Positions 1-64,000 of a stretch of DNA of 64,000 nucleotides are shown here, one piece after another. Position numbers and translations under genes: made by a program. The notes beneath the pieces were generated by a model. The model was given only the letters and a program-made list of their open reading frames with translations. It was not told where the DNA came from and made no database searches. This DNA comes from Clostridiales bacterium Firm_04 (GTDB lineage Bacteria > Bacillota > Clostridia > Oscillospirales > Ruminococcaceae): positions 1 to 64,000 of the forward strand of contig LVAJ01000023.1 of assembly GCA_001603005.1 (NCBI GenBank). Direction: 5' to 3'. The number at the start of each line of letters is the position of its first letter. Within the stretch, counting starts at the first letter, position 1.

Positions 1-655
1 AATTGAGCGTGTCCAGATTGCCGCGGTCCCATGCGATTTCGATTGCATGCCGGATCGCGCGCTCCACGCGGGACGGTGTCGTCGTGAACTGCTCCGCAAC
101 GCGCGGATAGAGCTGCTTGGTCACGCTGTCGAGCAGCTCCGGCTCATGGTAGGCGCTGACGATCGCGCTGCGCAGATAGTGATAGCCCTTGATGTGTGCG
201 GGCACGCCGAGCTGATGAATGATGTCGGTGATCGTGATTGCGAGGTCCTGTCCGGCGCGGCTGGTGAATGCACCGAGCGGCTGCTTGTTCGTCAGCAGCG
301 AGATCCGTTCGCCGAGCACATTGAGGTCAAAGGGCTTGAGCATGAAATAGGCAGCGCCGTTCTGCATGACCTGCTGTTCGACAAAGCTGTTGTCATAGGA
401 CGATGTTACGATAAATGCGGGACGTTTTCCGCCGCCCGCACCGGCTTTTTTCATCAGTTCGATTGCGTCCATATGCGGCAGGATCGCGTCCACCACAACG
501 ACATCCGGCGTATCATTCCGAATGGATTCGAGAACGGTATTGCCGTTCTTCGGTCTTGTATATGCGTACATTCCCTGTGCACGCAGGACACTGGCGCAGG
601 ATACGCCGTACTCCGCCGTGTCGTCACCGATCAGAACCTTGACTTGCTTTTGCAT
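1..655 (-). CDS. spo0A: Spo0A, master regulator of sporulation (3' end outside window)
   Basis: Phosphorelay response regulator that switches on sporulation genes. The visible 218 residues hold an N-terminal receiver domain with the acidic pair D11/D12, phosphoacceptor D56 in VVVVDAIL, a switch Thr in FIVTSSYD and the conserved Lys in YFMLKPFD. After a linker, the start of the Spo0A-specific effector domain follows: [20 protein letters not shown] and the recognition segment with [20 protein letters not shown]. About 40 C-terminal residues lie beyond the window. The ATG at 653-655 has the ribosome site AAAGGAGGT just upstream. Its neighbour is spoIVB, as in many Firmicutes, but here the two genes are divergent rather than co-directional. 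Confidence 0.95.
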
Positions 656-684
656 GGTTCTACCTCCTTTTGCGTTATGTTTCC

Positions 685-713
685 ATTTTATCACACCGGA
701 AAACAGAATGCAA
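685..713 (-). promoter_or_regulatory. Sigma-A-type promoter of spo0A
   Basis: On the minus strand a -35 TTGCAT (708-713) and a -10 TAAAAT (685-690) are separated by exactly 17 bases, about 30 bases before the spo0A start codon. This fits a vegetative promoter. A sigma-H promoter could not be recognised with confidence. Confidence 0.6.
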
Positions 714-739
714 GAGCGAAGAATCAGGAAGCAAGCCTA

Positions 740-851
740 ATTCTGTCGAGGAACAGAATATTTTGAAGAATACTATAAAATGCACGTAAATGCGTCGATA
801 TTGAAAGTAATATCAAAATATGCATGCCGGATTCTGCCTGCTTGTGTCGAA
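740..851. promoter_or_regulatory. Candidate Spo0A-binding (0A) boxes between spo0A and spoIVB
   Basis: TGTCGAA, an exact match to the 0A-box core, lies at 845-851, and a one-mismatch copy TGTCGAG at 744-750. The second sits inside a small inverted repeat, ATTCTGT (740-746) against ACAGAAT (753-759). Autoregulation of spo0A by its product is known in Bacillus; binding here is inferred. The rest of the 379-base gap (656-1034) shows no gene. Confidence 0.35.
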
Positions 852-1034
852 TCGTCCGCGATGCGGTCGGGTTTTGCCGTCTGCATTGTCCGCATGGATC
901 CGCCGGACGGCGCAGCAAGATTCCGGCAGGAAAACTGCCTGCATTTCCGATGATTGCGGCGGCAGATATCTGCACATACTGATCCCGTGCGGGGATCGCA
1001 GCAGACAGCGCGCCCGCGGAGAGGAAGAATGCAG

Positions 1035-2252
1035 ATGAACATTCCGCAGAAATGGATCACAAAAATCACGGCATGTGCGGCGGCGCTGCTGCTCGGACTG
1101 GGCGGTGCAGCGGAACATTACGCGCTGAATCTGCCGGATCATTTTTATAAAGAGGCTGACCGTCCGCTTACGGTCGCGACGGCACTGCCGGTCACATTCC
1201 GGAGCAAAACGCCCTCTGTGCCGCATGTGCAGGAAGCAGAGGTGCGGCTGTTCGGGATGATTCCGGTCAAGACGGTCTCGCTGACGACGGTCGCGCCGGC
1301 AGACGTCTATGTCGGCGGCGAGCCGTTCGGCATCCGCATGCTCATGGCAGGCTGCATGGTTGTTTCGATGAGCAGCATTCCGGGGCTGCCGGATGATGTT
1401 TCACCGGCGGCAGATGCGGGCATCGCGGTCGGCGATATCATTCAGGAGGTCAACGGCAGGCGCATCACGGGCAATGCCGATTTGCAGGCAGCCGTATCCG
1501 GTTCGGATGGCGAAGCGGTCTCGGTGACGCTCCTGCACGGCGATGCAGCGGAAACGGTCTCGGTTCAGCCGGTCTATTCGCCGCTGACAAAGCGCTGGCA
1601 GACCGGTATGTGGGTGCGGGACAGCACCGCGGGCATCGGCACGGTGACATACTATATGCGCACGCCTGCCGGAAAGATCCGGTTTGCGGGGCTCGGACAT
1701 GCCGTCTGCGATCCGGATACCGGCGAGCAGATCCCGCTGGCATCGGGCGATGTGATCGCTGTGTCGGTCAAAGATGTGCGCGCGGGCAGTGCCGGCAGAC
1801 CGGGCGAGCTGCGCGGCAGCTTTGAGACCGGCGACAGCATCGGGACGCTGCTTGCGAACACACCGAGCGGCGTTTTCGGCATGATGCAGGCGCTTCCGCA
1901 GCGACAGAAGCGCGTTCCGCTCGGATTCCGTCAGGATATCCGGCGCGGCGAGGCAGTTATCTATACCACAGTGGACGGCACGCAGCCGCATCCCTATACA
2001 GTCGAGATCGAGGAGATCCGCAGCGCAGACGAGTCTTTGCGCGATCTGGTGATCCATGTGACGGATCCGGCGCTGCTGGAGCTGACCGGCGGGATCGTGC
2101 AGGGGATGAGCGGCAGCCCGATCGTGCAGAACGGCAGGCTGATTGGCGCGGTGACGCATGTGTTCGTGCAGGATCCGACCAGAGGCTACGGCATCTTTGC
2201 GGAGCACATGTACGCGCAGACTGCCGCCTTTGCCGATGCAGCCGGCGGGTGA
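1035..2252 (+). CDS. spoIVB: SpoIVB, sporulation signalling serine peptidase (S55)
   Basis: SpoIVB is secreted from the forespore and cleaves SpoIVFA to activate pro-sigma-K processing. The 405-residue product has an N-terminal membrane anchor (about residues 8-25), a PDZ domain (about 100-190, with AGIAVGDIIQEVNGRRI) and the S55 catalytic domain. The catalytic His is in GLGHAVCDPDTG (near residue 221) and the Ser in GMSGSPIVQNGRLIGAVTHV (near 361). Length agrees with the family (about 420). I chose ATG 1035 because GAGGAAG lies 7 bases upstream; an in-frame ATG at 1029 is too close to it. A hairpin terminator follows the stop. Confidence 0.93.
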   Translation: MNIPQKWITKITACAAALLLGLGGAAEHYALNLPDHFYKEADRPLTVATALPVTFRSKTPSVPHVQEAEVRLFGMIPVKTVSLTTVAPADVYVGGEPFGIRMLMAGCMVVSMSSIPGLPDDVSPAADAGIAVGDIIQEVNGRRITGNADLQAAVSGSDGEAVSVTLLHGDAAETVSVQPVYSPLTKRWQTGMWVRDSTAGIGTVTYYMRTPAGKIRFAGLGHAVCDPDTGEQIPLASGDVIAVSVKDVRAGSAGRPGELRGSFETGDSIGTLLANTPSGVFGMMQALPQRQKRVPLGFRQDIRRGEAVIYTTVDGTQPHPYTVEIEEIRSADESLRDLVIHVTDPALLELTGGIVQGMSGSPIVQNGRLIGAVTHVFVQDPTRGYGIFAEHMYAQTAAFADAAGG

Positions 2253-2273
2253 TGCACAGCCGTTCTCATGCCA

Positions 2274-2312
2274 TAAAAAACGGGGCGTTTCTGCTGAAAC
2301 GCCCCCTCTTTT
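2274..2312. terminator. Bidirectional terminator between spoIVB and the HPr gene
   Basis: Stem GGGGCGTTT (2282-2290) / AAACGCCCC (2297-2305) with a 6-base loop. A T-run follows on the plus strand and an A-run precedes it (a U-run for minus-strand transcripts), so it can serve both convergent genes. Confidence 0.85.
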
Positions 2313-2392
2313 TCAGTTACAAGCAGCAAGTCAGGTGCGCTGCCATGTATGCAGAACCCTGAACAGGGCTGCTTTTATATTATCAGATGCGC

Positions 2393-2665
2393 TTAGCGGC
2401 TCTCATCGCTGAAACCGCTGTCAACCAGTTCGACCAGCGAAGCGACTGCATCTTCTTCATCCGTGCCGTCTGCGATGATACGGATCGCCGTACCGCCGAC
2501 GATACCCAGCGAAAGGATACCGAGCAGAGACTTCGCATTCACGCGGCGCTCCTCTTTCTCGATCCAGATTGCAGAGCGGAACTCATTTGCCTTCTGAATG
2601 AAAAAGGTTGCCGGACGTGCGTGCAGACCAACCTGATTCTGAACCATGACATCTTTGATACACAT
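2393..2665 (-). CDS. ptsH: HPr phosphocarrier protein of the PTS
   Basis: Small phosphocarrier (90 residues) that passes phosphate from enzyme I to sugar permeases and, when phosphorylated on Ser46, acts as CcpA corepressor in Firmicutes. Both sites are present: His15 in GLHARPAT and Ser46 in NAKSLLGILSLGI. The start ATG at 2663-2665 follows AAAGGAGAG. No other PTS gene is adjacent. Because His15 is intact this is HPr rather than Crh; with few PTS transporters known in cellulolytic ruminococci, a mainly regulatory role is possible but only inferred. Confidence 0.9.
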   Translation of the reverse strand: MCIKDVMVQNQVGLHARPATFFIQKANEFRSAIWIEKEERRVNAKSLLGILSLGIVGGTAIRIIADGTDEEDAVASLVELVDSGFSDESR

Positions 2666-3058
2666 AAACTTTCTCTCCTTTAAGATTTCGTAACCCAAAT
2701 TGCGGACAATCGGATATGTGTTCCGTCCTGCGCCGTCACACACGGAAGAAAATTCGCAAAGGACGCAAGCTGCAATTTAGAACAGGTGTACTACGGCTGC
2801 CTGCACGATTCTGCCTGACCAGCCATGCATATACATTCTGTAAACCCCTTCCAAAATATACCTACCGTATAACACCGAATTGCTGTTTCAAATCCCGGCA
2901 GCTTCCGATTTTTACGGAACCACGCTCTCATTATACTGAATTTTTTCCGTTTCGTCAATGTCTTTTCTACACAAAAACGGCGCGGTGCCCCAAATTTCTC
3001 CCCTATGCTACATTCCGGAGAATCCGGATGCACTTGGTTTGGTCACTTTCACGAAAAC

Positions 3059-3127
3059 TTTTTGTTGAAATTTTGTTGAAAAGCTTTGTGGGTGTGCCTA
3101 GTTTTCAACAAAACATTTTGTTGAAAG
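3059..3127. repeat. Cluster of four TTTGTTGAAA repeats, one inverted
   Basis: Direct copies at 3061-3070 and 3072-3081, then an inverted copy (TTTCAACAAA, about 3103-3112) facing another direct copy (3117-3126). The last two can form an 11-bp hairpin with a two-base loop, just beyond the trmD stop. It may be the end of the trmD transcript, but the usual U-run is absent. The remaining gap 2666-3142 shows only AT-rich sequence and no supported gene. Confidence 0.6.
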
Positions 3128-3142
3128 TCACAAGAGGAGCAT

Positions 3143-3838
3143 CTATTTTCGGGAAATCCACTTTTCCCAGAGGTCGGGACGGCGCTCTTTTGTGATCCGT
3201 TCACTTTGCTCCGCGCGCCATGCGGCAATATTTTTGTGATGTCCGCTCAGAAGCACCGGCGGGACGGATTCGCCCTCCCAGTTTTCCGGTCGGGTATACT
3301 GCGGGTATTCCAGCAGCCCGCTGAAATGACTCTCCTCGGTATAGGCATCGGGTGAGGGGAGCACATCCTCGCACATGCGCGCGACGGCATCCGTCAGCAC
3401 GAGTGCGGGCAGCTCGCCGCCCGTCACGACATAATCGCCGATCGAAATTTCCTCGTCGGCAATGCGGTCGAGCACGCGCTGGTCAATGCCCTCGTAATGC
3501 CCGCAGAGCAGAAAAAGCCGCGGCATCTGTGCCAGCTCGCGGACGCGCTGCTGTGTCAGCGTTCTGCCCTTCGGCGAAAGATAGATCGTGTGCATCGGCA
3601 GATCGGACATCGCCTGCACCGCCTTCCAGCAGTCATAGACCGGCTGTGCCTGCATGACCATGCCCATGCCGCCGCCGAACGGGGAATCGTCCACGCGGTT
3701 GTGCTTGTCGGTGGTATAATCGCGGATCTGGTGGCAGCGGACGCTGATCGCGCCCTTTGCGCGTGCTCTGCCGAGAATGCTTGCGGAGAGCACCGCCTCA
3801 CACATCTCCGGAAAGAGGGTGGCAATTTCAATCTGCAT
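3143..3838 (-). CDS. trmD: tRNA (guanine37-N1)-methyltransferase TrmD
   Basis: Methylates G37 next to the anticodon to prevent +1 frameshifting. The 231-residue sequence has the SPOUT knot motifs: LLCGHYEGIDQRVLDRI and GDYVVTGGELPALVLTDAVARM, plus the N-terminal IEIATLFPEMCEAVLSASILGRA. Length is typical. Its ATG overlaps the rimM stop by one base (TGATG), so the pair is translationally coupled. In B. subtilis the order rimM-trmD-rplS is usual; here rplS does not follow. Confidence 0.96.
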   Translation of the reverse strand: MQIEIATLFPEMCEAVLSASILGRARAKGAISVRCHQIRDYTTDKHNRVDDSPFGGGMGMVMQAQPVYDCWKAVQAMSDLPMHTIYLSPKGRTLTQQRVRELAQMPRLFLLCGHYEGIDQRVLDRIADEEISIGDYVVTGGELPALVLTDAVARMCEDVLPSPDAYTEESHFSGLLEYPQYTRPENWEGESVPPVLLSGHHKNIAAWRAEQSERITKERRPDLWEKWISRK

Positions 3839-4344
3839 CAGTCAAACAGCCCCTCAAGCGGACGGATCGCAATGCGGTCGCTGTCGAAGTCAATGCCGCA
3901 GACGACCTGCGGGATCACCGGCACAAGCAGCGATCTGCCGTCCGGCGCTTCGACCTCGTAAACATCGTTTGCGCCGGTTTGCAGCACATCCTTCAGGATG
4001 CCGTATTCTTTGCCGGAATCGGCATCGACAACGTGCATGCCCTGCAAATCCTGAATAAAAAAGGTATCGTCATCGAGCTCCACATCGTTGCGGTCCATGT
4101 ACAGCACGGTGTTGCGGAGCGCATTGGCAGCTTCCGGCGTATCGACGCCTTTGAATTTGACCAGCGCCATATTTTTCTGAACGGAAGCGCGTTCGATCTC
4201 CATCGGGAGATGCTGTTTGCCGCGGTAGAGCGTTTCAAATCCGCAGAGAAATTCGGCGCTGTCGCACCACGGCATGACCTTGACCACGCCGCCGAGGCCG
4301 TGCGTGTTGACGATCTTGCCGATTTCGAGAAATTGTTTTTTCAT
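3838..4344 (-). CDS. rimM: Ribosome maturation factor RimM
   Basis: Assists maturation of the 30S head domain, binding S19. The 168-residue product shows the N-terminal EIGKIVNTHGLGGVVKV motif of the RimM beta-barrel and a C-terminal PRC-barrel region (NDVYEVEAPDGRSLLVPVIP, then VVCGIDFDSDRIAIRPLEGL). The size matches the family. It is immediately upstream of trmD with a one-base overlap. The start has only a weak ribosome site (AGGTTCC-like context), so expression level is uncertain. Confidence 0.95.
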   Translation of the reverse strand: MKKQFLEIGKIVNTHGLGGVVKVMPWCDSAEFLCGFETLYRGKQHLPMEIERASVQKNMALVKFKGVDTPEAANALRNTVLYMDRNDVELDDDTFFIQDLQGMHVVDADSGKEYGILKDVLQTGANDVYEVEAPDGRSLLVPVIPQVVCGIDFDSDRIAIRPLEGLFD

Positions 4345-4413
4345 AGGAACCTCATTTGAAATAGCATCAGAATGATTGAGCCTTTGCCTGCCGGTTGATT
4401 TCAGCAGCGCTTT

Positions 4414-5586
4414 TTACGCATCGGTGATCTCCGCGCAGAAGCTTGTACCCGCAAGGCCGTCCGCCGGTACGCCGAGCGCTTCGCAGACGGTCTGCGCGAT
4501 ATCCGAAAAGCCTGTGCGGATGCCGAGATCGACCGGCTTCACATGCTTGCCCCAGACGATCAGCGGAATATATTCGCGGGTATGGTCGGTGCCGTGTGCC
4601 GCCGGATCGCAGCCGTGATCGGCGGTCAGGATCAGCAGGTCATCGTCCCGCAATTGCGGCAGCAGTGCGCCGAGCTGTGCATCGAACGCATTGAGCGCCT
4701 GTGTATAGCCCGCGATGTTGCGGCGGTGCCCGTAGGCGCTGTCAAATTCGACCAGATTGACGAAGCAGAGTCCCTCGAAGTCCCGCGCGGCAAGCTGTAT
4801 GGTCTTGCCCATGCCGTCGTCATTGGAAACGGTGCGGTGTCCCTCGGAGATGCCCTGTCCGTTGAAGATATCGCGGATCTTGCCGACCGAGATGACCGTT
4901 TTGCCCGCTTCGATGATGCGGTCAAGCGCAGTCGGGGCAAAGGGCGACACGGAATAATCGTGGCGGTTTGCGGTGCGGGTAAAGTTCGGGTATTCGCCGA
5001 TGAACGGTCTTGCGATGATGCGTCCGACTGCAAATTCGCCCTGCATGATCTCACGCGCCTGCTCGCAGATTTTATAGAGCTCCGGTACGGGAATGACGTC
5101 CTCATGCGCAGCGATCTGGAGCACGCTGTCGGCGGATGTATAGACGATCAGCGCACCGGTTTCCATGTGTTCTTTGCCGTAATCGCGGATGACCTCGGTA
5201 CCGGAATAGGGCAGGTTGCAGAGGATTTCTCTGCCGGTCGCCTGCCGCAGACGGTCGAGGACTTCCTGTGGGAAGCCGTCGGGGTAGGTTTTCATGGGGA
5301 TCGTGGAGATCAGACCGGCGATCTCCCAGTGACCGGTCGTGGTATCCTTGCCGGCGGAGCGTTCGGCGCATTTGCCGTAGGCAGCGCAGGGCGATTCCGC
5401 GGGTGTGCCGCAGCCGATGCCGCTGATATTAAACAGTCCCATTTGCGTGAGATTCGGGACAAAGAGCTTGCCGGAATCCACGCAGGAGCGGATCGTATGC
5501 GAGCCTGCGTCGCCGAATTTTGCAGCATCGGGCAGTTCGCCGCAGCCGCAGCTGTCCAGAACGATCAAAAAAACACGTTTTGCCAT
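4414..5586 (-). CDS. deoB: Phosphopentomutase DeoB
   Basis: Interconverts (deoxy)ribose-1-phosphate and -5-phosphate in nucleoside salvage. The 390-residue protein is an alkaline-phosphatase-fold metalloenzyme: metal ligands are visible in FLIVLDSCGCGELPDA near the N-terminus and in LLILTADHGCDPAAHGTDHT near the C-terminus; the substrate-loop segment KDTTTGHWEIAGL is present. The start at 5586 (MAKRVFLIVLDS) follows GGGAGG. A consensus promoter lies about 65 bases upstream. No deoC or nucleoside phosphorylase neighbours, so it is probably monocistronic. Confidence 0.96.
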   Translation of the reverse strand: MAKRVFLIVLDSCGCGELPDAAKFGDAGSHTIRSCVDSGKLFVPNLTQMGLFNISGIGCGTPAESPCAAYGKCAERSAGKDTTTGHWEIAGLISTIPMKTYPDGFPQEVLDRLRQATGREILCNLPYSGTEVIRDYGKEHMETGALIVYTSADSVLQIAAHEDVIPVPELYKICEQAREIMQGEFAVGRIIARPFIGEYPNFTRTANRHDYSVSPFAPTALDRIIEAGKTVISVGKIRDIFNGQGISEGHRTVSNDDGMGKTIQLAARDFEGLCFVNLVEFDSAYGHRRNIAGYTQALNAFDAQLGALLPQLRDDDLLILTADHGCDPAAHGTDHTREYIPLIVWGKHVKPVDLGIRTGFSDIAQTVCEALGVPADGLAGTSFCAEITDA

Positions 5587-5650
5587 ATTGCGCCTCCCTG
5601 ATATTCTTGCGAGATTGTGTGGATTTTGCGTATGCTGTATTGCTGTTTCT

Positions 5651-5679
5651 ATTATATCACAGCGGCATGCAAAAGTCAA
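5651..5679 (-). promoter_or_regulatory. Promoter of deoB
   Basis: Minus strand -35 TTGACT (5674-5679) and -10 TATAAT (5651-5656), spacer 17 bases. Confidence 0.8.
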
Positions 5680-5738
5680 TTCGCAGGCGGAGCGGGCGTG
5701 GCTGTTCAGGGATTTATTATTACGCATCTATTACGCAT

Positions 5739-5763
5739 CCGGCGCGCACAGGATTAAAGTTTT
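5739..5763. repeat. Left copy of a 25-bp perfect inverted repeat
   Basis: The 25 bases here are the exact reverse complement of 6743-6767. Weaker similarity continues a few bases on both sides. The pair brackets about 1 kb containing the small gene at 6302-6607. Confidence 0.85.
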
Positions 5764-5965
5764 GATCGAACTTTTTCAAAAGTTCGCGGGTTCTTAGGGC
5801 AGAGCCATAAGCCGCTCTCCGCAGAGAGCGGAACACCCCAGCGTTCTGTTTCGGGAAGAAAAGGGCTTGGGAAAAGCCCCCCTTTCTAAAAGGGGCAGCT
5901 TGTCCCATTCCAAATAGCATCCGCGAAGCGGATTCCTCTTTTTTATGACTCCCTGTTTCGACCAC

Positions 5966-6062
5966 TCCCCGGCGGGGAGCCCCCGCTGGCAATTTCCTTC
6001 GGGAGCCGGTTTCGCGGACTGCCCCTGCATTCCAAGCACACGCCGCTAGACGCGGCTTCTGC
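5966..6062. repeat. Dispersed GC-rich repeat (same family as copies near 37.7 and 37.9 kb)
   Basis: The block beginning GGCGGGGAGCCCCCGC, then TTCCTTCGGGAGCCGG and ending ACACGCCGCT..ACGCGGCTTCT matches, with substitutions, 37673-37762 and 37929-38017. No coding function: reading frames crossing this stretch (5720-6160) lack ribosome sites and run through the repeats. Apart from repeats, 5680-6190 shows no gene. Confidence 0.65.
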
Positions 6063-6190
6063 TGTGTGAATGCTCCCCCACGCTTGCGCCCCGCATCCGA
6101 AACAGGAGCATGCGTCCGGATCCGTGCAAATGCAGCCGCAAAAAGAAAAAGGACGCCCATTTCAGTACGGTGCCGATATAGAAGTTATTC

Positions 6191-6229
6191 GCCATAGTAT
6201 TTCTGATGCAAAGTCAGAAGTGCTGTGCC
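6191..6229. repeat. Hairpin repeat upstream of the 6.3-kb gene
   Basis: GCCATAGTATTTCTGA, a 7-base loop, then an imperfect complementary arm. Related hairpins lie at 43236-43274 (perfect 16-bp stem) and 46645-46683 (one wobble pair). Confidence 0.75.
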
Positions 6230-6236
6230 GTTTCTA

Positions 6237-6265
6237 TTGACTGTACGGCGATACCGTGCTATAAT
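6237..6265 (+). promoter_or_regulatory. Promoter of the small gene at 6302
   Basis: -35 TTGACT (6237-6242), -10 TATAAT (6260-6265), spacer 17. The whole hairpin-plus-promoter block is homologous to 46645-46740. Confidence 0.8.
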
Positions 6266-6301
6266 GATTACAAACACAAATCGAAATTCAGGTGAGCGAT
6301 C

Positions 6302-6607
6302 ATGAAGCAATTTGAGTATATCAAATGGTTTTGGAAACACAATAATGATGATCTTCCGAATCTTTTATTATATGAAATAGATTTGGAAAGGGAGAGATAC
6401 GCTGCAAGAATGATAGAGGTGTATGCAGATAAAAGCGTCATTCCTGTTATCGAAAAGGGATTTGATTTTATCACGGAAGCACCTGTTCCAACAATAGATG
6501 AGATCAATATAGAACCTGAATTTTATGCTGTGATGATTTCAAAGGAAGAATTTGAAAAAGTGTATCAATCAGCAAAATATGCAGGAGATATCAGTTTTCC
6601 GAAGTAA
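6302..6607 (+). CDS. Small hypothetical protein, DUF6881-like
   Basis: A 101-residue acidic protein, clearly AT-richer than its neighbours. The pattern of an aromatic N-terminus (FEYIKWFWKHNND), LLLYEIDLERERYAARMIEV and a C-terminal EINIEPEFYAVMISKEEFEKVY resembles DUF6881, a small family I recall as frequently linked to toxin-immunity loci; that assignment is from memory and moderately sure. No signal peptide or membrane segment. AGGTGA precedes the ATG. No toxin gene is adjacent. It has its own promoter and a downstream hairpin, both shared with the locus at 46.7-47.8 kb, and is bracketed by a 25-bp inverted repeat, suggesting acquisition. Confidence 0.7.
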   Translation: MKQFEYIKWFWKHNNDDLPNLLLYEIDLERERYAARMIEVYADKSVIPVIEKGFDFITEAPVPTIDEINIEPEFYAVMISKEEFEKVYQSAKYAGDISFPK

Positions 6608-6656
6608 TATACTGGCAGATTCTGATTTATCTGAGCAGCCATACATCATACAATGT

Positions 6657-6700
6657 CCCGAAGCACTTTGAAATGCTTCGGGGCAAAATTTCTATATGGA
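6657..6700 (+). terminator. Hairpin terminator-like repeat after the 6.3-kb gene
   Basis: Stem CCCGAAGCA (6657-6665) / TGCTTCGGG (6674-6682) followed by GCAAAATTTCTATATGGATA. The same tail follows the hairpins at 47753-47782 and, more diverged, at 51031-51047. Confidence 0.65.
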
Positions 6701-6742
6701 TAACAGTCATATATGAGCGTCCTCATTGGGAAAGGCTTGCGC

Positions 6743-6767
6743 AAAACTTTAATCCTGTGCGCGCCGG
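6743..6767. repeat. Right copy of the 25-bp perfect inverted repeat
   Basis: Exact reverse complement of 5739-5763. Confidence 0.85.
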
Positions 6768-6780
6768 TTACGTTATAAGA

Positions 6781-6816
6781 AAATTGAAAGCGGTCAGATC
6801 ACTCCAACCGCTTTCC
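6781..6816 (-). terminator. Terminator of the P-type ATPase gene
   Basis: On the minus strand GAAAGCGGT / ACCGCTTTC (6807-6815 and 6786-6794) with a 12-base loop, followed by a short T-rich tail. Confidence 0.75.
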
Positions 6817-6822
6817 TGAATA

Positions 6823-9456
6823 TTATGCGTTTTTCTGCCGTCTGATCGCCTTGACCAGCTCCACGACCGGAACGATGACCGCAGCAATCAGAACCGCCCA
6901 GAGATACTGCATGCCGCTCAGCGCCGTCAGCGAGAAGATATTGCGCAGCGCCGGGATCAGCAGCACCGGAACCGTCAGTACAAAAGAGAGCAGGATCGAA
7001 CCGAGCAGCGCCGGATTGCGGTGCTCCAGCGTGAAGACCGAACCGTTCAGCGAGCGCATGTTCCATGCATGCAGCATTTCACAGAGCGACAGCGTCAGGA
7101 ACGCCATGGTCGTGCCTGCCTGCGGCGAGGTCTGCGCACCGATCACATAGGAGCAGAGCGTCAGCACCGCAATGAGCGCGCCCTGCCACAGCAGATTGAT
7201 GCCCATGCCGTCCGAGAAGATATGCGCATTGCCGGAGCGCGGCTTGCGCTGCATGATGCCGTGCTCTGCGGGCTCCATGCCGAGCGCGACCGCCGGGAAG
7301 CAGTCCGAGATCAGGTTGATCCAGAGCAGGTGAACCGGTCCGAAGATCGTGAACGAGCCGCCGGTCAGCTTGCCCAGCCCGATCGTTGCGACCAGAATGC
7401 AGAGCACCTCGCTCAGGTTACTGGAAAGCAGGAACTGGATCGCCTTGCGGATATTGTCATAGATCCGTCTGCCCTCCTCGACTGCGCCGACGATCGTTGC
7501 AAAGTTGTCGTCCGTCAGCACCATGTCCGCAACATTTTTGGTTACGTCCGTACCGGTGATGCCCATGCCGACGCCGATATCCGCGCTCTTGATCGAAGGC
7601 GCATCATTGACGCCGTCGCCGGTCATCGCGGTGGTCATGCCCTGCTTTTTCCATGCATTGACAATGCGGACCTTATGCTCCGGCTGCACACGGGCATAGA
7701 CGCTGTAATCGCCGACATGCGCGTTAAATTCGTCGTCCGGAATCTCGGAGAGCTCCGCGCCGGTCAGCGCCTTCTGTCCCTCGCCGAGAATGCCGAGCTC
7801 TTTTGCGATTGCAACTGCGGTATCTCTGTGGTCGCCGGTGATCATGACCGGACGGATACCGGCAGAGCGGCAGAGCCCGATCGCGTCCTTGACCTCCGGG
7901 CGCACCGGATCAATCATGCCGGTCATGCCGATGTAGATGAGGTCATGCTCCAGCGCGGCAGGGGAGATGTGGTCGGGCAGCATGGTCAGCTCGCGGTATG
8001 CAGCCAGCAGAACGCGCAGCGCCTTGTCCGCCATTTCCTTGTTCTGACGCAGGATCTCGGCGCGGTCTGCATCGGTCATCGCACGAACCTTGCCGTTTTC
8101 GAGGATCATCGTGCAGCAGCGGAGCACCTCGTCCGGCGCACCCTTTGTATACTGCACATAGCCGTTTTCGGTCTGATGCACGGTGGACATCATCTTGCGG
8201 AGCGAATCGAACGGTGCTTCCGCAACACGCGGCTTTTCAGCTTCCAGTGCATATTTTTTACATCCGCATTCATTTGCATATGCAACGAGTGCCGCCTCGG
8301 TCGGTTCGCCGGTGACGGTATCGTCCGCATTCAGCTGTGCATCGCAGCAAAGTGCCATTGCCGTTGCGAGCAGCGTTTTGTCATCGGTATGTTCTTCGAC
8401 AACGGTCATTTTATTCTGTGTCAGCGTACCGGTCTTGTCGGAGCAGATGACCTGCGCGCATCCGAGCGCTTCAACAGCCGTCAGTCTGCGGATGACCGCG
8501 CCGCGCTTCGACATGTTGGTGACACCGATCGAGAGCACGACCGTCACGACTGCGGCGAGACCTTCCGGAATTGCCGCAACTGCAAGGCTGACCGCGATCA
8601 TGAACGAATTGAGGAAGCCCGGCAGCGTGAGTGCGCCGTTCTGCACGAACATTTGCAGGACGCTGATGCCGAGGATGATCAGGCAGATGACGAGCACCGC
8701 GATCGAAAGGATCTTGCTGAGCTGCGTCAGGCTCTTTTGCAGCGGCGTTTCATCGTCCTCTGCATTCGCGATCGCACCGGCGATCTTGCCCATTTCGGTC
8801 TGCATGCCGGTTGCAGTGACAACTGCGAGTGCTCTGCCGTAGGCGATGCTGCTGCCCATATAAAGCATATTCTTACGGTCACCGAGCGGGATCTCTGTGC
8901 CGGTCAGCGCCTCGCTGTCCTTGTCGCAGGGGACGCTTTCGCCGGTCAGTGCAGATTCCTCTGCCTTCAGCGCAGCGGCTTCGAGGATGCGGCAGTCCGC
9001 CGGAACATTGTCGCCGGCTTCCATTGCGATGACGTCGCCCGTGACGAGCTCTGCACTCGGCACAACGATCAGTTCGCCGGAGCGGTAGACTTTGCTCTGT
9101 GCCGCGCTCATTGCCTGCAGCGCTTCGATCGCAGCTTCTGCCTTGTTCTCCTGATAGACGCCGAGCACTGCATTCGCAATGACAACGAACAGGATGATGA
9201 ACACATCGGCTTCGAGCTTGCCCTCTGCGATGATGCCGGTCAGCGCAGAGACAACGGCAGCAGCGAGCAGCACGAGGATCATCGGGTTCTTGAACTGTTC
9301 GAGGAAGCGCGCCAGGAGCGTTTTCTTCGGCGGTTCATCGAGCTTGTTCTGACCGTTTTCGGAGAGCCGTTTTGCAGCTTCCGCGGCATTCAGACCTTCC
9401 TTTGTGCTCTGCACCTCTGCGAGCACGGCTTCAGCGGTTTCCAGATAATGCTTCAT
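6823..9456 (-). CDS. P2-type cation-transporting ATPase, probably Mn2+ (or Ca2+) exporter
   Basis: An 877-residue membrane pump of the SERCA/PMCA-like family. An N-terminal cation ATPase domain precedes the membrane helices; motifs include the dephosphorylation loop LTGESVPCDKD, the intramembrane PEGLAAVVTVVLS, phosphorylation site CSDKTGTLTQNKMTV, the nucleotide-binding KGAPDEVL, the hinge MTGDGVNDAPSIKSADIGVGMG and helix M6 NLISDCFPAVALGME. Sequence alone would give a calcium ATPase. The leader carries a yybP-ykoY riboswitch with terminator, a class that senses Mn2+ and controls Mn exporters including related P-type ATPases (for example YoaB of Lactococcus). I therefore infer manganese export. 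GGAGG precedes the ATG. Confidence 0.93.
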   Translation of the reverse strand: MKHYLETAEAVLAEVQSTKEGLNAAEAAKRLSENGQNKLDEPPKKTLLARFLEQFKNPMILVLLAAAVVSALTGIIAEGKLEADVFIILFVVIANAVLGVYQENKAEAAIEALQAMSAAQSKVYRSGELIVVPSAELVTGDVIAMEAGDNVPADCRILEAAALKAEESALTGESVPCDKDSEALTGTEIPLGDRKNMLYMGSSIAYGRALAVVTATGMQTEMGKIAGAIANAEDDETPLQKSLTQLSKILSIAVLVICLIILGISVLQMFVQNGALTLPGFLNSFMIAVSLAVAAIPEGLAAVVTVVLSIGVTNMSKRGAVIRRLTAVEALGCAQVICSDKTGTLTQNKMTVVEEHTDDKTLLATAMALCCDAQLNADDTVTGEPTEAALVAYANECGCKKYALEAEKPRVAEAPFDSLRKMMSTVHQTENGYVQYTKGAPDEVLRCCTMILENGKVRAMTDADRAEILRQNKEMADKALRVLLAAYRELTMLPDHISPAALEHDLIYIGMTGMIDPVRPEVKDAIGLCRSAGIRPVMITGDHRDTAVAIAKELGILGEGQKALTGAELSEIPDDEFNAHVGDYSVYARVQPEHKVRIVNAWKKQGMTTAMTGDGVNDAPSIKSADIGVGMGITGTDVTKNVADMVLTDDNFATIVGAVEEGRRIYDNIRKAIQFLLSSNLSEVLCILVATIGLGKLTGGSFTIFGPVHLLWINLISDCFPAVALGMEPAEHGIMQRKPRSGNAHIFSDGMGINLLWQGALIAVLTLCSYVIGAQTSPQAGTTMAFLTLSLCEMLHAWNMRSLNGSVFTLEHRNPALLGSILLSFVLTVPVLLIPALRNIFSLTALSGMQYLWAVLIAAVIVPVVELVKAIRRQKNA

Positions 9457-9544
9457 AAAAAGAATCCTCCGGTTTTGATATTGTGCAGTCCGGCGGGGCA
9501 GCCCGTTCGGACGGCAGTTTCAAAAATTTACCAATACAAATGTA

Positions 9545-9612
9545 CAAAAAAAGACCTTCGCTGCGGGCATCGTGCGCCGGACTGAACCGGAACGACACCG
9601 CTGCGAAAGTCT
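9545..9612 (-). terminator. Riboswitch expression-platform terminator
   Basis: On the minus strand GACTTTCGCAGCGG pairs with CCGCAGCGAAGGTC (12 of 14) and is followed by seven T residues (9546-9552). The 5' arm reuses the 3' strand of aptamer helix P1, so ligand binding and termination are mutually exclusive: an ON switch. Confidence 0.85.
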
Positions 9613-9705
9613 TGCCATTTCAATTGCCCACGGCACACAGTCACGCTGCGTGCGGGTATGACGCGGGAAATCCGGCTTGCGCCGGCGGCTACTCCCTGTT
9701 CGCAG
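9601..9705 (-). ncRNA. yybP-ykoY manganese riboswitch aptamer
   Basis: Reading the minus strand: helix P1 strand CUGCGAA (9705-9699), then the family signature GGGAGUAGC (9696-9688), a GC-rich hairpin, the GUCA element (9662-9659), a second arm, and GGCAAGAC followed by UUCGCAG (to 9601), which closes P1 with seven perfect pairs. Order and spacing match the class known to bind Mn2+. It lies in the leader of the P-type ATPase, about 145 bases before its start codon, and overlaps the terminator described separately. Confidence 0.88.
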
Positions 9706-9734
9706 GGATATATCTTAGGGATGCTGCTGTCTCC

Positions 9735-9775
9735 AAAACAAACGGAGTATCCACCGGTCAGCGAATACTCCCTGT
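9735..9775 (-). terminator. Terminator of rpmB
   Basis: Minus-strand hairpin GGAGTAT / ATACTCC (arms at 9765-9771 and 9744-9750) followed by GTTTGTTTT. It separates rpmB from the riboswitch leader. Confidence 0.65.
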
Positions 9776-9788
9776 TGTTTCCATAGAC

Positions 9789-9980
9789 TTAGCCGTTTGC
9801 ACGCTCTACCTTGCCGGAGCGCAGGCATCTGGAGCAAACATAAATGTGGCAGGGAGAACCCTTCACGATCGCCTTGACGCGCTGGACATTGGGCTTCCAA
9901 GTACGGTTGGTACGACGGTGAGAGTGAGAAACCTTGATACCAAACGTGACGCCCTTGCCGCAGATCTCGCATTTTGCCAT
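9789..9980 (-). CDS. rpmB: 50S ribosomal protein L28
   Basis: A 63-residue ribosomal protein beginning MAKCEICGKGVTFG and including SHSHRRTNRTWKPNVQRV. Two Cys pairs (CEIC near the N-terminus, CSRC near the C-terminus) make this the zinc-ribbon (C+) form. The start follows AAAGGAGGTG. A consensus-like promoter lies about 40 bases upstream. Upstream in-frame codons to about 10313 have no ribosome site and are rejected as part of the gene. Confidence 0.97.
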   Translation of the reverse strand: MAKCEICGKGVTFGIKVSHSHRRTNRTWKPNVQRVKAIVKGSPCHIYVCSRCLRSGKVERANG

Positions 9981-10017
9981 AGCTGGCACCTCCTTTACAG
10001 ACTTGTCAACAAGATAC

Positions 10018-10046
10018 ATTGTAACAGATATCAGAAAAAAAATCAA
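10018..10046 (-). promoter_or_regulatory. Promoter of rpmB
   Basis: Minus strand -35 TTGATT (10041-10046), -10 TACAAT (10018-10023), spacer 17. Confidence 0.7.
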
Positions 10047-10197
10047 GCCTTTTTTGCAGATTCGTGAAAATTTATCAGATTTCACGAAAAATTGCCTTTT
10101 CAAATGCAAAAAGCGGAACAAAATATAACAGGAACCTGCAAACAGCGCCGCAGCACACGCAGAAATCCGCTGCCTGTCCGCAAAAAGCCGGAGCAGT

Positions 10198-10479
10198 TCA
10201 GGGATCTGCTCCGGTTTCGGTTTCCTCGTCCGGATCCGCTTTCGGCTCCGGCATGTCGTAAGGACCGCGCACCGCTTTGCATCGGGGATCCTCCGGCGGC
10301 GCGGGCTTTTCATGCTTTGCGCGCCATTCGTCGATCTTTTTCGCGAGCTTCGGCGTCAGGATCGCGATGACCGCAACGACCGCAAAAATCACAAAGAATT
10401 TGCCGATGAACTTCATCAGTACGGGCGTGACATTCACCATTTCCTCATTCGTTTCCGCAAGCAGCGCTGCGATGCTCAT
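10198..10479 (-). CDS. Small single-pass membrane protein, unknown function
   Basis: A 93-residue protein. One hydrophobic helix (about residues 20-45, KFFVIFAVVAVIAILTP) is preceded by a short polar N-terminus and followed by a charged, Pro/Glu-rich tail. I do not recognise the family. Its ATG overlaps the stop of the upstream methyltransferase gene by four bases, so it is the last member of the rsmE-phosphatase-methyltransferase operon and is probably translated with it. The coding status rests on this overlap and on the coherent membrane helix. Confidence 0.7.
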   Translation of the reverse strand: MSIAALLAETNEEMVNVTPVLMKFIGKFFVIFAVVAVIAILTPKLAKKIDEWRAKHEKPAPPEDPRCKAVRGPYDMPEPKADPDEETETGADP

Positions 10480-11069
10480 AGGTCACACTCCTTTGTGACA
10501 AATACCGCGAACGGCGGGCAGCCGGTGCGGTTCGGAAAGCTGCACTGCAATACGGTATAATACCGGCTGTCCAGTGCGGAAAGATATTCCAGCAGGGCGT
10601 CGCGCTCGGTGAAGCCGTTTGCGCCGCCGTAATAGATGCACAGCACCAGCGAGCCGCCGCGTTTCAGCAGGCGCAGGCTTGCGTTCAGTGCCGCGATGCT
10701 GGAATCGGCATGCGTGAAGATCTCATGACTGCCGCGCGGCAGCCAGCCGAAATTGAACACGATGCAGGAGACCGTTCCTGCCGCGGCATAGCGCTCCATT
10801 TCCGCGTGGCTTTCCAGATGCAGCTCCGCGGAAAGATGATGCTCACTGAGCAGTGCCGCTGCGGAATCGAGCGCTTCCTGTTGAATATCAAAGCCGATGA
10901 CCTTGCCGGTCTCACCGGTCAGCTCGCAGAGCAGCTTGGTATCATTGCCTCTGCCGCAGGTCGCGTCAATGCAGATGTCGCCTGCGGAAACATGCTCCCG
11001 CAGCCAGCGGTGCGCCAGATCCAGCACGCCGAGCTGTCTGCCGCCGGACGGTTTCGGATTCGGGTTCAT
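10476..11069 (-). CDS. Class I SAM methyltransferase, MnmM/YtqB-like
   Basis: A 197-residue Rossmann methyltransferase. SAM motif I is DATCGRGNDT, followed by acidic motif II VIGFDIQQEAL; the family-specific FNFGWLPRGSHE motif identifies the rRNA_methylase/YtqB group (Pfam 06962). B. subtilis YtqB was shown to be MnmM, which methylates the wobble 5-aminomethyl-2-thiouridine of tRNA, so the same job is likely here. C-terminal PNRTGCPPFAVFV is also typical. Its start overlaps the phosphatase stop by four bases and its stop overlaps the next gene by four bases. Confidence 0.85.
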   Translation of the reverse strand: MNPNPKPSGGRQLGVLDLAHRWLREHVSAGDICIDATCGRGNDTKLLCELTGETGKVIGFDIQQEALDSAAALLSEHHLSAELHLESHAEMERYAAAGTVSCIVFNFGWLPRGSHEIFTHADSSIAALNASLRLLKRGGSLVLCIYYGGANGFTERDALLEYLSALDSRYYTVLQCSFPNRTGCPPFAVFVTKECDL

Positions 11070-11779
11070 ACATAAAACACCTTCATGTCATCGAGGCGCA
11101 GGCAGGCGAGCTTGCCGCCGGCTTCATGGAACACTGCGCCGCAGTCGATGTTGATATACGTTTCGGTAAAGAGCACCTCGGCTTTGCCGTGCATCTGCGG
11201 ATAGGTCAGCGTCGGGGTGTGACCGAAGATCAGCGTGCGGTCATTGTAGAACCGGTCGCTCTGCTGCGGGCGCGCATTGATGAGCGCGTCGATCGGGTAA
11301 TCGGCGAGCGGGCGGTCCGGATCGAAGTCCTCGATGCCGCTGTGCGTAAAGACAAAGCGTCTGCCGTCGGGCATGGTCAGCTCCTCATAGAGCCGGAACT
11401 CCTGCAGATAGGCGAGCAGCTCCGCGCGCTGTTCGGGCGGCAGTCCGAGATACTGTGTCAGCGTGACCGAGCCGCCGTTCTGCATCCATGCGGAATAAAC
11501 AGCATAGCCTGCATCGGTATAAAAATCGGTCACATTGTCGATATTCGCTTCTGCCGGCAGACCGTTGATGCATTGCAGCATGATCGCCTCATGGTTGCCG
11601 AGCAGCGGATAGACATTGATGCGCTCCATACAGTCCAGCAGGAGCGGAATGGGTGTATCGCCGCGGTCAATGAAATCGCCGAGGATGTAAAGATCATCCT
11701 CCTCCGTAAAGTCAATCTTCTGACACATGCGCCGGAACAGCGCATGACAGCCATGAATATCGCTCATGACATAGATCAA
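11066..11779 (-). CDS. Metallophosphoesterase, PrpE/ApaH-like
   Basis: A 237-residue calcineurin-like phosphoesterase with the classic metal-ligand blocks: MSDIHGCHALF at the N-terminus, YILGDFIDRGDTPIPLL, LLGNHEAIMLQ, FTHSGI and IFGHTPTLTYP. This arrangement is that of PPP-type protein phosphatases and diadenosine tetraphosphatases; the exact substrate cannot be told from sequence. It lies between rsmE (43 bases upstream) and the methyltransferase gene (4-base overlap), so it belongs to an RNA-modification operon. Confidence 0.88.
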   Translation of the reverse strand: MIYVMSDIHGCHALFRRMCQKIDFTEEDDLYILGDFIDRGDTPIPLLLDCMERINVYPLLGNHEAIMLQCINGLPAEANIDNVTDFYTDAGYAVYSAWMQNGGSVTLTQYLGLPPEQRAELLAYLQEFRLYEELTMPDGRRFVFTHSGIEDFDPDRPLADYPIDALINARPQQSDRFYNDRTLIFGHTPTLTYPQMHGKAEVLFTETYINIDCGAVFHEAGGKLACLRLDDMKVFYV

Positions 11780-11822
11780 GCAGGCTTCACCTCCCCCTTG
11801 CGTGGTTTCCGTTTGCGGGATA

Positions 11823-12545
11823 TCAGTTCAGGTTTCCGGTATGGAACATCAGCACGGAAAGCGCCGTCAGCGGCGCCGTTTCGCAGCGCAGGATCCGCTT
11901 GCCGAGCCAGACCGGCTGCACGCCGCCTGCCTGCAGCATTTCGATCTCGGCGGGATCAAATCCGCCCTCGCTGCCGATGCAGAGTCCGTAGCTTTTCGCA
12001 TCGCTGCGCACCGCAGAAAAGGAGATGCCGCCCTCGCCCTCGTAGAGCACGAGCGGAACTTCGAGATCCTGCATGCGGGATGCTGCCATTTCCAGTGTAT
12101 GCAGCGGAGCGACTGCCGGAATGATGCCTCTGCCGGACTGCTGCGCTGCTGCCTGCGCGATCTTCTGCAGGCGCGGGAGCTTGCGCTGGAAATCGCCTGC
12201 GGACGGGCGCGAGATGCAGCGCCGCGTCAGGACGGGGACGATCTCCGTGACGCCGAGCTCGACGGATTTCTGAATGATCTGCTCCAGCTTATCCGATTTC
12301 GGGAGCGCCTGAAACAGCGTCACCGAAACGGTCGGCTCTGCACAGCAGGGTGCCGAGGACAGGATCCGGAGCACGGCAGCTTCCTGCGTGATCTCCGCGA
12401 TCTCGCATTCGTAGTCGATGCCGCACGCGCAGATCGTCAGGCGTTCCTGCGGTTTCATCCGCAGCGCATATCCGATATGCCGCAGATGCTCACCCGTCAG
12501 GACGGGCTGCTCCGGCGAAAATGAATCATCAAAAAATTTCGGCAT
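11823..12545 (-). CDS. rsmE: 16S rRNA (uracil1498-N3)-methyltransferase RsmE
   Basis: A 240-residue SPOUT methyltransferase of the ribosomal decoding region. Recognisable parts are the N-terminal PUA-like start (HLRHIGYALRMKPQERL), the signature ELGVTEIVPVLTRRCISR, AAAQQSGRGIIPAV, and the knot motif LCIGSEGGFDPAEIEM followed by LGKRILRCETAPLTAL. It is the first gene of a four-gene operon on the minus strand. Its promoter is the gene-proximal copy of a promoter-bearing repeat (12576-12604). Confidence 0.95.
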   Translation of the reverse strand: MPKFFDDSFSPEQPVLTGEHLRHIGYALRMKPQERLTICACGIDYECEIAEITQEAAVLRILSSAPCCAEPTVSVTLFQALPKSDKLEQIIQKSVELGVTEIVPVLTRRCISRPSAGDFQRKLPRLQKIAQAAAQQSGRGIIPAVAPLHTLEMAASRMQDLEVPLVLYEGEGGISFSAVRSDAKSYGLCIGSEGGFDPAEIEMLQAGGVQPVWLGKRILRCETAPLTALSVLMFHTGNLN

Positions 12546-12575
12546 AGAAGCTGCTCCTTTCGCATAGTCTTTTAT

Positions 12576-12604
12576 ATTATATCATATTTTGCGGAAAAGT
12601 GCAA
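12576..12604 (-). promoter_or_regulatory. Promoter of rsmE inside a dispersed repeat
   Basis: Minus strand -35 TTGCAC (12599-12604), -10 TATAAT (12576-12581), spacer 17. The surrounding sequence matches the promoter repeats at 37.6-38.1 kb. Confidence 0.8.
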
Positions 12605-12632
12605 TGGGTGCGCGAAAAAATAATTGTGCAGC
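12577..12632 (-). repeat. 56-bp promoter-bearing direct repeat, copy 1
   Basis: Identical to 12674-12729 except for one base (G versus A). Begins at the -10 of the rsmE promoter. Confidence 0.9.
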
Positions 12633-12673
12633 AGAGCCATATGGGTGCCATAATGGCGGCGCGCACTGCCCGC

Positions 12674-12729
12674 TTATATCATATTTTGCGGAAAAGTGCA
12701 ATAGGTGCGCGAAAAAATAATTGTGCAGC
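12674..12729 (-). repeat. 56-bp promoter-bearing direct repeat, copy 2
   Basis: Carries -35 TTGCAC (12696-12701) and TATAAG (12673-12678) with a 17-base spacer. It is followed in the transcription sense by GCGGGCAGTGC, as is the copy at 37806-37845. Confidence 0.9.
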
Positions 12730-12751
12730 CGCGCGGAAAATATTGCACAGC

Positions 12752-12789
12752 AAAAAGCACCCGTCAGGGAGATCCTTCCCCGACGGGCG
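12752..12789 (-). terminator. Terminator of the ABC/DUF4340 operon
   Basis: Minus strand CCCGTCGGGGA / TCCCTGACGGG hairpin followed by TGCTTTTTG, directly after the last gene of the operon. Confidence 0.8.
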
Positions 12790-12801
12790 AATGCTGTATT
12801 A

Positions 12802-14229
12802 TTATGTGTCGATGCCCTTCTGCTTCAATGCCTGTACCAGTGCATTGTAGTTCGGCACGATACAGGACGAACCGTTGAAGTTGGCAAGCCGGACGGTCAT
12901 TCCGGTGTAATTGCCGTTGTTCAGCATATAGAAGTTGTTTGACTCCTTTTCAACGAATGTGAGCTTTGTTTCGGAGCTGTCCCGATAGTGATACGTGATC
13001 GTGATCGCGGGCTCCTTTTCGGGATCGGGCTTGCTTTCGGTATCCAGCTCAGAGAAGCGCAGGAAGGCGATCGAACGGTACAGCGTCATATACAGCGTGG
13101 AAATGCTGTCGTCATAGATATTGTCGATGTCAATATCGTTGAACGTGTACTGTCCCTTTGCATTGTCCATGCCGAGCGTTGCCTTGATATCGTAAAGCTC
13201 GCCCATGTCGATGTCCACGGAATTGAGATCGTCGATGCTGACTTCGAGACAGTAGGGGAGCAGCAGCGAGGAAACATCGTTCTGCGAGAACGAGACCGAT
13301 GCGCGCTTGATCCGGAAGACCTGCTTGCTGCTGACAAAATAGCCGTAAACCTCTGTCTCGTTTTCGTGATCGCTGCACAGATCGCCGATCCAGATCTCCT
13401 CCTCCAGCGGATCGGGGCCGTCGGTGCCTTTCAGCCAGATCTTCGTGTGCGGATGATCCAGACCGTAGACCGAAAGGTCAGCCGGATCGTCCTCCACGAA
13501 CGCCTCCACGTTCTCATGCACGATGTTGTCGGTCAGCTCATCGACCGAAGCTTTTGCCGGCGTGAAGCCTGCGGGCTGCACCAGATGCCAGACGAGATCG
13601 CTGTCCTTCTGGAGCTCCATCGTCACCTTGCCGTCCCGCTCGACCTTGCAGTAAGTGACCTGCGTTGCGGTGGTATCGAACAGATAGGTGTTCTTCATCG
13701 CATTTTTCGAGGAGCAGAACACCGTGCCGCTGTTGTAGTCGATCGTGAACACATCGTCCGAGCCCTCGACCATCGCGTAGTACGCGTCATAGGTCGGGGT
13801 GGGATCGCCGATATAGACCGTATACGGATTGCTGTCGCCGGTCTGCGATGTGAAGATCTGCAGCCTGACCGGATCCGTGAAGCCGTAGACGGCGGTGTCC
13901 TCGCAGTTGAATGCGACGGTTTTGAGCGATTTCAGATTGCTCGCGTAGTTGACCATTGCGGCAATGACATAGGAATTGACATGGAAGGGATCGCCCTCTG
14001 TCTGTTCCCATGTGTATTTCACATCATTCCAGCGGAAGGAGAAAACGCCCTCCTCATTCTGGATCGTAAGCTTTGTGGCTTCTGCGCCGTCAAACTGGAA
14101 AAGCTGCTTTGCTTCTCCGATGTGCTTTTCGGCTTCCCGTTTGTCGCTTTTCATATCGACAACGATGAAAATGCCGATCAGCAGGACGGCGGCGATGCCG
14201 AGGATCCATACCCAACGAAGCTGTTTCAT
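12802..14229 (-). CDS. DUF4340 domain protein of an ABC export operon
   Basis: A 475-residue membrane-anchored extracytoplasmic protein: one N-terminal helix (about residues 6-25, WVWILGIAAVLLIGIFIVVD) and a large outside region with repeated KLTIQNEEGVFSFR/VYGFTDP-type beta units typical of DUF4340. Such proteins sit at the end of operons with a GldA-like ATPase, a GldF-like permease and a GldG-like protein; their precise role outside gliding bacteria is unknown. The start overlaps the upstream gene by four bases. A terminator follows. Confidence 0.82.
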   Translation of the reverse strand: MKQLRWVWILGIAAVLLIGIFIVVDMKSDKREAEKHIGEAKQLFQFDGAEATKLTIQNEEGVFSFRWNDVKYTWEQTEGDPFHVNSYVIAAMVNYASNLKSLKTVAFNCEDTAVYGFTDPVRLQIFTSQTGDSNPYTVYIGDPTPTYDAYYAMVEGSDDVFTIDYNSGTVFCSSKNAMKNTYLFDTTATQVTYCKVERDGKVTMELQKDSDLVWHLVQPAGFTPAKASVDELTDNIVHENVEAFVEDDPADLSVYGLDHPHTKIWLKGTDGPDPLEEEIWIGDLCSDHENETEVYGYFVSSKQVFRIKRASVSFSQNDVSSLLLPYCLEVSIDDLNSVDIDMGELYDIKATLGMDNAKGQYTFNDIDIDNIYDDSISTLYMTLYRSIAFLRFSELDTESKPDPEKEPAITITYHYRDSSETKLTFVEKESNNFYMLNNGNYTGMTVRLANFNGSSCIVPNYNALVQALKQKGIDT

Positions 14230-15698
14230 CCGTCCTTCCTCCTCAGCCAGACCACTACGCCGATGACGACGATCAGAATCGGGAATCCGATGAACACGCC
14301 CATCAGCGCGCTTGCCTCGGAAGAACTGGTGACATTCAGGCTGTCAAAGGTACGGGATTTGTTCGCGATATTCATGTCCACATCCGAATTGTACATCCAT
14401 GTGATCGAGGTCAGGAACAGCTGGAGCGGATTGATGAAGTATGCGCTGCCGGCGCCCTCGTTTGTGATGATATCGCCGGAGCCGAAGACGATCGCCTTCG
14501 AGCCGCCGCGCTCTGCATCAACTGCGTACATCGCGAGCGTCAGCTTCTGACCGGTCACAGCCTGCGCATCCTGCACATCTCCGCCGTAGGGCTCGGATTT
14601 TGCAGTCTCGGCAGTCGCAATCAGCACGTCGGAGCTGACATTTGCAACATTCGGACCGTAAACCGAGAAGAAGCTTCTGGAATACGGCATATAGGTCGGC
14701 AGGCTGTTGACCGCCGGCAGCAGTGCTGCGGTCAGATCGTCGCTGGACTCATCGCTTGCAGGCTGCAAATCGCACATCATTGCATAGGGATCCGTATGCG
14801 AATGGCGGTTCTCATCGCTCTCCGTCACGCGGTCGTAGTTCATGCCGATGCAGTAGGTGTAGAGCAGCTGCTCGATGTTCGGATAGGCTGTCTTATCCTG
14901 ATTCGGCGAGAGCAGCAGGCTGATATTGCCGCCGTCCTGCGTATATTTCAGGATCTTGGAGTATTCATCCGGCGTGAGGTCGTACTTCGGATTCGCGATG
15001 ACGAGAATGCGGCAGTCATCCGGAACGGAAGCGGCGGTGGTCAGGTTGAGCGCTGCCGCGCCGTAATTGTTGTTCTTGAGGTTTGCGGTCAGCTGCGTCA
15101 TCTGCTCCAATGTGTTTTCACCGTGACCTTCGAGGAAATAGAGCATCGGCAGCTCGCCCTCGACAACGGTCTTCATATAGCCGGTGAAATAATTCTCTGC
15201 ACGGAACTCTGCGCTGACGACATTGTTGTCGGCGTCGGTGCCGTAGGTGTACATCATGGTACCGGGCAGACGCTTGACCATATCGCCGTACACAAACAGG
15301 AAATCGCCCGATGAGAGATTGAATTTGTTATCCGGATTGATGCTGCGCAGACGCTCCGGCTCGGTATCCGGATCGAAGTCGATCAGATTGAAGCACGGAT
15401 GCTTGTCGTAATTGAGCAGCGTGCGGTAGAGCGCCAGCACCTCCAGATCGCCTTCGAGCTCCTCCATTTCCGTGAGGAAGTAGACATCGACCGTGATGCC
15501 CTTGCTGTCCAGCTCATTGAGGTAATCCGTTGTGGTCTTGCTCAGGGAATACATGCTGTTCGGTGTCATGTCCATGGTGACATTCAGGCGGTCAAAGATC
15601 AGATTCAGCGGAATCGCGACGACAAGGACAAGGATCGCCAGCACCCATGCCAGCGCGGTAAACTTCCGGTTTTTCTTATTGATCGAAGAATTATCCAT
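14226..15698 (-). CDS. GldG-like ABC transporter auxiliary protein
   Basis: A 490-residue protein with an N-terminal helix (about 14-35), a large extracytoplasmic domain (SKTTTDYLNELDSKGITVDV, then YFLEGHGENTLEQMTQL characteristic of the GldG/DUF7088 group) and a C-terminal helix (FIGFPILIVVIGVVVWLRRK). In Flavobacterium GldG partners GldA/GldF; in Firmicutes the same set is common but unlinked to gliding. The stop overlaps the DUF4340 gene by four bases; the permease gene ends 15 bases upstream. Confidence 0.85.
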   Translation of the reverse strand: MDNSSINKKNRKFTALAWVLAILVLVVAIPLNLIFDRLNVTMDMTPNSMYSLSKTTTDYLNELDSKGITVDVYFLTEMEELEGDLEVLALYRTLLNYDKHPCFNLIDFDPDTEPERLRSINPDNKFNLSSGDFLFVYGDMVKRLPGTMMYTYGTDADNNVVSAEFRAENYFTGYMKTVVEGELPMLYFLEGHGENTLEQMTQLTANLKNNNYGAAALNLTTAASVPDDCRILVIANPKYDLTPDEYSKILKYTQDGGNISLLLSPNQDKTAYPNIEQLLYTYCIGMNYDRVTESDENRHSHTDPYAMMCDLQPASDESSDDLTAALLPAVNSLPTYMPYSRSFFSVYGPNVANVSSDVLIATAETAKSEPYGGDVQDAQAVTGQKLTLAMYAVDAERGGSKAIVFGSGDIITNEGAGSAYFINPLQLFLTSITWMYNSDVDMNIANKSRTFDSLNVTSSSEASALMGVFIGFPILIVVIGVVVWLRRKDG

Positions 15699-15713
15699 TG
15701 CAGTGCCCCTCCT

Positions 15714-16445
15714 TTAGCCGCGGCTCCAGCGGCGCTTTTCGACAATGATGATCGTCCAGACAAGCACCACGAGCGTAATTGAAAGAAAGAACACGAGGTC
15801 GGCAATGCTGAAAAGTCCCTGCGAGAAGCCGCTGAACCGCGCTTCCGTCGAGAACCATGTCAGGATCTTCGCGAGGAACGGGATGGATTTGACCAGACCG
15901 GTGTTCGTGAAGTTATCGAGGAACAGCACGAGGATCATGGCAGCTTCGCCGAGCACTGCCGCGATGATCGGATTGTCGGTCAGCGCGGACATCATCATGC
16001 CGATCGCGATGCAGACCAGTCCCCAGAGGAAAAATCCGAGATAGCCGCAGATCAGGCTGGATACGATCACGGAACCCTTGATCAGCGCGACCAGCGGGAA
16101 GAACAGCGAGAGCAGCATCATCATGAGGTACACCGTTGCGACGCCCAGAAACTTTGCAAAGACGACCTGCGGGATCGTGATCGGCGCAGAGAGCCAGAGC
16201 GTTTCCGTATGTGCCTTGCGCTCCTCGGCAAAGGTGCGCATCGTCAGCAGCGGGATCATGAAGATGAAATAGAAGAAGTTGTTATAGAAGATATTCGAGA
16301 ACGAAAACCGGATGACGCTCGAATTTGCCTGCGAGATCTCATACACAAAGCTCAGCGAGAAAACGAGCAGGAACAGTCCGCTGATGACATATGCAAACGG
16401 GGAAAGGAAATAGGACTGCACTTCCTTTTTATAGAGTGAAAACAT
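15714..16445 (-). CDS. ABC-2 type permease, GldF-like
   Basis: A 243-residue integral membrane protein with six predicted helices. The N-terminal MFSLYKKEVQSYFLSPFAYV and the segment TMRTFAEERKAHTETLWLSAP are hallmarks of GldF/NosY-like ABC-2 permeases. It would form the channel for the ATPase encoded just upstream (one-base overlap at 16445). Substrate unknown. Confidence 0.88.
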   Translation of the reverse strand: MFSLYKKEVQSYFLSPFAYVISGLFLLVFSLSFVYEISQANSSVIRFSFSNIFYNNFFYFIFMIPLLTMRTFAEERKAHTETLWLSAPITIPQVVFAKFLGVATVYLMMMLLSLFFPLVALIKGSVIVSSLICGYLGFFLWGLVCIAIGMMMSALTDNPIIAAVLGEAAMILVLFLDNFTNTGLVKSIPFLAKILTWFSTEARFSGFSQGLFSIADLVFFLSITLVVLVWTIIIVEKRRWSRG

Positions 16446-17506
16446 CAGGCATCCTCCTTTCCGTCTGCATCGGCTTCCGTGGATCCTTCCGGTTCTGCTT
16501 CCGCATTTGCGGCGGACTGCTCCGCTTCACGCTTTGCATCGAGCTCCTTGCCGAGATCCGCCATTGCATCCGCGCGCGACGGGGATGTGAGCCGGACAAA
16601 GACCTCCTCAAGGCTTGCGTGAACGTCGCTGACCTCCAGCACCATGCAGTTTTCTGCAAGCAGTCTGGTGATGAGCTGCTTCCGGACGTCATCTCCCGTG
16701 ACATTGATCGTGAAGACGTTGACGCCGGCGGATTCATATTCCGCTTCGTCGATGCCGGTGACACCCTCTGTACTATTTATAATATTCGTGACTGTGGTGA
16801 TCTCGCCCTCGATCTTCATGCGCAGCTGCTTTTTGCCGCCGAATTTCTGTTCGAGGTTCGCGATCGAATCCTCTGCACGGATCTTTCCCTTGCTGATGAT
16901 GACCACGCGTTCGCAGACGGCGGTGACCTCCGCGAGGATATGCGTGGAGAAGATGATCGTGTGATCCTGTGCGAGATCCTGGATCAGACGGCGCACCTCC
17001 ATGACCTGCGCCGGATCCAGACCGACCGTCGGCTCATCGAGGATCAGGAATTTCGGTTTGCCGAGCAATGCCTGCGCAAAGCCGACACGCTGGCGGTAAC
17101 CTTTCGAGAGATTGCCGATGATGCGCTTCTGTACATCCGTGATGTGCAGGCGCTCCATTGCGTTCGCGACCTGTTTGTCGCGCTCGGCGCGCGGCACCTG
17201 TTTCAGCCCTGCGGCAAAGGTCAGGTAATCGCGCACGCGCATTTCCGGATAGACCGGCGGCAGCTCCGGCAGATAGCCGATTCTGCGCTTGACCTCCATC
17301 GGATCCTTGGCGATGTCGTAACCGTCCACCAGCACCGTGCCGGATGTGGACGGCAGGCATCCTGTGATCATGTTCATGGTGGTGGATTTGCCCGCACCGT
17401 TCGGTCCGAGGAATCCGAGCACCTCATGATCGCCGACCGTGAAGGAGAGATCCTGCACAGCCGGCTGACTGCCGTAAAATTTGGTGAGATTCTTGATTTC
17501 TACCAT
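16445..17506 (-). CDS. ABC transporter ATP-binding protein (GldA-like)
   Basis: A 353-residue ATPase. Walker A GPNGAGKSTTMNMI, Q-loop YLPELPPVYPEM, signature LSKGYRQRVGFAQAL, Walker B FLILDEPTVGLDPAQ and the H-loop STHILAEV are all intact. After the ATPase domain (about residues 1-215) there is a regulatory domain and then a 40-residue Ala/Glu-rich tail. I start at ATG 17506, which has AAAGGGG about 13 bases upstream; a TTG at 17530 is in frame but has no ribosome site. First gene of a four-gene operon whose products would couple ATP hydrolysis to export or to extracytoplasmic work. Confidence 0.93.
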   Translation of the reverse strand: MVEIKNLTKFYGSQPAVQDLSFTVGDHEVLGFLGPNGAGKSTTMNMITGCLPSTSGTVLVDGYDIAKDPMEVKRRIGYLPELPPVYPEMRVRDYLTFAAGLKQVPRAERDKQVANAMERLHITDVQKRIIGNLSKGYRQRVGFAQALLGKPKFLILDEPTVGLDPAQVMEVRRLIQDLAQDHTIIFSTHILAEVTAVCERVVIISKGKIRAEDSIANLEQKFGGKKQLRMKIEGEITTVTNIINSTEGVTGIDEAEYESAGVNVFTINVTGDDVRKQLITRLLAENCMVLEVSDVHASLEEVFVRLTSPSRADAMADLGKELDAKREAEQSAANAEAEPEGSTEADADGKEDA

Positions 17507-17866
17507 TTTTAAGCAAGCCCCTTTCGTCAAATTTTTTCATTTACCCGTATTCCGGTTCACCCTCCGAACCGTCTTTCTGCTGTCTTCGCCCCTCACACAG
17601 CAGGATTTGTATATTCATCCATTATCTCCTTATTATCTCAAATTATGATGAATAAACTATGAACAGAATGTGTAATGTACGTGAATATGTGCGAAATACC
17701 AATGAAAATGAAGATGCAGAAAACTGCTGCACAGGCGAAAAATAATAGTTTTGTACTTCTATACGGAGAGGAATAAATTGAAAGACAGAATGCACAAAAA
17801 TAGGATTTGCTATTTGTTGAAATATCCGAAAAGTGCCTTGCGAGGCGGATGTTTGACCGGAAACCC

Positions 17867-17895
17867 TTGACAAACGGATGTAAAATTACTATAAT
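17867..17895 (+). promoter_or_regulatory. Strong promoter of the GH48 cellulase gene
   Basis: -35 TTGACA (17867-17872) and -10 TATAAT (17890-17895), both perfect, spacer 17. It predicts a leader of roughly 245 bases before the cellulase ATG. The leader has several GC-rich inverted repeats and no gene; 17507-17866 shows no supported gene either. Confidence 0.88.
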
Positions 17896-18148
17896 TGAAC
17901 TAGGTACCGTATAAGGTGTCTTTGTGTGCATTTGTACCTCGGCGATGCCGGTATGGAACGGATGCCGGACCGGTGACCGCTGATCGGCACACCGCTGCAC
18001 CTTTTATTACGGGATCAGGGAATCCGGTCAGACAATGCACGGGCTGCCGTGATTCACCGGTATGCACGCTGTCTGTTCCTTTGCTTCGCAGACGGATTGT
18101 GTAGAACCAGAAGCAAAAAAACCAAATTTAACGAGAGGGGAAAAAAGA

Positions 18149-20680
18149 ATGCAATTCAAGAAAAACAGAGCGATTCTCTCCGCTGTTCTTGCAGCAGCAA
18201 TGGCATCCAGCGCGCTGATGTCCGTCACCGCTTCTGCTATGGGTCCGCGTACCAAAGCAGAGCCGAAGGGCGACTCGACCTTCAAGGAGCGTTTCCTGTC
18301 CCTGTATGACGATGTCATCACAAACGGTAAGGAAAACGGCTACCTGAGCAAGGACGGCGTGCCGTATCACTCGGTCGAAGAGCTGATCTGCGAGGCTCCG
18401 GACTACGGTCATGAGACCACTTCCGAGGCTATGTCCTACATCGTGTGGGTCGCAGCTATGCATGACAAGCTCTCCGGCGATGGCGGCGAACTCGACAAGC
18501 AGTGGAAGGTCCTCGAGAAGATGATCCCGTCCAAGGATCAGCAGAAGGGCTTCTTCCAGAAGACTGAGCTGAGCGCACAGGTTTCCGACGAGCATCCGGA
18601 TGATGTTGAGAAGTATCCGTCTGAGGGCTCCGAGGCAAACACCGGTAAGAACCCGCTCCACTCCAAGTTCACACAGGCATACAGCTCTGAGGGCAGAGAG
18701 TATCTGCTGCACTGGCTGGCTGACGTTGATGACTGGTATGGCTTCAGCGGTTCTGCACGCGGCGAGAAGGGTGAGTTCACCTTCATCAACACCTTCCAGC
18801 GCGGCGACCAGGAATCCTGCTTCGAGACCATTCCGCATCCGGCAATCGAGACGCTGGAATACGGTAACTCCAGTCAGGGCATGAAGTTCGCATTCCAGGG
18901 CAGCACTGCAAAGTCCTGGTCCTACACGAACGCTCCTGACGCAGAAGACCGTGCGATCCAGGCTGTCTATGCAGCAAACCGCTGGGGTGTCTCCAACTCT
19001 GTTTCTGACAAGGCTGCTATGATGGGTGACTTCTGCCGTAACGACATGTACGATAAGTACTACAAGGAGATCGGCTGCCAGAGCAAGTCTACTGACGCAA
19101 GCGGCGGTTCCGGCGACAAGGGCAAGCACTATCTGATGTCCTGGTACACCGCATGGGGCGGCGCTGCTGACGGCACATGGGCATGGCAGATCGGCTGCTC
19201 TCACGCACATCAGTTCTATCAGAACCCGCTCGCAGCATTCGGTCTGCTGGCTGACTCCAAGCTCAGCGCAGGCATGAAGGCTGACGGCGCAAAGAAGGAC
19301 TATGAGACTTCTCTCCAGCGTCAGCTCGAAATGTATCTGTGGCTGTCCTCGATCGAAGGACCGTTCGCAGGCGGCTGCACCAACTGCTGGATGGGCAACT
19401 ACAGCACCTATCCGTCCGGCGTGCCGACCTTCTATAAGATGGCTTACATCGAGCAGCCGGTTTACGCTGACCCGGGTTCCAACGGCTGGACTGGTAACCA
19501 GTACTGGGCAACCCAGCGTCTGGCTGAGCTGTACTACATCATCAAGACTGATTCTTCTGCTGCAAGCGCAGTTTCTTCCATTAAGCCGGGCGGTCTGAGC
19601 GTCGAAGAGGCTCTGAAGACTGTTCTGGATAAGTGGGTCAACTTCTTCCTTGAGAACACCGAGCTCATCGGTGATGATGACTATGCTGTTCCGGCTGGTC
19701 TGACATGGGAAGGTGCTCCGGATGACTGGAGCGGTACCTACAAGGAGAACTCCAACCTGCATGCAAAGCTGAACGGCACACAGCACTCTGACGTCGGTTG
19801 TGTCAACTCCTTTGCACACACCCTGCTCTACTATGCAGCTGCAAACGGCGTGAAGTCCGATGCTGCATATAAGGACAGCAGCGACCTCGCTGAGAAGTCT
19901 CTGTACATCGCAAGAGAGCTCATCGACCGCAGCTGGAGAATGGGCCGCGACGATATCGGCGTGAGCATCACTGAGCACAACGGTTCTCTGGCTCGTTTCT
20001 GGGCACAGGAAGTTTACACAGGCGGCAAGTCCGGTACATATCCGTACGGCTACGAGGTCGGTCCGGGCGCAACGTTCATCAAGATCCGTCCGATGTATGA
20101 GGATGCGGGTCAGTCCTATTCTGATCTCTATGCAGAGCTGAAGGCTGCTTATGAGAAGGACGTTGCAAACGGCGCAAAGATCAAGGAGTTCAAGGATTCC
20201 GGCAAGACTTATTCCTATGGTATGGACTGCAGAACCACCAACGAAGACTTCACGAACGTTGAAGCTGTCGATCTGAACTACCACAGATTCTGGCACGAGG
20301 GCGACGTGATGATGGCGAACGGTGCGATGGCTCTGCTCTATCCGGATGTTGAGGTTGTGGGTGAAACCACCAAGACAACCGAGACCACGACTACGACCAC
20401 CGAGACCACGACCACGAAGAAGACGACTGATTCTTCTAAAACAGAAACAAAAGACGCAGACTGGGGCGACGCAGACTGCAACGGCACTGTGGACGTTTCC
20501 GATGCTGTTCTCCTTGCTAAGTTTATCAATCAGGATGCTTCGGCGAAGATCACTGACCAGGGTCAGATCAACGCGAACGTGATCAAGGGCGACCTCGATT
20601 CCGATGACCTCTCTGCAATCCTCATGTACATTGCAAGAATGATCTCGAAGGATGAGTTCCCGCTCAATGAGCTTCCGTAA
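18149..20680 (+). CDS. GH48 cellulase with C-terminal dockerin (cellulosomal exoglucanase)
   Basis: Processive reducing-end cellobiohydrolase, the central exocellulase of cellulosomes. The 843-residue precursor has a signal peptide ending near TASAMG (residues 1-31), a GH48 catalytic domain (about 35-740; YWATQRLAELYYI, GLTWEGAPDDWSGTY and GVSITEHNGSLARFWAQEV are typical), a Thr-rich linker (about 740-768) and a dockerin (about 772-835) with a clear first calcium loop DADCNGTVDVSDAVLL and a second, less regular, DLDSDDLSAILMYIARM. ATG 18149 follows GAGAGGGGAA. Codons are strongly biased to C/T-ending highly expressed forms, like GAPDH. It stands alone between its own promoter and terminator. 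The dockerin should bind a scaffoldin cohesin not encoded here. Confidence 0.96.
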   Translation: MQFKKNRAILSAVLAAAMASSALMSVTASAMGPRTKAEPKGDSTFKERFLSLYDDVITNGKENGYLSKDGVPYHSVEELICEAPDYGHETTSEAMSYIVWVAAMHDKLSGDGGELDKQWKVLEKMIPSKDQQKGFFQKTELSAQVSDEHPDDVEKYPSEGSEANTGKNPLHSKFTQAYSSEGREYLLHWLADVDDWYGFSGSARGEKGEFTFINTFQRGDQESCFETIPHPAIETLEYGNSSQGMKFAFQGSTAKSWSYTNAPDAEDRAIQAVYAANRWGVSNSVSDKAAMMGDFCRNDMYDKYYKEIGCQSKSTDASGGSGDKGKHYLMSWYTAWGGAADGTWAWQIGCSHAHQFYQNPLAAFGLLADSKLSAGMKADGAKKDYETSLQRQLEMYLWLSSIEGPFAGGCTNCWMGNYSTYPSGVPTFYKMAYIEQPVYADPGSNGWTGNQYWATQRLAELYYIIKTDSSAASAVSSIKPGGLSVEEALKTVLDKWVNFFLENTELIGDDDYAVPAGLTWEGAPDDWSGTYKENSNLHAKLNGTQHSDVGCVNSFAHTLLYYAAANGVKSDAAYKDSSDLAEKSLYIARELIDRSWRMGRDDIGVSITEHNGSLARFWAQEVYTGGKSGTYPYGYEVGPGATFIKIRPMYEDAGQSYSDLYAELKAAYEKDVANGAKIKEFKDSGKTYSYGMDCRTTNEDFTNVEAVDLNYHRFWHEGDVMMANGAMALLYPDVEVVGETTKTTETTTTTTETTTTKKTTDSSKTETKDADWGDADCNGTVDVSDAVLLAKFINQDASAKITDQGQINANVIKGDLDSDDLSAILMYIARMISKDEFPLNELP

Positions 20681-20721
20681 TCATCTGCGGACAGTCTGAT
20701 TGATCGCAAAGTGAATCATTC

Positions 20722-20754
20722 AAAAGCCGATCTCCGAAAGGGGATCGGCTTTTT
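20722..20754 (+). terminator. Terminator of the GH48 gene
   Basis: AGCCGATC (20725-20732) / GATCGGCT (20743-20750) hairpin followed by five T residues. Confidence 0.9.
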
Positions 20755-20787
20755 GGCGCGGAAATCGAATTTGTTGCATTTATCCCC

Positions 20788-20816
20788 TTGATTTTCCAAT
20801 TGATTTGTGGTATACT
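20788..20816 (+). promoter_or_regulatory. Promoter of the yicC-remA-gmk-rpoZ-priA operon
   Basis: -35 TTGATT (20788-20793), -10 TATACT (20811-20816), spacer 17. Confidence 0.75.
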
Positions 20817-20879
20817 AAAGTGATGAACCATGTGTATTGTGGGATATCATACACAATCAGAAAGAGGGGACTGCTGCTT

Positions 20880-21758
20880 ATGCCGAAAAGTATGACCGGC
20901 TACGGACGCGCACAGCGGCTCGCTGACGGGCGCGACGTGCTCGTTGAGATCCGTGCTGTCAATCACAGATATTACGAATTTTCTGCAAGACTGCCGCGTA
21001 CCTGCATGTATTTGGAAGAAAAACTCAAAAGCTTCCTCAACGGAAAGATCGCGCGCGGCAAGGTCGAGGTCAGTGTCACCATTACCCGCCCCGACGGAAA
21101 GGACGCGCAGATCGCGGTCAACCGTTCCATTGCAGAGGGCTATGTGAATGCGCTGCGGACGCTCAACGAGAGCATGCAGTTGCAGGATGATATCACGCTG
21201 ACTTCGCTGCTCCGCCTGCCGGATGTGTTTACCGTCACAAAGGAGCAGGATGATGAAGCGGCGGTCTGGGCAATTGTCTCCGAAGCTGCCGGCGAAGCGC
21301 TCGAATCGTTCCTGCAAATGCGCAGCGCCGAGGGCGAACGGCTCGCGGCAGACCTTTCCGGCAAGCTCGACGGGCTCGAGAAAATGCTCGGCGAGGTCGA
21401 GGCGATCGAACCGGGCGTCGCGGAAAGCTATCGCGCAAAGCTGCTCGCAAAGCTCACCGAACTGCTCGGCGATACCAATATTGACGAACAGCGGATCCTG
21501 ACGGAAACCGCGATTTTTGCAGAAAAAACGGCGATCGACGAGGAAACCGTGCGCCTGCACAGTCACCTCGCACAGTTCCGGACGCTGCTGGCGTCGCCGG
21601 AGCCTGTCGGCAGAAAGCTCGACTTCCTCGTGCAGGAGATGAACCGCGAGGTCAACACGATCGGTTCCAAGGCACAGGACCTCAGCATTACGCGGCTGGT
21701 CGTGGATATGAAATCCGAGATCGAAAAGATCCGCGAGCAGATCCAGAACATTGAATGA
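20880..21758 (+). CDS. yicC: YicC-family endoribonuclease
   Basis: A 292-residue protein of the YicC/YloC family, reported to be an endoribonuclease in E. coli. The N-terminal MPKSMTGYGRAQ and RAVNHRYYEFSARLPR, and the C-terminal GRKLDFLVQEMNREVNTIGSKAQDL, are diagnostic. Start ATG 20880 follows AAGAGGGGA. It heads a conserved cluster: yicC, remA, gmk, rpoZ, then priA, spaced or overlapping by only a few bases. Confidence 0.93.
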   Translation: MPKSMTGYGRAQRLADGRDVLVEIRAVNHRYYEFSARLPRTCMYLEEKLKSFLNGKIARGKVEVSVTITRPDGKDAQIAVNRSIAEGYVNALRTLNESMQLQDDITLTSLLRLPDVFTVTKEQDDEAAVWAIVSEAAGEALESFLQMRSAEGERLAADLSGKLDGLEKMLGEVEAIEPGVAESYRAKLLAKLTELLGDTNIDEQRILTETAIFAEKTAIDEETVRLHSHLAQFRTLLASPEPVGRKLDFLVQEMNREVNTIGSKAQDLSITRLVVDMKSEIEKIREQIQNIE

Positions 21759-21773
21759 CCGGAAGGAGCTTGT

Positions 21774-22046
21774 ATGCGTCTTATCAATATCGGCTTTGGC
21801 AATATGATTTCATCTGCGCGGCTCGTGACGATCGTCAGTCCGGATTCTGCGCCGATCAAGCGCATCGTGCAGGATGCCCGCGACCGCGGCAGACTCATTG
21901 ATGCGACCTATGGCAGAAGAACCCGCGCGGTCATCGTCATGGACAGCGACCATGTCATTCTTTCGGCGATCCAGCCTGAAACGATCGCGGCGCGTCTTGC
22001 CGGCAGTACGGCTGCTGCGGAGGAGGAGACCGAGGATGAAGAATAA
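21774..22046 (+). CDS. remA: RemA-like regulator (DUF370)
   Basis: A 90-residue DNA-binding protein; in B. subtilis RemA activates matrix genes. The family core is easily seen: [58 protein letters not shown]. An acidic tail ([10 protein letters not shown]) extends the usual 87 residues slightly. It overlaps gmk by 11 bases. GGAAGGAG lies before the ATG. Confidence 0.93.
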
Positions 22047-22647
22047 AGGACTGCTGATCGTGCTCTCCGGTCCGTCCGGATGCGGAAAAGGCACGATGGT
22101 CGGCGAGATCCTCAAGCGCGGTGACTGCGCCGTTTCGGTCTCGGCAACGACCAGATCCCCGCGCGAGGGCGAGGAAAATCATGTACATTACCATTTCCTC
22201 ACGCGCGAGGAATTTGAACAGCGCATCGCGGAGGACGGGCTGCTGGAATATGCATCCTACTGCGACAATTATTACGGCACGCCGAAAAAGGAAGTCGAGG
22301 AGATGCGTGCCGCCGGCAAGCATGTGATCCTCGAAATCGAAGTGCAGGGCGCGTTCCAGATCCGGGAACGCTGTCCCGATGCGGTGCTGGTGTTCACCGT
22401 TCCGCCTTCGATCGGTGAGCTGCGCCGCAGACTGCATAAGCGCGGCACGGAGACCGAGGAGATCATCGAAAAACGCATTGCACGCGCGCTGGAGGAGCTT
22501 CCGCTCGCAGAGCAATATGATTATATTATCCTGAATGACGCTTTAGAGGACGCGGTCCATGATTTCGGCACGATTCTCCGTGCGGAATCGCTGCGCCCTG
22601 CATATACAGATTTGGTTTCGCTGAGAAAGGACGGGAACGTATTATGA
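22036..22647 (+). CDS. gmk: Guanylate kinase
   Basis: Converts GMP to GDP with ATP. The 203-residue enzyme has the P-loop [13 protein letters not shown], the GMP-binding [20 protein letters not shown], and [12 protein letters not shown]. Start ATG 22036 lies inside the remA reading frame with AGGAGG upstream; in-frame codons before it are remA shadow. Its stop overlaps the rpoZ start by four bases. Confidence 0.96.
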
Positions 22648-22940
22648 TGCTCAGACCTTCAATGTATCAGATCATCTCGAAAAATGAGAGCTATTATTCG
22701 CTCGTGATCGGTGTCGCAAAGCGCGCCAGAGAGATCTCTGAACAGCATGTCAAGGAGAAGGAGGCAGCGAAGGCTGCTGCCGAAAAGCGTGCAAAAATGA
22801 ACGGCGATCAGAAGATCCGGCTGGATGACAAGACGATCAAAATGGTCGTGCTGGAAGAAAATCCGGTCAAGACGGCAGTTGATGAGTTCGCAGCCGGAAA
22901 GTATAAGCTGGTCGAGCCGGAAGTGGACAGTGAGCGCTGA
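22644..22940 (+). CDS. rpoZ: RNA polymerase omega subunit
   Basis: A 98-residue assembly subunit of RNA polymerase. It begins [10 protein letters not shown] and has the conserved YSLVIGVAKRAREISEQ helix and the KIRLDDKTIKMVVLEENPVK region. Slightly longer than Bacillus omega because of a Lys/Ala-rich insert (about residues 35-52). Overlaps gmk by four bases and priA by one (TGATG). Confidence 0.93.
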   Translation: MMLRPSMYQIISKNESYYSLVIGVAKRAREISEQHVKEKEAAKAAAEKRAKMNGDQKIRLDDKTIKMVVLEENPVKTAVDEFAAGKYKLVEPEVDSER

Positions 22941-25444
22941 TGTCTGCGCCCCCTGTCTGCGGCGTGCCGGATCCGGACGCGCCGTGCACGGTTCGTGTTG
23001 CGCTGGACGCAGCCGCATTCGGCTACGATCAGCTGTACAGCTATACGGTCGGCGGTGAGCCGGCAAAACAAATCTGCGCCGGTATGCGCGTTGCCGTGCC
23101 GTTTGGCATGGGTAACCGCAGGCGCATTGCAATGGTGCTGGAAGTTCTGCGGGGAGGGCAGCAGCAGGAAGCCGAATCGGGCATTACGCTCAAGCCGGTC
23201 GCTGCGGTGCTCGATGCGGAGCCGGTACTGACAGAGGAACTTCGTATGCTCGTGCACTGGCTGCACGAACATACTTTTTGTACATGGTATGATGCGGTGC
23301 GGGCGGTGCTGCCCGGCGGGATGCAGCTGCGGCTGGAAGAACGCTATGTGCCGCTGGAGCCGCCGGTCGGCGTGCAGCTGACGCAGAAGGAGCAGAATCT
23401 GCTCAATATGCTGCACCTCGCAAATTCCGTGCAGGAACGCGATGCACTGCTGCAAAGCGACGGCAATACCGAGAAACAGAAAATACTGGAATCGCTCGTG
23501 AAAAAAGGCTGCCTGCTGGCGGTCTCCGAGGGCAAACAGCTGCTTGGGGACAGCACCCAGAAAATGGTACGCCTTTCTGCGGCGTTTCTGGAAGATGAAA
23601 CGGCATTCCATGCCACGCCGAAGCAAATGCTCGCGGTCAATGTGCTGCGGGAGCATGAGACACTGGCGGTCAAGGAATGCGCCTACCTCGCCGGCGTGAC
23701 CGAGGTTGTCGTGCGCAATCTGGTCAAGGCGGGGATCGCGGAGCTTTATACGGTGGAGCTGCTGCGCGTCCCGCGGGATGCGGAAGTGACGGTTTCGCCG
23801 GACGATACGGTCCTGTCTGCCGAGCAGCAGGCAGCCTATGACGCGGCAGCGGAGCAGATCCTTGCGAAGAATGCCGCGGCATTTCTGCTTTACGGCGTGA
23901 CCGGCAGCGGCAAAACGGCTGTTTTTGAGCAGCTGATCCGGCTGACCTTGCAGCAGGGACGTCAGGTTCTGCTGCTGATTCCGGAGATCTCGCTGACGCC
24001 GCAGGTCGTGCAGTATTTTCAGTCGCGGTTCGGCAACCGCGTTGCGCTGATCCACAGCGGACTTTCGATGCGGCAGCGGTTTGATACGGATAAGCTGATC
24101 CGGCGCGGGGAGATCTCTATTGTCATCGGTACGCGCAGCGCGGTCTTTGCGCCGCTGCCCGACCTCGGACTCGTCATTCTCGATGAGGAAGGCGAACACT
24201 CCTATAAATCGGAACAGTCACCGCGGTATCATGCCGCAGAGGTCGCGCGTGCGAGAGCGAAATATCACAATGCGGTGCTGATGCTCGCTTCTGCGACGCC
24301 CTCGCTCGAAAGCCGCTATCTTGCGGAGCGCGGTGTCTACCGGCTGCTGACGATGAAGCAGCGCTTCAATCAGGCGCCGCTGCCTGCCGTCACGATCGTG
24401 GACATGAACGAGGAGCGCATGAACGGCAACGGTTCGCCGTTTTCCATGGCGCTTTCCGAGGCGCTTTATGAGAATTTGCAGCGCGGCGAGCAGAGCATTC
24501 TGCTGCTGAACCGGCGCGGGTATCACACGCTGCTGCAATGCACAAAATGCTATGAACCGGTCTACTGCCCGAACTGTTCGGTGCCGATGACCTACCATAA
24601 AACAAACGGAAGCCTGCTCTGCCATTACTGCGGACATGTGCAGCCGCCGGTGACAAAATGCCCGAAATGCGGCAATGACCGGCTGCGGCAGATGGGCTTC
24701 GGAACGCAGAAGCTCGAAGAAGAATTGCAGGCGCTGCTGCCCGATGCGCGGATCTTGCGCATGGACGCGGACACGACGATGACGCGTACTGCCTATGAAA
24801 CCGGATTCCGCGCGTTTTCAGAGCATGCCTATGACATTCTCTGCGGCACGCAGATGATCGGCAAGGGGCTGGACTTTCCGAATGTCACGCTGGTCGGCGT
24901 GGTGTCGGTGGACAAGGCGCTGTTTGCCGGCGATTACCGCAGCTATGAGCGGACATTTTCGCTCGTGACGCAGGTGGTCGGGCGCGGCGGACGCGGCAAA
25001 ACGCCCGGACGCGCAATCCTGCAAACCTACATGCCGGATCATTATGTGCTGAATCTGGCGGCGGAGCAGGACTATGACCGCTTTTACGCCGAGGAACTGG
25101 CGATGCGGCGGGCGCTGATGTTCCCGCCGGTCTGCGATCTCTGCGTGATCGGGCTGTCAGGTGTATGGGAAGAAAAGGTGCGCATTGCGGCGGAGCGCTT
25201 TGTCGGGATCCTGCGGGAAACGGCGGCGCGTGTTCAGCTGAAGCTGCCGCTGCGGGTACTCGGACCGGTCGAAGCCGGCTACGGCAGACTGAACGGCAAA
25301 TTTCGGCGGCGGATCTTGCTGAAATGCAAAAATACCGCGGAAATGCGTGCGTTTATCCGCTCGCTTCTGGAGCAGGCGTATGCCGACAAAGCATTCTCCG
25401 GCATCTCGGTGTTTGCCGATATGAACGGCGACTGCGGCGTATAA
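22940..25444 (+). CDS. priA: Primosomal protein N' (PriA helicase)
   Basis: Restarts stalled replication forks. The 834-residue protein has an N-terminal DNA-binding domain, helicase core with Walker A GVTGSGKTAVFEQL (about 318-331), a Walker B-like box ILDEEGEHSYKSEQSPRYHA, the four Cys pairs of the zinc region (CTKC, CPNC, CHYC, CPKC), and motifs GTQMIGKGLDFPNV and TQVVGRGGRG. The second helicase box reads DEEG where many PriA proteins have DEEH; a non-His residue here occurs in other clostridial PriA as I recall. Coupled to rpoZ by a one-base overlap; coaBC, usually between them in Bacillus, is absent. Confidence 0.95.
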   Translation: MSAPPVCGVPDPDAPCTVRVALDAAAFGYDQLYSYTVGGEPAKQICAGMRVAVPFGMGNRRRIAMVLEVLRGGQQQEAESGITLKPVAAVLDAEPVLTEELRMLVHWLHEHTFCTWYDAVRAVLPGGMQLRLEERYVPLEPPVGVQLTQKEQNLLNMLHLANSVQERDALLQSDGNTEKQKILESLVKKGCLLAVSEGKQLLGDSTQKMVRLSAAFLEDETAFHATPKQMLAVNVLREHETLAVKECAYLAGVTEVVVRNLVKAGIAELYTVELLRVPRDAEVTVSPDDTVLSAEQQAAYDAAAEQILAKNAAAFLLYGVTGSGKTAVFEQLIRLTLQQGRQVLLLIPEISLTPQVVQYFQSRFGNRVALIHSGLSMRQRFDTDKLIRRGEISIVIGTRSAVFAPLPDLGLVILDEEGEHSYKSEQSPRYHAAEVARARAKYHNAVLMLASATPSLESRYLAERGVYRLLTMKQRFNQAPLPAVTIVDMNEERMNGNGSPFSMALSEALYENLQRGEQSILLLNRRGYHTLLQCTKCYEPVYCPNCSVPMTYHKTNGSLLCHYCGHVQPPVTKCPKCGNDRLRQMGFGTQKLEEELQALLPDARILRMDADTTMTRTAYETGFRAFSEHAYDILCGTQMIGKGLDFPNVTLVGVVSVDKALFAGDYRSYERTFSLVTQVVGRGGRGKTPGRAILQTYMPDHYVLNLAAEQDYDRFYAEELAMRRALMFPPVCDLCVIGLSGVWEEKVRIAAERFVGILRETAARVQLKLPLRVLGPVEAGYGRLNGKFRRRILLKCKNTAEMRAFIRSLLEQAYADKAFSGISVFADMNGDCGV

Positions 25445-25515
25445 GCGGCAGACATGAAGATTTTCTGAAATTATCTGAAAAAATCATGAAAAAGCATCTT
25501 TTTTCACCTGTTTTC

Positions 25516-25524
25516 TGTTATAAT
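25516..25524 (+). promoter_or_regulatory. Extended -10 promoter upstream of the DUF6440 gene
   Basis: TGTTATAAT (extended -10) at 25516-25524; no convincing -35 at the usual distance. Confidence 0.5.
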
Positions 25525-25567
25525 AGGTGGAAACAGCGTATACTGTAAAAGGAAAAAGGAGAACATC

Positions 25568-25780
25568 ATGGCAAAAAATAAGAATCCGCGCTTTGTAGAA
25601 ATCTACTCGCAGAAAACCTCCGGCAGAATCAAGGTGCTGGTCGATATGGCAACCGGCGTGAACTATTTGTTCTGCGCGGAAGACAACGGCTTTACCTCGG
25701 CGAGCGGACTGACCGCTATGCTGAATGCGGACGGCACACCCGTCGTGACACCGCCGGAGACATTCCTGCCGCCGCAGTAA
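25568..25780 (+). CDS. DUF6440 family protein
   Basis: A 70-residue protein of unknown function. IKVLVDMATGVNYLF and the C-terminal GLTAMLNADGTPVV are the family pattern. AAAGGAGAAC precedes the ATG. It has its own extended -10 promoter, and the next gene (DUF4846) starts two bases after its stop, so the two are probably co-translated. No signal peptide. Confidence 0.82.
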   Translation: MAKNKNPRFVEIYSQKTSGRIKVLVDMATGVNYLFCAEDNGFTSASGLTAMLNADGTPVVTPPETFLPPQ

Positions 25781-25781
25781 T

Positions 25782-26720
25782 ATGAAGCTGAATCGGCAGA
25801 ACGCGCGGAAAATCGCTGTGCGGGCGGCGGTGCTCGCTGTCCTGCTCGGCATCGGCTGCGGTGTTCTGTACAAAAGGGCTTGCCCGAAGTGGCAGGCGGC
25901 TGTGCTGAATCCGGAGATCCGCGAGACGAAAGAGAGCCCGTACTGCAATCCGGCAGGCATGACGCAGGAAACGCGTCTGATCCCGCCGGCGGGCTATGAA
26001 CGCATTCCTGCGGCAGAGGGCAGCTTTCTCGCGTTTATGCGGGAGCAGCCGCTTTATCCGGACGGCGCGGCGATCTGTTCTCACAGCGGCGCACAGCTTT
26101 CCGACGGTGCGGATGCGGCGGCGGTCTATACGCTGTCCGTCGGGCAGGAAGGCTATCAGGAGTGCGCGGACAGCATCATCCGGCTCTGGAGCGAATATTT
26201 TATGCAGACAGGGCAGACGGAGCGCATCGCGTTCGGGCTGACAAACGGGTATCAGACCGACTACGAAAGCTGGCGTGACGGCAAACGCGTCGTCGTGCTC
26301 GGCGGCATAACCTGGAGCATGAAGTTCGCCGGCTATGACGATTCGGAGCAGCAGCTGCACAATTATCTGGTCACGGTGATGCGCTATGCGGGGACGCGTT
26401 CGCTGGAAGCGGAATCCGAAACGATTCCGGTCAGCGAGGCACACGCCGGCGATCTGCTGGTTAAAGGCGGTTCGCCGGGGCATGCGGTCCTGATCGTCGA
26501 TGAAGCGGTGAATGCTGCGGGCGAACGCTGCTTTCTGCTGGCGCAGGGCGCTATGCCTGCGCAGAACTGTCATATTCCGGCGGGGCGCGGCGGGAATGAG
26601 AATCCGTGGTATACAGAAGAACAGCTTGTGAGCGGGAAGATCTCGTTTTGCGGCTATACCTTCCAAAGCGATGCGCTGCGCCGCTGGAAGGAAGGCTTTC
26701 CGAATGCGCAGGCAGAATAA
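25782..26720 (+). CDS. DUF4846 domain protein, membrane-anchored
   Basis: A 312-residue protein with an N-terminal anchor (about residues 12-30) and an outside domain of the DUF4846 family: QECADSIIRLWSEYF, VTVMRYAGTRSLEAE, AGDLLVKGGSPGHAVLIVDE and LLAQGAMPAQNCHI. The GxPGHAV motif suggests a hydrolase-like active site, but no activity is known to me. The ATG lies only one base after the DUF6440 stop with no separate ribosome site, implying reinitiation. Confidence 0.82.
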   Translation: MKLNRQNARKIAVRAAVLAVLLGIGCGVLYKRACPKWQAAVLNPEIRETKESPYCNPAGMTQETRLIPPAGYERIPAAEGSFLAFMREQPLYPDGAAICSHSGAQLSDGADAAAVYTLSVGQEGYQECADSIIRLWSEYFMQTGQTERIAFGLTNGYQTDYESWRDGKRVVVLGGITWSMKFAGYDDSEQQLHNYLVTVMRYAGTRSLEAESETIPVSEAHAGDLLVKGGSPGHAVLIVDEAVNAAGERCFLLAQGAMPAQNCHIPAGRGGNENPWYTEEQLVSGKISFCGYTFQSDALRRWKEGFPNAQAE

Positions 26721-26735
26721 AAAGGAGTATCTGAC

Positions 26736-27209
26736 ATGGCGATTCGCAATATTGTGAAGGAAGGCGATCCGGTTCTGAACAAGAAGTGCAGACCGGTCGA
26801 GAAATTTGATGCGAAGCTTGCACAGCTGATCGACGACATGATCGACACGCTGAAAAAATCCGGCGGCGTCGGGCTTGCGGCTCCGCAGGTCGGCATTCTG
26901 CGCAGAGTGTTCATCATGGATCTGGAAGACGACGGCGAGATCATCGAAGCAGTCAATCCGGAGATCATCAAGACGTCCGGTCAGGTGCGCGACGTGGAAG
27001 GCTGCCTTTCCGTGCCGAATCAGTGGGGCTATGTGACGCGCCCGAAGACGGTCGTGCTGCGGGCATATAACCGGAACGGCGAGCAGTATGAGATCAAGCT
27101 GAAGGATCTCGGCGCACGCTGCGCCTGCCACGAAAACGATCATCTGGACGGACATCTGTTCCTCGAAAAGGTCGAGGAGTTCGTCCGCCCCGAAACAGAG
27201 GAAAAATAA
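26736..27209 (+). CDS. def: Peptide deformylase
   Basis: Removes the N-terminal formyl group from new proteins. The 157-residue enzyme carries the three signatures: GVGLAAPQVG (motif 1), EGCLSVPNQ (motif 2, metal Cys) and CHENDHLDGHLF (motif 3, HExxH). AAAGGAG precedes the ATG. It precedes fmt as in many bacteria, but an isoprenylcysteine methyltransferase-like gene is inserted between them. Confidence 0.95.
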   Translation: MAIRNIVKEGDPVLNKKCRPVEKFDAKLAQLIDDMIDTLKKSGGVGLAAPQVGILRRVFIMDLEDDGEIIEAVNPEIIKTSGQVRDVEGCLSVPNQWGYVTRPKTVVLRAYNRNGEQYEIKLKDLGARCACHENDHLDGHLFLEKVEEFVRPETEEK

Positions 27210-27236
27210 TCAGCGCAGCAGCGCGGGAGAATTGCA

Positions 27237-27908
27237 ATGGACAAACAGCTTTTGAAACAAACGGCGATCCGGTTCGGCATCGGGGTGCTTGCCGTGATGC
27301 TTGTGCTCTTTCTGCCGGCGGGCAGCCTGCGCTATGCGGGCGGCTGGCGGTTCCTCTGCGTGCTGTTCCTGCCGATGCTGATCGTCGGCGTGCTGCTGCT
27401 GAAAAAGAATCCGGAGCTGCTGAAAAAGCGGCTGGAGAACAAAGAGCAGGACAAAACACAGAAGGCGGTCATCGCGCTGACGGCGGTGCTGTTTCTGGCG
27501 GGATTTGTGACCGCGGGGCTGGATTTCCGGTTCGGCTGGCTGCAATTGCCGCGCTTCATCTCGCGCATTGCATCGGGCATTTTCCTCGGCGGCTATGCGA
27601 TGTATGCGGAAGTCCTGCGTGAGAATGCGTATGCGGCGCGGACGATCCGCGTACAGGAAGGGCAGAAGGTCATTGACAAGGGACTGTACGGCATTGTCCG
27701 GCATCCGATGTATACCGCGGCGATCCTGATGTTTGCGATGACGCCGCTGGTGCTTGGCTCGCTGATCGCGCTACCGGTGTTTCTCATCTATCCCGCACTG
27801 CTGGTCAAACGCATCGGCAATGAGGAAAAGCTCCTGTCGGAGTCGCTCGCGGGATATCCGGAATATTGCAAAAAAGTCAGATACCGCCTGTTCCCGAAGG
27901 TCTGGTGA
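27237..27908 (+). CDS. Isoprenylcysteine methyltransferase-like membrane protein
   Basis: A 223-residue integral membrane protein with four or five helices. The C-terminal block YGIVRHPMYTAAILMF followed by RIGNEEKLLSESLAGYPEYCKKVRYRLFP is the ICMT/PEMT family signature (SAM-binding RHPxY and the E..L....GY..Y motif). The methyl acceptor is unknown. Located between def and fmt. Confidence 0.85.
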   Translation: MDKQLLKQTAIRFGIGVLAVMLVLFLPAGSLRYAGGWRFLCVLFLPMLIVGVLLLKKNPELLKKRLENKEQDKTQKAVIALTAVLFLAGFVTAGLDFRFGWLQLPRFISRIASGIFLGGYAMYAEVLRENAYAARTIRVQEGQKVIDKGLYGIVRHPMYTAAILMFAMTPLVLGSLIALPVFLIYPALLVKRIGNEEKLLSESLAGYPEYCKKVRYRLFPKVW

Positions 27909-27976
27909 CAACGGGGACGCGGCATCCGGATCAAAATACCAGATCGAAACCGCTTTGCGGTCAGAGGTGGCAGACT

Positions 27977-28915
27977 ATGAAAATTGTGTTTATGGGTACG
28001 CCGGTATTCTCCGTACCGACGCTGGAAATGCTGATCGCAGACGGACATGAGGTCGCTGCGGTCTTTACGCAGCCGGACCGTCCGCGCGGCAGAGGCAAAA
28101 AGCTGCTGCCGACACCGGTCAAGGAAAAGGCACTTGCCTGCGGACTGCCGGTCTATCAGCCGCAGTCATTGCGCAAAGGCGAGGATGCGGAAGAAGCACT
28201 CCGGATTTTGCAGGAGATCGCGCCGGAGCTGATCGTCGTCATCGCTTACGGGCAGATCCTGCCGAAATCCATTCTCGATCTGCCGAAATACGGCTGCATC
28301 AATCTGCATGCATCGGTCCTGCCGCGCTGGCGCGGTGCTGCACCGATCCAGCGGGCGATCCTTGCCGGAGACAGCGAATCCGGCGTCACGGCAATGCAGA
28401 TGGCAGAGGGACTCGATACCGGCGATATGCTGCATACGCTGAAAACGCCGATCGCGGCGGACGAAACAGCGGATTCGCTGCATGACCGGCTCTCGCAGAT
28501 CGCTGCGGAGACCATGCGCGAAACCCTGACGCTGCTTTCGCAGGGCATGCTGAAGCCTGTCAAGCAGGACGATGCACTTGCCTGCACCGCAGAGAAAATC
28601 ACAAAAGACATGAGCCGTCTGGACTTTACCAGATCCGCACAGGAGGTTGACCGCACCATTCGTGCTGTCACCGGCTTTGCGATGATGAAGGGCAGACGCA
28701 TCAAGCTGCATGCGTCCGTGCTGACCAAACAGCAGGCGCATATCCCCGCCGGAACTGTCATCGGCAGCGATGACATCATCGGGATCGTCTGCGGCGACGG
28801 CATGATCGTGCAGCCGACCGTCATGCAGGCAGAGGGCGCAAAGGCAATGCCGACTGCGGACTTCCTGCGCGGCTTCCCGCTGAAAACCGGCGACCGCTTT
28901 ACTGCGGCAGAGTGA
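27977..28915 (+). CDS. fmt: Methionyl-tRNA formyltransferase
   Basis: Formylates initiator Met-tRNA. The 312-residue enzyme has MKIVFMGTPVFSVPTLEML at the start, the folate/catalytic region IVVIAYGQILPKSILDLP and NLHASVLPRWRGAAPIQRAI, and a C-terminal OB-fold domain. The ATG at 27977 follows AGAGGTGGCAG. Its partner def lies one gene upstream. Confidence 0.96.
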   Translation: MKIVFMGTPVFSVPTLEMLIADGHEVAAVFTQPDRPRGRGKKLLPTPVKEKALACGLPVYQPQSLRKGEDAEEALRILQEIAPELIVVIAYGQILPKSILDLPKYGCINLHASVLPRWRGAAPIQRAILAGDSESGVTAMQMAEGLDTGDMLHTLKTPIAADETADSLHDRLSQIAAETMRETLTLLSQGMLKPVKQDDALACTAEKITKDMSRLDFTRSAQEVDRTIRAVTGFAMMKGRRIKLHASVLTKQQAHIPAGTVIGSDDIIGIVCGDGMIVQPTVMQAEGAKAMPTADFLRGFPLKTGDRFTAAE

Positions 28916-28951
28916 TCTGCCGGAACTGCTGAACCGAAAGGAGGACGCAAC

Positions 28952-29617
28952 ATGCTTTACGGTTTGGTGATTCTTTCGCTTTTGATCTCACTGGCGGCGC
29001 AGATCCATGTCAAGTCGTCGTTCAGAAAATACAGTCAGGTGCGCAATGAGCGCGGCATGACCGGTGCAGAGGCTGCCCGTCAGCTGCTGCTCGACCACGG
29101 CATCACGGATGTCGGGATCCAGCAGATTGCCGGCAGTCTGACCGACCATTACGATCCGCGCACGAATATCATCCGGCTTTCCGAGGATGTCTATAACAGT
29201 GACAGCGTGGCGGCGGTCGGCGTGGCAATGCATGAGGCGGGACACGCGCTGCAATATGCAGAGGGCTATTTCCCGATCCGCGTGCGCAATGCGATCGTCA
29301 AAAGCACGAATATCTGCTCGACCGGATCTTATATTCTGGTGTTGCTTGGAATGCTTTTTGCTTTTCAGCCTTTATTAGACATCGGTATTGCGCTGTTTTG
29401 CGTCGTGCTCTTTTTCCAGCTCGTGACGCTGCCGGTCGAATTTAATGCAAGCGGCAGAGCGGTTCGTTCGCTGCGGGAAACCGGCATCCTCAATGCAGAG
29501 GAGCAGGCAGGCGTCAGAAAGGTGCTCACGGCGGCTGCGCTGACCTATGTGGCAGCGGTCGCAGTTTCGCTGATCCATCTGCTGCGGCTGCTCGCGATCC
29601 GGGGCAGACGCAGATGA
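28952..29617 (+). CDS. Neutral zinc metallopeptidase, YugP type
   Basis: A 221-residue membrane metallopeptidase. The catalytic HEAGH sits in VAMHEAGHALQYAEGY, preceded by LSEDVYNSDSVAAVGV; hydrophobic helices lie at the N-terminus, around residues 120-155 and at the C-terminus. Family Pfam 04298. AAAGGAGGA precedes the ATG. Its stop overlaps the rsmB start by four bases. Confidence 0.92.
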   Translation: MLYGLVILSLLISLAAQIHVKSSFRKYSQVRNERGMTGAEAARQLLLDHGITDVGIQQIAGSLTDHYDPRTNIIRLSEDVYNSDSVAAVGVAMHEAGHALQYAEGYFPIRVRNAIVKSTNICSTGSYILVLLGMLFAFQPLLDIGIALFCVVLFFQLVTLPVEFNASGRAVRSLRETGILNAEEQAGVRKVLTAAALTYVAAVAVSLIHLLRLLAIRGRRR

Positions 29618-30978
29618 TCGGACTGGATGCGCGGCTGCTCTGTGTCCGGACGCTGATCCGGTCGATCCGCGACAAAAGCTATTCCAATCTTGCGCTGACA
29701 AATGCGCAGATGAATGCGGAAACAGGGACGCCGCAGGATCAGGCGCTTTGCAGAAGGATCTTCCGCGGCGTGCTCGAACGCATGCTGACGCTGGATGCCT
29801 GCATTGCGTCGCATTCCAAGCGTCCGCCCGAAAAGCTTGACCTCGAAGTCTGCTGCGTGCTGCGCTGCGGCATCTATGAGCTGCTGTATCTGCGCACGCC
29901 GGAATCGGCAGCGGTCAATCTCTGGACGGAAGCCGTCAAGAAGCTGCGGAAAACAAGTGCTGCCGGCATGGTCAATGCGGTGCTGCGCAGCTTTCTCCGG
30001 AGCGGAAAACAGATCCCGCAGCCGGACGATGCGCGCGCGGCAATGTCGCTGCGGTATTCCGTACCGCTGCCGCTGCTGCATGCGCTGCTCGAAGATCATG
30101 ATGAAGATACCGTCACCGCGTTTCTCGAAGATGCACTGGATGTGCCGCCGATCTATCTGCGGCGCAATCCGCTCTGTGAGAACAGCGAAAAAATCATGCC
30201 GGTTTCGGAACCGGTGCAGGGCATCCCCGATGCCTATCTGATCAAACGGCGCGGCGAGACCGCAGAGGTCCCCGCCGTGATCGACGGCAAAGAATGCGTG
30301 CCGGTTGATCCCTACCGCAGCGGTCCGGTCACCGAGTCGAACGCACTCGGCAGAAGCTGCCATGTGCAGGATCTTGCCTCGCAGCTCTGCTGTCTGGCGC
30401 TCGATCCGCAGGCGGGGGAGACCGTGCTCGATGTCTGCGCGGCACCGGGCGGCAAGACCTTTACCATTGCGGAGCTGATGCAGGACAAGGGGCATGTTTA
30501 TGCCTATGATCTGCATGAAAAGCGCGTCGGTCTGATCCGGCAGGGCGCCGGAAAGCTCGGACTGACCTGCATTACCGCACAGACCGGCGATGCGCGCAAA
30601 ACCGAAAAGCCGCAGGCAGACCGCATCCTCTGCGATGTGCCATGCTCCGGATTCGGCGTGATTCGCAGAAAGCCGGAGATCCGCTATAAATCGCTGAATG
30701 AAATTGCAGGGCTGCCGGAGATCCAGTATGCGATCCTCGAAGCGGCTGCAAAGGCACTGAAATCCGGCGGCGTGCTTGTCTATTCGACCTGTACGGTGCT
30801 GAAACGCGAAAATGAGGATGTCGTGCGCAGATTCCTTGCGGCGCATCCGGAATATTCGCTCGAAAAGCCGTGGCAGAATCTGCCGGAACTGGCGGCATAC
30901 GGGCAGGAGATGACAACCCTGTTTCCGCAGATGCTCGGCAGCGACGGATTCTTTATCGCGAAAATGCGGAAAGGATAA
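29614..30978 (+). CDS. rsmB: 16S rRNA (cytosine967-C5)-methyltransferase RsmB
   Basis: A 454-residue protein with a NusB-like RNA-binding domain (about 1-140) and a SAM methyltransferase domain. Motif I DVCAAPGGKTFTIAEL, motif IV CDVPCSGFGVIRRKPEIRYK (catalytic Cys) and motif VI LVYSTCTVLKREN (second Cys) are intact. Overlaps the peptidase gene by four bases. Same order as the B. subtilis fmt-rsmB-rlmN-prpC-prkC-rsgA cluster. Confidence 0.95.
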   Translation: MIGLDARLLCVRTLIRSIRDKSYSNLALTNAQMNAETGTPQDQALCRRIFRGVLERMLTLDACIASHSKRPPEKLDLEVCCVLRCGIYELLYLRTPESAAVNLWTEAVKKLRKTSAAGMVNAVLRSFLRSGKQIPQPDDARAAMSLRYSVPLPLLHALLEDHDEDTVTAFLEDALDVPPIYLRRNPLCENSEKIMPVSEPVQGIPDAYLIKRRGETAEVPAVIDGKECVPVDPYRSGPVTESNALGRSCHVQDLASQLCCLALDPQAGETVLDVCAAPGGKTFTIAELMQDKGHVYAYDLHEKRVGLIRQGAGKLGLTCITAQTGDARKTEKPQADRILCDVPCSGFGVIRRKPEIRYKSLNEIAGLPEIQYAILEAAAKALKSGGVLVYSTCTVLKRENEDVVRRFLAAHPEYSLEKPWQNLPELAAYGQEMTTLFPQMLGSDGFFIAKMRKG

Positions 30979-30981
30979 GCG

Positions 30982-31824
30982 ATGAAACGGACATGGAAAA
31001 CGCGGCTGACGGCGCTGATGTTTTCCGCAGCGGCGATCGGCACAGGAATGCTGACGAACGGCTGCGGTCAGACAAACCTTTACGGTCCGCCGCCTGTTTC
31101 GGAGATCGAAACCGAACAATTGCCTGTTTCGGAGACCGGTAGCGCCGCCGCGGAAACGGATTTTTCCGAGCCGGAAGCAGTCAGCATGCCCGATGCGGAG
31201 ATCGACCTTGACGCGATGACCGATGAGGACTTCCGCGATCTGACCGATGAACAGCTGATCGCGCTCGGAAAGCAGTACACAAGGCTGAAAGCGCCTGCAT
31301 TCTGCGGGGAGCTGCCCGCCGGAACCGGGGATCAGCTTTCCATGACCGGAAAGGCGGCGCGCAGTCAGGAAGAAGCCTTCGCAGTGGTCTGTGCGGAGAA
31401 AATCCCGCAGCCGGAAAGCCTGTTCTCGGAAAAGGAAGGCTGCTGGTGGCTCTATGATGCGGGCTCCGGTATGGCGTACTGGTATGTCGTGCCGGACAGC
31501 GCATTCTTTGATCCGGAAACGCAGACGCTCCGTGCGGATGTGACCGCGGAAAATGTGCTGCAATTGGCTGCAATGCGCAGGATCCCCGGAGAGCGCGTGC
31601 TCGGCGCATTTGTTAAGGATGAGGGCAATCATTTCACCTGCACGGAATACTATCTGCTTTACAGCACCGGCGATTACGGGCTGTCCGATACCGCGTCGTT
31701 CTACGGCTTTACCTTCACGGCGGACAAGGAAACCGGTCAGCTGACGGGCTTTGACAGCGATCAGTATGACTTCTGCAAAACGGTCGAAATTCCGGATACC
31801 TATCATCCGTATCCGGACGAATAA
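30982..31824 (+). CDS. Putative lipoprotein, unknown function
   Basis: A 280-residue protein. The N-terminus (MKRTWKTRLTALMFSAAAIG..LTNGCG) looks like a lipoprotein signal with an imperfect lipobox ending at Cys near residue 29, followed by an acidic, Glu/Ala-rich spacer (about 35-80). The rest is a folded acidic domain rich in aromatic residues (CWWLYDAGSGMAYWYVV) that I do not recognise. It starts three bases after the rsmB stop and ends 19 bases before rlmN, so it is embedded in a housekeeping operon where B. subtilis has no such gene. Confidence 0.75.
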   Translation: MKRTWKTRLTALMFSAAAIGTGMLTNGCGQTNLYGPPPVSEIETEQLPVSETGSAAAETDFSEPEAVSMPDAEIDLDAMTDEDFRDLTDEQLIALGKQYTRLKAPAFCGELPAGTGDQLSMTGKAARSQEEAFAVVCAEKIPQPESLFSEKEGCWWLYDAGSGMAYWYVVPDSAFFDPETQTLRADVTAENVLQLAAMRRIPGERVLGAFVKDEGNHFTCTEYYLLYSTGDYGLSDTASFYGFTFTADKETGQLTGFDSDQYDFCKTVEIPDTYHPYPDE

Positions 31825-31843
31825 TCAGAAAGGAGCTGACGGC

Positions 31844-32941
31844 ATGGAACCGCAGAAAATGGATATTCTAAGTCTCCTGCCGGAGCAGCTCGAAGCGGAG
31901 ATCAAAGCAATGGGCGCGCCCCGTTTCCGTGCAAAACAGATCTTTCATCAGCTGCATGTGAAACGCGTCTTTGATTTCACGAAAATGACAGAACTTTCTA
32001 AACAATTTCAAGCCGAGCTCAATAGCCGATTTTATATAAACATGCCAAAGATTGAGCAAAAGCTTGCATCTTGTGTCGATGATACTGTAAAATATCTATA
32101 TAGGCTCTCTGACGGCAGCTGTATCGAGACTGTGCGCATGGTGTACCACCACGGAATCACCGCATGTATCTCCACACAGGTCGGCTGTAAGATGGGCTGT
32201 TCGTTCTGCGCTTCCGCACCGCTGGGGTTCATCCGGAACCTGACGCCGGCAGAGATGCTCGGTCAGATTTACGGAGCAGATGCGGATTTTCCGGAAGGTC
32301 AGCAGATCAGCGGCGTCGTGCTCATGGGCATCGGCGAGCCGCTGGATAACTATGATAATGTCATGCAGTTCCTGAAGCTGCTCTCCTGCAAAGAGGGCAG
32401 AAATCTCAGCCTGCGGCATGTGGCTCTTTCGACCTGCGGGCTCGTTCCGCGGATCCGGCAGCTTGCGGATGAACAGCTGCCGCTGACACTTTCGGTTTCG
32501 CTCCATGCGGCAACCGATGCAAAGCGCAGCGCGCTGATGCCGGTCAATCGCCGGTATCCGCTCGATGAGCTGCTCGGTGCATGCGGCGACTATTTCCGGA
32601 AGACCGGCAGGAGAGTCACGTTTGAATATGCCGTCATCGCCGGCGAAAATGATTCGGCTGCGGCGGCAAAGGAGCTCGGAAAACGGCTCAGACCGGTGTT
32701 TCCGAATCAGCGGCCGCATATCAATCTGATTCCGGTCAATCCCGTTGCGGGGACCGGATTCCGTGCGGGACATGCGGCGGCATTTCAGAAGCTCCTTGAA
32801 CAGGAAGGCCTCAACGCAACTGTGCGCCGGACGCTCGGTGATGATATCAAAGCGGCGTGCGGACAGCTGCGGCGTGATACGATCGAATCAACGGGTAAGG
32901 AAAGCGTGGTGAGCAGCAGTGAAAGCGTATCTGGGCTGTGA
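31844..32941 (+). CDS. rlmN: 23S rRNA (adenine2503-C2)-methyltransferase RlmN
   Basis: Radical-SAM enzyme that methylates A2503 and also tRNA A37. The 365-residue sequence has the cluster motif CKMGCSFCAS, GIGEPLDNYDNV, VALSTCGLVPRIRQL, SVSLHAATDAKRSALMPVNR, and the catalytic Cys in IKAACGQLR. The start at 31844 follows AAAGGAG. Codon usage in 31960-32100 is briefly AT-rich compared with the rest. Its end overlaps prpC by 23 bases. Confidence 0.96.
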   Translation: MEPQKMDILSLLPEQLEAEIKAMGAPRFRAKQIFHQLHVKRVFDFTKMTELSKQFQAELNSRFYINMPKIEQKLASCVDDTVKYLYRLSDGSCIETVRMVYHHGITACISTQVGCKMGCSFCASAPLGFIRNLTPAEMLGQIYGADADFPEGQQISGVVLMGIGEPLDNYDNVMQFLKLLSCKEGRNLSLRHVALSTCGLVPRIRQLADEQLPLTLSVSLHAATDAKRSALMPVNRRYPLDELLGACGDYFRKTGRRVTFEYAVIAGENDSAAAAKELGKRLRPVFPNQRPHINLIPVNPVAGTGFRAGHAAAFQKLLEQEGLNATVRRTLGDDIKAACGQLRRDTIESTGKESVVSSSESVSGL

Positions 32942-33647
32942 TATCGGCAAGACCAGAACGGAAAATCAGGATTCCATACGGGCGGAAAGCTTCCCCGACG
33001 GCGTGCTGGCATTCGTCTGCGACGGCATGGGCGGCATGCAGAACGGCAGCGCGGCAAGCAAGATCGCGATTGCTGCCGCTGAAGAACGCTTCCGGTCGGA
33101 ATATCAGACCGGCATGGCAGCCGATGCAGTCTGCGAACTGCTGCGGAGCTGTGCGATCGAGGCGAACCAGAAGGTCTATCAGGCAGCGGTGCGCAGCGAA
33201 ATGCGCGCAAGAATGGGTACGACACTGGTCGGCGTGTTTGCGCGGGATCAGGAGTTCTGCACTGTCAATGTCGGCGATTCCAGAGCCTATCTGCTGCCCA
33301 AAGAGGGCGAGATGAAGCAGCTGACCGTTGACCATACGGTCGTGCAGCTGCTCTATGAACAAGGCATGATCGCCGCAGAGGAACGCGCCACACATGCCAG
33401 ACGCAATGAGCTGATCCGCGCGATCGGCGTTTCCAGCAGGGTGCTTGCGGATACGCAGACGCTCCCGTTTTCTGCCGGCGACCGCATCCTGTTGTGCTCG
33501 GACGGGCTTTACAGCATGGTGCCCGATACCCGCATTGCAGAGCTGATGCGGCAGGAACAGCCGGAGCAGCTCCCTGAACTGCTGATCGCAGAGGCGAACA
33601 ACTGCGGCGGCAGGGATAATATTTCTGTCATTTTGCTGACGGACTGA
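32919..33647 (+). CDS. prpC: PP2C-type serine/threonine phosphatase PrpC
   Basis: A 242-residue PP2C phosphatase that opposes PrkC. Metal-binding motifs: GCDIGKTRTENQDS, VCDGMGGMQNGSAAS, CTVNVGDSRAYLL, LCSDGLYSMV and NNCGGRDNISVIL. Translation appears to start at GTG 32919 inside the end of rlmN, with GGTGAG a few bases upstream. The next gene is its cognate kinase. Confidence 0.94.
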   Translation: MKAYLGCDIGKTRTENQDSIRAESFPDGVLAFVCDGMGGMQNGSAASKIAIAAAEERFRSEYQTGMAADAVCELLRSCAIEANQKVYQAAVRSEMRARMGTTLVGVFARDQEFCTVNVGDSRAYLLPKEGEMKQLTVDHTVVQLLYEQGMIAAEERATHARRNELIRAIGVSSRVLADTQTLPFSAGDRILLCSDGLYSMVPDTRIAELMRQEQPEQLPELLIAEANNCGGRDNISVILLTD

Positions 33648-33764
33648 GCATTCCCACCCCTTTATATACGGTTTTTATTTGTGCGGCGTATCCGCGCAAT
33701 GAGAATACAGACCTGATATCATGAATAGTGTATTGCCGGACTGCAGCCGGCACGGAGGTTTGAG

Positions 33765-36056
33765 ATGGAAAAAGATCGCAATGACAAGAACATCGGAAAG
33801 AAGCTTGACGGTCGCTACGAAATCACGGAGCTGATCGGCGAGGGCGGCATGGCGGATGTCTATCGTGCAACGGACGTTGTCGATAACAAAACAGTCGCTG
33901 TCAAGATCCTGAAAAAGGAATTTGCGGAGAACGAGGAGTTCCTGCGCAGATTCCGCAACGAATCCAAAGCGATCGCGGTGCTGAGTCACCCGAATATCGT
34001 GAAGATTTTCGATGTCGGTTTTTCGGAACGGATCCAGTTTATCGTGATGGAGTATATCGACGGCATTACGCTGAATGAGTACATGGAGCAGCAGGGACAG
34101 CTCGGCTGGAAGGATGCCGTGCACTTTATCCTGCAGATCCTGCGCGCGCTTCAGCATGCACACAGCAAGGGCATTGTTCACCGCGATATCAAGCCGCAGA
34201 ATATCATGATGCTCCGTGACGGCACGATCAAGGTCATGGACTTCGGCATTGCGAAATTTGCCCGCGAGGACGGCAAGACCGGTACCGACAAGGCGATCGG
34301 CACCGTGCACTATATCAGTCCGGAGCAGGCAAGAGGCGGCGCGACCGACGCAAAGAGCGATATCTATTCCGTCGGCGTGATGCTCTATGAGATGCTCACC
34401 GGAAAGAAGCCGTTCGATACCGATAATCCGGTCAGCATTGCGGTCATGCACATGCAGGCAAAGGTGCCGCTGCCGAGCACGATCCGCCCCGATATCCAGA
34501 TCGGACTTGAGGAGATCATCCTCAAGGCAATGGAAAAGGATCCGGCCAACCGCTATCAGTCTGCAAGAGATATGATGGACGATCTCCAGACATTCAAGGA
34601 GAATCCGGACGGCGCATTCGGCTACTATCCGGAGCTGTTCGGCGGGGATGAACCGGCCGGCGATTCCTTCGACGAGGGCGAGGATGACGGCAAGACCAAG
34701 TATTACAGAACCGTGACCGAGGAATCCGAGATCCCGCCGGAGGATCCCTACGGCGCAGATGACGGGCAGGATCCGTATTACGGCGACGAGGATCCCTATT
34801 ATAACGAGGATTACGATGACGACGACGTCTATGCGGACGATGATGATGACGATGACGACGACTATGAGGAGGAAGAACGCAAGTCGCTCTTTGTCCCGAT
34901 CCTGAGTGCAGTCATCATCGTGGTCATTGTGGTCGCGGCAGTGCTCTTTACCACGCTGATCTGGGATATGCTGAAGGGCTCGACCAACGGCAATACCATG
35001 GCGGAGGAAGCAATGCCGAGCCTCATCAACATGGACTATGAAGAAGCAAGACGCGTCTACGGCGATAAGCTCGATATCAAGCTGATGAGCAGTGAGTATA
35101 ACACCAGCTATCCGAGCGGCAAGATCTTCTGGCAGGATATCCCGCAGGACGATCCGGTCAAGAAGGGCGACACCGTCAACGTCAAGGTTTCGCTTGGCTC
35201 CAAGAAGGTCATGCTGCAGGATGTCAAGGGCTGGCAGTTTGAGCTTGCAAAGCAGAGCATTCTGGCAGCAGGACTCTATGTGGATAAGCGCTCCGCATTC
35301 GATGACGAGGTTCCGGAGGGCGACGTCATTTCGACGGATCCGGAGGGACCGGTCGAGCTCGCACCGCTCACCTATGTCCGCGTGACGGTCTCGCTCGGCA
35401 AGAACAAGAAGACCGTTCCGTGCCCGAACTTCATCAACCAGAAGTGGGATCTCGCAAAGACCATGGCAGAAGGCATGGGACTGGAAGTCTCCAAGAAAGA
35501 GGTTGACGGCAACGAGGAGGAAGGAACCGTCCTCTCCCAGAATATCCGTGCAGGCGAGGAAGTCTCCGAGGGTACGGTCATTGATCTGGAAGTCGCAAGC
35601 GGCAAGAAGAAGGATACTTCCGTCCGCATCAGCTTCAATGTTCCGGCAAATGCGACCGGTCTGTTCCATGTGACGCTGTATGAAGGCGGCGCGACTGTCG
35701 CAAATGGTCAGAGCTTCAATCCGGAATATGCAGCCGGAACGACTTCGCTGGTTGTCGAGGGCAAGGATTCTGCGGATTATGTCGCTGTTCTGACCAATGA
35801 GGGCACCGGCGCAACGGCAAATATCGGCACCTACCATGTGGACTTCACGACATCGTCCGTGCAGAAGATGAGCGGCGATGAGACTGCTGCATTCCAGCAG
35901 GTCGGCGGTCTGGCAGGTCAGACACCTGCACCGACCGAAACACAGGCTCCGGCAACTACGCTGCCGCCTGCAACGACTGCGGCTCCGGCATGGACGCAGC
36001 CGACTGAGACACAGCCGCAGACACCGGAAAATACTGAACCGGCAGTGGTCGAATAA
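33765..36056 (+). CDS. prkC: PrkC Ser/Thr kinase with three PASTA domains and an extra C-terminal domain
   Basis: A 763-residue membrane kinase that reads cell-wall status. Kinase domain at about 12-280: glycine loop IGEGGMADVYRA, VAVKILKK, catalytic HRDIKPQNIMM, MDFGIAKFA, activation GTVHYISPEQARGG. A long acidic juxtamembrane stretch with nine consecutive Asp follows, then one membrane helix (about 377-405) and three PASTA repeats (about 420-610), each ending in a VSLG-like motif. Unlike B. subtilis PrkC, about 85 further residues (618-700) form an additional beta-domain, then a Pro/Thr/Ala-rich tail. That domain resembles one in the anti-sigma-like protein at 49468. One-base overlap with rsgA. 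Confidence 0.95.
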   Translation: MEKDRNDKNIGKKLDGRYEITELIGEGGMADVYRATDVVDNKTVAVKILKKEFAENEEFLRRFRNESKAIAVLSHPNIVKIFDVGFSERIQFIVMEYIDGITLNEYMEQQGQLGWKDAVHFILQILRALQHAHSKGIVHRDIKPQNIMMLRDGTIKVMDFGIAKFAREDGKTGTDKAIGTVHYISPEQARGGATDAKSDIYSVGVMLYEMLTGKKPFDTDNPVSIAVMHMQAKVPLPSTIRPDIQIGLEEIILKAMEKDPANRYQSARDMMDDLQTFKENPDGAFGYYPELFGGDEPAGDSFDEGEDDGKTKYYRTVTEESEIPPEDPYGADDGQDPYYGDEDPYYNEDYDDDDVYADDDDDDDDDYEEEERKSLFVPILSAVIIVVIVVAAVLFTTLIWDMLKGSTNGNTMAEEAMPSLINMDYEEARRVYGDKLDIKLMSSEYNTSYPSGKIFWQDIPQDDPVKKGDTVNVKVSLGSKKVMLQDVKGWQFELAKQSILAAGLYVDKRSAFDDEVPEGDVISTDPEGPVELAPLTYVRVTVSLGKNKKTVPCPNFINQKWDLAKTMAEGMGLEVSKKEVDGNEEEGTVLSQNIRAGEEVSEGTVIDLEVASGKKKDTSVRISFNVPANATGLFHVTLYEGGATVANGQSFNPEYAAGTTSLVVEGKDSADYVAVLTNEGTGATANIGTYHVDFTTSSVQKMSGDETAAFQQVGGLAGQTPAPTETQAPATTLPPATTAAPAWTQPTETQPQTPENTEPAVVE

Positions 36057-36910
36057 TGGACGGCTTGATTGTGAAAGCAGTTGGGGGACTTTACACCGTA
36101 GAGTCCCCCAGCGGTGTATTACAGTGCAAGGCGCGCGGCATTTTCCGCAAGCAGGGGATCTCTCCCTGCACCGGTGACCGCGTGACCGTCGAGGACGATG
36201 TGATCACGGAGATCCGTCCGCGGAAAAATCTGCTGATCCGTCCGCCGCTCGCAAATCTCGATCAGCTGATGTTCGTGCTCTCCGTCAGGGAGCCGGCACC
36301 GAATCTGCTGCTGCTCGACCGCTTTCTCGCGGTCTGCGTCTACAAGGAGATCCAGCCGGTGCTGATCTTCACAAAGCTTGACCTCGCGGCTGCCGACCGC
36401 TATTCCGAGATCTACCGCGGGAGCGGATTTCCTGTGCTCTATGCGGACTATCAGGATCCCGACAGCATTCAGGCGGTCTATGCGATGCTGGAAGGCAAGA
36501 TCAGCGCGTTCACGGGCAATTCCGGCGTCGGCAAATCGACGCTGCTCAATGCGCTCGATGACCGGCTGCAAATTGAAACGGCGCATATCAGCAAGAAGCT
36601 CGGCAGAGGCAGACACACCACGCGCGACACCGTGCTCTATACGCTGCCGCACGGCGGAAAGATCGCGGATACACCCGGATTTTCCACGTTTGAGACAGAT
36701 GCCTATGCGCAGATCGCGCCCGATGAGCTCGCGGACTGTTTTCCGGAGATCAGCGCGGTCACGGCGCCCTGCCGCTATGCGGACTGCCGGCACCTGAAAG
36801 AGCCGGGCTGTGCCGTCCGGCAGGCGGTCGCGGACGGGGAGATCGAAAAGCTGCGCTATGAAAGCTATACGGTGATGCTGCAGGAAGCAATGGCGCGGAA
36901 AACATATTGA
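36056..36910 (+). CDS. rsgA: Ribosome small subunit-dependent GTPase A
   Basis: Circularly permuted GTPase that checks late 30S maturation. The 284-residue protein has an N-terminal OB fold, then permuted G motifs: G4 VLIFTKLDLA, G1 FTGNSGVGKSTLLNAL, G3 IADTPGFSTF, and the C-terminal zinc-binding CRYADCRHLKEPGCAVR. The ATG shares the last base of the prkC stop. In B. subtilis rpe follows; here a terminator follows instead. Confidence 0.95.
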   Translation: MDGLIVKAVGGLYTVESPSGVLQCKARGIFRKQGISPCTGDRVTVEDDVITEIRPRKNLLIRPPLANLDQLMFVLSVREPAPNLLLLDRFLAVCVYKEIQPVLIFTKLDLAAADRYSEIYRGSGFPVLYADYQDPDSIQAVYAMLEGKISAFTGNSGVGKSTLLNALDDRLQIETAHISKKLGRGRHTTRDTVLYTLPHGGKIADTPGFSTFETDAYAQIAPDELADCFPEISAVTAPCRYADCRHLKEPGCAVRQAVADGEIEKLRYESYTVMLQEAMARKTY

Positions 36911-36915
36911 AAATT

Positions 36916-36957
36916 GCCGGCAGGCTGCGGAAAAGCGGTCTGCCGGTTTGCATTTTT
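36916..36957 (+). terminator. Terminator after rsgA
   Basis: CCGGCAG (36917-36923) / CTGCCGG (36940-36946) hairpin and a T-rich tail ending in five T residues. Confidence 0.75.
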
Positions 36958-37164
36958 GGAAGCGTTTTCGCCCTGTTGCCCAAACGGAGCGTCACACTTT
37001 TGTACACCTGACCGATTTTTGCAAAAACACTTGACTTCCCCCCATGCGCTATAATGAGGGTGAGAGGGAATCTCCGGTCTGCGATTGCGGGATCAGCAGA
37101 CCGTAGGCATATGCAGGATCTTCCTGCATCCGAATCGGGTGTCTTTTGAGAAAGGATGTTTTTT

Positions 37165-37557
37165 ATGAAGAAGAAAATGCTTGCAGCACTGGCTGCAACG
37201 GTCATGCTCTGCGGGGTGCTTTCCGCGCCTGCATCGGCTGCCGAGTACAAAAAGGGTGACATCAATATGGACGGTGAGATCACGGCTGCGGACGCACAGC
37301 TTGCTCTGATCGACTATACAGAGTATCTGGTCGCCGGAATGGATCATATTCTGACAGAGGAGCAGCTGGAACTTGGGAATATTGACGGTAAGTTTAAGGA
37401 AACAACTGATGAAATGGGAACCAGAATTTCTGGGGTAACTGCACGTGAGGCGCAGGCGATTCTGTATTACTATACAGCTTGTGTTGCGGATTCCGGCTTA
37501 AAGGATGTTGAGATCGTCGATTATTTGGCGGAGTATTATCCGAATTACGTTCAGTAA
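37165..37557 (+). CDS. Small secreted dockerin-like protein A
   Basis: A 130-residue protein consisting of a signal peptide (MKKKMLAALAATVMLCGVL..ASA) and a dockerin-like module. The first calcium loop and helix are clear: GDINMDGEITAADAQLALID; the second half (VTAREAQAILYYYTA) keeps the helix but its loop is degenerate and separated by a longer spacer. There is no catalytic or binding domain. ATG 37165 is chosen because AAAGGA lies 8 bases upstream. It is about 50% identical by eye to the protein at 38150, so the two are a local duplication. Being dockerin-like it could occupy cohesins, but that is inference. Confidence 0.82.
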   Translation: MKKKMLAALAATVMLCGVLSAPASAAEYKKGDINMDGEITAADAQLALIDYTEYLVAGMDHILTEEQLELGNIDGKFKETTDEMGTRISGVTAREAQAILYYYTACVADSGLKDVEIVDYLAEYYPNYVQ

Positions 37558-37596
37558 TATCTGAAAAGCAGGATCCATAATCTGTAAAATGAAGCC

Positions 37597-37632
37597 GCCG
37601 GCGGCTGCAACATGCAGCTGCCGGCGATTTTG
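37597..37632 (+). terminator. Hairpin after dockerin-like gene A
   Basis: GCCGGCGGCTGC (37597-37608) / GCAGCTGCCGGC (37614-37625), followed by GATTTTG. Confidence 0.65.
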
Positions 37633-37640
37633 TATCCGCT

Positions 37641-38090
37641 CCCCATTGCAATTTTATCTGCTATATGTTATAAGCGGGGAGCCCCCGCGGGCATTTCCCT
37701 TCGGGAGCCGGCAGCGTGGCTCTCCCAACATTTACAGTACACGCCGCTGAACGCGGCTTCTCATTTGCTGCTGCTCCCAAAAACCACTTTTTTCATACAC
37801 CCCCATTGCACTTTCCTGCATAATATGATATAAGCGGGCAGTGCCCGCCGCCGCGATAACTCCCATGAATCGAAACTGTAAAAATTATGTTTGCTCTCCC
37901 ATTGCACTTTCGTGCATAATATGATATAAGCGGGGAGCCCCCGCGGGCATTTCCCTCCGGGAGCCGGCAGCGTAGCTCTCCCAACATTTACAGTACACGC
38001 CGCTGATCGCGGCTTCTCATTTGCTGCTGCTCCCAAAAACCACTTTTTTCATATACTCCCATTGCACTTTCCTGCATAATATGATATAAT
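37641..38090 (+). repeat. Array of four promoter-bearing repeats
   Basis: Four copies of a TTGCA(C/A)-N17-TATAA(G/T) unit start at 37646, 37806, 37902 and 38062. Copies 1 and 3 are each followed by the same GC-rich block of about 125 bases (37671-37795 and 37927-38051), giving a 160-bp repeat; copy 2 has a shorter GC palindrome; copy 4 leads straight into the second dockerin-like gene. Only copy 4 has TATAAT; the other three have TATAAG. The region contains no supported gene. Confidence 0.88.
38062..38090 (+). promoter_or_regulatory. Promoter of dockerin-like gene B
   Basis: -35 TTGCAC (38062-38067), -10 TATAAT (38085-38090), spacer 17. It is the last copy of the repeat array. Confidence 0.82.
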
Positions 38091-38149
38091 AAAAGCAGAA
38101 TAGACTATGTTGACAGTCGTGCAGGTGAATTGGAGAAAGGATGATTCAG

Positions 38150-38530
38150 ATGAAACGGAAAATGCTTGCTGCAATTGCGGCTTCGGCAGTGCTGTTCAGT
38201 GCGATGACGGCTGCTGCATCGGCTGCTGCATACAAAAAAGGCGACGTCGATATGGACGGGAAGATCACCGCTGCGGATGCGCAGCTTGCCCTGATCGACT
38301 ATACGGAGTATCTGGTCGCCGGAAATAACCATGCGCTCTCGAAGGAGCAGCTTGCACTCGCGGACGTTTGCAGAACGACAATGGCGAAGGAATCCGGAAC
38401 GCCGGAGATCACCGTACACGATGCGCATGCGATCCTTGTGTATTATACGGAGAGCGTTGCGGATGATGCTGTCAGGGAACAGGATATCGCTGCATATCTG
38501 ACAGCGCATTTTTCGTGGTATGTCCCGTAA
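38150..38530 (+). CDS. Small secreted dockerin-like protein B
   Basis: A 126-residue paralogue of the protein at 37165: signal peptide (MKRKMLAAIAASAVLF..ASA), first loop GDVDMDGKITAADAQLALID, and a diverged second helix VHDAHAILVYYTESVAD. The second calcium loop is again degenerate. ATG 38150 is preferred over 38141 because AGAAAGGA lies 8 bases upstream, the same spacing as in gene A. Transcription probably starts from the last promoter of the repeat array. Function as for gene A. Confidence 0.82.
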   Translation: MKRKMLAAIAASAVLFSAMTAAASAAAYKKGDVDMDGKITAADAQLALIDYTEYLVAGNNHALSKEQLALADVCRTTMAKESGTPEITVHDAHAILVYYTESVADDAVREQDIAAYLTAHFSWYVP

Positions 38531-38549
38531 AACCGGAAACAGAAACAAT

Positions 38550-38585
38550 GCCGGCAGTTCCTTTCGGTAGCTGCCGGCTCTTTTT
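38550..38585. terminator. Terminator after dockerin-like gene B
   Basis: GCCGGCAG (38550-38557) / CTGCCGGC (38571-38578) hairpin followed by TCTTTTT. The last bases overlap the end of the convergent aminotransferase gene. Confidence 0.8.
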
Positions 38586-39717
38586 ATGCATGCGTGCGCC
38601 GCAGATGATACAGCAGCGCACGGACTTCCTGCGCGGTGTTCATCGCAGAGGGCGAAAACCGTACCGTGCCGTGCGCCGTGCCGAGCGTTTCATGCGCAAG
38701 CGGCGCGCACTGCAGTCCTGCACGCAGACAGAATCCCGCTGCCGCAAGCCGTGCGGCGGTTTCATCCGGCTGCTCATCCGGCAGAGAAAACGAAACGACC
38801 GGTGCATATTTCGCGCCGGCTGAACGGTAGATCTTTGCGCCGGAGATCTGCTTCAAGCCCGCGATCAGCTGCCGGCAGAGCTGCGTTTCATGCGCGAGCA
38901 TTCTGCCGGCGCCCTGCTGCACCACCCACTGCATCCCTGCATCCAGCGCCGCAATGCCCGGCACATTGACCGTTCCCGCTTCCAGCGCATCCGGCAGGAA
39001 ATCCGGCATGGAGAGCGATGCCGAAACAGATCCCGTTCCGCCCTGCATCAGCGGTTTCAGCGGGACGGTGCCGTCCGTCAGCAGCATGCCCGTGCCCATG
39101 ACGCCGTACAGCCCCTTGTGCCCCGCCGTGCAGAGCAGCTGGATGCCGTCCTGCAACGTGACCGGCAGGATGCCGCAGCCCTGCGCGCCGTCCGCAATGA
39201 AGATCAGACCGTGCTGCCGGCAGAGCGCTGCGATCTCGCGGTAGGGCAGGATCTGTCCGGTGACATTGCTGACCAGCGTGCAGATGACTGCGCGCGTCTG
39301 CGGACGGATCAGGCTGCGGAATGCGGCGACCGTTTCGGCATCGTCCGCGGAGACCGGCGCAATGCTGTGCGAGATCATGCCCGCTGCGGTGAGCGCCGCG
39401 ACCGGACGCGCTGCCGAATTGTGCTCCAGACTGCTCATGATGACATGATCGCCGCGCCGCAATGCCCCGTGGATCGCAAGATTCAGCGCATGGGTGCAGT
39501 TCTGCGTGAAAATGACATGCTCCGGCACAGTGCCGAACAGCGCGGCGGCGGTCTCCCGCGCGTGAAACACGGTGCTGCCTGCCCGCTGCGCAAGCGGATG
39601 CCCGCCGCGTCCGGGATTGCCGCCGGAGACCTGCACTGCCTGCATCAGCGCGTTCCGGACGGACTGCGGCTTCGGATAGGTCGTCGCCGCGTTATCGAAA
39701 TAGACTGGTCTGTGCAC
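38584..39717 (-). CDS. Class V aminotransferase / cysteine desulfurase-like protein
   Basis: A 377-residue PLP enzyme. VYFDNAATTYPKP opens the protein; IFTQNCTHALNLAIHG, IFIADGAQGCGI (PLP-binding Asp) and LCTAGHKGLYGVMGTGML (Schiff-base Lys in HK) follow; a candidate active-site Cys lies in LRAGLQCAPLAHETLG. The start is a GTG at 39715-39717 with AAAGGAG nine bases upstream. A DUF3343 gene lies directly upstream, the usual companion in a putative sulfur/selenium-transfer pair. Long in-frame stretches upstream of the GTG are not part of it. Confidence 0.9.
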   Translation of the reverse strand: MHRPVYFDNAATTYPKPQSVRNALMQAVQVSGGNPGRGGHPLAQRAGSTVFHARETAAALFGTVPEHVIFTQNCTHALNLAIHGALRRGDHVIMSSLEHNSAARPVAALTAAGMISHSIAPVSADDAETVAAFRSLIRPQTRAVICTLVSNVTGQILPYREIAALCRQHGLIFIADGAQGCGILPVTLQDGIQLLCTAGHKGLYGVMGTGMLLTDGTVPLKPLMQGGTGSVSASLSMPDFLPDALEAGTVNVPGIAALDAGMQWVVQQGAGRMLAHETQLCRQLIAGLKQISGAKIYRSAGAKYAPVVSFSLPDEQPDETAARLAAAGFCLRAGLQCAPLAHETLGTAHGTVRFSPSAMNTAQEVRALLYHLRRTHA

Positions 39718-39746
39718 CGGTGTCAGCTCCTTTCCGTGATGCCGGT

Positions 39747-39944
39747 TCAGTTCGTCTGATACGGAATGCCGCCTGCCTGAAGCAGCGCGAAGATCGCCGC
39801 GGCAGGTGCCGATACGCGAAAATGATAGGCGCAGCCCGCCGCTGCCGTGACCTTGTGCATCCGGAACCGGTAGCGGTAACGCTCCAGCAGGCGCCGCGCC
39901 TTTTCTGCATAAGTCTCCGATGAAACGACAAAATGCGTTTCCAT
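39747..39944 (-). CDS. DUF3343 putative Se/S carrier-like protein
   Basis: A 65-residue protein beginning METHFVVSSETYAEKARRLL and containing a short GCAYHFRVS segment. The family (Pfam 11823) is thought to carry sulfur or selenium for a neighbouring desulfurase, and here it precedes a class V aminotransferase by 30 bases. The single Cys in AAAGCAYHF is the natural carrier residue, though that is inference. GGGAGGTGA lies before the ATG. Confidence 0.8.
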   Translation of the reverse strand: METHFVVSSETYAEKARRLLERYRYRFRMHKVTAAAGCAYHFRVSAPAAAIFALLQAGGIPYQTN

Positions 39945-40074
39945 ATTTCTCACCTCCCATGCTATGATATGCGCGCTCGACACGGTTTGACACGGCTCTG
40001 AAATGGCAACTTACACAAAAAAATCCGCCGAAATACTGCACAATGAGAATCTTGTCGGAAAATGCGAAAAAAGC

Positions 40075-40103
40075 TTGCTTTTTTTCGGATTCTGCGTTAA
40101 AAT
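40075..40103 (+). promoter_or_regulatory. Promoter of the NAGPA-domain gene
   Basis: -35 TTGCTT (40075-40080), -10 TAAAAT (40098-40103), spacer 17. Confidence 0.65.
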
Positions 40104-40173
40104 ATAAGGTGCACAATACTGCGCAGACGGACTGCGCATGCATAAATATTTGAACTGGAAAGGTGAAGACGTT

Positions 40174-41223
40174 ATGGCTCATGCAAGCCGCCGGCTGAGC
40201 GCCGGTAAAATTGTCGGTCGTGTTCTGATCGTGATTCTGACCACGCTGATTATGGCAGTTATTGCACTGTATCTGCTCATGCTCGTGATCGCAAAGGGAC
40301 CTTCGGAGAGCGCAAAGAGACTCTTTGTCAACTCCGTGCAGGAAACAAGTGCGATCAAATTCCTCGCGAACTGGTATTATACGGATGAACAGATCGCGGA
40401 ATACCGCGGCGGCGGTGCGGAAACGGAGATCGAGGAAACCAATACCGCACTCGTGAATATCTCCCAGAAAACAGATGAAAACGGCAACCCTGCGCCGGAC
40501 GGCGAAGCACCGCGCAAGGCAACCGAGCTGATCGAGGTCTCCGGCAGCACGTTCAAGGGCAAGCTGCTCAAGATCGCGGATCCGTCCCGCGTGTTCGTCG
40601 GCATCTCCGGCGAGTACGGCGAGGCGTATGAGGGCATGAAGGTCGCGGATATGATCGAGAAGTACGGCGCGCAGGCGGGTACCAATGCGGGCGGCTTTGT
40701 CGATCTCAACGGCGTCGGCAACGGCGGCACCCCGCTCGGTCTTGTCATCTCCGAGGGACAGCTCCGCTGGGGCGACCTCGGCACTACCTATGAATTTGTC
40801 ATCGGCTTCGATCAGGACAATATCCTGCACATCGGCAGAATGACCGCACAGCAGGCGCTTGACCTCGGACTGCGCGATGCAGTCTGCTGGGGCGATCCCA
40901 AGCGTCCGCTGATCGTCAACGGCGTCCCCGGCAATGAGCAGGATTCGCTCGGCGGCGGCTTCAATCCCCGCACGGCGATCGGTCAGACCGCGGACGGCAC
41001 GGTGCTGCTCCTTGTCATCAACGGCAGAGCAACGGACTCGCTCGGCGCGACCTATGACGATCTGACGCAGATCATGCTGCAGCACGGTGCGGTCAATGCG
41101 ATGAACCTCGACGGCGGCAGCTCCTCTCTGCTGTATCTTGACGGAAAACTCGAAAATACCTGCTCCTCGCTTTACGGTCCGCGCAGAATGCCGACCTGCT
41201 GGCTTGTGAGACCGGAATCGTGA
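40174..41223 (+). CDS. Phosphodiester glycosidase (NAGPA) domain protein, membrane-anchored
   Basis: A 349-residue protein with a cytoplasmic tip, one helix (about 13-40) and an extracytoplasmic NAGPA domain (Pfam 09992). Typical blocks: GAQAGTNAGGFVDLNGVGNG, GFNPRTAIGQTADGTVLLLVINGR and the C-terminal AVNAMNLDGGSSSLLYLDG. The family is related to the enzyme that uncovers mannose-6-phosphate and occurs in bacterial exopolysaccharide loci. AAAGGTGA lies upstream of the chosen ATG; an earlier ATG at 40138 lacks a ribosome site. The next gene starts 18 bases after the stop. Confidence 0.9.
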   Translation: MAHASRRLSAGKIVGRVLIVILTTLIMAVIALYLLMLVIAKGPSESAKRLFVNSVQETSAIKFLANWYYTDEQIAEYRGGGAETEIEETNTALVNISQKTDENGNPAPDGEAPRKATELIEVSGSTFKGKLLKIADPSRVFVGISGEYGEAYEGMKVADMIEKYGAQAGTNAGGFVDLNGVGNGGTPLGLVISEGQLRWGDLGTTYEFVIGFDQDNILHIGRMTAQQALDLGLRDAVCWGDPKRPLIVNGVPGNEQDSLGGGFNPRTAIGQTADGTVLLLVINGRATDSLGATYDDLTQIMLQHGAVNAMNLDGGSSSLLYLDGKLENTCSSLYGPRRMPTCWLVRPES

Positions 41224-41241
41224 GGAAGGGGGACACAGGCA

Positions 41242-43122
41242 ATGGCAGATGAGAAGATCAGAAAGGCAGCTGACCGCGATGCGGATGCGGCGCTTGAGGA
41301 GATTTTGAGAGAGGTCGAAGCTTCCCCGCGCAAGCCGAAAAGACCGCGCGAGGATGACGGACTCGATTTTGTGAAGACCGGTACGCCGCGAAGCCATGCG
41401 GCAACTCCGAAAACACCTGTCCGCGCACAGGCTCCGGAACAGAAATCCGAGGCGCCTGTCAGAACGCGCAGCAATGCGCCCGCAGACGGACAGCAGCGCC
41501 GTCCGGCAGCGCAGAGACCTGCATCCGGCGGTCAGCACCGCGATGTGGAGCATGTCGATGCACCGAAACGGCAGCGTCCGGAAGGACAGCAGCGTCCGCG
41601 GACACAGGGCAATGCGCAGAGACCGCAGGGCAATGCAGGCGGTCAGCGTCCGCAGAGAGCACAGAGCAGCGGGCAGCGTCCGCAGGGCAACGGCAATGGC
41701 AATGCACAGAGAACCAATGCACAGCGCAGCGGTGCAAACGGCGCACAGCGTCCGCAGAACCAGCAGCGCAGTGCGGCTGCAAACAGACAGCCCGCACAGA
41801 ACCGCAGCGGCAATCCGCAGCGCGCACATGCTTCCGGTTCGGCGAACCGTCCGGCACACAGAAAGAGCAGCGCGGCGGTCAGACGCAGACCGAACTATTT
41901 CCGCATCGGTCTCGCGATCTATATTATGCTCGGCATTATCCTCACGCTCTGGGGCATGCGCAGACTGCGCAATTTTCTCAAGGAATATGAGGATTCCCGC
42001 CCGCAGTACACCATTGACGGCTATGTGACATCGCTCAACAGCGGCTTCTACAGCGACATGGTGCGCAAGAAGGTCGATGAGATCCAGGTCACGCAGTATG
42101 AAAGCGCGGACACGATCGCTTCGACACTGAACATTGACAATGAGAGCAACACCGGCTATACATGGGTGAAAAAGGTCGATGAGTATACGGATGACAAGCC
42201 TGTGTACTATGTCCGCCTGAACGGTGCGTCGATCGCAAAGGTCTCGCTTTCCAAGGCGGGCAGCACCCCGAAGTTCGATTTTCCGGTCTGGAAGGCTTCC
42301 GAGCCGGAATCGCTGATCGAGATCTCCACGGATGCGGAGTATTCGCTGGAAGCGATCGTGCCGGACGGCGGCTCGCTCATGGTCAACGGCATCAAGGTGC
42401 CGATGGAAACCGCAGAGGATGTCGATTATGAGATGCAGCTCGATGATGTGACCAAGAATGTTGTGGAAAGTCCGGTCGGTCAGAGCGTGAAGATCAGCGG
42501 TCTGTTCGTTGCACCGGAAGTCAAGGCGTTCGATGACCACGGCAATGCGCTGGAGCCGAAGGAGGTTCCGGCACAGAGCGAGAAGGAACAGAAATATGTG
42601 TTCATTCCGGCAAGCGAAACAGAGCCGAATCCGAATCTTGTGGAGCGGCTGGAAGAACTGACCAAGGCTTACATCAACTACATGATCAACAAGGACGAGG
42701 CAACATGGGCAAACCGTCAGTACCTCGATAACTTCGTGCTGAACGGCAGTAACGCGTTTGACGTCCTGCACGGCATCACCGGCGACGTTGCATGGAACAA
42801 CCCCTACACCGCGCGTGTGGACAAGGTGCTGGAAATCAGCAATGTGAAGATGTATTCCGATACGATCTGCACGGCGGATGCGCACTTTGAACTGCAGCTC
42901 ACCAAGGATTCCGATAACGGATCCCTGACGAACGATTACAACGGTACCGTTCGCTGGCTCATGGTCAAGAACGGCAATGCATGGTATGCAACGCACTTCG
43001 ATCTGCTGAACGATCAGAATGCGGAGAACACGACCACGCAGACGGAAAACGCTGCTGAAGCAGAGAGCGAAGCACCCGCAGAGGACGCGGCGCCTGCTGA
43101 AGAACAGCCTGTCGAAGAATAA
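41242..43122 (+). CDS. Large membrane protein with Arg/Gln/Asn-rich cytoplasmic tail
   Basis: A 626-residue protein I do not recognise. Residues 1-210 are low-complexity and strongly basic, with recurring RPQ, QRPQGN and AQR units; one membrane helix follows (about 221-238, IGLAIYIMLGIILTLWGM). About 350 extracytoplasmic residues contain beta-rich units and a C-terminal region (about 455-590) resembling an NTF2-like fold with IKMYSDTICTADAHFEL-type strands. The tail ends in acidic Ala/Glu repeats. Basic disordered tails can bind nucleic acids or membranes; that is inference. It shares an operon with the NAGPA gene and is followed by a strong terminator. Confidence 0.75.
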   Translation: MADEKIRKAADRDADAALEEILREVEASPRKPKRPREDDGLDFVKTGTPRSHAATPKTPVRAQAPEQKSEAPVRTRSNAPADGQQRRPAAQRPASGGQHRDVEHVDAPKRQRPEGQQRPRTQGNAQRPQGNAGGQRPQRAQSSGQRPQGNGNGNAQRTNAQRSGANGAQRPQNQQRSAAANRQPAQNRSGNPQRAHASGSANRPAHRKSSAAVRRRPNYFRIGLAIYIMLGIILTLWGMRRLRNFLKEYEDSRPQYTIDGYVTSLNSGFYSDMVRKKVDEIQVTQYESADTIASTLNIDNESNTGYTWVKKVDEYTDDKPVYYVRLNGASIAKVSLSKAGSTPKFDFPVWKASEPESLIEISTDAEYSLEAIVPDGGSLMVNGIKVPMETAEDVDYEMQLDDVTKNVVESPVGQSVKISGLFVAPEVKAFDDHGNALEPKEVPAQSEKEQKYVFIPASETEPNPNLVERLEELTKAYINYMINKDEATWANRQYLDNFVLNGSNAFDVLHGITGDVAWNNPYTARVDKVLEISNVKMYSDTICTADAHFELQLTKDSDNGSLTNDYNGTVRWLMVKNGNAWYATHFDLLNDQNAENTTTQTENAAEAESEAPAEDAAPAEEQPVEE

Positions 43123-43133
43123 GCAAAACAACA

Positions 43134-43172
43134 AAAGGGCACTCCCGAACTTGAATCGGGAGTGCCTTTTCA
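43134..43172 (+). terminator. Terminator of the NAGPA/membrane-protein operon
   Basis: GGCACTCCCGA (43138-43148) / TCGGGAGTGCC (43156-43166), followed by TTTTC. Confidence 0.92.
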
Positions 43173-43235
43173 TTTGGTGTATGCATCGTTTCATCCTATT
43201 GCGTGTTCGCTGCACGGTCAATTGCCAATCAAAAA

Positions 43236-43274
43236 GCCATAGTATTTCTGACTGTTCATCAGAAATACTATGGC
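43236..43274. repeat. Perfect 16-bp hairpin repeat
   Basis: GCCATAGTATTTCTGA and its exact complement flank a 7-base loop. Same family as 6191-6229 and 46645-46683, here without the promoter block. Confidence 0.9.
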
Positions 43275-43326
43275 TTAAAACTACCATATCAGCGCTGCAC
43301 ATTTGCAGCCGTTTTCCGTGTTTCTG

Positions 43327-43959
43327 TCAGCCCTCGGTGGTGCTCCATGCAACGGTACTGTAAGCTGCCATTGCTGCCATGTCCGATCTGCTGACGGTCG
43401 CGGAAATCTCGCAGCCCGGATCACCGATCTTCTCGGTCGTGCGGAGCGGATATGCACCGACATACAGTGTCGTGTCCGTATCGGCACAGACAACGCCGCG
43501 CACCGTATAATTCTCGATATAGACTGCCCATGCGACCTGATCGAAATCTGCGAACAGACGTGCCAGACGCGAACCGAAGGTTCCTGCCGGCGCATCTGCA
43601 CCCGCTGCACCCAGCGTTGCAATAAATGCTGCCGAGGTCGTATCGGTCGTATCGCCGCCGTCCGTTGCCGTGATCTGACCGTCCTCACCGGCAAGATAGA
43701 GCGTACCGCTCTTATCCTCACCGTAGAACGCGGAAGTCCGCTGCTGACGCTCTCTGATCTCGTACTCCTGCATGATGGTCTGCACGGAATTGAACAGCAC
43801 CTTTGCATTCGCATTCGCAGTATTCAGTCTGCTTCTGGTGATGTATCCGTTCATCGCAGGAACAAGCACGGCGATCAGCACCGTGATGATACCCATGACA
43901 ATAATCATTTCAATCAGCGTAAAACCGGAAACGCGCTGACGATCCTTGTTGTATTTCAT
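43327..43959 (-). CDS. Type IV pilin / pseudopilin-like protein
   Basis: A 210-residue prepilin. The leader ends in RVSG followed by FTLIEMIIVMGIITVLIAVL: prepilin peptidase site G/F and the conserved Glu at mature position 5 are intact. The soluble domain is acidic and Thr-rich. No assembly ATPase, peptidase or other pilin gene is near. In R. albus a pilin-like protein (CbpC) binds cellulose, so a surface role is plausible but not shown. Expressed from its own promoter with a leader of about 110 bases. Confidence 0.9.
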   Translation of the reverse strand: MKYNKDRQRVSGFTLIEMIIVMGIITVLIAVLVPAMNGYITRSRLNTANANAKVLFNSVQTIMQEYEIRERQQRTSAFYGEDKSGTLYLAGEDGQITATDGGDTTDTTSAAFIATLGAAGADAPAGTFGSRLARLFADFDQVAWAVYIENYTVRGVVCADTDTTLYVGAYPLRTTEKIGDPGCEISATVSRSDMAAMAAYSTVAWSTTEG

Positions 43960-44079
43960 GACTGTAAAGCCCCCTTCTTCTTATGCCCGTAACCGTACCG
44001 CACGCGCGGCAGCCGGCAAAAACTGCATCAGTTTGTTATAATGCAAATGATTATACAAACTAACTATGATACCAATATT

Positions 44080-44108
44080 AGTATAGCATATCTTTATCAA
44101 AATGTCAA
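44080..44108 (-). promoter_or_regulatory. Promoter of the pilin gene
   Basis: Minus strand -35 TTGACA (44103-44108), -10 TATACT (44080-44085), spacer 17. Confidence 0.82.
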
Positions 44109-44180
44109 TAGAAAATGAACAATTTATGAAGAACAGATTTCACAAAAGCAAAATCGGTTCCTTATGCATAATGCCGAAAC

Positions 44181-45281
44181 TCACCAGACAGCCGGATCTG
44201 ACTCCAAAAGACTCTCCGCCGGAAGCAGCTCGGAAAGCAGCACATGGAACAGCGAAAGGCGGCTGTCATCCGGCAGCGTGCAGTCCGAACGGAGCACGTT
44301 TCCGAGACTTTCCGCAGCCGGCAGCTCCATTGTGCAGCAGATCGTTCCGTCCGCCGCACGGCGCATGATCCGCGCATCGAATGCATTGCAGAAGCGTTCC
44401 AGCAGCATGCCCGCGGATGCCGCCGAAACCGGACGGTTCAGCTTCCCCTGAACCGGCAGCGGTTCACGCAGCTGCGCTGCATCCCTGCGCATCGTCAGCG
44501 TGATCCGCACCGCAGCATCATCCCGCGCCGCGCAAAGATCAAGACAGTTCTGCCCCTGCGCATCCTTCCACATCTCGGTCAGCATCGCCGTCAGCGCAAA
44601 GGTCAGGCGCGCTTCATCCGCCCGCACATACAGCCTGCCCTGCACATCGCAGACGCCGGCGCAGAGATAGCGGTCTGTCAGCAGTTCGACCTGCCCGAAG
44701 AACCGCCGCAGCGGACGGTTCAGCTCCAGCACCCCGCAGGAAGCGGTCTGCTCTCCCGCGGTCTCATACCAGAGCAGCTCCTGATCGCAGAGACTCTGCC
44801 GCAGCAGTGCATAGCAGCTGTCCTGGATCGCAAGGAACGGCTCGCGCGCCGCAGGATCGGCAGGCAGTCCGTCCTCATCCTTCTCGCGGTTCAGCCGGTC
44901 GGCGGCATAGAGGATCGCGGTGCCGGCAGCATGAAGCGCCGAAGCCTGCTCCCGCAGCAGCAGCACCGATTCCGCGCGGTTCAGCGTACTGCGTGTATCG
45001 ACCGGCAGAAACCGGAGCAGATACAGGGTTTCCGTGCCATCTGTCAGCGGCTCCGCTTCGCACCGGAACAGCCTGCCGCCGTCCCCCTGCACGAGAAATC
45101 CGCCGTCCGGAAGCTGCTGCGGGGCATGGATTCCTGCTGCATGCAGCTTTTCCGAGAGCGTCTGCGCTTCCGCATCCGACATCCATTGCAGCTGCATCGC
45201 ACTGTCCGCCGCGCATACGACCGCGCCGGCGGTTCCGTTCCCGTAGAGAACCTGCAAAGCCTGTTTCAGCTGATCCCGCAT
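44181..45281 (-). CDS. Degenerate sensor-kinase-like protein, unknown function
   Basis: A 366-residue soluble protein. The N-terminus looks PAS-like (GTAGAVVCAADSAMQLQWMS), a helical middle (LLLREQASALHAAGTAILYAADRL) could be a dimerisation region, and the C-terminus vaguely recalls a kinase ATPase domain (LTAMLTEMWKDA in place of an N box, SAASAGMLLERFCNAF in place of a G box). No canonical phospho-acceptor context or GxGxG is seen, so activity is doubtful. AAGGAAGGA lies ten bases before ATG 45281. Divergent from gapdh. Confidence 0.6.
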   Translation of the reverse strand: MRDQLKQALQVLYGNGTAGAVVCAADSAMQLQWMSDAEAQTLSEKLHAAGIHAPQQLPDGGFLVQGDGGRLFRCEAEPLTDGTETLYLLRFLPVDTRSTLNRAESVLLLREQASALHAAGTAILYAADRLNREKDEDGLPADPAAREPFLAIQDSCYALLRQSLCDQELLWYETAGEQTASCGVLELNRPLRRFFGQVELLTDRYLCAGVCDVQGRLYVRADEARLTFALTAMLTEMWKDAQGQNCLDLCAARDDAAVRITLTMRRDAAQLREPLPVQGKLNRPVSAASAGMLLERFCNAFDARIMRRAADGTICCTMELPAAESLGNVLRSDCTLPDDSRLSLFHVLLSELLPAESLLESDPAVW

Positions 45282-45463
45282 GTCCCGCACTTCCTTCCTT
45301 TATAGAGTCAAACCGTTTTGTTTTATTATACACGAACGGCGCACAAAATTCGAGTGTTTTGACAAGATTTGTGAATATGCACAGTTTTGAGCCGATTCTA
45401 TCAGGCAAACAGTACAAATGCAATTGCTTTTTCGGAAACACCGTTATTTTTTTATCAAAGTGC

Positions 45464-45492
45464 TTGCAATTTCCGCGAAAATAGTGTAAAAT
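45464..45492 (+). promoter_or_regulatory. Promoter of the GAPDH gene
   Basis: -35 TTGCAA (45464-45469), -10 TAAAAT (45487-45492), spacer 17. Confidence 0.7.
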
Positions 45493-45522
45493 AGAAGTAT
45501 CAAATTTTAGGAGGTAATTCCC

Positions 45523-46560
45523 ATGTCTGTTAAAGTTGCTATCAATGGTTTCGGTCGTATCGGCCGTCTGGCATTCCGCCAGATGTTCGGCGCAGAGGGC
45601 TATGAGGTTGTTGCAATCAATGACCTGACCAAGCCGTCCATGCTCGCACACCTGCTCAAGTACGATACCGCACAGAAGGGCTACTGCGGCATTATCGGCG
45701 AGAACCTGCACACCGTTTCCGCTGATGACGAGGCTGGCACCATTACAGTTGACGGCAAGACACTGACCATCTACGCAAAGGCAAACGCTGCTGAGCTGCC
45801 GTGGGGCGAGATCGGTGTTGACGTCGTTCTGGAGTGCACCGGCTTCTACTGCTCCAAGGAGAAGTCTCAGGCTCACATCGACGCAGGCGCAAAGAAGGTC
45901 GTTATCTCTGCTCCGGCAGGCAACGATCTCCCGACCATCGTCTACTCCGTCAACGAGAAGACGCTGACCAAGGATGACAAGATCATCTCTGCTGCATCCT
46001 GCACCACCAACTGCCTCGCTCCGATGGCAAAGGCTCTGAATGACTATGCTCCGATCCAGTCCGGTATCATGAGCACCATTCACGCTTACACCGGCGATCA
46101 GATGATCCTTGACGGTCCGCACCGCAAGGGCGATCTCCGCCGTGCACGCGCAGGCGCTGCAAACATCGTTCCGAACTCCACCGGTGCTGCAAAGGCAATC
46201 GGTCTGGTTATTCCGGAGCTGAACGGCAAGCTGATCGGCTCTGCACAGCGCGTTCCGGTTCCGACCGGTTCCACCACCATCCTGACCGCTGTTGTCAAGG
46301 GTGCTGACGTGACCAAGGAAGGCATCAATGCTGCAATGAAGGCTGCTGCTTCTGCTTCCTTCGGCTACAACGAGGATCAGATCGTTTCTTCTGACGTCAT
46401 CGGCATGACCTACGGTTCTCTGTTCGATGCAACCCAGACCATGGTCGCAAAGATCGCTGACGATCTCTACGAGGTTCAGGTTGTTTCCTGGTATGACAAC
46501 GAGAACTCCTACACCAGCCAGATGGTCCGCACCATCAAGTATTTCGCAGAGCTCGGCTAA
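45523..46560 (+). CDS. gap: Glyceraldehyde-3-phosphate dehydrogenase
   Basis: Glycolytic NAD-dependent enzyme of 345 residues. NAD-binding [15 protein letters not shown], catalytic [28 protein letters not shown] and the C-terminal [12 protein letters not shown] are all intact. Codon use is highly biased, as expected for an abundant protein. AGGAGG precedes the ATG. It is not next to pgk or tpi, so it is expressed alone from its own promoter. Confidence 0.97.
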
Positions 46561-46644
46561 TCAGGGATTTTCCCGACCGGCTGCGTTTGTAAGCTGATGA
46601 CAAGCGCCTGCTGTTCAAAGTCCGGCGCTGATACAGAATTTTTC

Positions 46645-46683
46645 GCCATAGTATTTCTGATGCAATGTCAGAAGTACTATGGC
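46645..46683. repeat. Hairpin repeat upstream of the hydrolase gene
   Basis: GCCATAGTATTTCTGA (46645-46660) and TCAGAAGTACTATGGC (46668-46683), 7-base loop, one wobble pair. Homologous to 6191-6229. Confidence 0.88.
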
Positions 46684-46690
46684 GTTTCTG

Positions 46691-46719
46691 TTGACAGTCC
46701 AGAAAACCTGTGTTATAAT
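46691..46719 (+). promoter_or_regulatory. Promoter of the alpha/beta hydrolase gene
   Basis: -35 TTGACA (46691-46696), -10 TATAAT (46714-46719), spacer 17, in a block homologous to 6237-6290. Confidence 0.87.
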
Positions 46720-46766
46720 TGTTGTGAACACAAATCAAAATTTGTTGCGATAAAGGAAGCGGATAA

Positions 46767-47726
46767 ATGAAAAAAGCATGCAAGATTATTGGGAAAATAT
46801 TTCTCGGACTTCTGTTATTGATCGTGTTATTCCTGATTATTATGACGGTATACAATCAGATCATGCTGAAAAAGAACAAAGACCTGTACGAAACGCCCCT
46901 CGGACAGCTCGTTGCGGTTGACGGTCACAACATGAGCATCTACACCGAAGGTGCGGGAGAACACACGATCGTGTTTCTGTCAGGTCACGGAACTGCCTCG
47001 CCGATTCTGGATTTCAAGCCGCTTTTCAGCCGACTTTCCGATGATTACAAAATTGTCGTTGTGGAAAAGTTCGGCTACGGCTTCAGCGATCTGGTTGACG
47101 GTGAACGTGATATTGATACGATTCTCCGTCAGGACAGGGAAGCACTCGAAACGTGCGGGATCGAAGCGCCGTATGTGCTTTGTCCGCACTCATTTTCGGG
47201 CTATGAGGCAACCCGCTGGGCGCAGGAATACCCCGATGAGGTTGAGGCGATCGTTGGTTTGGATATGTGTACGCCGCACTGTATGGACGTCAATAAACTG
47301 AAAGAAGATCATTCTGACTACGCATTCATGCGCGGGCTTGCAAGGTTTATGAAAGCCGCCGGAATTGTCCGCCTGTTTGACTACAACGAATCGGGCGAGC
47401 TTTCAGCGGAAGACTGCGCAATCTATAAAGAGATCGCCTGTCACAAAAACGTGAATGATACGATGCAGAATGAGGGTATGATTGAAAACATCATCGCCCT
47501 GAATGATGAACGGAACTCTGCGCCTCTGCCGACCGTTCCCATGATCCTGTACGTTTCCAATGAGCCCTCGAACGATGAATACTGGGTTGGCGGGATGCAG
47601 GCAATGGCGGATGCTTCATCAGACGGAACGCTGATCCAGCTTGACTGCGGGCATTATGTGCATCACTATGCGTATGAGCGGATCAGTGCAGATATGAAGG
47701 CATTTATTGAAAATCTGAATGGCTGA
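46767..47726 (+). CDS. Membrane-anchored alpha/beta hydrolase
   Basis: A 319-residue protein with an N-terminal helix (about residues 8-32) and an alpha/beta-hydrolase domain outside the cell. Oxyanion region FLSGHGTASPILDF, nucleophile elbow CPHSFSGYEA (Ser in H-S-F-S-G), and the late His in LDCGHYVHHYAYE are visible. The substrate is unknown. It is AT-richer than its neighbours. The promoter block upstream and the hairpin downstream are shared with the locus at 6.2-6.7 kb, suggesting joint origin of the flanks. Confidence 0.85.
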   Translation: MKKACKIIGKIFLGLLLLIVLFLIIMTVYNQIMLKKNKDLYETPLGQLVAVDGHNMSIYTEGAGEHTIVFLSGHGTASPILDFKPLFSRLSDDYKIVVVEKFGYGFSDLVDGERDIDTILRQDREALETCGIEAPYVLCPHSFSGYEATRWAQEYPDEVEAIVGLDMCTPHCMDVNKLKEDHSDYAFMRGLARFMKAAGIVRLFDYNESGELSAEDCAIYKEIACHKNVNDTMQNEGMIENIIALNDERNSAPLPTVPMILYVSNEPSNDEYWVGGMQAMADASSDGTLIQLDCGHYVHHYAYERISADMKAFIENLNG

Positions 47727-47752
47727 ATCCTGATTCGGATTCACAGCACAAT

Positions 47753-47790
47753 GCCCCTGCGTGCTTTGCAACACGCGGGGGCAAAACTTC
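47753..47790 (+). terminator. Terminator-like hairpin after the hydrolase gene
   Basis: GCCCCTGCGTG (47753-47763) / CACGCGGGGGC (47772-47782), then AAAACTTCTATATGGATA as at 6684-6701. Confidence 0.75.
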
Positions 47791-47915
47791 TATATGGATA
47801 TCCGCCTGACGGACAGCGGGTGTCTTTTATATTTTTGTTTTGTGCGATGACAGTGCGCGAAGCGATCCGAGCTTCCCCCGAAAATGGACACGATCTGCAA
47901 ATTTGATCAGGATAC

Positions 47916-47944
47916 TTGACAAAATCCTTTTCTGATACTATAAT
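47916..47944 (+). promoter_or_regulatory. Promoter of the two-helix membrane protein gene
   Basis: -35 TTGACA (47916-47921), -10 TATAAT (47939-47944), spacer 17. Confidence 0.87.
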
Positions 47945-47978
47945 AAAAACATCACTTTGTTATTTTGGAGGACAAAAA

Positions 47979-48668
47979 ATGATGCAGTCTATTTCGGGTG
48001 CGGATATCCGCAGACAACTCAAGGGCAGCTACGGGATGGGGATGATCTGTGCGCTGCTCGGCGCGATCGTTCTGGGCGTCATGGCAGTGCTGTTCGCCGG
48101 CTCGCTGGGCGCGACGCATACGGCAACGATCATCACGGGACTCCTTGCCGCAGTATGTCTCCTGCTGACAGTCTGGCTGATCATCAAAATGGCGACTGTC
48201 GGCAACCATCATACGTTCAAAAAATACGGCTCGCCGGAGTTCATCGCGGAGTACATCAATACCGGCGCAAAGGACGCGCTGTTCCTCAGCGGCAGCGTGA
48301 AGGATAATCTGCCGTTCGGTCTGATGATCACGGAAAAGTTCATCGTCGCCGCGCTGGAATATGCAGATTATCTGGAGCTGAAGGACATCCGCACGGTGCA
48401 GCCGACCTTCCTGCCGGAAACACAGACCGTTTACATCGGCAGAACGCCCGCTTCGATGCTCGGCGCAATGGCAGTCAATTACGCGAACGAGCGCTACCGT
48501 CAGGCGCATCCGGTCGATCCGAACACCAGATACGATTATCTCGTCATGCGGGATGCTGACAATGTGCGGCATCAGTATGCCGTCCAGCGGCAGGATATGG
48601 AAACGGTCATGAATATTCTGATCCAGTATGCACCGCAGATGAAGATCCTCGAACCGAAGCCGCTGTAA
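47979..48668 (+). CDS. Two-helix membrane protein, unknown function
   Basis: A 229-residue protein. Two adjacent hydrophobic helices (about residues 20-42 and 48-68) are followed by a soluble domain of about 160 residues (LMITEKFIVAALEYADYLEL, TQTVYIGRTPASMLGAM). I do not recognise the family. GGAGGAC precedes the start; two consecutive ATG codons occur at 47979 and 47982. It is transcribed alone from a consensus promoter. Confidence 0.78.
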   Translation: MMQSISGADIRRQLKGSYGMGMICALLGAIVLGVMAVLFAGSLGATHTATIITGLLAAVCLLLTVWLIIKMATVGNHHTFKKYGSPEFIAEYINTGAKDALFLSGSVKDNLPFGLMITEKFIVAALEYADYLELKDIRTVQPTFLPETQTVYIGRTPASMLGAMAVNYANERYRQAHPVDPNTRYDYLVMRDADNVRHQYAVQRQDMETVMNILIQYAPQMKILEPKPL

Positions 48669-48723
48669 TGAGAAGCAAAATATCCAAGCCGTATCTTCTA
48701 TGAATCGCACATAAAATGGGATT

Positions 48724-48798
48724 CCAAAGGGATTCAAGCCCTTTGGTCAGGTTTGGGCTGAAAGCCCACTATCAATCATCGCGAAGCGATACTTTTTT
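48724..48798 (+). terminator. Two hairpins ending in a T-run before the sigma-factor gene
   Basis: CCAAAGGG / CCCTTTGG (48724-48731, 48739-48746) and ATCGC / GCGAT (48778-48782, 48786-48790), the second followed closely by six T residues. Likely end of the preceding transcript. Confidence 0.6.
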
Positions 48799-48847
48799 AC
48801 ATACCGGATCTGCGGTACACATGTGCTGCAGATTTTTTTTGCCCTGC

Positions 48848-48876
48848 TGTAACACTCCGCGGCGTTTTGCCGACTA
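48848..48876 (+). promoter_or_regulatory. Candidate ECF-type autoregulatory promoter
   Basis: TGTAAC (48848-48853), 17 bases, CGACTA (48871-48876). The AAC core at -35 and CG-rich -10 resemble ECF promoters, and the predicted start is about 20 bases before the sigma-factor GTG. No sigma-A promoter is evident here. Confidence 0.4.
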
Positions 48877-48904
48877 TATAGACAGAGAGATCTCCGGAAA
48901 GGCG

Positions 48905-49471
48905 GTGAATGCAACGGAAGATCAGAAGATCATAGCGCTGTTTTTCGCGCGGGACGAGCGTGCCGTTGCGGAAACCGCAGAGAAATACGGTGCGCTTTGC
49001 ATGCGCATCGCCGTACAGATACTCGGCAGCCGTGCCGATGCAGAGGAAGTCGTGAATGACGCGTATCTGCGGCTCTGGCACGCGATCCCGCCGGCGAATC
49101 CGGAACATTTTCAGGCATTCGTGCTGACGCTGACGCGCCGTGCCGCGCTTGACCGTGCCGATCATCAGGCGCGCAAAAAGCGCAGATCCGACCGCTGTGC
49201 AGCCGCATTATCCGAGCTGGAACCGGTCATTGCCGCGCCGGACAATGTACAGCAGCAGTCCGAACAGCAGGCAGTCCGCGAGGCGATCGGCAGATTTCTG
49301 GATGACCTGCCGGAACAGCAGCGCAGCATGCTGCTGAAACGGTACTGGTACCTGATGACCGCGCGGGAGATCGCAAAGGACATGCAGCTGCCGGAAACCC
49401 GCGTGCGCGTCACATTGATGCGCCTGCGAAACCGGCTGCGGGAGTATCTCGAAAAGGAGGAATTGGTATGA
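48905..49471 (+). CDS. ECF-type RNA polymerase sigma factor
   Basis: A 188-residue extracytoplasmic-function sigma factor. Region 2 (ALCMRIAVQILGSRADAEEVVNDAYLRLWHAIP) and region 4 (LDDLPEQQRSMLLKRYWYLMTAREIAKDM..TRVRVTLMRLRNRLREYL) are intact. The best start is GTG 48905 with a purine-rich but closely spaced AAAGG, so the exact start is uncertain. The stop overlaps the next gene by four bases; that gene encodes a one-helix membrane protein, the usual layout of a sigma/anti-sigma pair. Confidence 0.9.
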   Translation: MNATEDQKIIALFFARDERAVAETAEKYGALCMRIAVQILGSRADAEEVVNDAYLRLWHAIPPANPEHFQAFVLTLTRRAALDRADHQARKKRRSDRCAAALSELEPVIAAPDNVQQQSEQQAVREAIGRFLDDLPEQQRSMLLKRYWYLMTAREIAKDMQLPETRVRVTLMRLRNRLREYLEKEELV

Positions 49472-51009
49472 AAGCAACGGAATTGATGCGTGCACTGGAT
49501 GCAGCGCGCCCCGAAGCGCTCGAAGCCGCTGCACCGTCCCCGCGCAAACGCGACCGCAAGCCGGATATCAGCGGCGTGCTCGAAAGCATCCGTGCAGAGC
49601 GCGGCGTCTCCGCATCCGGCATTGCCGTTACACAAAAATCCCCGCGCCAGAAAGTGATGCCGGCGCTGCTGACTGCATGCAGCATTGCAGCCTGCGCCGC
49701 TGTTGTCACGGGCTTTGCGCTTCTCATTCGGGATTCGCAGGAACCGCTTGAACAGAGCAGCGATGCCGCAATGGAGATCGCAGCGGGCGGCGCGGAATCC
49801 GAAACGCTGCCGGTCACGGAGTACGACATGATGCAGACGAATGCATCCGCGGCAAAAGCGCAGGATCCAGCCGCAGTAAATGGACTCGCTCCGGATGATC
49901 CGCGCGTGACACAGCCTTCCCCGCTGACAACTGCGCCGGATGATTCTGATACGCAGGCACCGCGCACAGAGACCGAAAAGGGTGCTTCCGGTACAGTGCG
50001 GAACACCGAAGGTCCGCCGCTCCGCACGAATACGGCTGCGCGCACGACGACCGGTACAACGGCAAAGACCACGCCGAGAACGACCGCACCGGTACCGCCG
50101 AATGCGGCATTTGTTCGGGTAGAATACAAAGTCCCCGAAAACATCTCCGGCGATTTCTCCATTGATTTTTACGATTATGCAAGCAGCGATCTGATCGCAT
50201 CGAGCGGAACGATCCGTGCGGAAAAGTGCGCCGGTGTCATCAGCACCGTTGAGATCCCGCAGCAGAATCTCGAAACAAACCGGCTGCTCGCCGTGCTCTA
50301 CGACGCAAACGGCAAAAAAGCGGAGATCGGCACATTCGCCGTGCAGTATTCTTACAATATTGACGACAAGCCGCAGAACAGCATCAAGCCGATCACAATG
50401 AATGTCGAGGATGCGTTCCGCGCGCTCACCGCCGAAAAGCCCGCAGAAACGACTACTGTAATACCGCAGACGGTCGAACGCCCTGCGTTCAATGTGATCG
50501 AGCATGAAGAAACGCTGCCCGCAACATCCTTCATCTATCAGTGGAACAGCGACCAGTATCATGCGCTTGACACCTGTCTGTATTTCGAGAACGCCGCACT
50601 CTGGAAAGAACGCCGCATGTCGTCCGGCGGCGACTGGGCGCTCTATGCCGAGCACAACGACGGCTTCCGCTATCTGGACGAACACGCGGATTCCGGTTAC
50701 ACATACTATCTCTGGTTCATGTATGAGGCAGACGGGTTTGTGCCGGAAGTCCGCAGGATCGAGGGCTCTGACCAGAGCGGCTACGGCATTTTCGCGGCGC
50801 TTGTGCCTGCGGATGTACACGGCAAGGTGCGCGTGATGATCCCGCTGGGCGAGAACACGACGCTGCCGTGGATGAATGACTGCGGCATGCTCGATGCTTC
50901 TTCGTGGCGGCTGTTCACCGAGCATGACGACGCCCCCGCCGGCAAGCCGATCGAAGCGCACTGGTATCTCCGCATCGACGAAACATCCTCTGTGCAGCCG
51001 TTCAACTGA
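49468..51009 (+). CDS. Putative anti-sigma factor with extracytoplasmic sensor region
   Basis: A 513-residue protein. Residues 1-65 are basic and cytoplasmic, a helix spans about 66-90 (ALLTACSIAACAAVVTGFALL), then a Thr/Pro/Ala-rich spacer, a beta-domain (about 216-297, VRVEYKVPENISGDFSIDFY) and a second domain (about 350-510) rich in Trp/Tyr. Coupling to the sigma gene (ATGA overlap, AAGGAGG upstream) suggests it holds the sigma factor at the membrane; no zinc anti-sigma motif is visible, so this rests on context. The first outside domain resembles the extra C-terminal domain of PrkC (33765-36056). Confidence 0.72.
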   Translation: MKATELMRALDAARPEALEAAAPSPRKRDRKPDISGVLESIRAERGVSASGIAVTQKSPRQKVMPALLTACSIAACAAVVTGFALLIRDSQEPLEQSSDAAMEIAAGGAESETLPVTEYDMMQTNASAAKAQDPAAVNGLAPDDPRVTQPSPLTTAPDDSDTQAPRTETEKGASGTVRNTEGPPLRTNTAARTTTGTTAKTTPRTTAPVPPNAAFVRVEYKVPENISGDFSIDFYDYASSDLIASSGTIRAEKCAGVISTVEIPQQNLETNRLLAVLYDANGKKAEIGTFAVQYSYNIDDKPQNSIKPITMNVEDAFRALTAEKPAETTTVIPQTVERPAFNVIEHEETLPATSFIYQWNSDQYHALDTCLYFENAALWKERRMSSGGDWALYAEHNDGFRYLDEHADSGYTYYLWFMYEADGFVPEVRRIEGSDQSGYGIFAALVPADVHGKVRVMIPLGENTTLPWMNDCGMLDASSWRLFTEHDDAPAGKPIEAHWYLRIDETSSVQPFN

Positions 51010-51025
51010 ACCGCAGTACGAAAAG

Positions 51026-51070
51026 GCACGCCCGAAAACGCTTCGGGGCAGAACCTCTGTATGAATATCC
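51026..51070 (+). terminator. Terminator-like hairpin, diverged repeat copy
   Basis: CCCGAA (51031-51036) / TTCGGG (51042-51047), then GCAGAACCTCTGTATGAATA, related to the tails after 6682 and 47782. Confidence 0.5.
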
Positions 51071-51107
51071 GTCTGAAAGCAGCCGGTAATGGACGATAAA
51101 ATGAAAA

Positions 51108-51145
51108 ACGGGAAGAAAAGACGTTTGTGCTTTTCTCCCCGTTTC
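51108..51145. terminator. Terminator at the end of the patatin gene
   Basis: Near-perfect hairpin AACGGGAAGAAAAG / CTTTTCTCCCCGTT flanking ACGTTTGTG, with T- and A-rich edges; probably bidirectional. Confidence 0.75.
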
Positions 51146-51153
51146 TTGTTTTC

Positions 51154-52257
51154 TTATCGCTGTCTCAGTTCGCGGAATGCTTCGTAATCGGTCAGCGCGT
51201 CAAGAAGCTGCTGCGGCTGCAGTACCCATGCGACGCGGACATTGTTCGCATCGAGGAACCGGTAATGCACCTGCATGCCGATGGTGCGCTGCTGCTGGAG
51301 CCGCCAGCCTTCCACCTCGAAAATATTGTCGTAGAACACGCTGCCGCCGAGCGTCGGGAACTGCACATTCGGTGCAAACCGGTTGCCGTATTCCCGCAGG
51401 AAGCCGGCGAGCAGTGCAGCTGTCGGGAACAGCCGCTGCATTTTCTCCGTCAGGATCGCGTTCATTTCCTCGCTGCTGGCAGGCGTTTCCTTTGCGCCGT
51501 TCAGTGCGGCTTTGGCATCGGCATAGCCCTGCTCCATGCGCGCTGCGATCTTATCCTTTGCAAAATTCAGCGTGCCGGTCAGCAGATTGCCCATCGGACG
51601 GAGCGGCTTGACGACCGTGAAGTTGCAGTCCGGATACTGCTGGATCAGATTGCCGTTTCCGACACTGGATCCGCCGTAGAGCGAAAGCTGCGGCTTGAGC
51701 GAGACTGCAAGCAGCTCGCGGTGTCCCTGCGAATAGACCGGCTGGATGCAGAGGTCACCTTCCGGTGTTACGCTGCCGTCCATGAGGTCTCTGCCGAGAT
51801 AGCGCTCCGGCGCATAGATATGCGGGATCGCAGAGGATGCGAGCAGAAGCGTGCGCACAGCATCGCGCGGCAGACCGTTCAGCTCGTAGAAGACCGGCTG
51901 ATTCGCTTCGATATCGTGAACCGAAACATGCACGCGGATGCCGGAATCGTGGATGCGCTCCAGCGGGAGCTGATTGATGAGGCGGATCAGACCGTCACGC
52001 GAGAAGAACGCGCCGTCTGCGCCCTTGGCAAGCAGGTCGGACGGCTGGATCTGTTCCCACATTTGCTTTGCATATTCCCAGTCGCCGATCGCAAATAAGA
52101 CTGCATTGAGTGCGCCGACCGAACATCCCGCCGCAGCGCGGATATCCGTCAGCATGCCGGCTTCGGCAAGTGCGCGCCATGCGCCGATCTGGAATGCGCC
52201 CTTTGCGCCGCCGCCGCCGAGTAGCAGGGCAGTCGGTTTTGTCTTGTTCTGTTCCAT
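51154..52257 (-). CDS. Patatin-like phospholipase
   Basis: A 367-residue lipid acyl hydrolase. The glycine-rich oxyanion loop LLLGGGGAKGAFQIGAWRAL, the nucleophile GCSVGALNAVLF and the catalytic Asp in LMDGSVTPEGDLC are intact. The C-terminal 150 residues have no motif I recognise. No signal peptide. Start ATG 52257 follows AAGGAAGGAG; in-frame codons further upstream belong to the intergenic region and the next gene's antisense. It has its own promoter. Confidence 0.9.
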   Translation of the reverse strand: MEQNKTKPTALLLGGGGAKGAFQIGAWRALAEAGMLTDIRAAAGCSVGALNAVLFAIGDWEYAKQMWEQIQPSDLLAKGADGAFFSRDGLIRLINQLPLERIHDSGIRVHVSVHDIEANQPVFYELNGLPRDAVRTLLLASSAIPHIYAPERYLGRDLMDGSVTPEGDLCIQPVYSQGHRELLAVSLKPQLSLYGGSSVGNGNLIQQYPDCNFTVVKPLRPMGNLLTGTLNFAKDKIAARMEQGYADAKAALNGAKETPASSEEMNAILTEKMQRLFPTAALLAGFLREYGNRFAPNVQFPTLGGSVFYDNIFEVEGWRLQQQRTIGMQVHYRFLDANNVRVAWVLQPQQLLDALTDYEAFRELRQR

Positions 52258-52312
52258 GTTGAATCTCCTTCCTTGCGGATGCAGGTTCGGTGCTTTGTTG
52301 TCCGCTGCTATC

Positions 52313-52341
52313 ATCATAGCATGATATTGCACGTTTGTCAA
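52313..52341 (-). promoter_or_regulatory. Promoter of the patatin gene
   Basis: Minus strand -35 TTGACA (52336-52341), -10 TATGAT (52313-52318), spacer 17. Confidence 0.82.
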
Positions 52342-52355
52342 GTGTTTTGCATGTT

Positions 52356-53147
52356 TCAGAGCAGTCCGAGCTGCTGCTCGTTCAGCACATTCTGATAGAG
52401 CACGCCGAGCGCGCGCTCCGGCACAAGCGTATCCATATGCAGATGCCCGCAGAGCCATGCGCGGTACTGCACGGTCGGGAGCAGCGTATCGAGGAAAAAT
52501 GCCGTTCTGTCCGGCACATAGCGCTCCATTTTGTCTGCATTCTGCAGCAGGGGACGCATCACGCAGTCGGGCGGGGTGTGCGTCAGGATGTAGTCTACCT
52601 GATTCCGGCAGGATGCCAGATTGTGATAGGCATAGGTGATCTCGTCCTGCTGCGCGGTCTCCTCTTTCCACCAGTTCACGCCTTCCTCGCGGTATGCGCG
52701 GTCATGCGAGGCGGCGCCGCCGAAGGTGAAGATCCGCTTGCCGTCGATCGCATAGACCTCGCCGCGCATCAGGTGGATGACGTTTTTCGCATCGGGATGG
52801 ATCTGCACGCGCCCGCCGAACATCTTGCTCACGGGCTGCTTTTTCCAGAATGCGTGGTTATCGTGATTGCCGTCGAGCCAGAGGATCGTATAGGGCTTTT
52901 TTCGCAGGAATTTCATCCATTTTGCGTAGTCCTCATTGCGCGCGGCTTTCTTTTTTTTCTTCTTCTTTTTCTTTTTCGGATCGCTGTCCGGCGCTTTCCG
53001 GTCGCCGTCGAAAAAGGGCAGCCCGAAATCGCCGAGGATGATGAGATAATCGTCCTGATCCGGCATGCCGCATGTGCTGCGCATATTCTTGTTCGAGAGC
53101 TTTTTCATGTCGATGCCGCCGTGCGTATCGCCGGTGAAGTAGATCAT
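52356..53147 (-). CDS. Metallophosphoesterase with a poly-lysine insert
   Basis: A 263-residue calcineurin-like phosphoesterase: MIYFTGDTHGGIDMKKL, YLIILGDFGLPFF, WLDGNHDNHAFWK, LTHTPP and LCGHLHMDT provide the metal ligands. Between the second and third blocks there is a run of ten Lys (about residues 57-66), encoded by a purine-only stretch with eight consecutive A residues, which is prone to slippage. The substrate is unknown. Start ATG 53147 follows AAAGGAA. Confidence 0.87.
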   Translation of the reverse strand: MIYFTGDTHGGIDMKKLSNKNMRSTCGMPDQDDYLIILGDFGLPFFDGDRKAPDSDPKKKKKKKKKKAARNEDYAKWMKFLRKKPYTILWLDGNHDNHAFWKKQPVSKMFGGRVQIHPDAKNVIHLMRGEVYAIDGKRIFTFGGAASHDRAYREEGVNWWKEETAQQDEITYAYHNLASCRNQVDYILTHTPPDCVMRPLLQNADKMERYVPDRTAFFLDTLLPTVQYRAWLCGHLHMDTLVPERALGVLYQNVLNEQQLGLL

Positions 53148-53218
53148 GGCTGCCTGTTCCTTTCTGTGAGATTTGCGCGGGAATGCGGCGGATGATAGCA
53201 TTTGTTAACCGCCCTTTC

Positions 53219-53247
53219 ATCATAGCATATTTCAGACAGAATTGCAA
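53219..53247 (-). promoter_or_regulatory. Promoter of the metallophosphoesterase gene
   Basis: Minus strand -35 TTGCAA (53242-53247), -10 TATGAT (53219-53224), spacer 17. Confidence 0.72.
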
Positions 53248-53488
53248 GTGCTTTTTTTCGCCTGTGCGCAGGAATTTTCGGCTGACTGCATGCGGAATGT
53301 CCGAACGGGCTGCGGGCGGGAAAGCGGGCGGTTTCTGCGTGCGGGAGAAAGCATGCCGATTGTCTGTTTTTTTCGGTTTTATAATCATCTTGTATTGGCG
53401 AAATGCCCACTATTTTTCGCCCGCTCCGGTGAAATTTATGCGCGTGCATAAAGTCTGAAAAATGGCGCAGAAAGGCGGTTCCGCAGCA

Positions 53489-53517
53489 TTGACAATTCGC
53501 AGGAAACATGATATAAT
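53489..53517 (+). promoter_or_regulatory. Promoter of the 1889-residue secreted protein gene
   Basis: -35 TTGACA (53489-53494), -10 TATAAT (53512-53517), spacer 17. The leader of about 125 bases holds a small hairpin, ACATTACAA/TTTGTAATGT, at 53534-53552. Between the two promoters (53248-53488) nothing else is recognised. Confidence 0.87.
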
Positions 53518-53649
53518 GTAATTTATCTAGCAAACATTACAATTTGTAATGTCCGGAAAAAGTATAGTCTTGCGGCTGCTGCGCATCCTGCCGGCACTGC
53601 ATACTATAAATAAAAAAAGGCTTTTGCCGAAAACAGAAAGGAATCAAGC

Positions 53650-56600
53650 ATGAATCACGCAAAAATCAGCAGACTCCTGGCTGGTGTGACTGCGCTCACG
53701 CTGCTCGGCAGCATGGTGCAGGCGTATCAGCCGAGCGGGGCATTCACTGCCTATGCTGAGGAAACCGGCACAGCAACGGTTGAGATTCCGGCAGATATGG
53801 AGGAGGTTGTGACCTATGATGTCACTTCTTCTTCAGTCCGGTTCAACCTCAACGGCGGTTCCCTGAGCGATGAGAAGTTCGCAGTCAGCGACGGCGTCGC
53901 AGTGCTGGCGGACGAACAGGCACCTGCCGATGCACCGACACCGGAAGCACCGGAGCTCTCCGACCTTGTGTTCGCGGGCTGGACGGACGCATCCGGCGCG
54001 GTCAAGACGGAATTTGCAGCAGATACGACCTATTATGCTGCATGGAATTACGCCGAATCCACAAAGACGAATCCCAGTTCCGGTCTGGTCACGTATTTCA
54101 CGCGGAACAATTTCTATGATTTCCACGGAAATAACGGCAATCTGCGGACGACTTTCGGCGACGGCGGATACGATATTCTCTATCGGATCGGCAATTCCGG
54201 CAACACCTACATCGGCAGAAACGGACTTCAGGCGACATATGTGATCAGATCCGGTCTTGCCGTGACGCCGGTTTTCTCCTACTGCGACTGCTTTGGCAAT
54301 GTTTCGGAGAATGCGGAGGAGAATGTCTACACGAAGGTGACCTATCTCGTGCAGAACCGTTCGGATGCGGATGTTGAGAATTTCTGCCTTGCAAGCTCCT
54401 CTGACGTGCAGATCGGCGGAAACGACCATGCAACGATCATCGGCTATGCGGATGATGACACGGAGCTCACGGCGGCGAACTGTGCAAGCTATCAGGTCAA
54501 AAACGTTGAGATGCGTGACGGCGGCGGCAATATCTTCATGCTTTCGCTGCCGGAGGATGCAAAATGCTGGTGGGGACGTTATCATTCCAGAGATTCATAT
54601 GCATTTTCCGACCATACCAGCTCCATTTACGGCGGCGGCTATGACTCCGAGATCGCATATTCATGGAGCGGACTGACCGTTCCGGCAGGTGGGACGATCG
54701 AAAAGAGCGTGATCTTCGCGGTCGGCGATATCCACCTGTTCAAGACGCACACCTTCAACGGCGACGGCATTTGCAGCGGCGGCAGCAGCTGCCCGCTTTC
54801 GGCAGACCACACCGATGCAGAGCCGGTATTCTTCCAGAAGCCGCAGAGCTTTGCGGAGAACGGCAATACCAGATATGAGGTGCGCAATGCAGGTCAGCTC
54901 ATGTGGCTGGCAAAGAACATCAACAGCGGCGAGGTCGCAGAAAATGTGAACATCGAGCTCGTGAACGATATCCGCTTCAACATGAACCTTGACGACGATA
55001 CCGTTTCCGATACGCTCGCATGGACGCCGATCCGGCAGTTCTCCGGTCAGTTTGACGGCAAGAACCACACGGTCAGCGGTCTGTATTACAACGGCAATGA
55101 GGCAGGCGGTCTGTTCGGCTCGCTGAGCGGCGCGACTGTTCAGAATGTCGGCATTGAGAAGTCCGTTTTCACTTCCGATGCACCGGTCGGCTCGATCGCA
55201 GCTTCCGCAGATAACGGCGCGGTGATCCGCAATGTGTACAGCACGGCAGCGGTGAACGGCGAATATGCAGGCGGTCTGGTCTATGATCTGGTCGGCGCAG
55301 GCATTTCCAATTCGTATTTTGCAGGCACCGGCGCGGAGAATATCTGCAATATGAGCGGTCTGAACATGACGTTCAACCGTGTTTATATCTGCTCCGAGGA
55401 TGCAGAGAATGCGTTTGCAGCGGATGCAGCAGCATTTGCAAGCGGCGAGATCGCTTATGAGCTCGGCAGTGCATGGTCGCAGGATCTTGCAAACGGCGAG
55501 GCGCTTCCGCATCTCGGCAGCGACCTGCGCGTTTACCGCTATGTCGAGAACCGTTCGTGCAGCCCGTCGCATCCGGATCCGCTGACGCATTACACCAATG
55601 ACAGCGCGATGTCCGGCAGAACGCTCACGGTCGAGCATGAAATGGACTGGGGCAGAGTCGTCCGGCAGGCAAACTGCACCGACAATGAGCTCTGGAACAA
55701 GAAGTGCAAGAACTGCGAGTATGAGACCGCAGAGCGCTTCGACAGAGGCGAGGACGGCCGTCAGGCAACCGGTCATAACCACGATACTTCCGGCTACTGC
55801 CAGAATATTGATCCGAATACCGGCAGAAAGTGCAACCACTATGATCCGGCTTATACCACCACTACGACGACTACGACGACCACCACAACAACGACGACTA
55901 CGACAACCACAACAACCACAACCACAAAGGCAACCACGACCACGACCACGAAGGCGACTACCACCACCGCAAAGCCCACCACAACCACTACGGCAGAGCC
56001 GTTCGCTCCGGTCACAACAGAGTATGTGCAGGAGCTGGAAGAACAGCAGGAGCAGGCAAGACGCCTCAACATCGACGGCGACCTGACTGTTACTCCGATG
56101 ACCATGGAAGACATCGTCAATGCCGGTATTGATATTTCGGCAGAGGAGAACTACCATGTCTTCAACTACGAGGTCGAGATGATTTTCGAGGCGGAGCGCG
56201 TTGATTTCAACAAGTATACCGTTGTGGATCCTTCCGGCGTTGTTGTTTCCAATCAGCTCTATATCACGCCCCCGAACAGCGATCCGATCCCGATCCCGAG
56301 CAGCAGTCCTTCGCATCCGAGCGATCCGGTCTACATCCCGCAGATCGGCGGCTATGTCGGTCACTATGAGACCGTCAAGGAAGAAATGTACATGATTATC
56401 TACGGTGAGGCAAAGTGGCTCAAGGAATTTTATGATGTCCAGCTCATCGTGATCAACAAGGATACGCAGGACATGAGAGACTGCAAGACGGTTCTGGATG
56501 TTCCGGACGGTCTGACACTCTGCAACAGCGAGCAGACGCAGTATCTCGGTACCCTGAAGCCGCAGGGCGTCTTTGATGTGCACTGGTACCTCAGAGGCGA

Positions 56601-59319
56601 CAAGGCAGGCACCTATAACCTCAGCGCTCTGTTCACCGGCGAGACCGGCGGCGAGGAGTTCGAGTACACCTTCCATTCCAAGAACGATCTGCATGTTTAT
56701 GCAGGCGATGCGCTCAAAATGACAGTTGAGCTGCCGGGCTATTCCTTCATGGATGAGCCCTATCCGGTCAAGATCACGCTGACGAATGTCTCGGATAAGC
56801 CGGTCTACAACCTCGAACACAAGATCAAGAGAGTCGAGCAGGGTACCCTGACCACACGCCGGATCTATAAGAACGGCACCGTCAGAACAGAGACCGAGAA
56901 CCAGCTGCTGCAGTGCGCAAACAGCGTGCAGCCTGTGCGCGTGGATGAACTGCAGCCGGGCGAATCGGTCGAGATCACGGTCGTCATCAACGATATGTGG
57001 AAGTCGATCGTTGAAAAGGAACTGGAGCAGGAAAAGCTCGGCACGGATGTGATCGTGCTGGCAAGCTCCTTCGGCAAGCATCCGCTGCTGCTCGCGGCAA
57101 ACTTCCTTTCGAGAATGTACAGCGCATATCTGTCCGAGATCCACATCGGACATGTGCTCAAGAGAGTGGCAGTCGCAACACTTGAGGGCTCTACCACAGA
57201 GATCCCGTTTGAAGTGATCGTCACGGATGTTTCCGATGAGCTGAAAGACAAAAATTCCAGCCACTATTTCCGCGCACTGACCAAGGAAGCTGTCTCGTTC
57301 GTGTTTGATCAGGCAACCGGCGGTCTGAGCGGCGGCGGTGCAATGCTTGCATCGTTTGACAAGTTCATCTGGCTGGATTATGACAAAACCGAGAGCCCGG
57401 TCAGCGAGGACAACCTTTCTACTTATGACAATTTCCTCGTGGACTTCTTCGCGGCGGAATATGACATTGATCATGCCGGCGAGGTCTATACCATTGTGGA
57501 AGACGGCTTTGCGATTCTCAGACAGCCGAGCGGCTCTGTGACCGCAACTGTCACGATCAGAGACGCAGAGGGCAATCAGCGCTACAATGCGCCGAGAAGA
57601 AACCGCTTCACAACGCTCAGCAAGACCGCTGCTGCGGCTGCACCGTTTGAACTCGATGTGTTCAAGACAAACGGCGAATACGAGCAGCAGGCTGACGGCA
57701 GCCTTGTGATCACCGGTGATGCAATTCTTTCGATCAAGGCGCTTGCATCCAATCAGGACGCAGTCATCCACATCGAATATGACAACGGCTATGTCATCGA
57801 CTATCCGATCCACAGCCTCGAACCGCATACCTGCACCGGCGATTACGTTGTGATGGATGTTCCGGCAAACGGTCAGAAGGGCGTTGCTGTTCAGGTCTGC
57901 GAGAAGTGCGGTCAGCTGATCAATGCGAAGTATATCCACAGTGCAGCAACCGCAATGCTGGCAAACGGCGAGTGCTATCAGGATCTCAGAGGTGCGATCG
58001 CAGACGCTGCAAAGACCGGCGAGCCGACAACCATGACGCTGTTCGGCAACATCAACCTCAATGCAAGCGTGACGATTCCGGAGTACATCACCGTCATCCT
58101 TGCTACCGGCGCGAAGATCACCCTCAAGGACGGCTGCTCGCTGGTCGCAGAGGGCGAGGTCAAGGACTTCAGCGAAAGAGAAAATGATATCAAAGTGAAC
58201 ATTCTGCTCAACTACTGGGAAGGCAGAACCGAGCTCATGCAGGTTCCTGCGGGCACCGAAGTGACGAGCCTGCCGGATATCGGCACGGATACCTGCCCGC
58301 TGCTCGGCTGGTACGCAGATGCAGAGCATACCGAAGCATTTGAACCGTTCACTGCCGGCAAGGATACCGGCGCGCATATCTACTATGCAGATATCCACCA
58401 CGATTTCAATGCATACGGCAAGTGCAGAAAGTGCGGCGAGCTGAAGAACGGCAGAGAGGCATTCACCGGCGCAAATGTTGCGGTCGGCGGCGAAGTCCTG
58501 CTGAACCTGAAAGCAAAGCTCAGCCCGAAGGCATTTGCAGACAAGAACGCGGAGATCCGCTTTGAATTTGAGAACGGCGATGTTCAGACACAGAAGATGT
58601 CTCAGGCAAAGCCGGTCGGCGATGACATCTACACATTCTCCTGCAGGATCAATCCGGTCAAGATGGGCGACAATGTGAAGGCACAGATCATCTACTCTGA
58701 CGGCGTTTCGGGCACGGTCCTTAATTACAACCTCAAGTCGTATTTCCAGAATATCCTGAACAAGGCGGCTACCCTCGATCCGAAGGCAGTTGCAATGGTC
58801 AAGACGCTCATGAACTACGGCGGCTATCTCCAGAAGTACTGCGGCGAGCCTGACGAGAAGCTCATCAACAAGGATCTCGGCATGCCGCTCGACGATGTGA
58901 CGGTTGACATCAGCGACGACTATAAGGCTGTTGTTGCAAACGGCGGAAAGAAGATCAAGGCGAAGGGCGCGAATATCGCGGTCGGCTCGCTGATCAAGAT
59001 GAACGTCAAGTTCACGCTTGCAGAGGGCGCAAAGATCTCCGACTACAAGTTCACGGTCAACGGCAAGACTGCAAGGGCAGTCAAGGACGGCGCAGTTTAT
59101 GTCGTTTCCTGCGAGGGCATCTCTCCGCTCGATTTCGGCGAGATGTATGTCGTCCGTGCAGAGTCTGTTTCGGATCCTGCTGACTTTGCAGAGGTGCATT
59201 ACAGTGTGTACACATACGCAAAGTCCATTCTGCAGAAGAATGCCGACAACGATCTCAAAAACGTGCTGAAGGCAATCGTGCAGTACGGTGAAGCTGTGAA
59301 GGCTTATCATGAGAACTAA
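53650..59319 (+). CDS. Giant secreted multidomain protein (adhesin-like)
   Basis: An 1889-residue exported protein. Signal peptide (about 1-38); an InlB-type repeat (about 55-135, FNLNGGSL..GWTD..YYAAW); an unrecognised domain (150-375); a GLUG-type region (about 405-600, FDGKNHTVSGLYYNGNEAGG); a Thr-rich linker (about 735-785); beta-sandwich CARDB-like units (about 830-1180); a Cys-containing segment (VCEKCGQLINAKYIHS); and a second InlB-like stretch. The C-terminus is a tandem duplication: GANVAVGGEVLLNLKAKL.. and GANIAVGSLIKMNVKFTL.., each closing with a helix and a YG motif. No dockerin, LPXTG or SLH domain is visible, so surface attachment is unexplained. A 34-residue peptide gene follows at once. 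Confidence 0.88.
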   Translation: MNHAKISRLLAGVTALTLLGSMVQAYQPSGAFTAYAEETGTATVEIPADMEEVVTYDVTSSSVRFNLNGGSLSDEKFAVSDGVAVLADEQAPADAPTPEAPELSDLVFAGWTDASGAVKTEFAADTTYYAAWNYAESTKTNPSSGLVTYFTRNNFYDFHGNNGNLRTTFGDGGYDILYRIGNSGNTYIGRNGLQATYVIRSGLAVTPVFSYCDCFGNVSENAEENVYTKVTYLVQNRSDADVENFCLASSSDVQIGGNDHATIIGYADDDTELTAANCASYQVKNVEMRDGGGNIFMLSLPEDAKCWWGRYHSRDSYAFSDHTSSIYGGGYDSEIAYSWSGLTVPAGGTIEKSVIFAVGDIHLFKTHTFNGDGICSGGSSCPLSADHTDAEPVFFQKPQSFAENGNTRYEVRNAGQLMWLAKNINSGEVAENVNIELVNDIRFNMNLDDDTVSDTLAWTPIRQFSGQFDGKNHTVSGLYYNGNEAGGLFGSLSGATVQNVGIEKSVFTSDAPVGSIAASADNGAVIRNVYSTAAVNGEYAGGLVYDLVGAGISNSYFAGTGAENICNMSGLNMTFNRVYICSEDAENAFAADAAAFASGEIAYELGSAWSQDLANGEALPHLGSDLRVYRYVENRSCSPSHPDPLTHYTNDSAMSGRTLTVEHEMDWGRVVRQANCTDNELWNKKCKNCEYETAERFDRGEDGRQATGHNHDTSGYCQNIDPNTGRKCNHYDPAYTTTTTTTTTTTTTTTTTTTTTTTTKATTTTTTKATTTTAKPTTTTTAEPFAPVTTEYVQELEEQQEQARRLNIDGDLTVTPMTMEDIVNAGIDISAEENYHVFNYEVEMIFEAERVDFNKYTVVDPSGVVVSNQLYITPPNSDPIPIPSSSPSHPSDPVYIPQIGGYVGHYETVKEEMYMIIYGEAKWLKEFYDVQLIVINKDTQDMRDCKTVLDVPDGLTLCNSEQTQYLGTLKPQGVFDVHWYLRGDKAGTYNLSALFTGETGGEEFEYTFHSKNDLHVYAGDALKMTVELPGYSFMDEPYPVKITLTNVSDKPVYNLEHKIKRVEQGTLTTRRIYKNGTVRTETENQLLQCANSVQPVRVDELQPGESVEITVVINDMWKSIVEKELEQEKLGTDVIVLASSFGKHPLLLAANFLSRMYSAYLSEIHIGHVLKRVAVATLEGSTTEIPFEVIVTDVSDELKDKNSSHYFRALTKEAVSFVFDQATGGLSGGGAMLASFDKFIWLDYDKTESPVSEDNLSTYDNFLVDFFAAEYDIDHAGEVYTIVEDGFAILRQPSGSVTATVTIRDAEGNQRYNAPRRNRFTTLSKTAAAAAPFELDVFKTNGEYEQQADGSLVITGDAILSIKALASNQDAVIHIEYDNGYVIDYPIHSLEPHTCTGDYVVMDVPANGQKGVAVQVCEKCGQLINAKYIHSAATAMLANGECYQDLRGAIADAAKTGEPTTMTLFGNINLNASVTIPEYITVILATGAKITLKDGCSLVAEGEVKDFSERENDIKVNILLNYWEGRTELMQVPAGTEVTSLPDIGTDTCPLLGWYADAEHTEAFEPFTAGKDTGAHIYYADIHHDFNAYGKCRKCGELKNGREAFTGANVAVGGEVLLNLKAKLSPKAFADKNAEIRFEFENGDVQTQKMSQAKPVGDDIYTFSCRINPVKMGDNVKAQIIYSDGVSGTVLNYNLKSYFQNILNKAATLDPKAVAMVKTLMNYGGYLQKYCGEPDEKLINKDLGMPLDDVTVDISDDYKAVVANGGKKIKAKGANIAVGSLIKMNVKFTLAEGAKISDYKFTVNGKTARAVKDGAVYVVSCEGISPLDFGEMYVVRAESVSDPADFAEVHYSVYTYAKSILQKNADNDLKNVLKAIVQYGEAVKAYHEN

Positions 59320-59341
59320 TTTTGAGAAAGGAATGAAAACC

Positions 59342-59446
59342 ATGAACTATACAGCTCCTGAAATGGAGATCGTTGCGTTCGATGCAGAAGATGTGATCAC
59401 TGCTTCGGAGTATACGAGTCTTCCGGATGATAATTTTGAAGGCTGA
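59342..59446 (+). CDS. 34-residue conserved-type peptide
   Basis: A short gene with a good ribosome site (AGAAAGGA, nine bases upstream) 22 bases after the giant protein. The product begins MNYTAPEMEIVAFDAEDVIT and ends in a Ser/Asp-rich tail, a pattern (YxxPExExxxFxxxDVI) I recall from other short Ruminococcus peptides. No cysteines. It could be a peptide precursor or an accessory of the giant protein; the function is unknown. A strong terminator follows. Confidence 0.65.
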   Translation: MNYTAPEMEIVAFDAEDVITASEYTSLPDDNFEG

Positions 59447-59451
59447 TAAAC

Positions 59452-59494
59452 AGCGCAGGCGGCGGGCATGAAAATGTCCGCCGCCTGCTTTTCT
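59452..59494 (+). terminator. Terminator after the 34-residue peptide gene
   Basis: 14-bp stem (59455-59468 / 59475-59488, one wobble) followed by TTTTC. Confidence 0.9.
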
Positions 59495-59524
59495 GTGCGA
59501 GCAAAATATTTTTTTGGATACCCC

Positions 59525-59553
59525 TTGACAAATGCAGGATTCTATGGTATAAT
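59525..59553 (+). promoter_or_regulatory. Promoter of tRNA-Trp
   Basis: -35 TTGACA (59525-59530), -10 TATAAT (59548-59553), spacer 17, about 18 bases before the tRNA. Confidence 0.9.
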
Positions 59554-59570
59554 AATCTAGTCGCAAACGT

Positions 59571-59646
59571 AGGGGTATAGCTCAGTTGGTAGAGCAACGG
59601 ACTCCAAATCCGTGTGCCGAGGGTTCGATTCCTTCTGCCCCTGCCA
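59571..59646 (+). tRNA. tRNA-Trp (CCA anticodon)
   Basis: Complete cloverleaf: acceptor AGGGGTA/TGCCCCT, D arm GCTC..GAGC, anticodon arm with loop CTCCAAA (anticodon CCA), T arm GAGGG TTCGATT CCTTC, discriminator G and an encoded CCA end. A terminator follows. The DNA beyond it is accessory in character, as is common next to tRNA genes. Confidence 0.97.
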
Positions 59647-59655
59647 TTGCAAAAT

Positions 59656-59695
59656 GTCGTAGATGCGTGAAAATCTCGTATCTACGACTTTTTTA
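59656..59695 (+). terminator. Terminator of tRNA-Trp
   Basis: GTCGTAGAT (59656-59664) / ATCTACGAC (59680-59688), then TTTTTT. Beyond it, 59696-59912 shows three AATCACACG repeats (59768, 59778, 59858) and no gene. Confidence 0.9.
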
Positions 59696-59912
59696 TTACC
59701 CCGGATTTTGAAATAAATTTCCGGATTCGGAAGCATTTTTCCGTATTTTGAACCTTTTTTCACCCAAAATCACACGAAATCACACGGAGTTACAGGGCAC
59801 GGAATCATCGGTATCAGGCGAAAAACAGCGCATACCTGCCAAAAGACAGGCGGCGGAAATCACACGAGATGTGATCGGTTTGTGTGCAAGTCAAAAAGTC
59901 GCCTGATTTGGA

Positions 59913-59941
59913 TTGATATTTCAGGCAATTTGTGGTATAAT
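59913..59941 (+). promoter_or_regulatory. Promoter of the small Cys-rich gene / HipA operon
   Basis: -35 TTGATA (59913-59918), -10 TATAAT (59936-59941), spacer 17. Confidence 0.82.
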
Positions 59942-59976
59942 CATAATGTATCAATATTAGAGAACGGAGGTGCGTC

Positions 59977-60255
59977 ATGAGCAAGGATATTTTCGGTGAC
60001 GGTTGCGGTTATTATTGCAAGCATCGTCACGACGAAGAAATTGGTGGAATCATCCCAACCTGTGATGCATTTCCGGAGGGCGATTTCAAAGGTTGTAATG
60101 CAATTCGTTATCTGATGAGGGAATGTTCCAATGGCATTGGGTTTGAACCCAATGAGAGATGCGACGCCGGATTGCTTGCATCATGGCGAAATGGTAATTC
60201 GTGGCTTGATAGTCAACGTCACTATTTACAATTCGGAACACCAGGAGAATGCTAG
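59977..60255 (+). CDS. Small Cys-rich hypothetical protein
   Basis: A 92-residue protein with CGYYCKHRHDEEIGGIIPTC near the N-terminus; the spaced Cys/His residues could bind a metal. Not recognised. GGAGGTG precedes the ATG. The reading frame ends at TAG 60253 but stays open beyond it for another 92 codons, to 60534, so the stop may be a nonsense mutation in a longer gene, or the second half may be a separate small gene. Confidence 0.62.
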   Translation: MSKDIFGDGCGYYCKHRHDEEIGGIIPTCDAFPEGDFKGCNAIRYLMRECSNGIGFEPNERCDAGLLASWRNGNSWLDSQRHYLQFGTPGEC

Positions 60256-60318
60256 CGTTGCCATTCCAATACTATTCAAGTCTATTGCGATGCGCCGCTT
60301 ACACCCCGAGTCACCTTT

Positions 60319-60534
60319 GTGTGCTACGGCTGCGGAGAGCGGTATTCATTCGACAGCGACAAAAACCAATACCTGAATAAGAGACAACTGCGCTATATTG
60401 GACACAACCCGCTCTTTCCGCTGACATTCGGCAAGATTTACGAATGTGACTGGATGGAACACGGGATGTACTGGATCAGGGATGACAAGGACGAGGAGTA
60501 CCTGTATCCGCTGTATGTGTTTGAGATACTATGA
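60319..60534 (+). CDS. Small hypothetical protein preceding the HipA-like kinase
   Basis: Up to 71 residues from a GTG at 60319 (no clear ribosome site), or the C-terminal half of the gene at 59977 read past TAG 60253. Contains CYGCGERYSFD and LTFGKIYECDWMEHGMYWI. It ends 15 bases before the kinase start, so it may be an operon partner. Unlike a classical HipB it has no recognisable helix-turn-helix. Confidence 0.45.
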   Translation: MCYGCGERYSFDSDKNQYLNKRQLRYIGHNPLFPLTFGKIYECDWMEHGMYWIRDDKDEEYLYPLYVFEIL

Positions 60535-60549
60535 AAGGAGGTGCCGGGC

Positions 60550-61686
60550 ATGAATTATGAGATTCGGCATTACGATACCCCGCTGCTACGCTTCACCGCA
60601 ACCGAAGACACCACCAAACCGGAGATCACGATTCTCTGGATCAACGAGGATGCGCGGCAGCTCCTTCCGCTTGACCTGACCGTTTCGCCGGAGGGCGTGG
60701 CGAGCTGGCTCAGTCACCGCACAATTCCGAAGAACCGCGCCTATGTGCACAATTTCCTCAGCAAGTGCGGACTGAATATCAACCGCCCGATGAGCATTGT
60801 GCGCGTGTCCAAGGCGCTCTCACTGAACGACTGCTGCTGGGTGGTCGAGGAAGGCTTCGAGGGTAGCTTCGACAAATACAATCTGTATGACAACCGGTTC
60901 AGCCGGATTCTGTCGCTGATCGCCTTCACCGGTTACGGCAGCAGCGTCACAACCTCGCTGATGTCCTCGCCGGAGTTTACGACGAACGGTATGCTGCCGA
61001 AGTGCTGGCGCCGCGTGGACGGCAGGATTCTGCTTTACAAGGGCGGCACATCGGGCGCGTCTAACAGCGGCAATGAGCCGTATTCGGAGTTCTATGCGGC
61101 GCAGATCGCACAGACGCTCGGTATCCGGGCCATTCCATATGGTCTGTCTAACTGGAAGTGCGAGCTCTGTTCCACCTGTGAGCTGTTCACAAGCAAGGAG
61201 TATGCATTCCTTCCGATCGGGAGGCTCGTAACACGCGGCGGTATGGCTGCGGTGCGGGAATACTACAAGCAGCTCGGCGCGGAGTATGTGGATGCGCTGA
61301 ATGATATGTTGGTGCTGGATGCGGTCATCTGCAACACCGACCGGCATTATGGAAACTTCGGTCTGCTGATCGACAACCATACGAATCAGATTACGGCTCC
61401 GGCGCCGCTGTTCGACCACGGCAATTCTCTTTTCAATTTTGCCGTCAGCGGTGACTTGCAGGATGCGGACAGTCTGGCTGCCTATGCGGATTCGCTTGTG
61501 CCTGCTGTTTATGATGACTTCATTGGTACGGCGAAATCCGTGATGACAAAGCGGCACAGGGATGCACTGCGGAAATTGCTGAACTACCGGTTCAAGCGGC
61601 ATCCGCGGTACAATCTGCCGGATGAGCGGCTGGGGCTGATTGAAAAAGAGATTCAGCGGCGGGTAAGGCTGTTGCTGGATGAATAA
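60550..61686 (+). CDS. HipA-like kinase domain protein
   Basis: A 378-residue protein with the HipA/CtkA-type kinase C-lobe: VLDAVICNTDRHYGNFGLLI (catalytic Asp and Asn) and APLFDHGNSLFNF (metal-binding Asp). The LLYKGGTSGASNSGNEP segment probably forms the nucleotide-binding loop. The N-terminal 120 residues are not the usual HipA N-domain. AAAGGAG lies nine bases before ATG 60550. HipA proteins are often toxin kinases paired with HipB; no HipB-like gene is seen, so its role is open. Confidence 0.82.
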   Translation: MNYEIRHYDTPLLRFTATEDTTKPEITILWINEDARQLLPLDLTVSPEGVASWLSHRTIPKNRAYVHNFLSKCGLNINRPMSIVRVSKALSLNDCCWVVEEGFEGSFDKYNLYDNRFSRILSLIAFTGYGSSVTTSLMSSPEFTTNGMLPKCWRRVDGRILLYKGGTSGASNSGNEPYSEFYAAQIAQTLGIRAIPYGLSNWKCELCSTCELFTSKEYAFLPIGRLVTRGGMAAVREYYKQLGAEYVDALNDMLVLDAVICNTDRHYGNFGLLIDNHTNQITAPAPLFDHGNSLFNFAVSGDLQDADSLAAYADSLVPAVYDDFIGTAKSVMTKRHRDALRKLLNYRFKRHPRYNLPDERLGLIEKEIQRRVRLLLDE

Positions 61687-61695
61687 AAGAAGAAT

Positions 61696-61724
61696 GCCGT
61701 CTGAGCGATCAGGCGGTGTTTTTG
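61696..61724 (+). terminator. Terminator after the HipA-like gene
   Basis: CCGTCTGA (61697-61704) / TCAGGCGG (61709-61716), then TGTTTTTGG. Confidence 0.7.
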
Positions 61725-61795
61725 GTGTTTGATCGTTACGGCGGTTTCAATTTTCGTAACCGTATTGACGCTTACTCAAAGACTGTCATCCGTAA

Positions 61796-63301
61796 TCATA
61801 TGATTTCTGTATATGAGACATGGTATTCAAACAATCGTATTCTCTTGTCTTTTCGCACTGACTCAACCAGTATGTGAGGCGGATCATTCACACATATAAT
61901 GCCATATACCTTTTTCCCTTTGGCATATTGCGACTTTTCAAACCACTCCACATATCGAACGGTTTGCGCGTAAGCATCGTCATACCCGCTGTCCTTTTTC
62001 AGTTCTATAACATACAAATTTCCGTCTTTATCCTCCGCAAGCAAATCTATACGGCCGACTTCAAATGTCCACTGCCGTCCGTATATTCCCGCGCGACGAT
62101 ATATCTTTAACGGGATACCGAAAATGGCCGTTCCGACAGAAAGGCGCTCATACAGCTCATCTTCAAAAATACTTTCCTTTGAAAACTGATAAGCAGGCTT
62201 TCGTTCAACAGTTATGATCTCAGATCCTTCTGCATGTTCAGACGCTTCTGTCAGCTCTGCATGATATTTCTTTTTTCCTGACTTTGCTGCTTCCAGTTCA
62301 TCAAGCGCATATTTGTAAATCTTCTCCGGTGATTTCTTAATAAATTTTTCCGCCTCATCATATTTCCCGAGTGCTGCTAATGTTCTGACATACCCCGTGC
62401 AGGCATATTTCAGATCCATTTTATCTTTTAGGCAGCGACGGTATTCCTTTTCTGCTTTTTCATATTGCTTTGTTACATAATACTCGTATGCAAGGTTATT
62501 CCTTGCCCAAGGCTTCAAAGGATTCAATTCAAGGCATTTTTTGTACGCTTCAATTGCACCTTTCCGGTCACGGATTTTGCTTTTGCACCATGCAAGCCGG
62601 AACATTCTTTCATGCTCCGCATTCAGATAGCCATCCTCACAGCACTCAAGGAGTGCAATTGTGTTATGCCAGTGCTTATTGAACCAGCACACCTCTGCCA
62701 TAAGTTCTTTCGCAAGCACGCTGTCAGGCAAAACAAGCAGCGCCTCAGAAGCAGCTTCCTCCAGCTTTGACAGATCCGTTGAGCAAAAATACACTTTTGA
62801 TGCTTTGATGAGTTCCGGCAAACCTTTATCATACTGCTCGGAACGGATTCGCTCTATTATGAAATCGTAGAGTTTCGGAATTGACCCTTTGAAAACCAGA
62901 TAACAATACGCAAACCAGCTCTCGTTCAGTGACCCGCCCGTTTTAATATACTCGTCAATGCTGTCCTTCAGCATTTCAAAACATTCTGCCGTTTTCCCCT
63001 CATAGAAAGTCATCATTGCCGTATAATATGGGCGGTTCTCTTTCGGAGTGAAACGAAACAAAGGCTTATATATATGTGCGATAAAATAATTATCCATAAA
63101 ACGGTTATCTGCCGGATAAGACCATCCGAATCTATACGAGGTATCATCAATTATATTATCACAATACTGCATTGAAATTACTGCTCTTTTTTCTTCATCT
63201 GGTATTTCAGCAATTCTTTTGACCATGTCTTCAAAGGAAGCATCTTCAGGGATACTGTTTTGAAACTCCTGAATTATCTTTACTCGCTCATCATTATTCA
63301 T
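61796..63301 (-). CDS. TPR protein fused to a PD-(D/E)XK nuclease domain
   Basis: A 501-residue AT-rich protein. The N-terminal 380 residues are helical repeats (TPR-like: AIEAYKKCLELNPLKPWARN, LAYEYYVTKQYEKAEKEYRR). The C-terminus has a nuclease core: a beta strand ending RIDLLAEDKDGNLYVIELKK gives the D..ExK triad, and SGYDDAYAQTVRYVEWF matches the NucS/DUF91-like helix. A DNA-acting or defence role is likely but inferred. Start ATG 63301 has AGAGGTGAT upstream, and this ribosome site lies inside the tail of an IS66 tnpA relic. Confidence 0.82.
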   Translation of the reverse strand: MNNDERVKIIQEFQNSIPEDASFEDMVKRIAEIPDEEKRAVISMQYCDNIIDDTSYRFGWSYPADNRFMDNYFIAHIYKPLFRFTPKENRPYYTAMMTFYEGKTAECFEMLKDSIDEYIKTGGSLNESWFAYCYLVFKGSIPKLYDFIIERIRSEQYDKGLPELIKASKVYFCSTDLSKLEEAASEALLVLPDSVLAKELMAEVCWFNKHWHNTIALLECCEDGYLNAEHERMFRLAWCKSKIRDRKGAIEAYKKCLELNPLKPWARNNLAYEYYVTKQYEKAEKEYRRCLKDKMDLKYACTGYVRTLAALGKYDEAEKFIKKSPEKIYKYALDELEAAKSGKKKYHAELTEASEHAEGSEIITVERKPAYQFSKESIFEDELYERLSVGTAIFGIPLKIYRRAGIYGRQWTFEVGRIDLLAEDKDGNLYVIELKKDSGYDDAYAQTVRYVEWFEKSQYAKGKKVYGIICVNDPPHILVESVRKDKRIRLFEYHVSYTEII

Positions 63302-63476
63302 AAATATCACCTCTCCACAGCCGATAGTAGAAGTTCTTGGTCCTGATGACATTCTCCGCACACCATTGTAGGACAGTCAGTCCGCTCGCCTATTGTGCTT
63401 CGAGCTGTTCCGCCCATTCCCGCAGACGAACATTCAACTTTACCGCTGTGTTTGCTGTTGTGGTTTCTGATCCCAT
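63294..63476 (-). pseudogene. IS66-type tnpA relic with an internal stop
   Basis: Sixty codons from ATG 63476. The first part ends NVRLREWAEQLEAQ, then one TAG, then ASGLTVLQWCAENVI and TKNFYYRLW. This is the N-terminal pattern of the IS66 accessory protein TnpA (a SG(L/M)TVxxWC motif); the stop is one base from CAG (Gln). No tnpB or tnpC follows, so the element is a remnant. Confidence 0.75.
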
Positions 63477-63548
63477 ACCATTTCATCCACCTGTGTCTAA
63501 TTGACTCTAAAACACTCCAATGGACTATTTCAGACTTTCAGAAACAGC

Positions 63549-63683
63549 CTATGGAATAGTTGCAGCAGAAACACCTATTTTTTTGCTCACTGTCTGTGCA
63601 TTAACGTCCCATGCTTTACATAAATCTTCAAATCTGGGATAAAAGCTGTACCATCTTTCAAAGGGATCCTCTTTCCTAGACAT
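63549..63683 (-). CDS. Short helix-turn-helix protein, probably truncated
   Basis: A 44-residue reading frame with a good ribosome site (AAGGAGTGG). MSRKEDPFERWYSFYPRFEDL is followed by an XRE-like helix-turn-helix start (WDVNAQTVSKKIGVSAATI) and then stops, where Cro/C1-type proteins would continue. It is likely a truncated regulator. Confidence 0.55.
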   Translation of the reverse strand: MSRKEDPFERWYSFYPRFEDLCKAWDVNAQTVSKKIGVSAATIP

Positions 63684-63723
63684 ATCACCACTCCTTCATT
63701 TACTAACATGAGGCACCTGTGAA

Positions 63724-64000
63724 TTATATTCCAAAGTACTTTTCGAAAAAAACTTTGAACCGCTCAATTACACACTGCTTTTTCTCAGCGCGATTGCCGC
63801 CTCCAAATCTGCTGACCGGCGGCAGGATCCGGTCGATCTCGGTGCCGCTGGTCTTAAACTCACCGTCACGGAACACACGGGCAACCATCTTCCGGGTTTC
63901 TTCCTCTTTCAGCTTTTCTTCTGCAATGATCTGTTTGAGTTCTTTTTCTCGCTGCTCTGCAACAAACTCATGCCAGACCGTCATAATATCGTCAACATCG
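63724..64000 (-). CDS. hsdR: Type I restriction enzyme R subunit, C-terminal part (5' end outside window)
   Basis: At least 91 residues of open frame running off the right edge. The C-terminal domain pattern of HsdR is clear: VWHEFVAEQREKELKQII, EEETRKMVARVFRDGEFKT, GTEIDRILPPVSRFGGG, NRAEKKQCVIERFKVFFEK. The motor and nuclease domains would lie outside the window, as would hsdM and hsdS. Its position next to an IS66 relic and a tRNA fits a defence island. Confidence 0.85.
   Translation of the reverse strand, partial: DVDDIMTVWHEFVAEQREKELKQIIAEEKLKEEETRKMVARVFRDGEFKTSGTEIDRILPPVSRFGGGNRAEKKQCVIERFKVFFEKYFGI

Follow-up and report, generated by a model that had tools for sequence, protein, structure and literature searches.

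Four copies of a promoter-like unit occupy the forward strand at positions 37646, 37806, 37902 and 38062 of the window, the whole 64,000-nt stretch that was analysed (contig C18 of a Ruminococcus-group genome assembled to 3.54 Mb in 53 contigs, 88.6% complete), upstream of a gene encoding 129 amino acids. Each unit reads TTGCA(A/C), 17 nt and TATAA(G/T), with TGn preceding TATAA. The initial annotation had described these four units, a repeated block after two of them and a further inverted pair upstream of rsmE, and all were found in place: the block spans 37642–37833 and 37898–38089 (192 nt, 93% identical), and the inverted units lie on the reverse strand at 12577–12604 and 12674–12701. The core pattern, TTGCACTTT-N7-AATATGnTATAA, matched the window 5 times at up to 3 mismatches, against a mean of 0.00 and a maximum of 0 in 100 dinucleotide shuffles; a looser pattern was needed to pick up the more diverged copy at 37646. 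In both places the sequence can be parsed into a displaced promoter copy followed by one or more cassettes, each with a hairpin head, a body and a closing promoter copy:

37646..37673, forward strand: displaced promoter copy (TTGCAA...TGTTATAA), read from the sequence; directly followed by the G that opens the first cassette head
37674..37833, forward strand: cassette 1, long type, 160 nt; hairpin head 37674–37688, body, promoter copy 37806–37833
37834..37929, forward strand: cassette 2, short type, 96 nt; hairpin head 37834–37848, body, promoter copy 37902–37929
37930..38089, forward strand: cassette 3, long type, 160 nt; hairpin head 37930–37944, body, promoter copy 38062–38089
38141..38530, forward strand: downstream gene, 129 aa, weakly dockerin-like (Dockerin_1 E 0.0032, 18.1 bits, cut-off 22.9)
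12674..12701, reverse strand: displaced promoter copy upstream of rsmE, TATAA then G
12577..12673, reverse strand: rsmE cassette, 97 nt; imperfect head 12659–12673, body, promoter copy 12577–12604, T at 12576
11823..12545, reverse strand: downstream gene with an RNA methyltransferase domain (rsmE-like), from a domain scan

In the forward array, the T at 38090 directly follows cassette 3 and completes TATAAT. The copy at 37646..37673 differs from the three later copies, which resemble each other closely, and is probably the resident promoter. A likeness of the downstream protein to dockerins, as first annotated, was recovered, albeit as a weak one that scores below the cut-off. The neighbouring gene at 37156–37557 (forward strand) scored slightly better and still just below the cut-off of 22.9 (Dockerin_1 E 0.00015, 22.3 bits), and the array stands between two similar, weakly dockerin-like genes in tandem. 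Elsewhere in the window, at 5972–5986 on the forward strand, the head GCGGGGAGCCCCCGC opens a longer repeat with the long-cassette type of body and no adjoining promoter.

Upstream of rsmE, the segments 12577–12637 and 12674–12734 (61 nt) are 95% identical. The two promoter copies are therefore the same local sequence, and what the locus by itself shows is duplication of a native promoter around an insert and no delivery of a foreign one. DNA folding of three cassettes gave a head hairpin in two and none in the rsmE cassette (z-scores −1.45, −3.29 and −0.53). No inverted terminal repeats of at least 12 nt were found in the two window arrays, shorter ones being judged by eye. In two sister species, a different short tandem repeat was seen upstream of the rsmE promoter (L185, L186; G043, G021).

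Promoter-core copies across the genome

Searching the whole genome with the core at up to one mismatch returned 86 copies, while the same pattern read backwards had 0 matches on both strands; together with the window shuffles, this led us to reject chance look-alikes. Core matches occurred in 25 of 41 genomes, comprising 24 of 25 from the genus (this one included) and 1 of 16 others from the order. According to a simple gene caller, 81 of the 86 copies lie between genes and share the strand of the next gene, four are intergenic and face a gene in the opposite direction, and one falls within an ORF, in a genome with a coding fraction of 0.81. Copies equally frequent inside genes, or randomly oriented towards them, would have spoken against the initial annotation; as far as sequence can tell, they are neither.

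All 86 copies fall inside the stretches taken for analysis, which at up to 2 mismatches contained 101 copies, grouped as 25 arrays (20 of two copies, three of three and two of four) and 44 singles. The sixth base of the −10 hexamer was T in 25/25 gene-nearest array copies and G in 32/32 other array copies, these classes being set by position in the array, independent of the hairpin described below; among single copies it was T in 43/44. A contrast between a gene-nearest TATAAT and more distant TATAAG copies, first noted at two loci, thus extends to all 25 arrays, and among array copies TATAAT is confined to the gene-nearest one.

Of 25 downstream ORFs, 20 were scanned and had no evident common function. 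They encode an RNA methyltransferase (rsmE), methionyl-tRNA synthetase, Tex, an M50 peptidase, a DnaB/Toprim protein, adenine deaminase, GH43, an SNF2 helicase, DegV, a response regulator, an MFS transporter, GNAT, a phosphotransferase and others. The presence of core genes in this set fits an insertion that leaves expression intact. Near-identical promoter-bearing sequence in front of unlike gene families is what defines mobile promoters, and this pattern is seen here.

The hairpin head and the sixth base of the −10 hexamer

A GC-rich hairpin begins directly after displaced promoter copies, in exact register. Across 226 TGnTATAA sites, perfect hairpins with a 6-bp stem and 3-nt loop numbered 32 at offset 0 (30 GC-rich heads and 2 unrelated) and 0–3 at each of 40 other offsets; at relatives' loci chosen by protein, 3 of 134 sites had a hairpin at offset 0, with 3 in total over the other offsets. 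The 32 displaced copies in the arrays are followed by a perfect 6-pair stem in 25 cases, by 5 pairs in 4 and by fewer in 3, compared with a single 6-pair stem, by chance, among the 44 single copies. Given this register, the hairpin's first base doubles as the sixth −10 base of a displaced copy, and the T/G contrast follows from the insertion point. We therefore do not retain the original reading of that contrast as selection on the proximal copy: the sixth base is G with GCGGG heads and C with the CCGGG...CCCGG heads of sister species, which also have GCCGGC...GCCGGC heads. The register stays constant though the heads differ between species.

Stem pair 6 was G-C in 54, C-G in 43, T-A in 11 and unpaired in 5 of 113 junctions, a count in which the other stem pairs and the AG of the loop are imposed by the search pattern. 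Each cassette is closed by a second promoter copy whose TATAA precedes either the host's T or a further cassette; after this copy we counted T in 83, another GCGG head in 21 and something else in 9 of the 113 junctions. Cassette periods are mostly 93–97 nt, with others of 102–104, about 134 and 158–162 nt. Like miniature inverted-repeat transposable elements (MITEs), the units are short (about 93–162 nt), dispersed over many loci and apparently non-coding.

A related hairpin also heads repeats away from promoters. At four loci of this genome (L213, L214, L215 and L231), hairpin-headed repeats directly follow a CCAAAGGGAT..ATCCCTTTGG hairpin, and at L231 the 34 nt ending at that hairpin recur after the insert; the head may thus serve other insertion sites too. 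A third type of hairpin-headed repeat follows the word AAATC(A/G)GAATTT at L082, L220, L221, L223 and L224 of the same genome, several of them near contig ends, and the word recurs about 90–110 nt downstream. The head pattern had no match in 8 of 30 genus genomes.

Filled and empty promoters in the genus

The spread of a promoter-bearing unit, as originally proposed, is supported by two lines of comparison: near-identical cassettes at different loci and mostly empty orthologous promoters in relatives. In named genomes, the comparison of cassettes began at the head and stopped nine bases short of the end, a span that includes the −35 and spacer. At four different loci of one genome (L108, L125, L149 and L166) they are 95–99% identical, the L129 and L149 cassettes are 92% identical, and the pairs L158/L164, L139/L155 and L099/L142, again at different loci, are 99–100% identical. 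The resident promoters at these loci differ at 3 to 9 of 28 positions. We dropped the idea that the native promoter is merely duplicated, with nothing delivered, given such near-identical cassettes at different loci.

Orthologous upstream regions were compared for four genes, the filled or empty states at metG, tex and the M50 gene being read by eye. For rsmE, 20 of 29 genomes with the gene were chosen and 18 regions obtained, and a single promoter of the same general type stands in 16 of them; this genome is filled and G021 has a related insert. At metG (16 of 24 genomes inspected; one locus cut and unreadable), 10 of 15 readable regions have a single promoter and 5 are filled (this genome, G017 and G042, along with G003 and G023, in which the first copy is decayed). 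Single promoters likewise account for 10 of 12 readable regions at tex (16 of 24 genomes inspected, 4 cut), with this genome and G023 filled, and for 10 of 12 at the M50 gene (14 of 28 inspected, 2 cut), with this genome and G004 filled; one single M50 promoter, in G003, is without TG. In some relatives the filled promoters carry other heads.

Among the matches listed, this junction occurs mostly in assemblies of Ruminococcus flavefaciens and other Oscillospiraceae or Ruminococcus, many of them from the rumen; the set from named genomes comprises 80 of 94 stretches with 89 junctions, 88 of them usable. Taken together, these sequence comparisons support the view that the units are dispersed, promoter-bearing and mobile.

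Three stretches (L117, L154 and L161) represent one locus in three genomes with different cassettes, where one genome's proximal promoter is similar to another's displaced promoter. The same promoter and hairpin architecture was also seen at L156 and L163, in a 1.49-Mb contig titled Alistipes (JAMPAJ010000001.1), where either mislabelling or spread beyond the group is possible. In this genome (88.6% complete), searches for transposases of the Y1, IS110 and IS256 types found none; the Y1 (RAYT-type) transposases of REP/REPIN systems were present in 3 of 30 genus genomes. A phage origin was rejected, with the junction pattern in 0 viral-contig stretches. The open literature that we searched held no published description of these repeats in Ruminococcus.

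Proposed insertion at the extended −10 and its alternatives

We consider it likely that short non-coding mobile cassettes insert at the extended −10 of ordinary promoters and that the gene-side promoter is rebuilt in the process. A cassette made up of hairpin, body and −35 region would enter after base five (TGnTATAA|T), joining its head between bases five and six of the hexamer, so that the old promoter would become TATAAG or TATAAC and would probably be weakened by the changed sixth base. The cassette would supply a −35 and spacer, and its end together with the host's T would form a correctly spaced TGnTATAAT promoter beside the gene. If the new promoter is active and the insertion harmless, expression of the gene would continue under an exchanged upstream control region, and insertion at core genes such as metG would be accounted for. 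Arrays may then grow by tandem duplication or repeat insertion, plus conversion between neighbouring copies.

The bases that end a cassette were compared with the target. A second promoter copy was present at 113 junctions, 73 of them leftmost, with no cassette further upstream; the two copies differ at 4 or more of 28 positions in 54 of these 73 and at 3 or fewer in 19. In 47 of the 54 divergent pairs, from genomes with at least two and with same-genome pairs as the control, the −6 base agrees in 35 (14.3 expected, P = 2e-4) and differs in 12, and the −9 base agrees in 37 (30.6 expected, P = 0.008). Positions tested further upstream had no significant excess agreement in these 47 pairs, and positions −1 to −5, −7 and −8 hardly vary because the search pattern fixes them. 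A second set comprised 46 junctions with CCGGG heads in five relatives; 43 of them have a second promoter, 33 are leftmost, and of these 18 are divergent and 17 usable. It gave agreement at −6 in 10/17 (4.8 expected, P = 0.017) and at −9 in 15/17 (13.0 expected, P = 0.12), the excess at −9 not being repeated. The agreement at −6 and −9 implies that the last six, perhaps nine, bases (nTATAA, perhaps RTGnTATAA) would be either duplicated from the target or required to match it. Related cassettes at different loci have the same −6 base in 47 of 54 pairs, which are not independent, and this constancy leans towards matching over duplication. Since a cassette lineage keeps the same −6 base and its targets have that base too, our guess is a recombination or 3′-end pairing step that needs matched bases, as opposed to a transposase with a fixed stagger.

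For a second class of insertions, a short target duplication is insufficient on its own. The whole promoter is alike in 19/73 and 15/33 leftmost cassettes of the two sets, rsmE among them, and this class needs a further step. The long cassettes of the window, L032 and L071 are 95–97% alike, and the promoter spacers in each agree with the locus where they stand. Either a recombination tract spanned the promoter or neighbouring copies were later converted. At L057, L084, L227 and the rsmE locus of G021, the insert lies in the spacer rather than the −10; since the proximal promoter is complete, we take a deletion within the displaced copy, after insertion, to be the probable cause. One alternative makes the long tract the general rule: a circular or linear cassette would integrate by recombination, homologous or site-specific, across the full promoter sequence, a variable tract giving both classes. 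It would account for short and whole-promoter duplications ending at the same base, for the locus-specific spacers of those long cassettes and for the constant −6 base. The non-independence of the cassette pairs weakens the last point, and conversion after insertion would yield the same picture. We regard this alternative as a real possibility, if on the doubtful side.

Growth within each locus alone, by slippage of a hairpin-holding promoter region and gene conversion with nothing moving between loci, seems unlikely. The class of almost identical promoter copies, the locus-specific variants shared within multi-copy arrays (L043, L044) and the 61 nt of its own upstream region repeated at rsmE all agree with it; the 92–100% identical cassettes at loci whose resident promoters differ, the recurrence of one head and register at dozens of genes, and orthologous promoters filled independently with different heads do not. 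Local tandem duplication very probably accounts for the growth of arrays, not for their origin. Less probable by far is a regulatory device, in which the hairpin or palindrome at the −10 acts as an operator or 5′ RNA structure controlling a regulon of tandem promoters. The strict hairpin position and a compensatory change at stem pair 6 would suit such a role, yet the 20 scanned downstream proteins have no evident common function, most readable orthologous promoters are without the hairpin, and it sits on the displaced promoter instead of the gene-nearest one. The arrays also had no Rfam match at gathering scores: the only such matches in ten sources were three tRNAs, and weak ones in an array fell far below the cut-off. 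That the copies are ordinary housekeeping promoters, alike through a strict genus consensus, is scarcely credible and is refuted for the arrays: single TTGCA...TGnTATAAT promoters are indeed widespread, as the 44 singles illustrate, and orthologous promoters share the general form, which holds for resident promoters, but the hairpin in register, the fixed periods and the identical bodies are left unaccounted for.

Several known elements resemble the proposed cassettes in part. REP and REPIN sequences, which are linked to Y1 transposases (PMC8049555), are small GC-rich hairpins with many intergenic copies, and elements that integrate into tRNA genes restore the host feature, rendering insertion harmless. 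Mobile promoters were reportedly inferred by Matus-Garcia (2012) and van Passel (2014) from sequence repeated upstream of genes, with neither an insertion site nor a junction structure defined; on that account, the cassettes here are set apart by a junction structure and a proposed insertion site. Mobile promoters are short repeats that stand before different genes and have a known or presumed promoter role (PMC8049555), a description that the cassettes share. The cassettes also share the small GC-rich hairpins and many intergenic copies of REP/REPIN, but are directional promoter units in a genome without a Y1 match.

Correia repeat enclosed elements of Neisseria, as outlined in PMC2649163 and PMC10969869, are short, non-coding and often upstream of genes; their gene-near end holds a −35 and a partial −10 that the insertion site can complete (the Black promoter), the target is duplicated and tandem duplications occur. 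On that outline, the cassettes are alike in being short non-coding repeats near genes, with a promoter that would be completed at the target and tandem duplication. Correia elements, however, are bounded by inverted terminal repeats and inserted for the most part at TA sites, and a promoter arises from only some of their copies, with 18 potential Black promoters in one gonococcal genome (PMC2649163, PMC10969869). The cassettes would instead use an existing extended −10 (TGnTATAA|T), nearly every one ends in a promoter, and their left end is a GC hairpin and their right end a −35 and spacer. Correia-type terminal repeats and TA target were not found in them, a separation that follows the literature description of those elements. 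Fusion promoters of insertion sequences take a −35 from the element and a −10 from the target (PMC9330008); in that account such hybrids are occasional products near a −10, whereas here the element is non-coding and insertion inside the −10 with repair would be the rule. IStrons, too, render insertion harmless by restoring a host feature (PMC4227781); for the cassettes, compared with IStrons and tRNA-gene elements, the restored feature would be the promoter −10. Mobile promoter-bearing repeats are thus known, and the use of an existing promoter −10 as the insertion site appears to be the new part.

A stronger formulation, which we advance tentatively and rate a little short of an even chance, is that non-coding mobile elements throughout the genus use the extended −10 as an attachment site, split the hexamer at the same base, spoil the old promoter and rebuild a new one, with the cassette's last bases having to match the target. 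By analogy, such an element would be the promoter counterpart of those that integrate into, and restore, tRNA genes. An insertion that leaves an intact-looking promoter copy on the gene side could let cassettes spread with little harm. If this is true, exchanging the promoters of core genes would cost little, as the cassette enters at a regulatory box and the geometry of insertion mends the damage, and mobile promoters would gain a concrete anatomy. Such promoter takeover would be directly testable, as a single genus offers the same genes with filled and with empty promoters.
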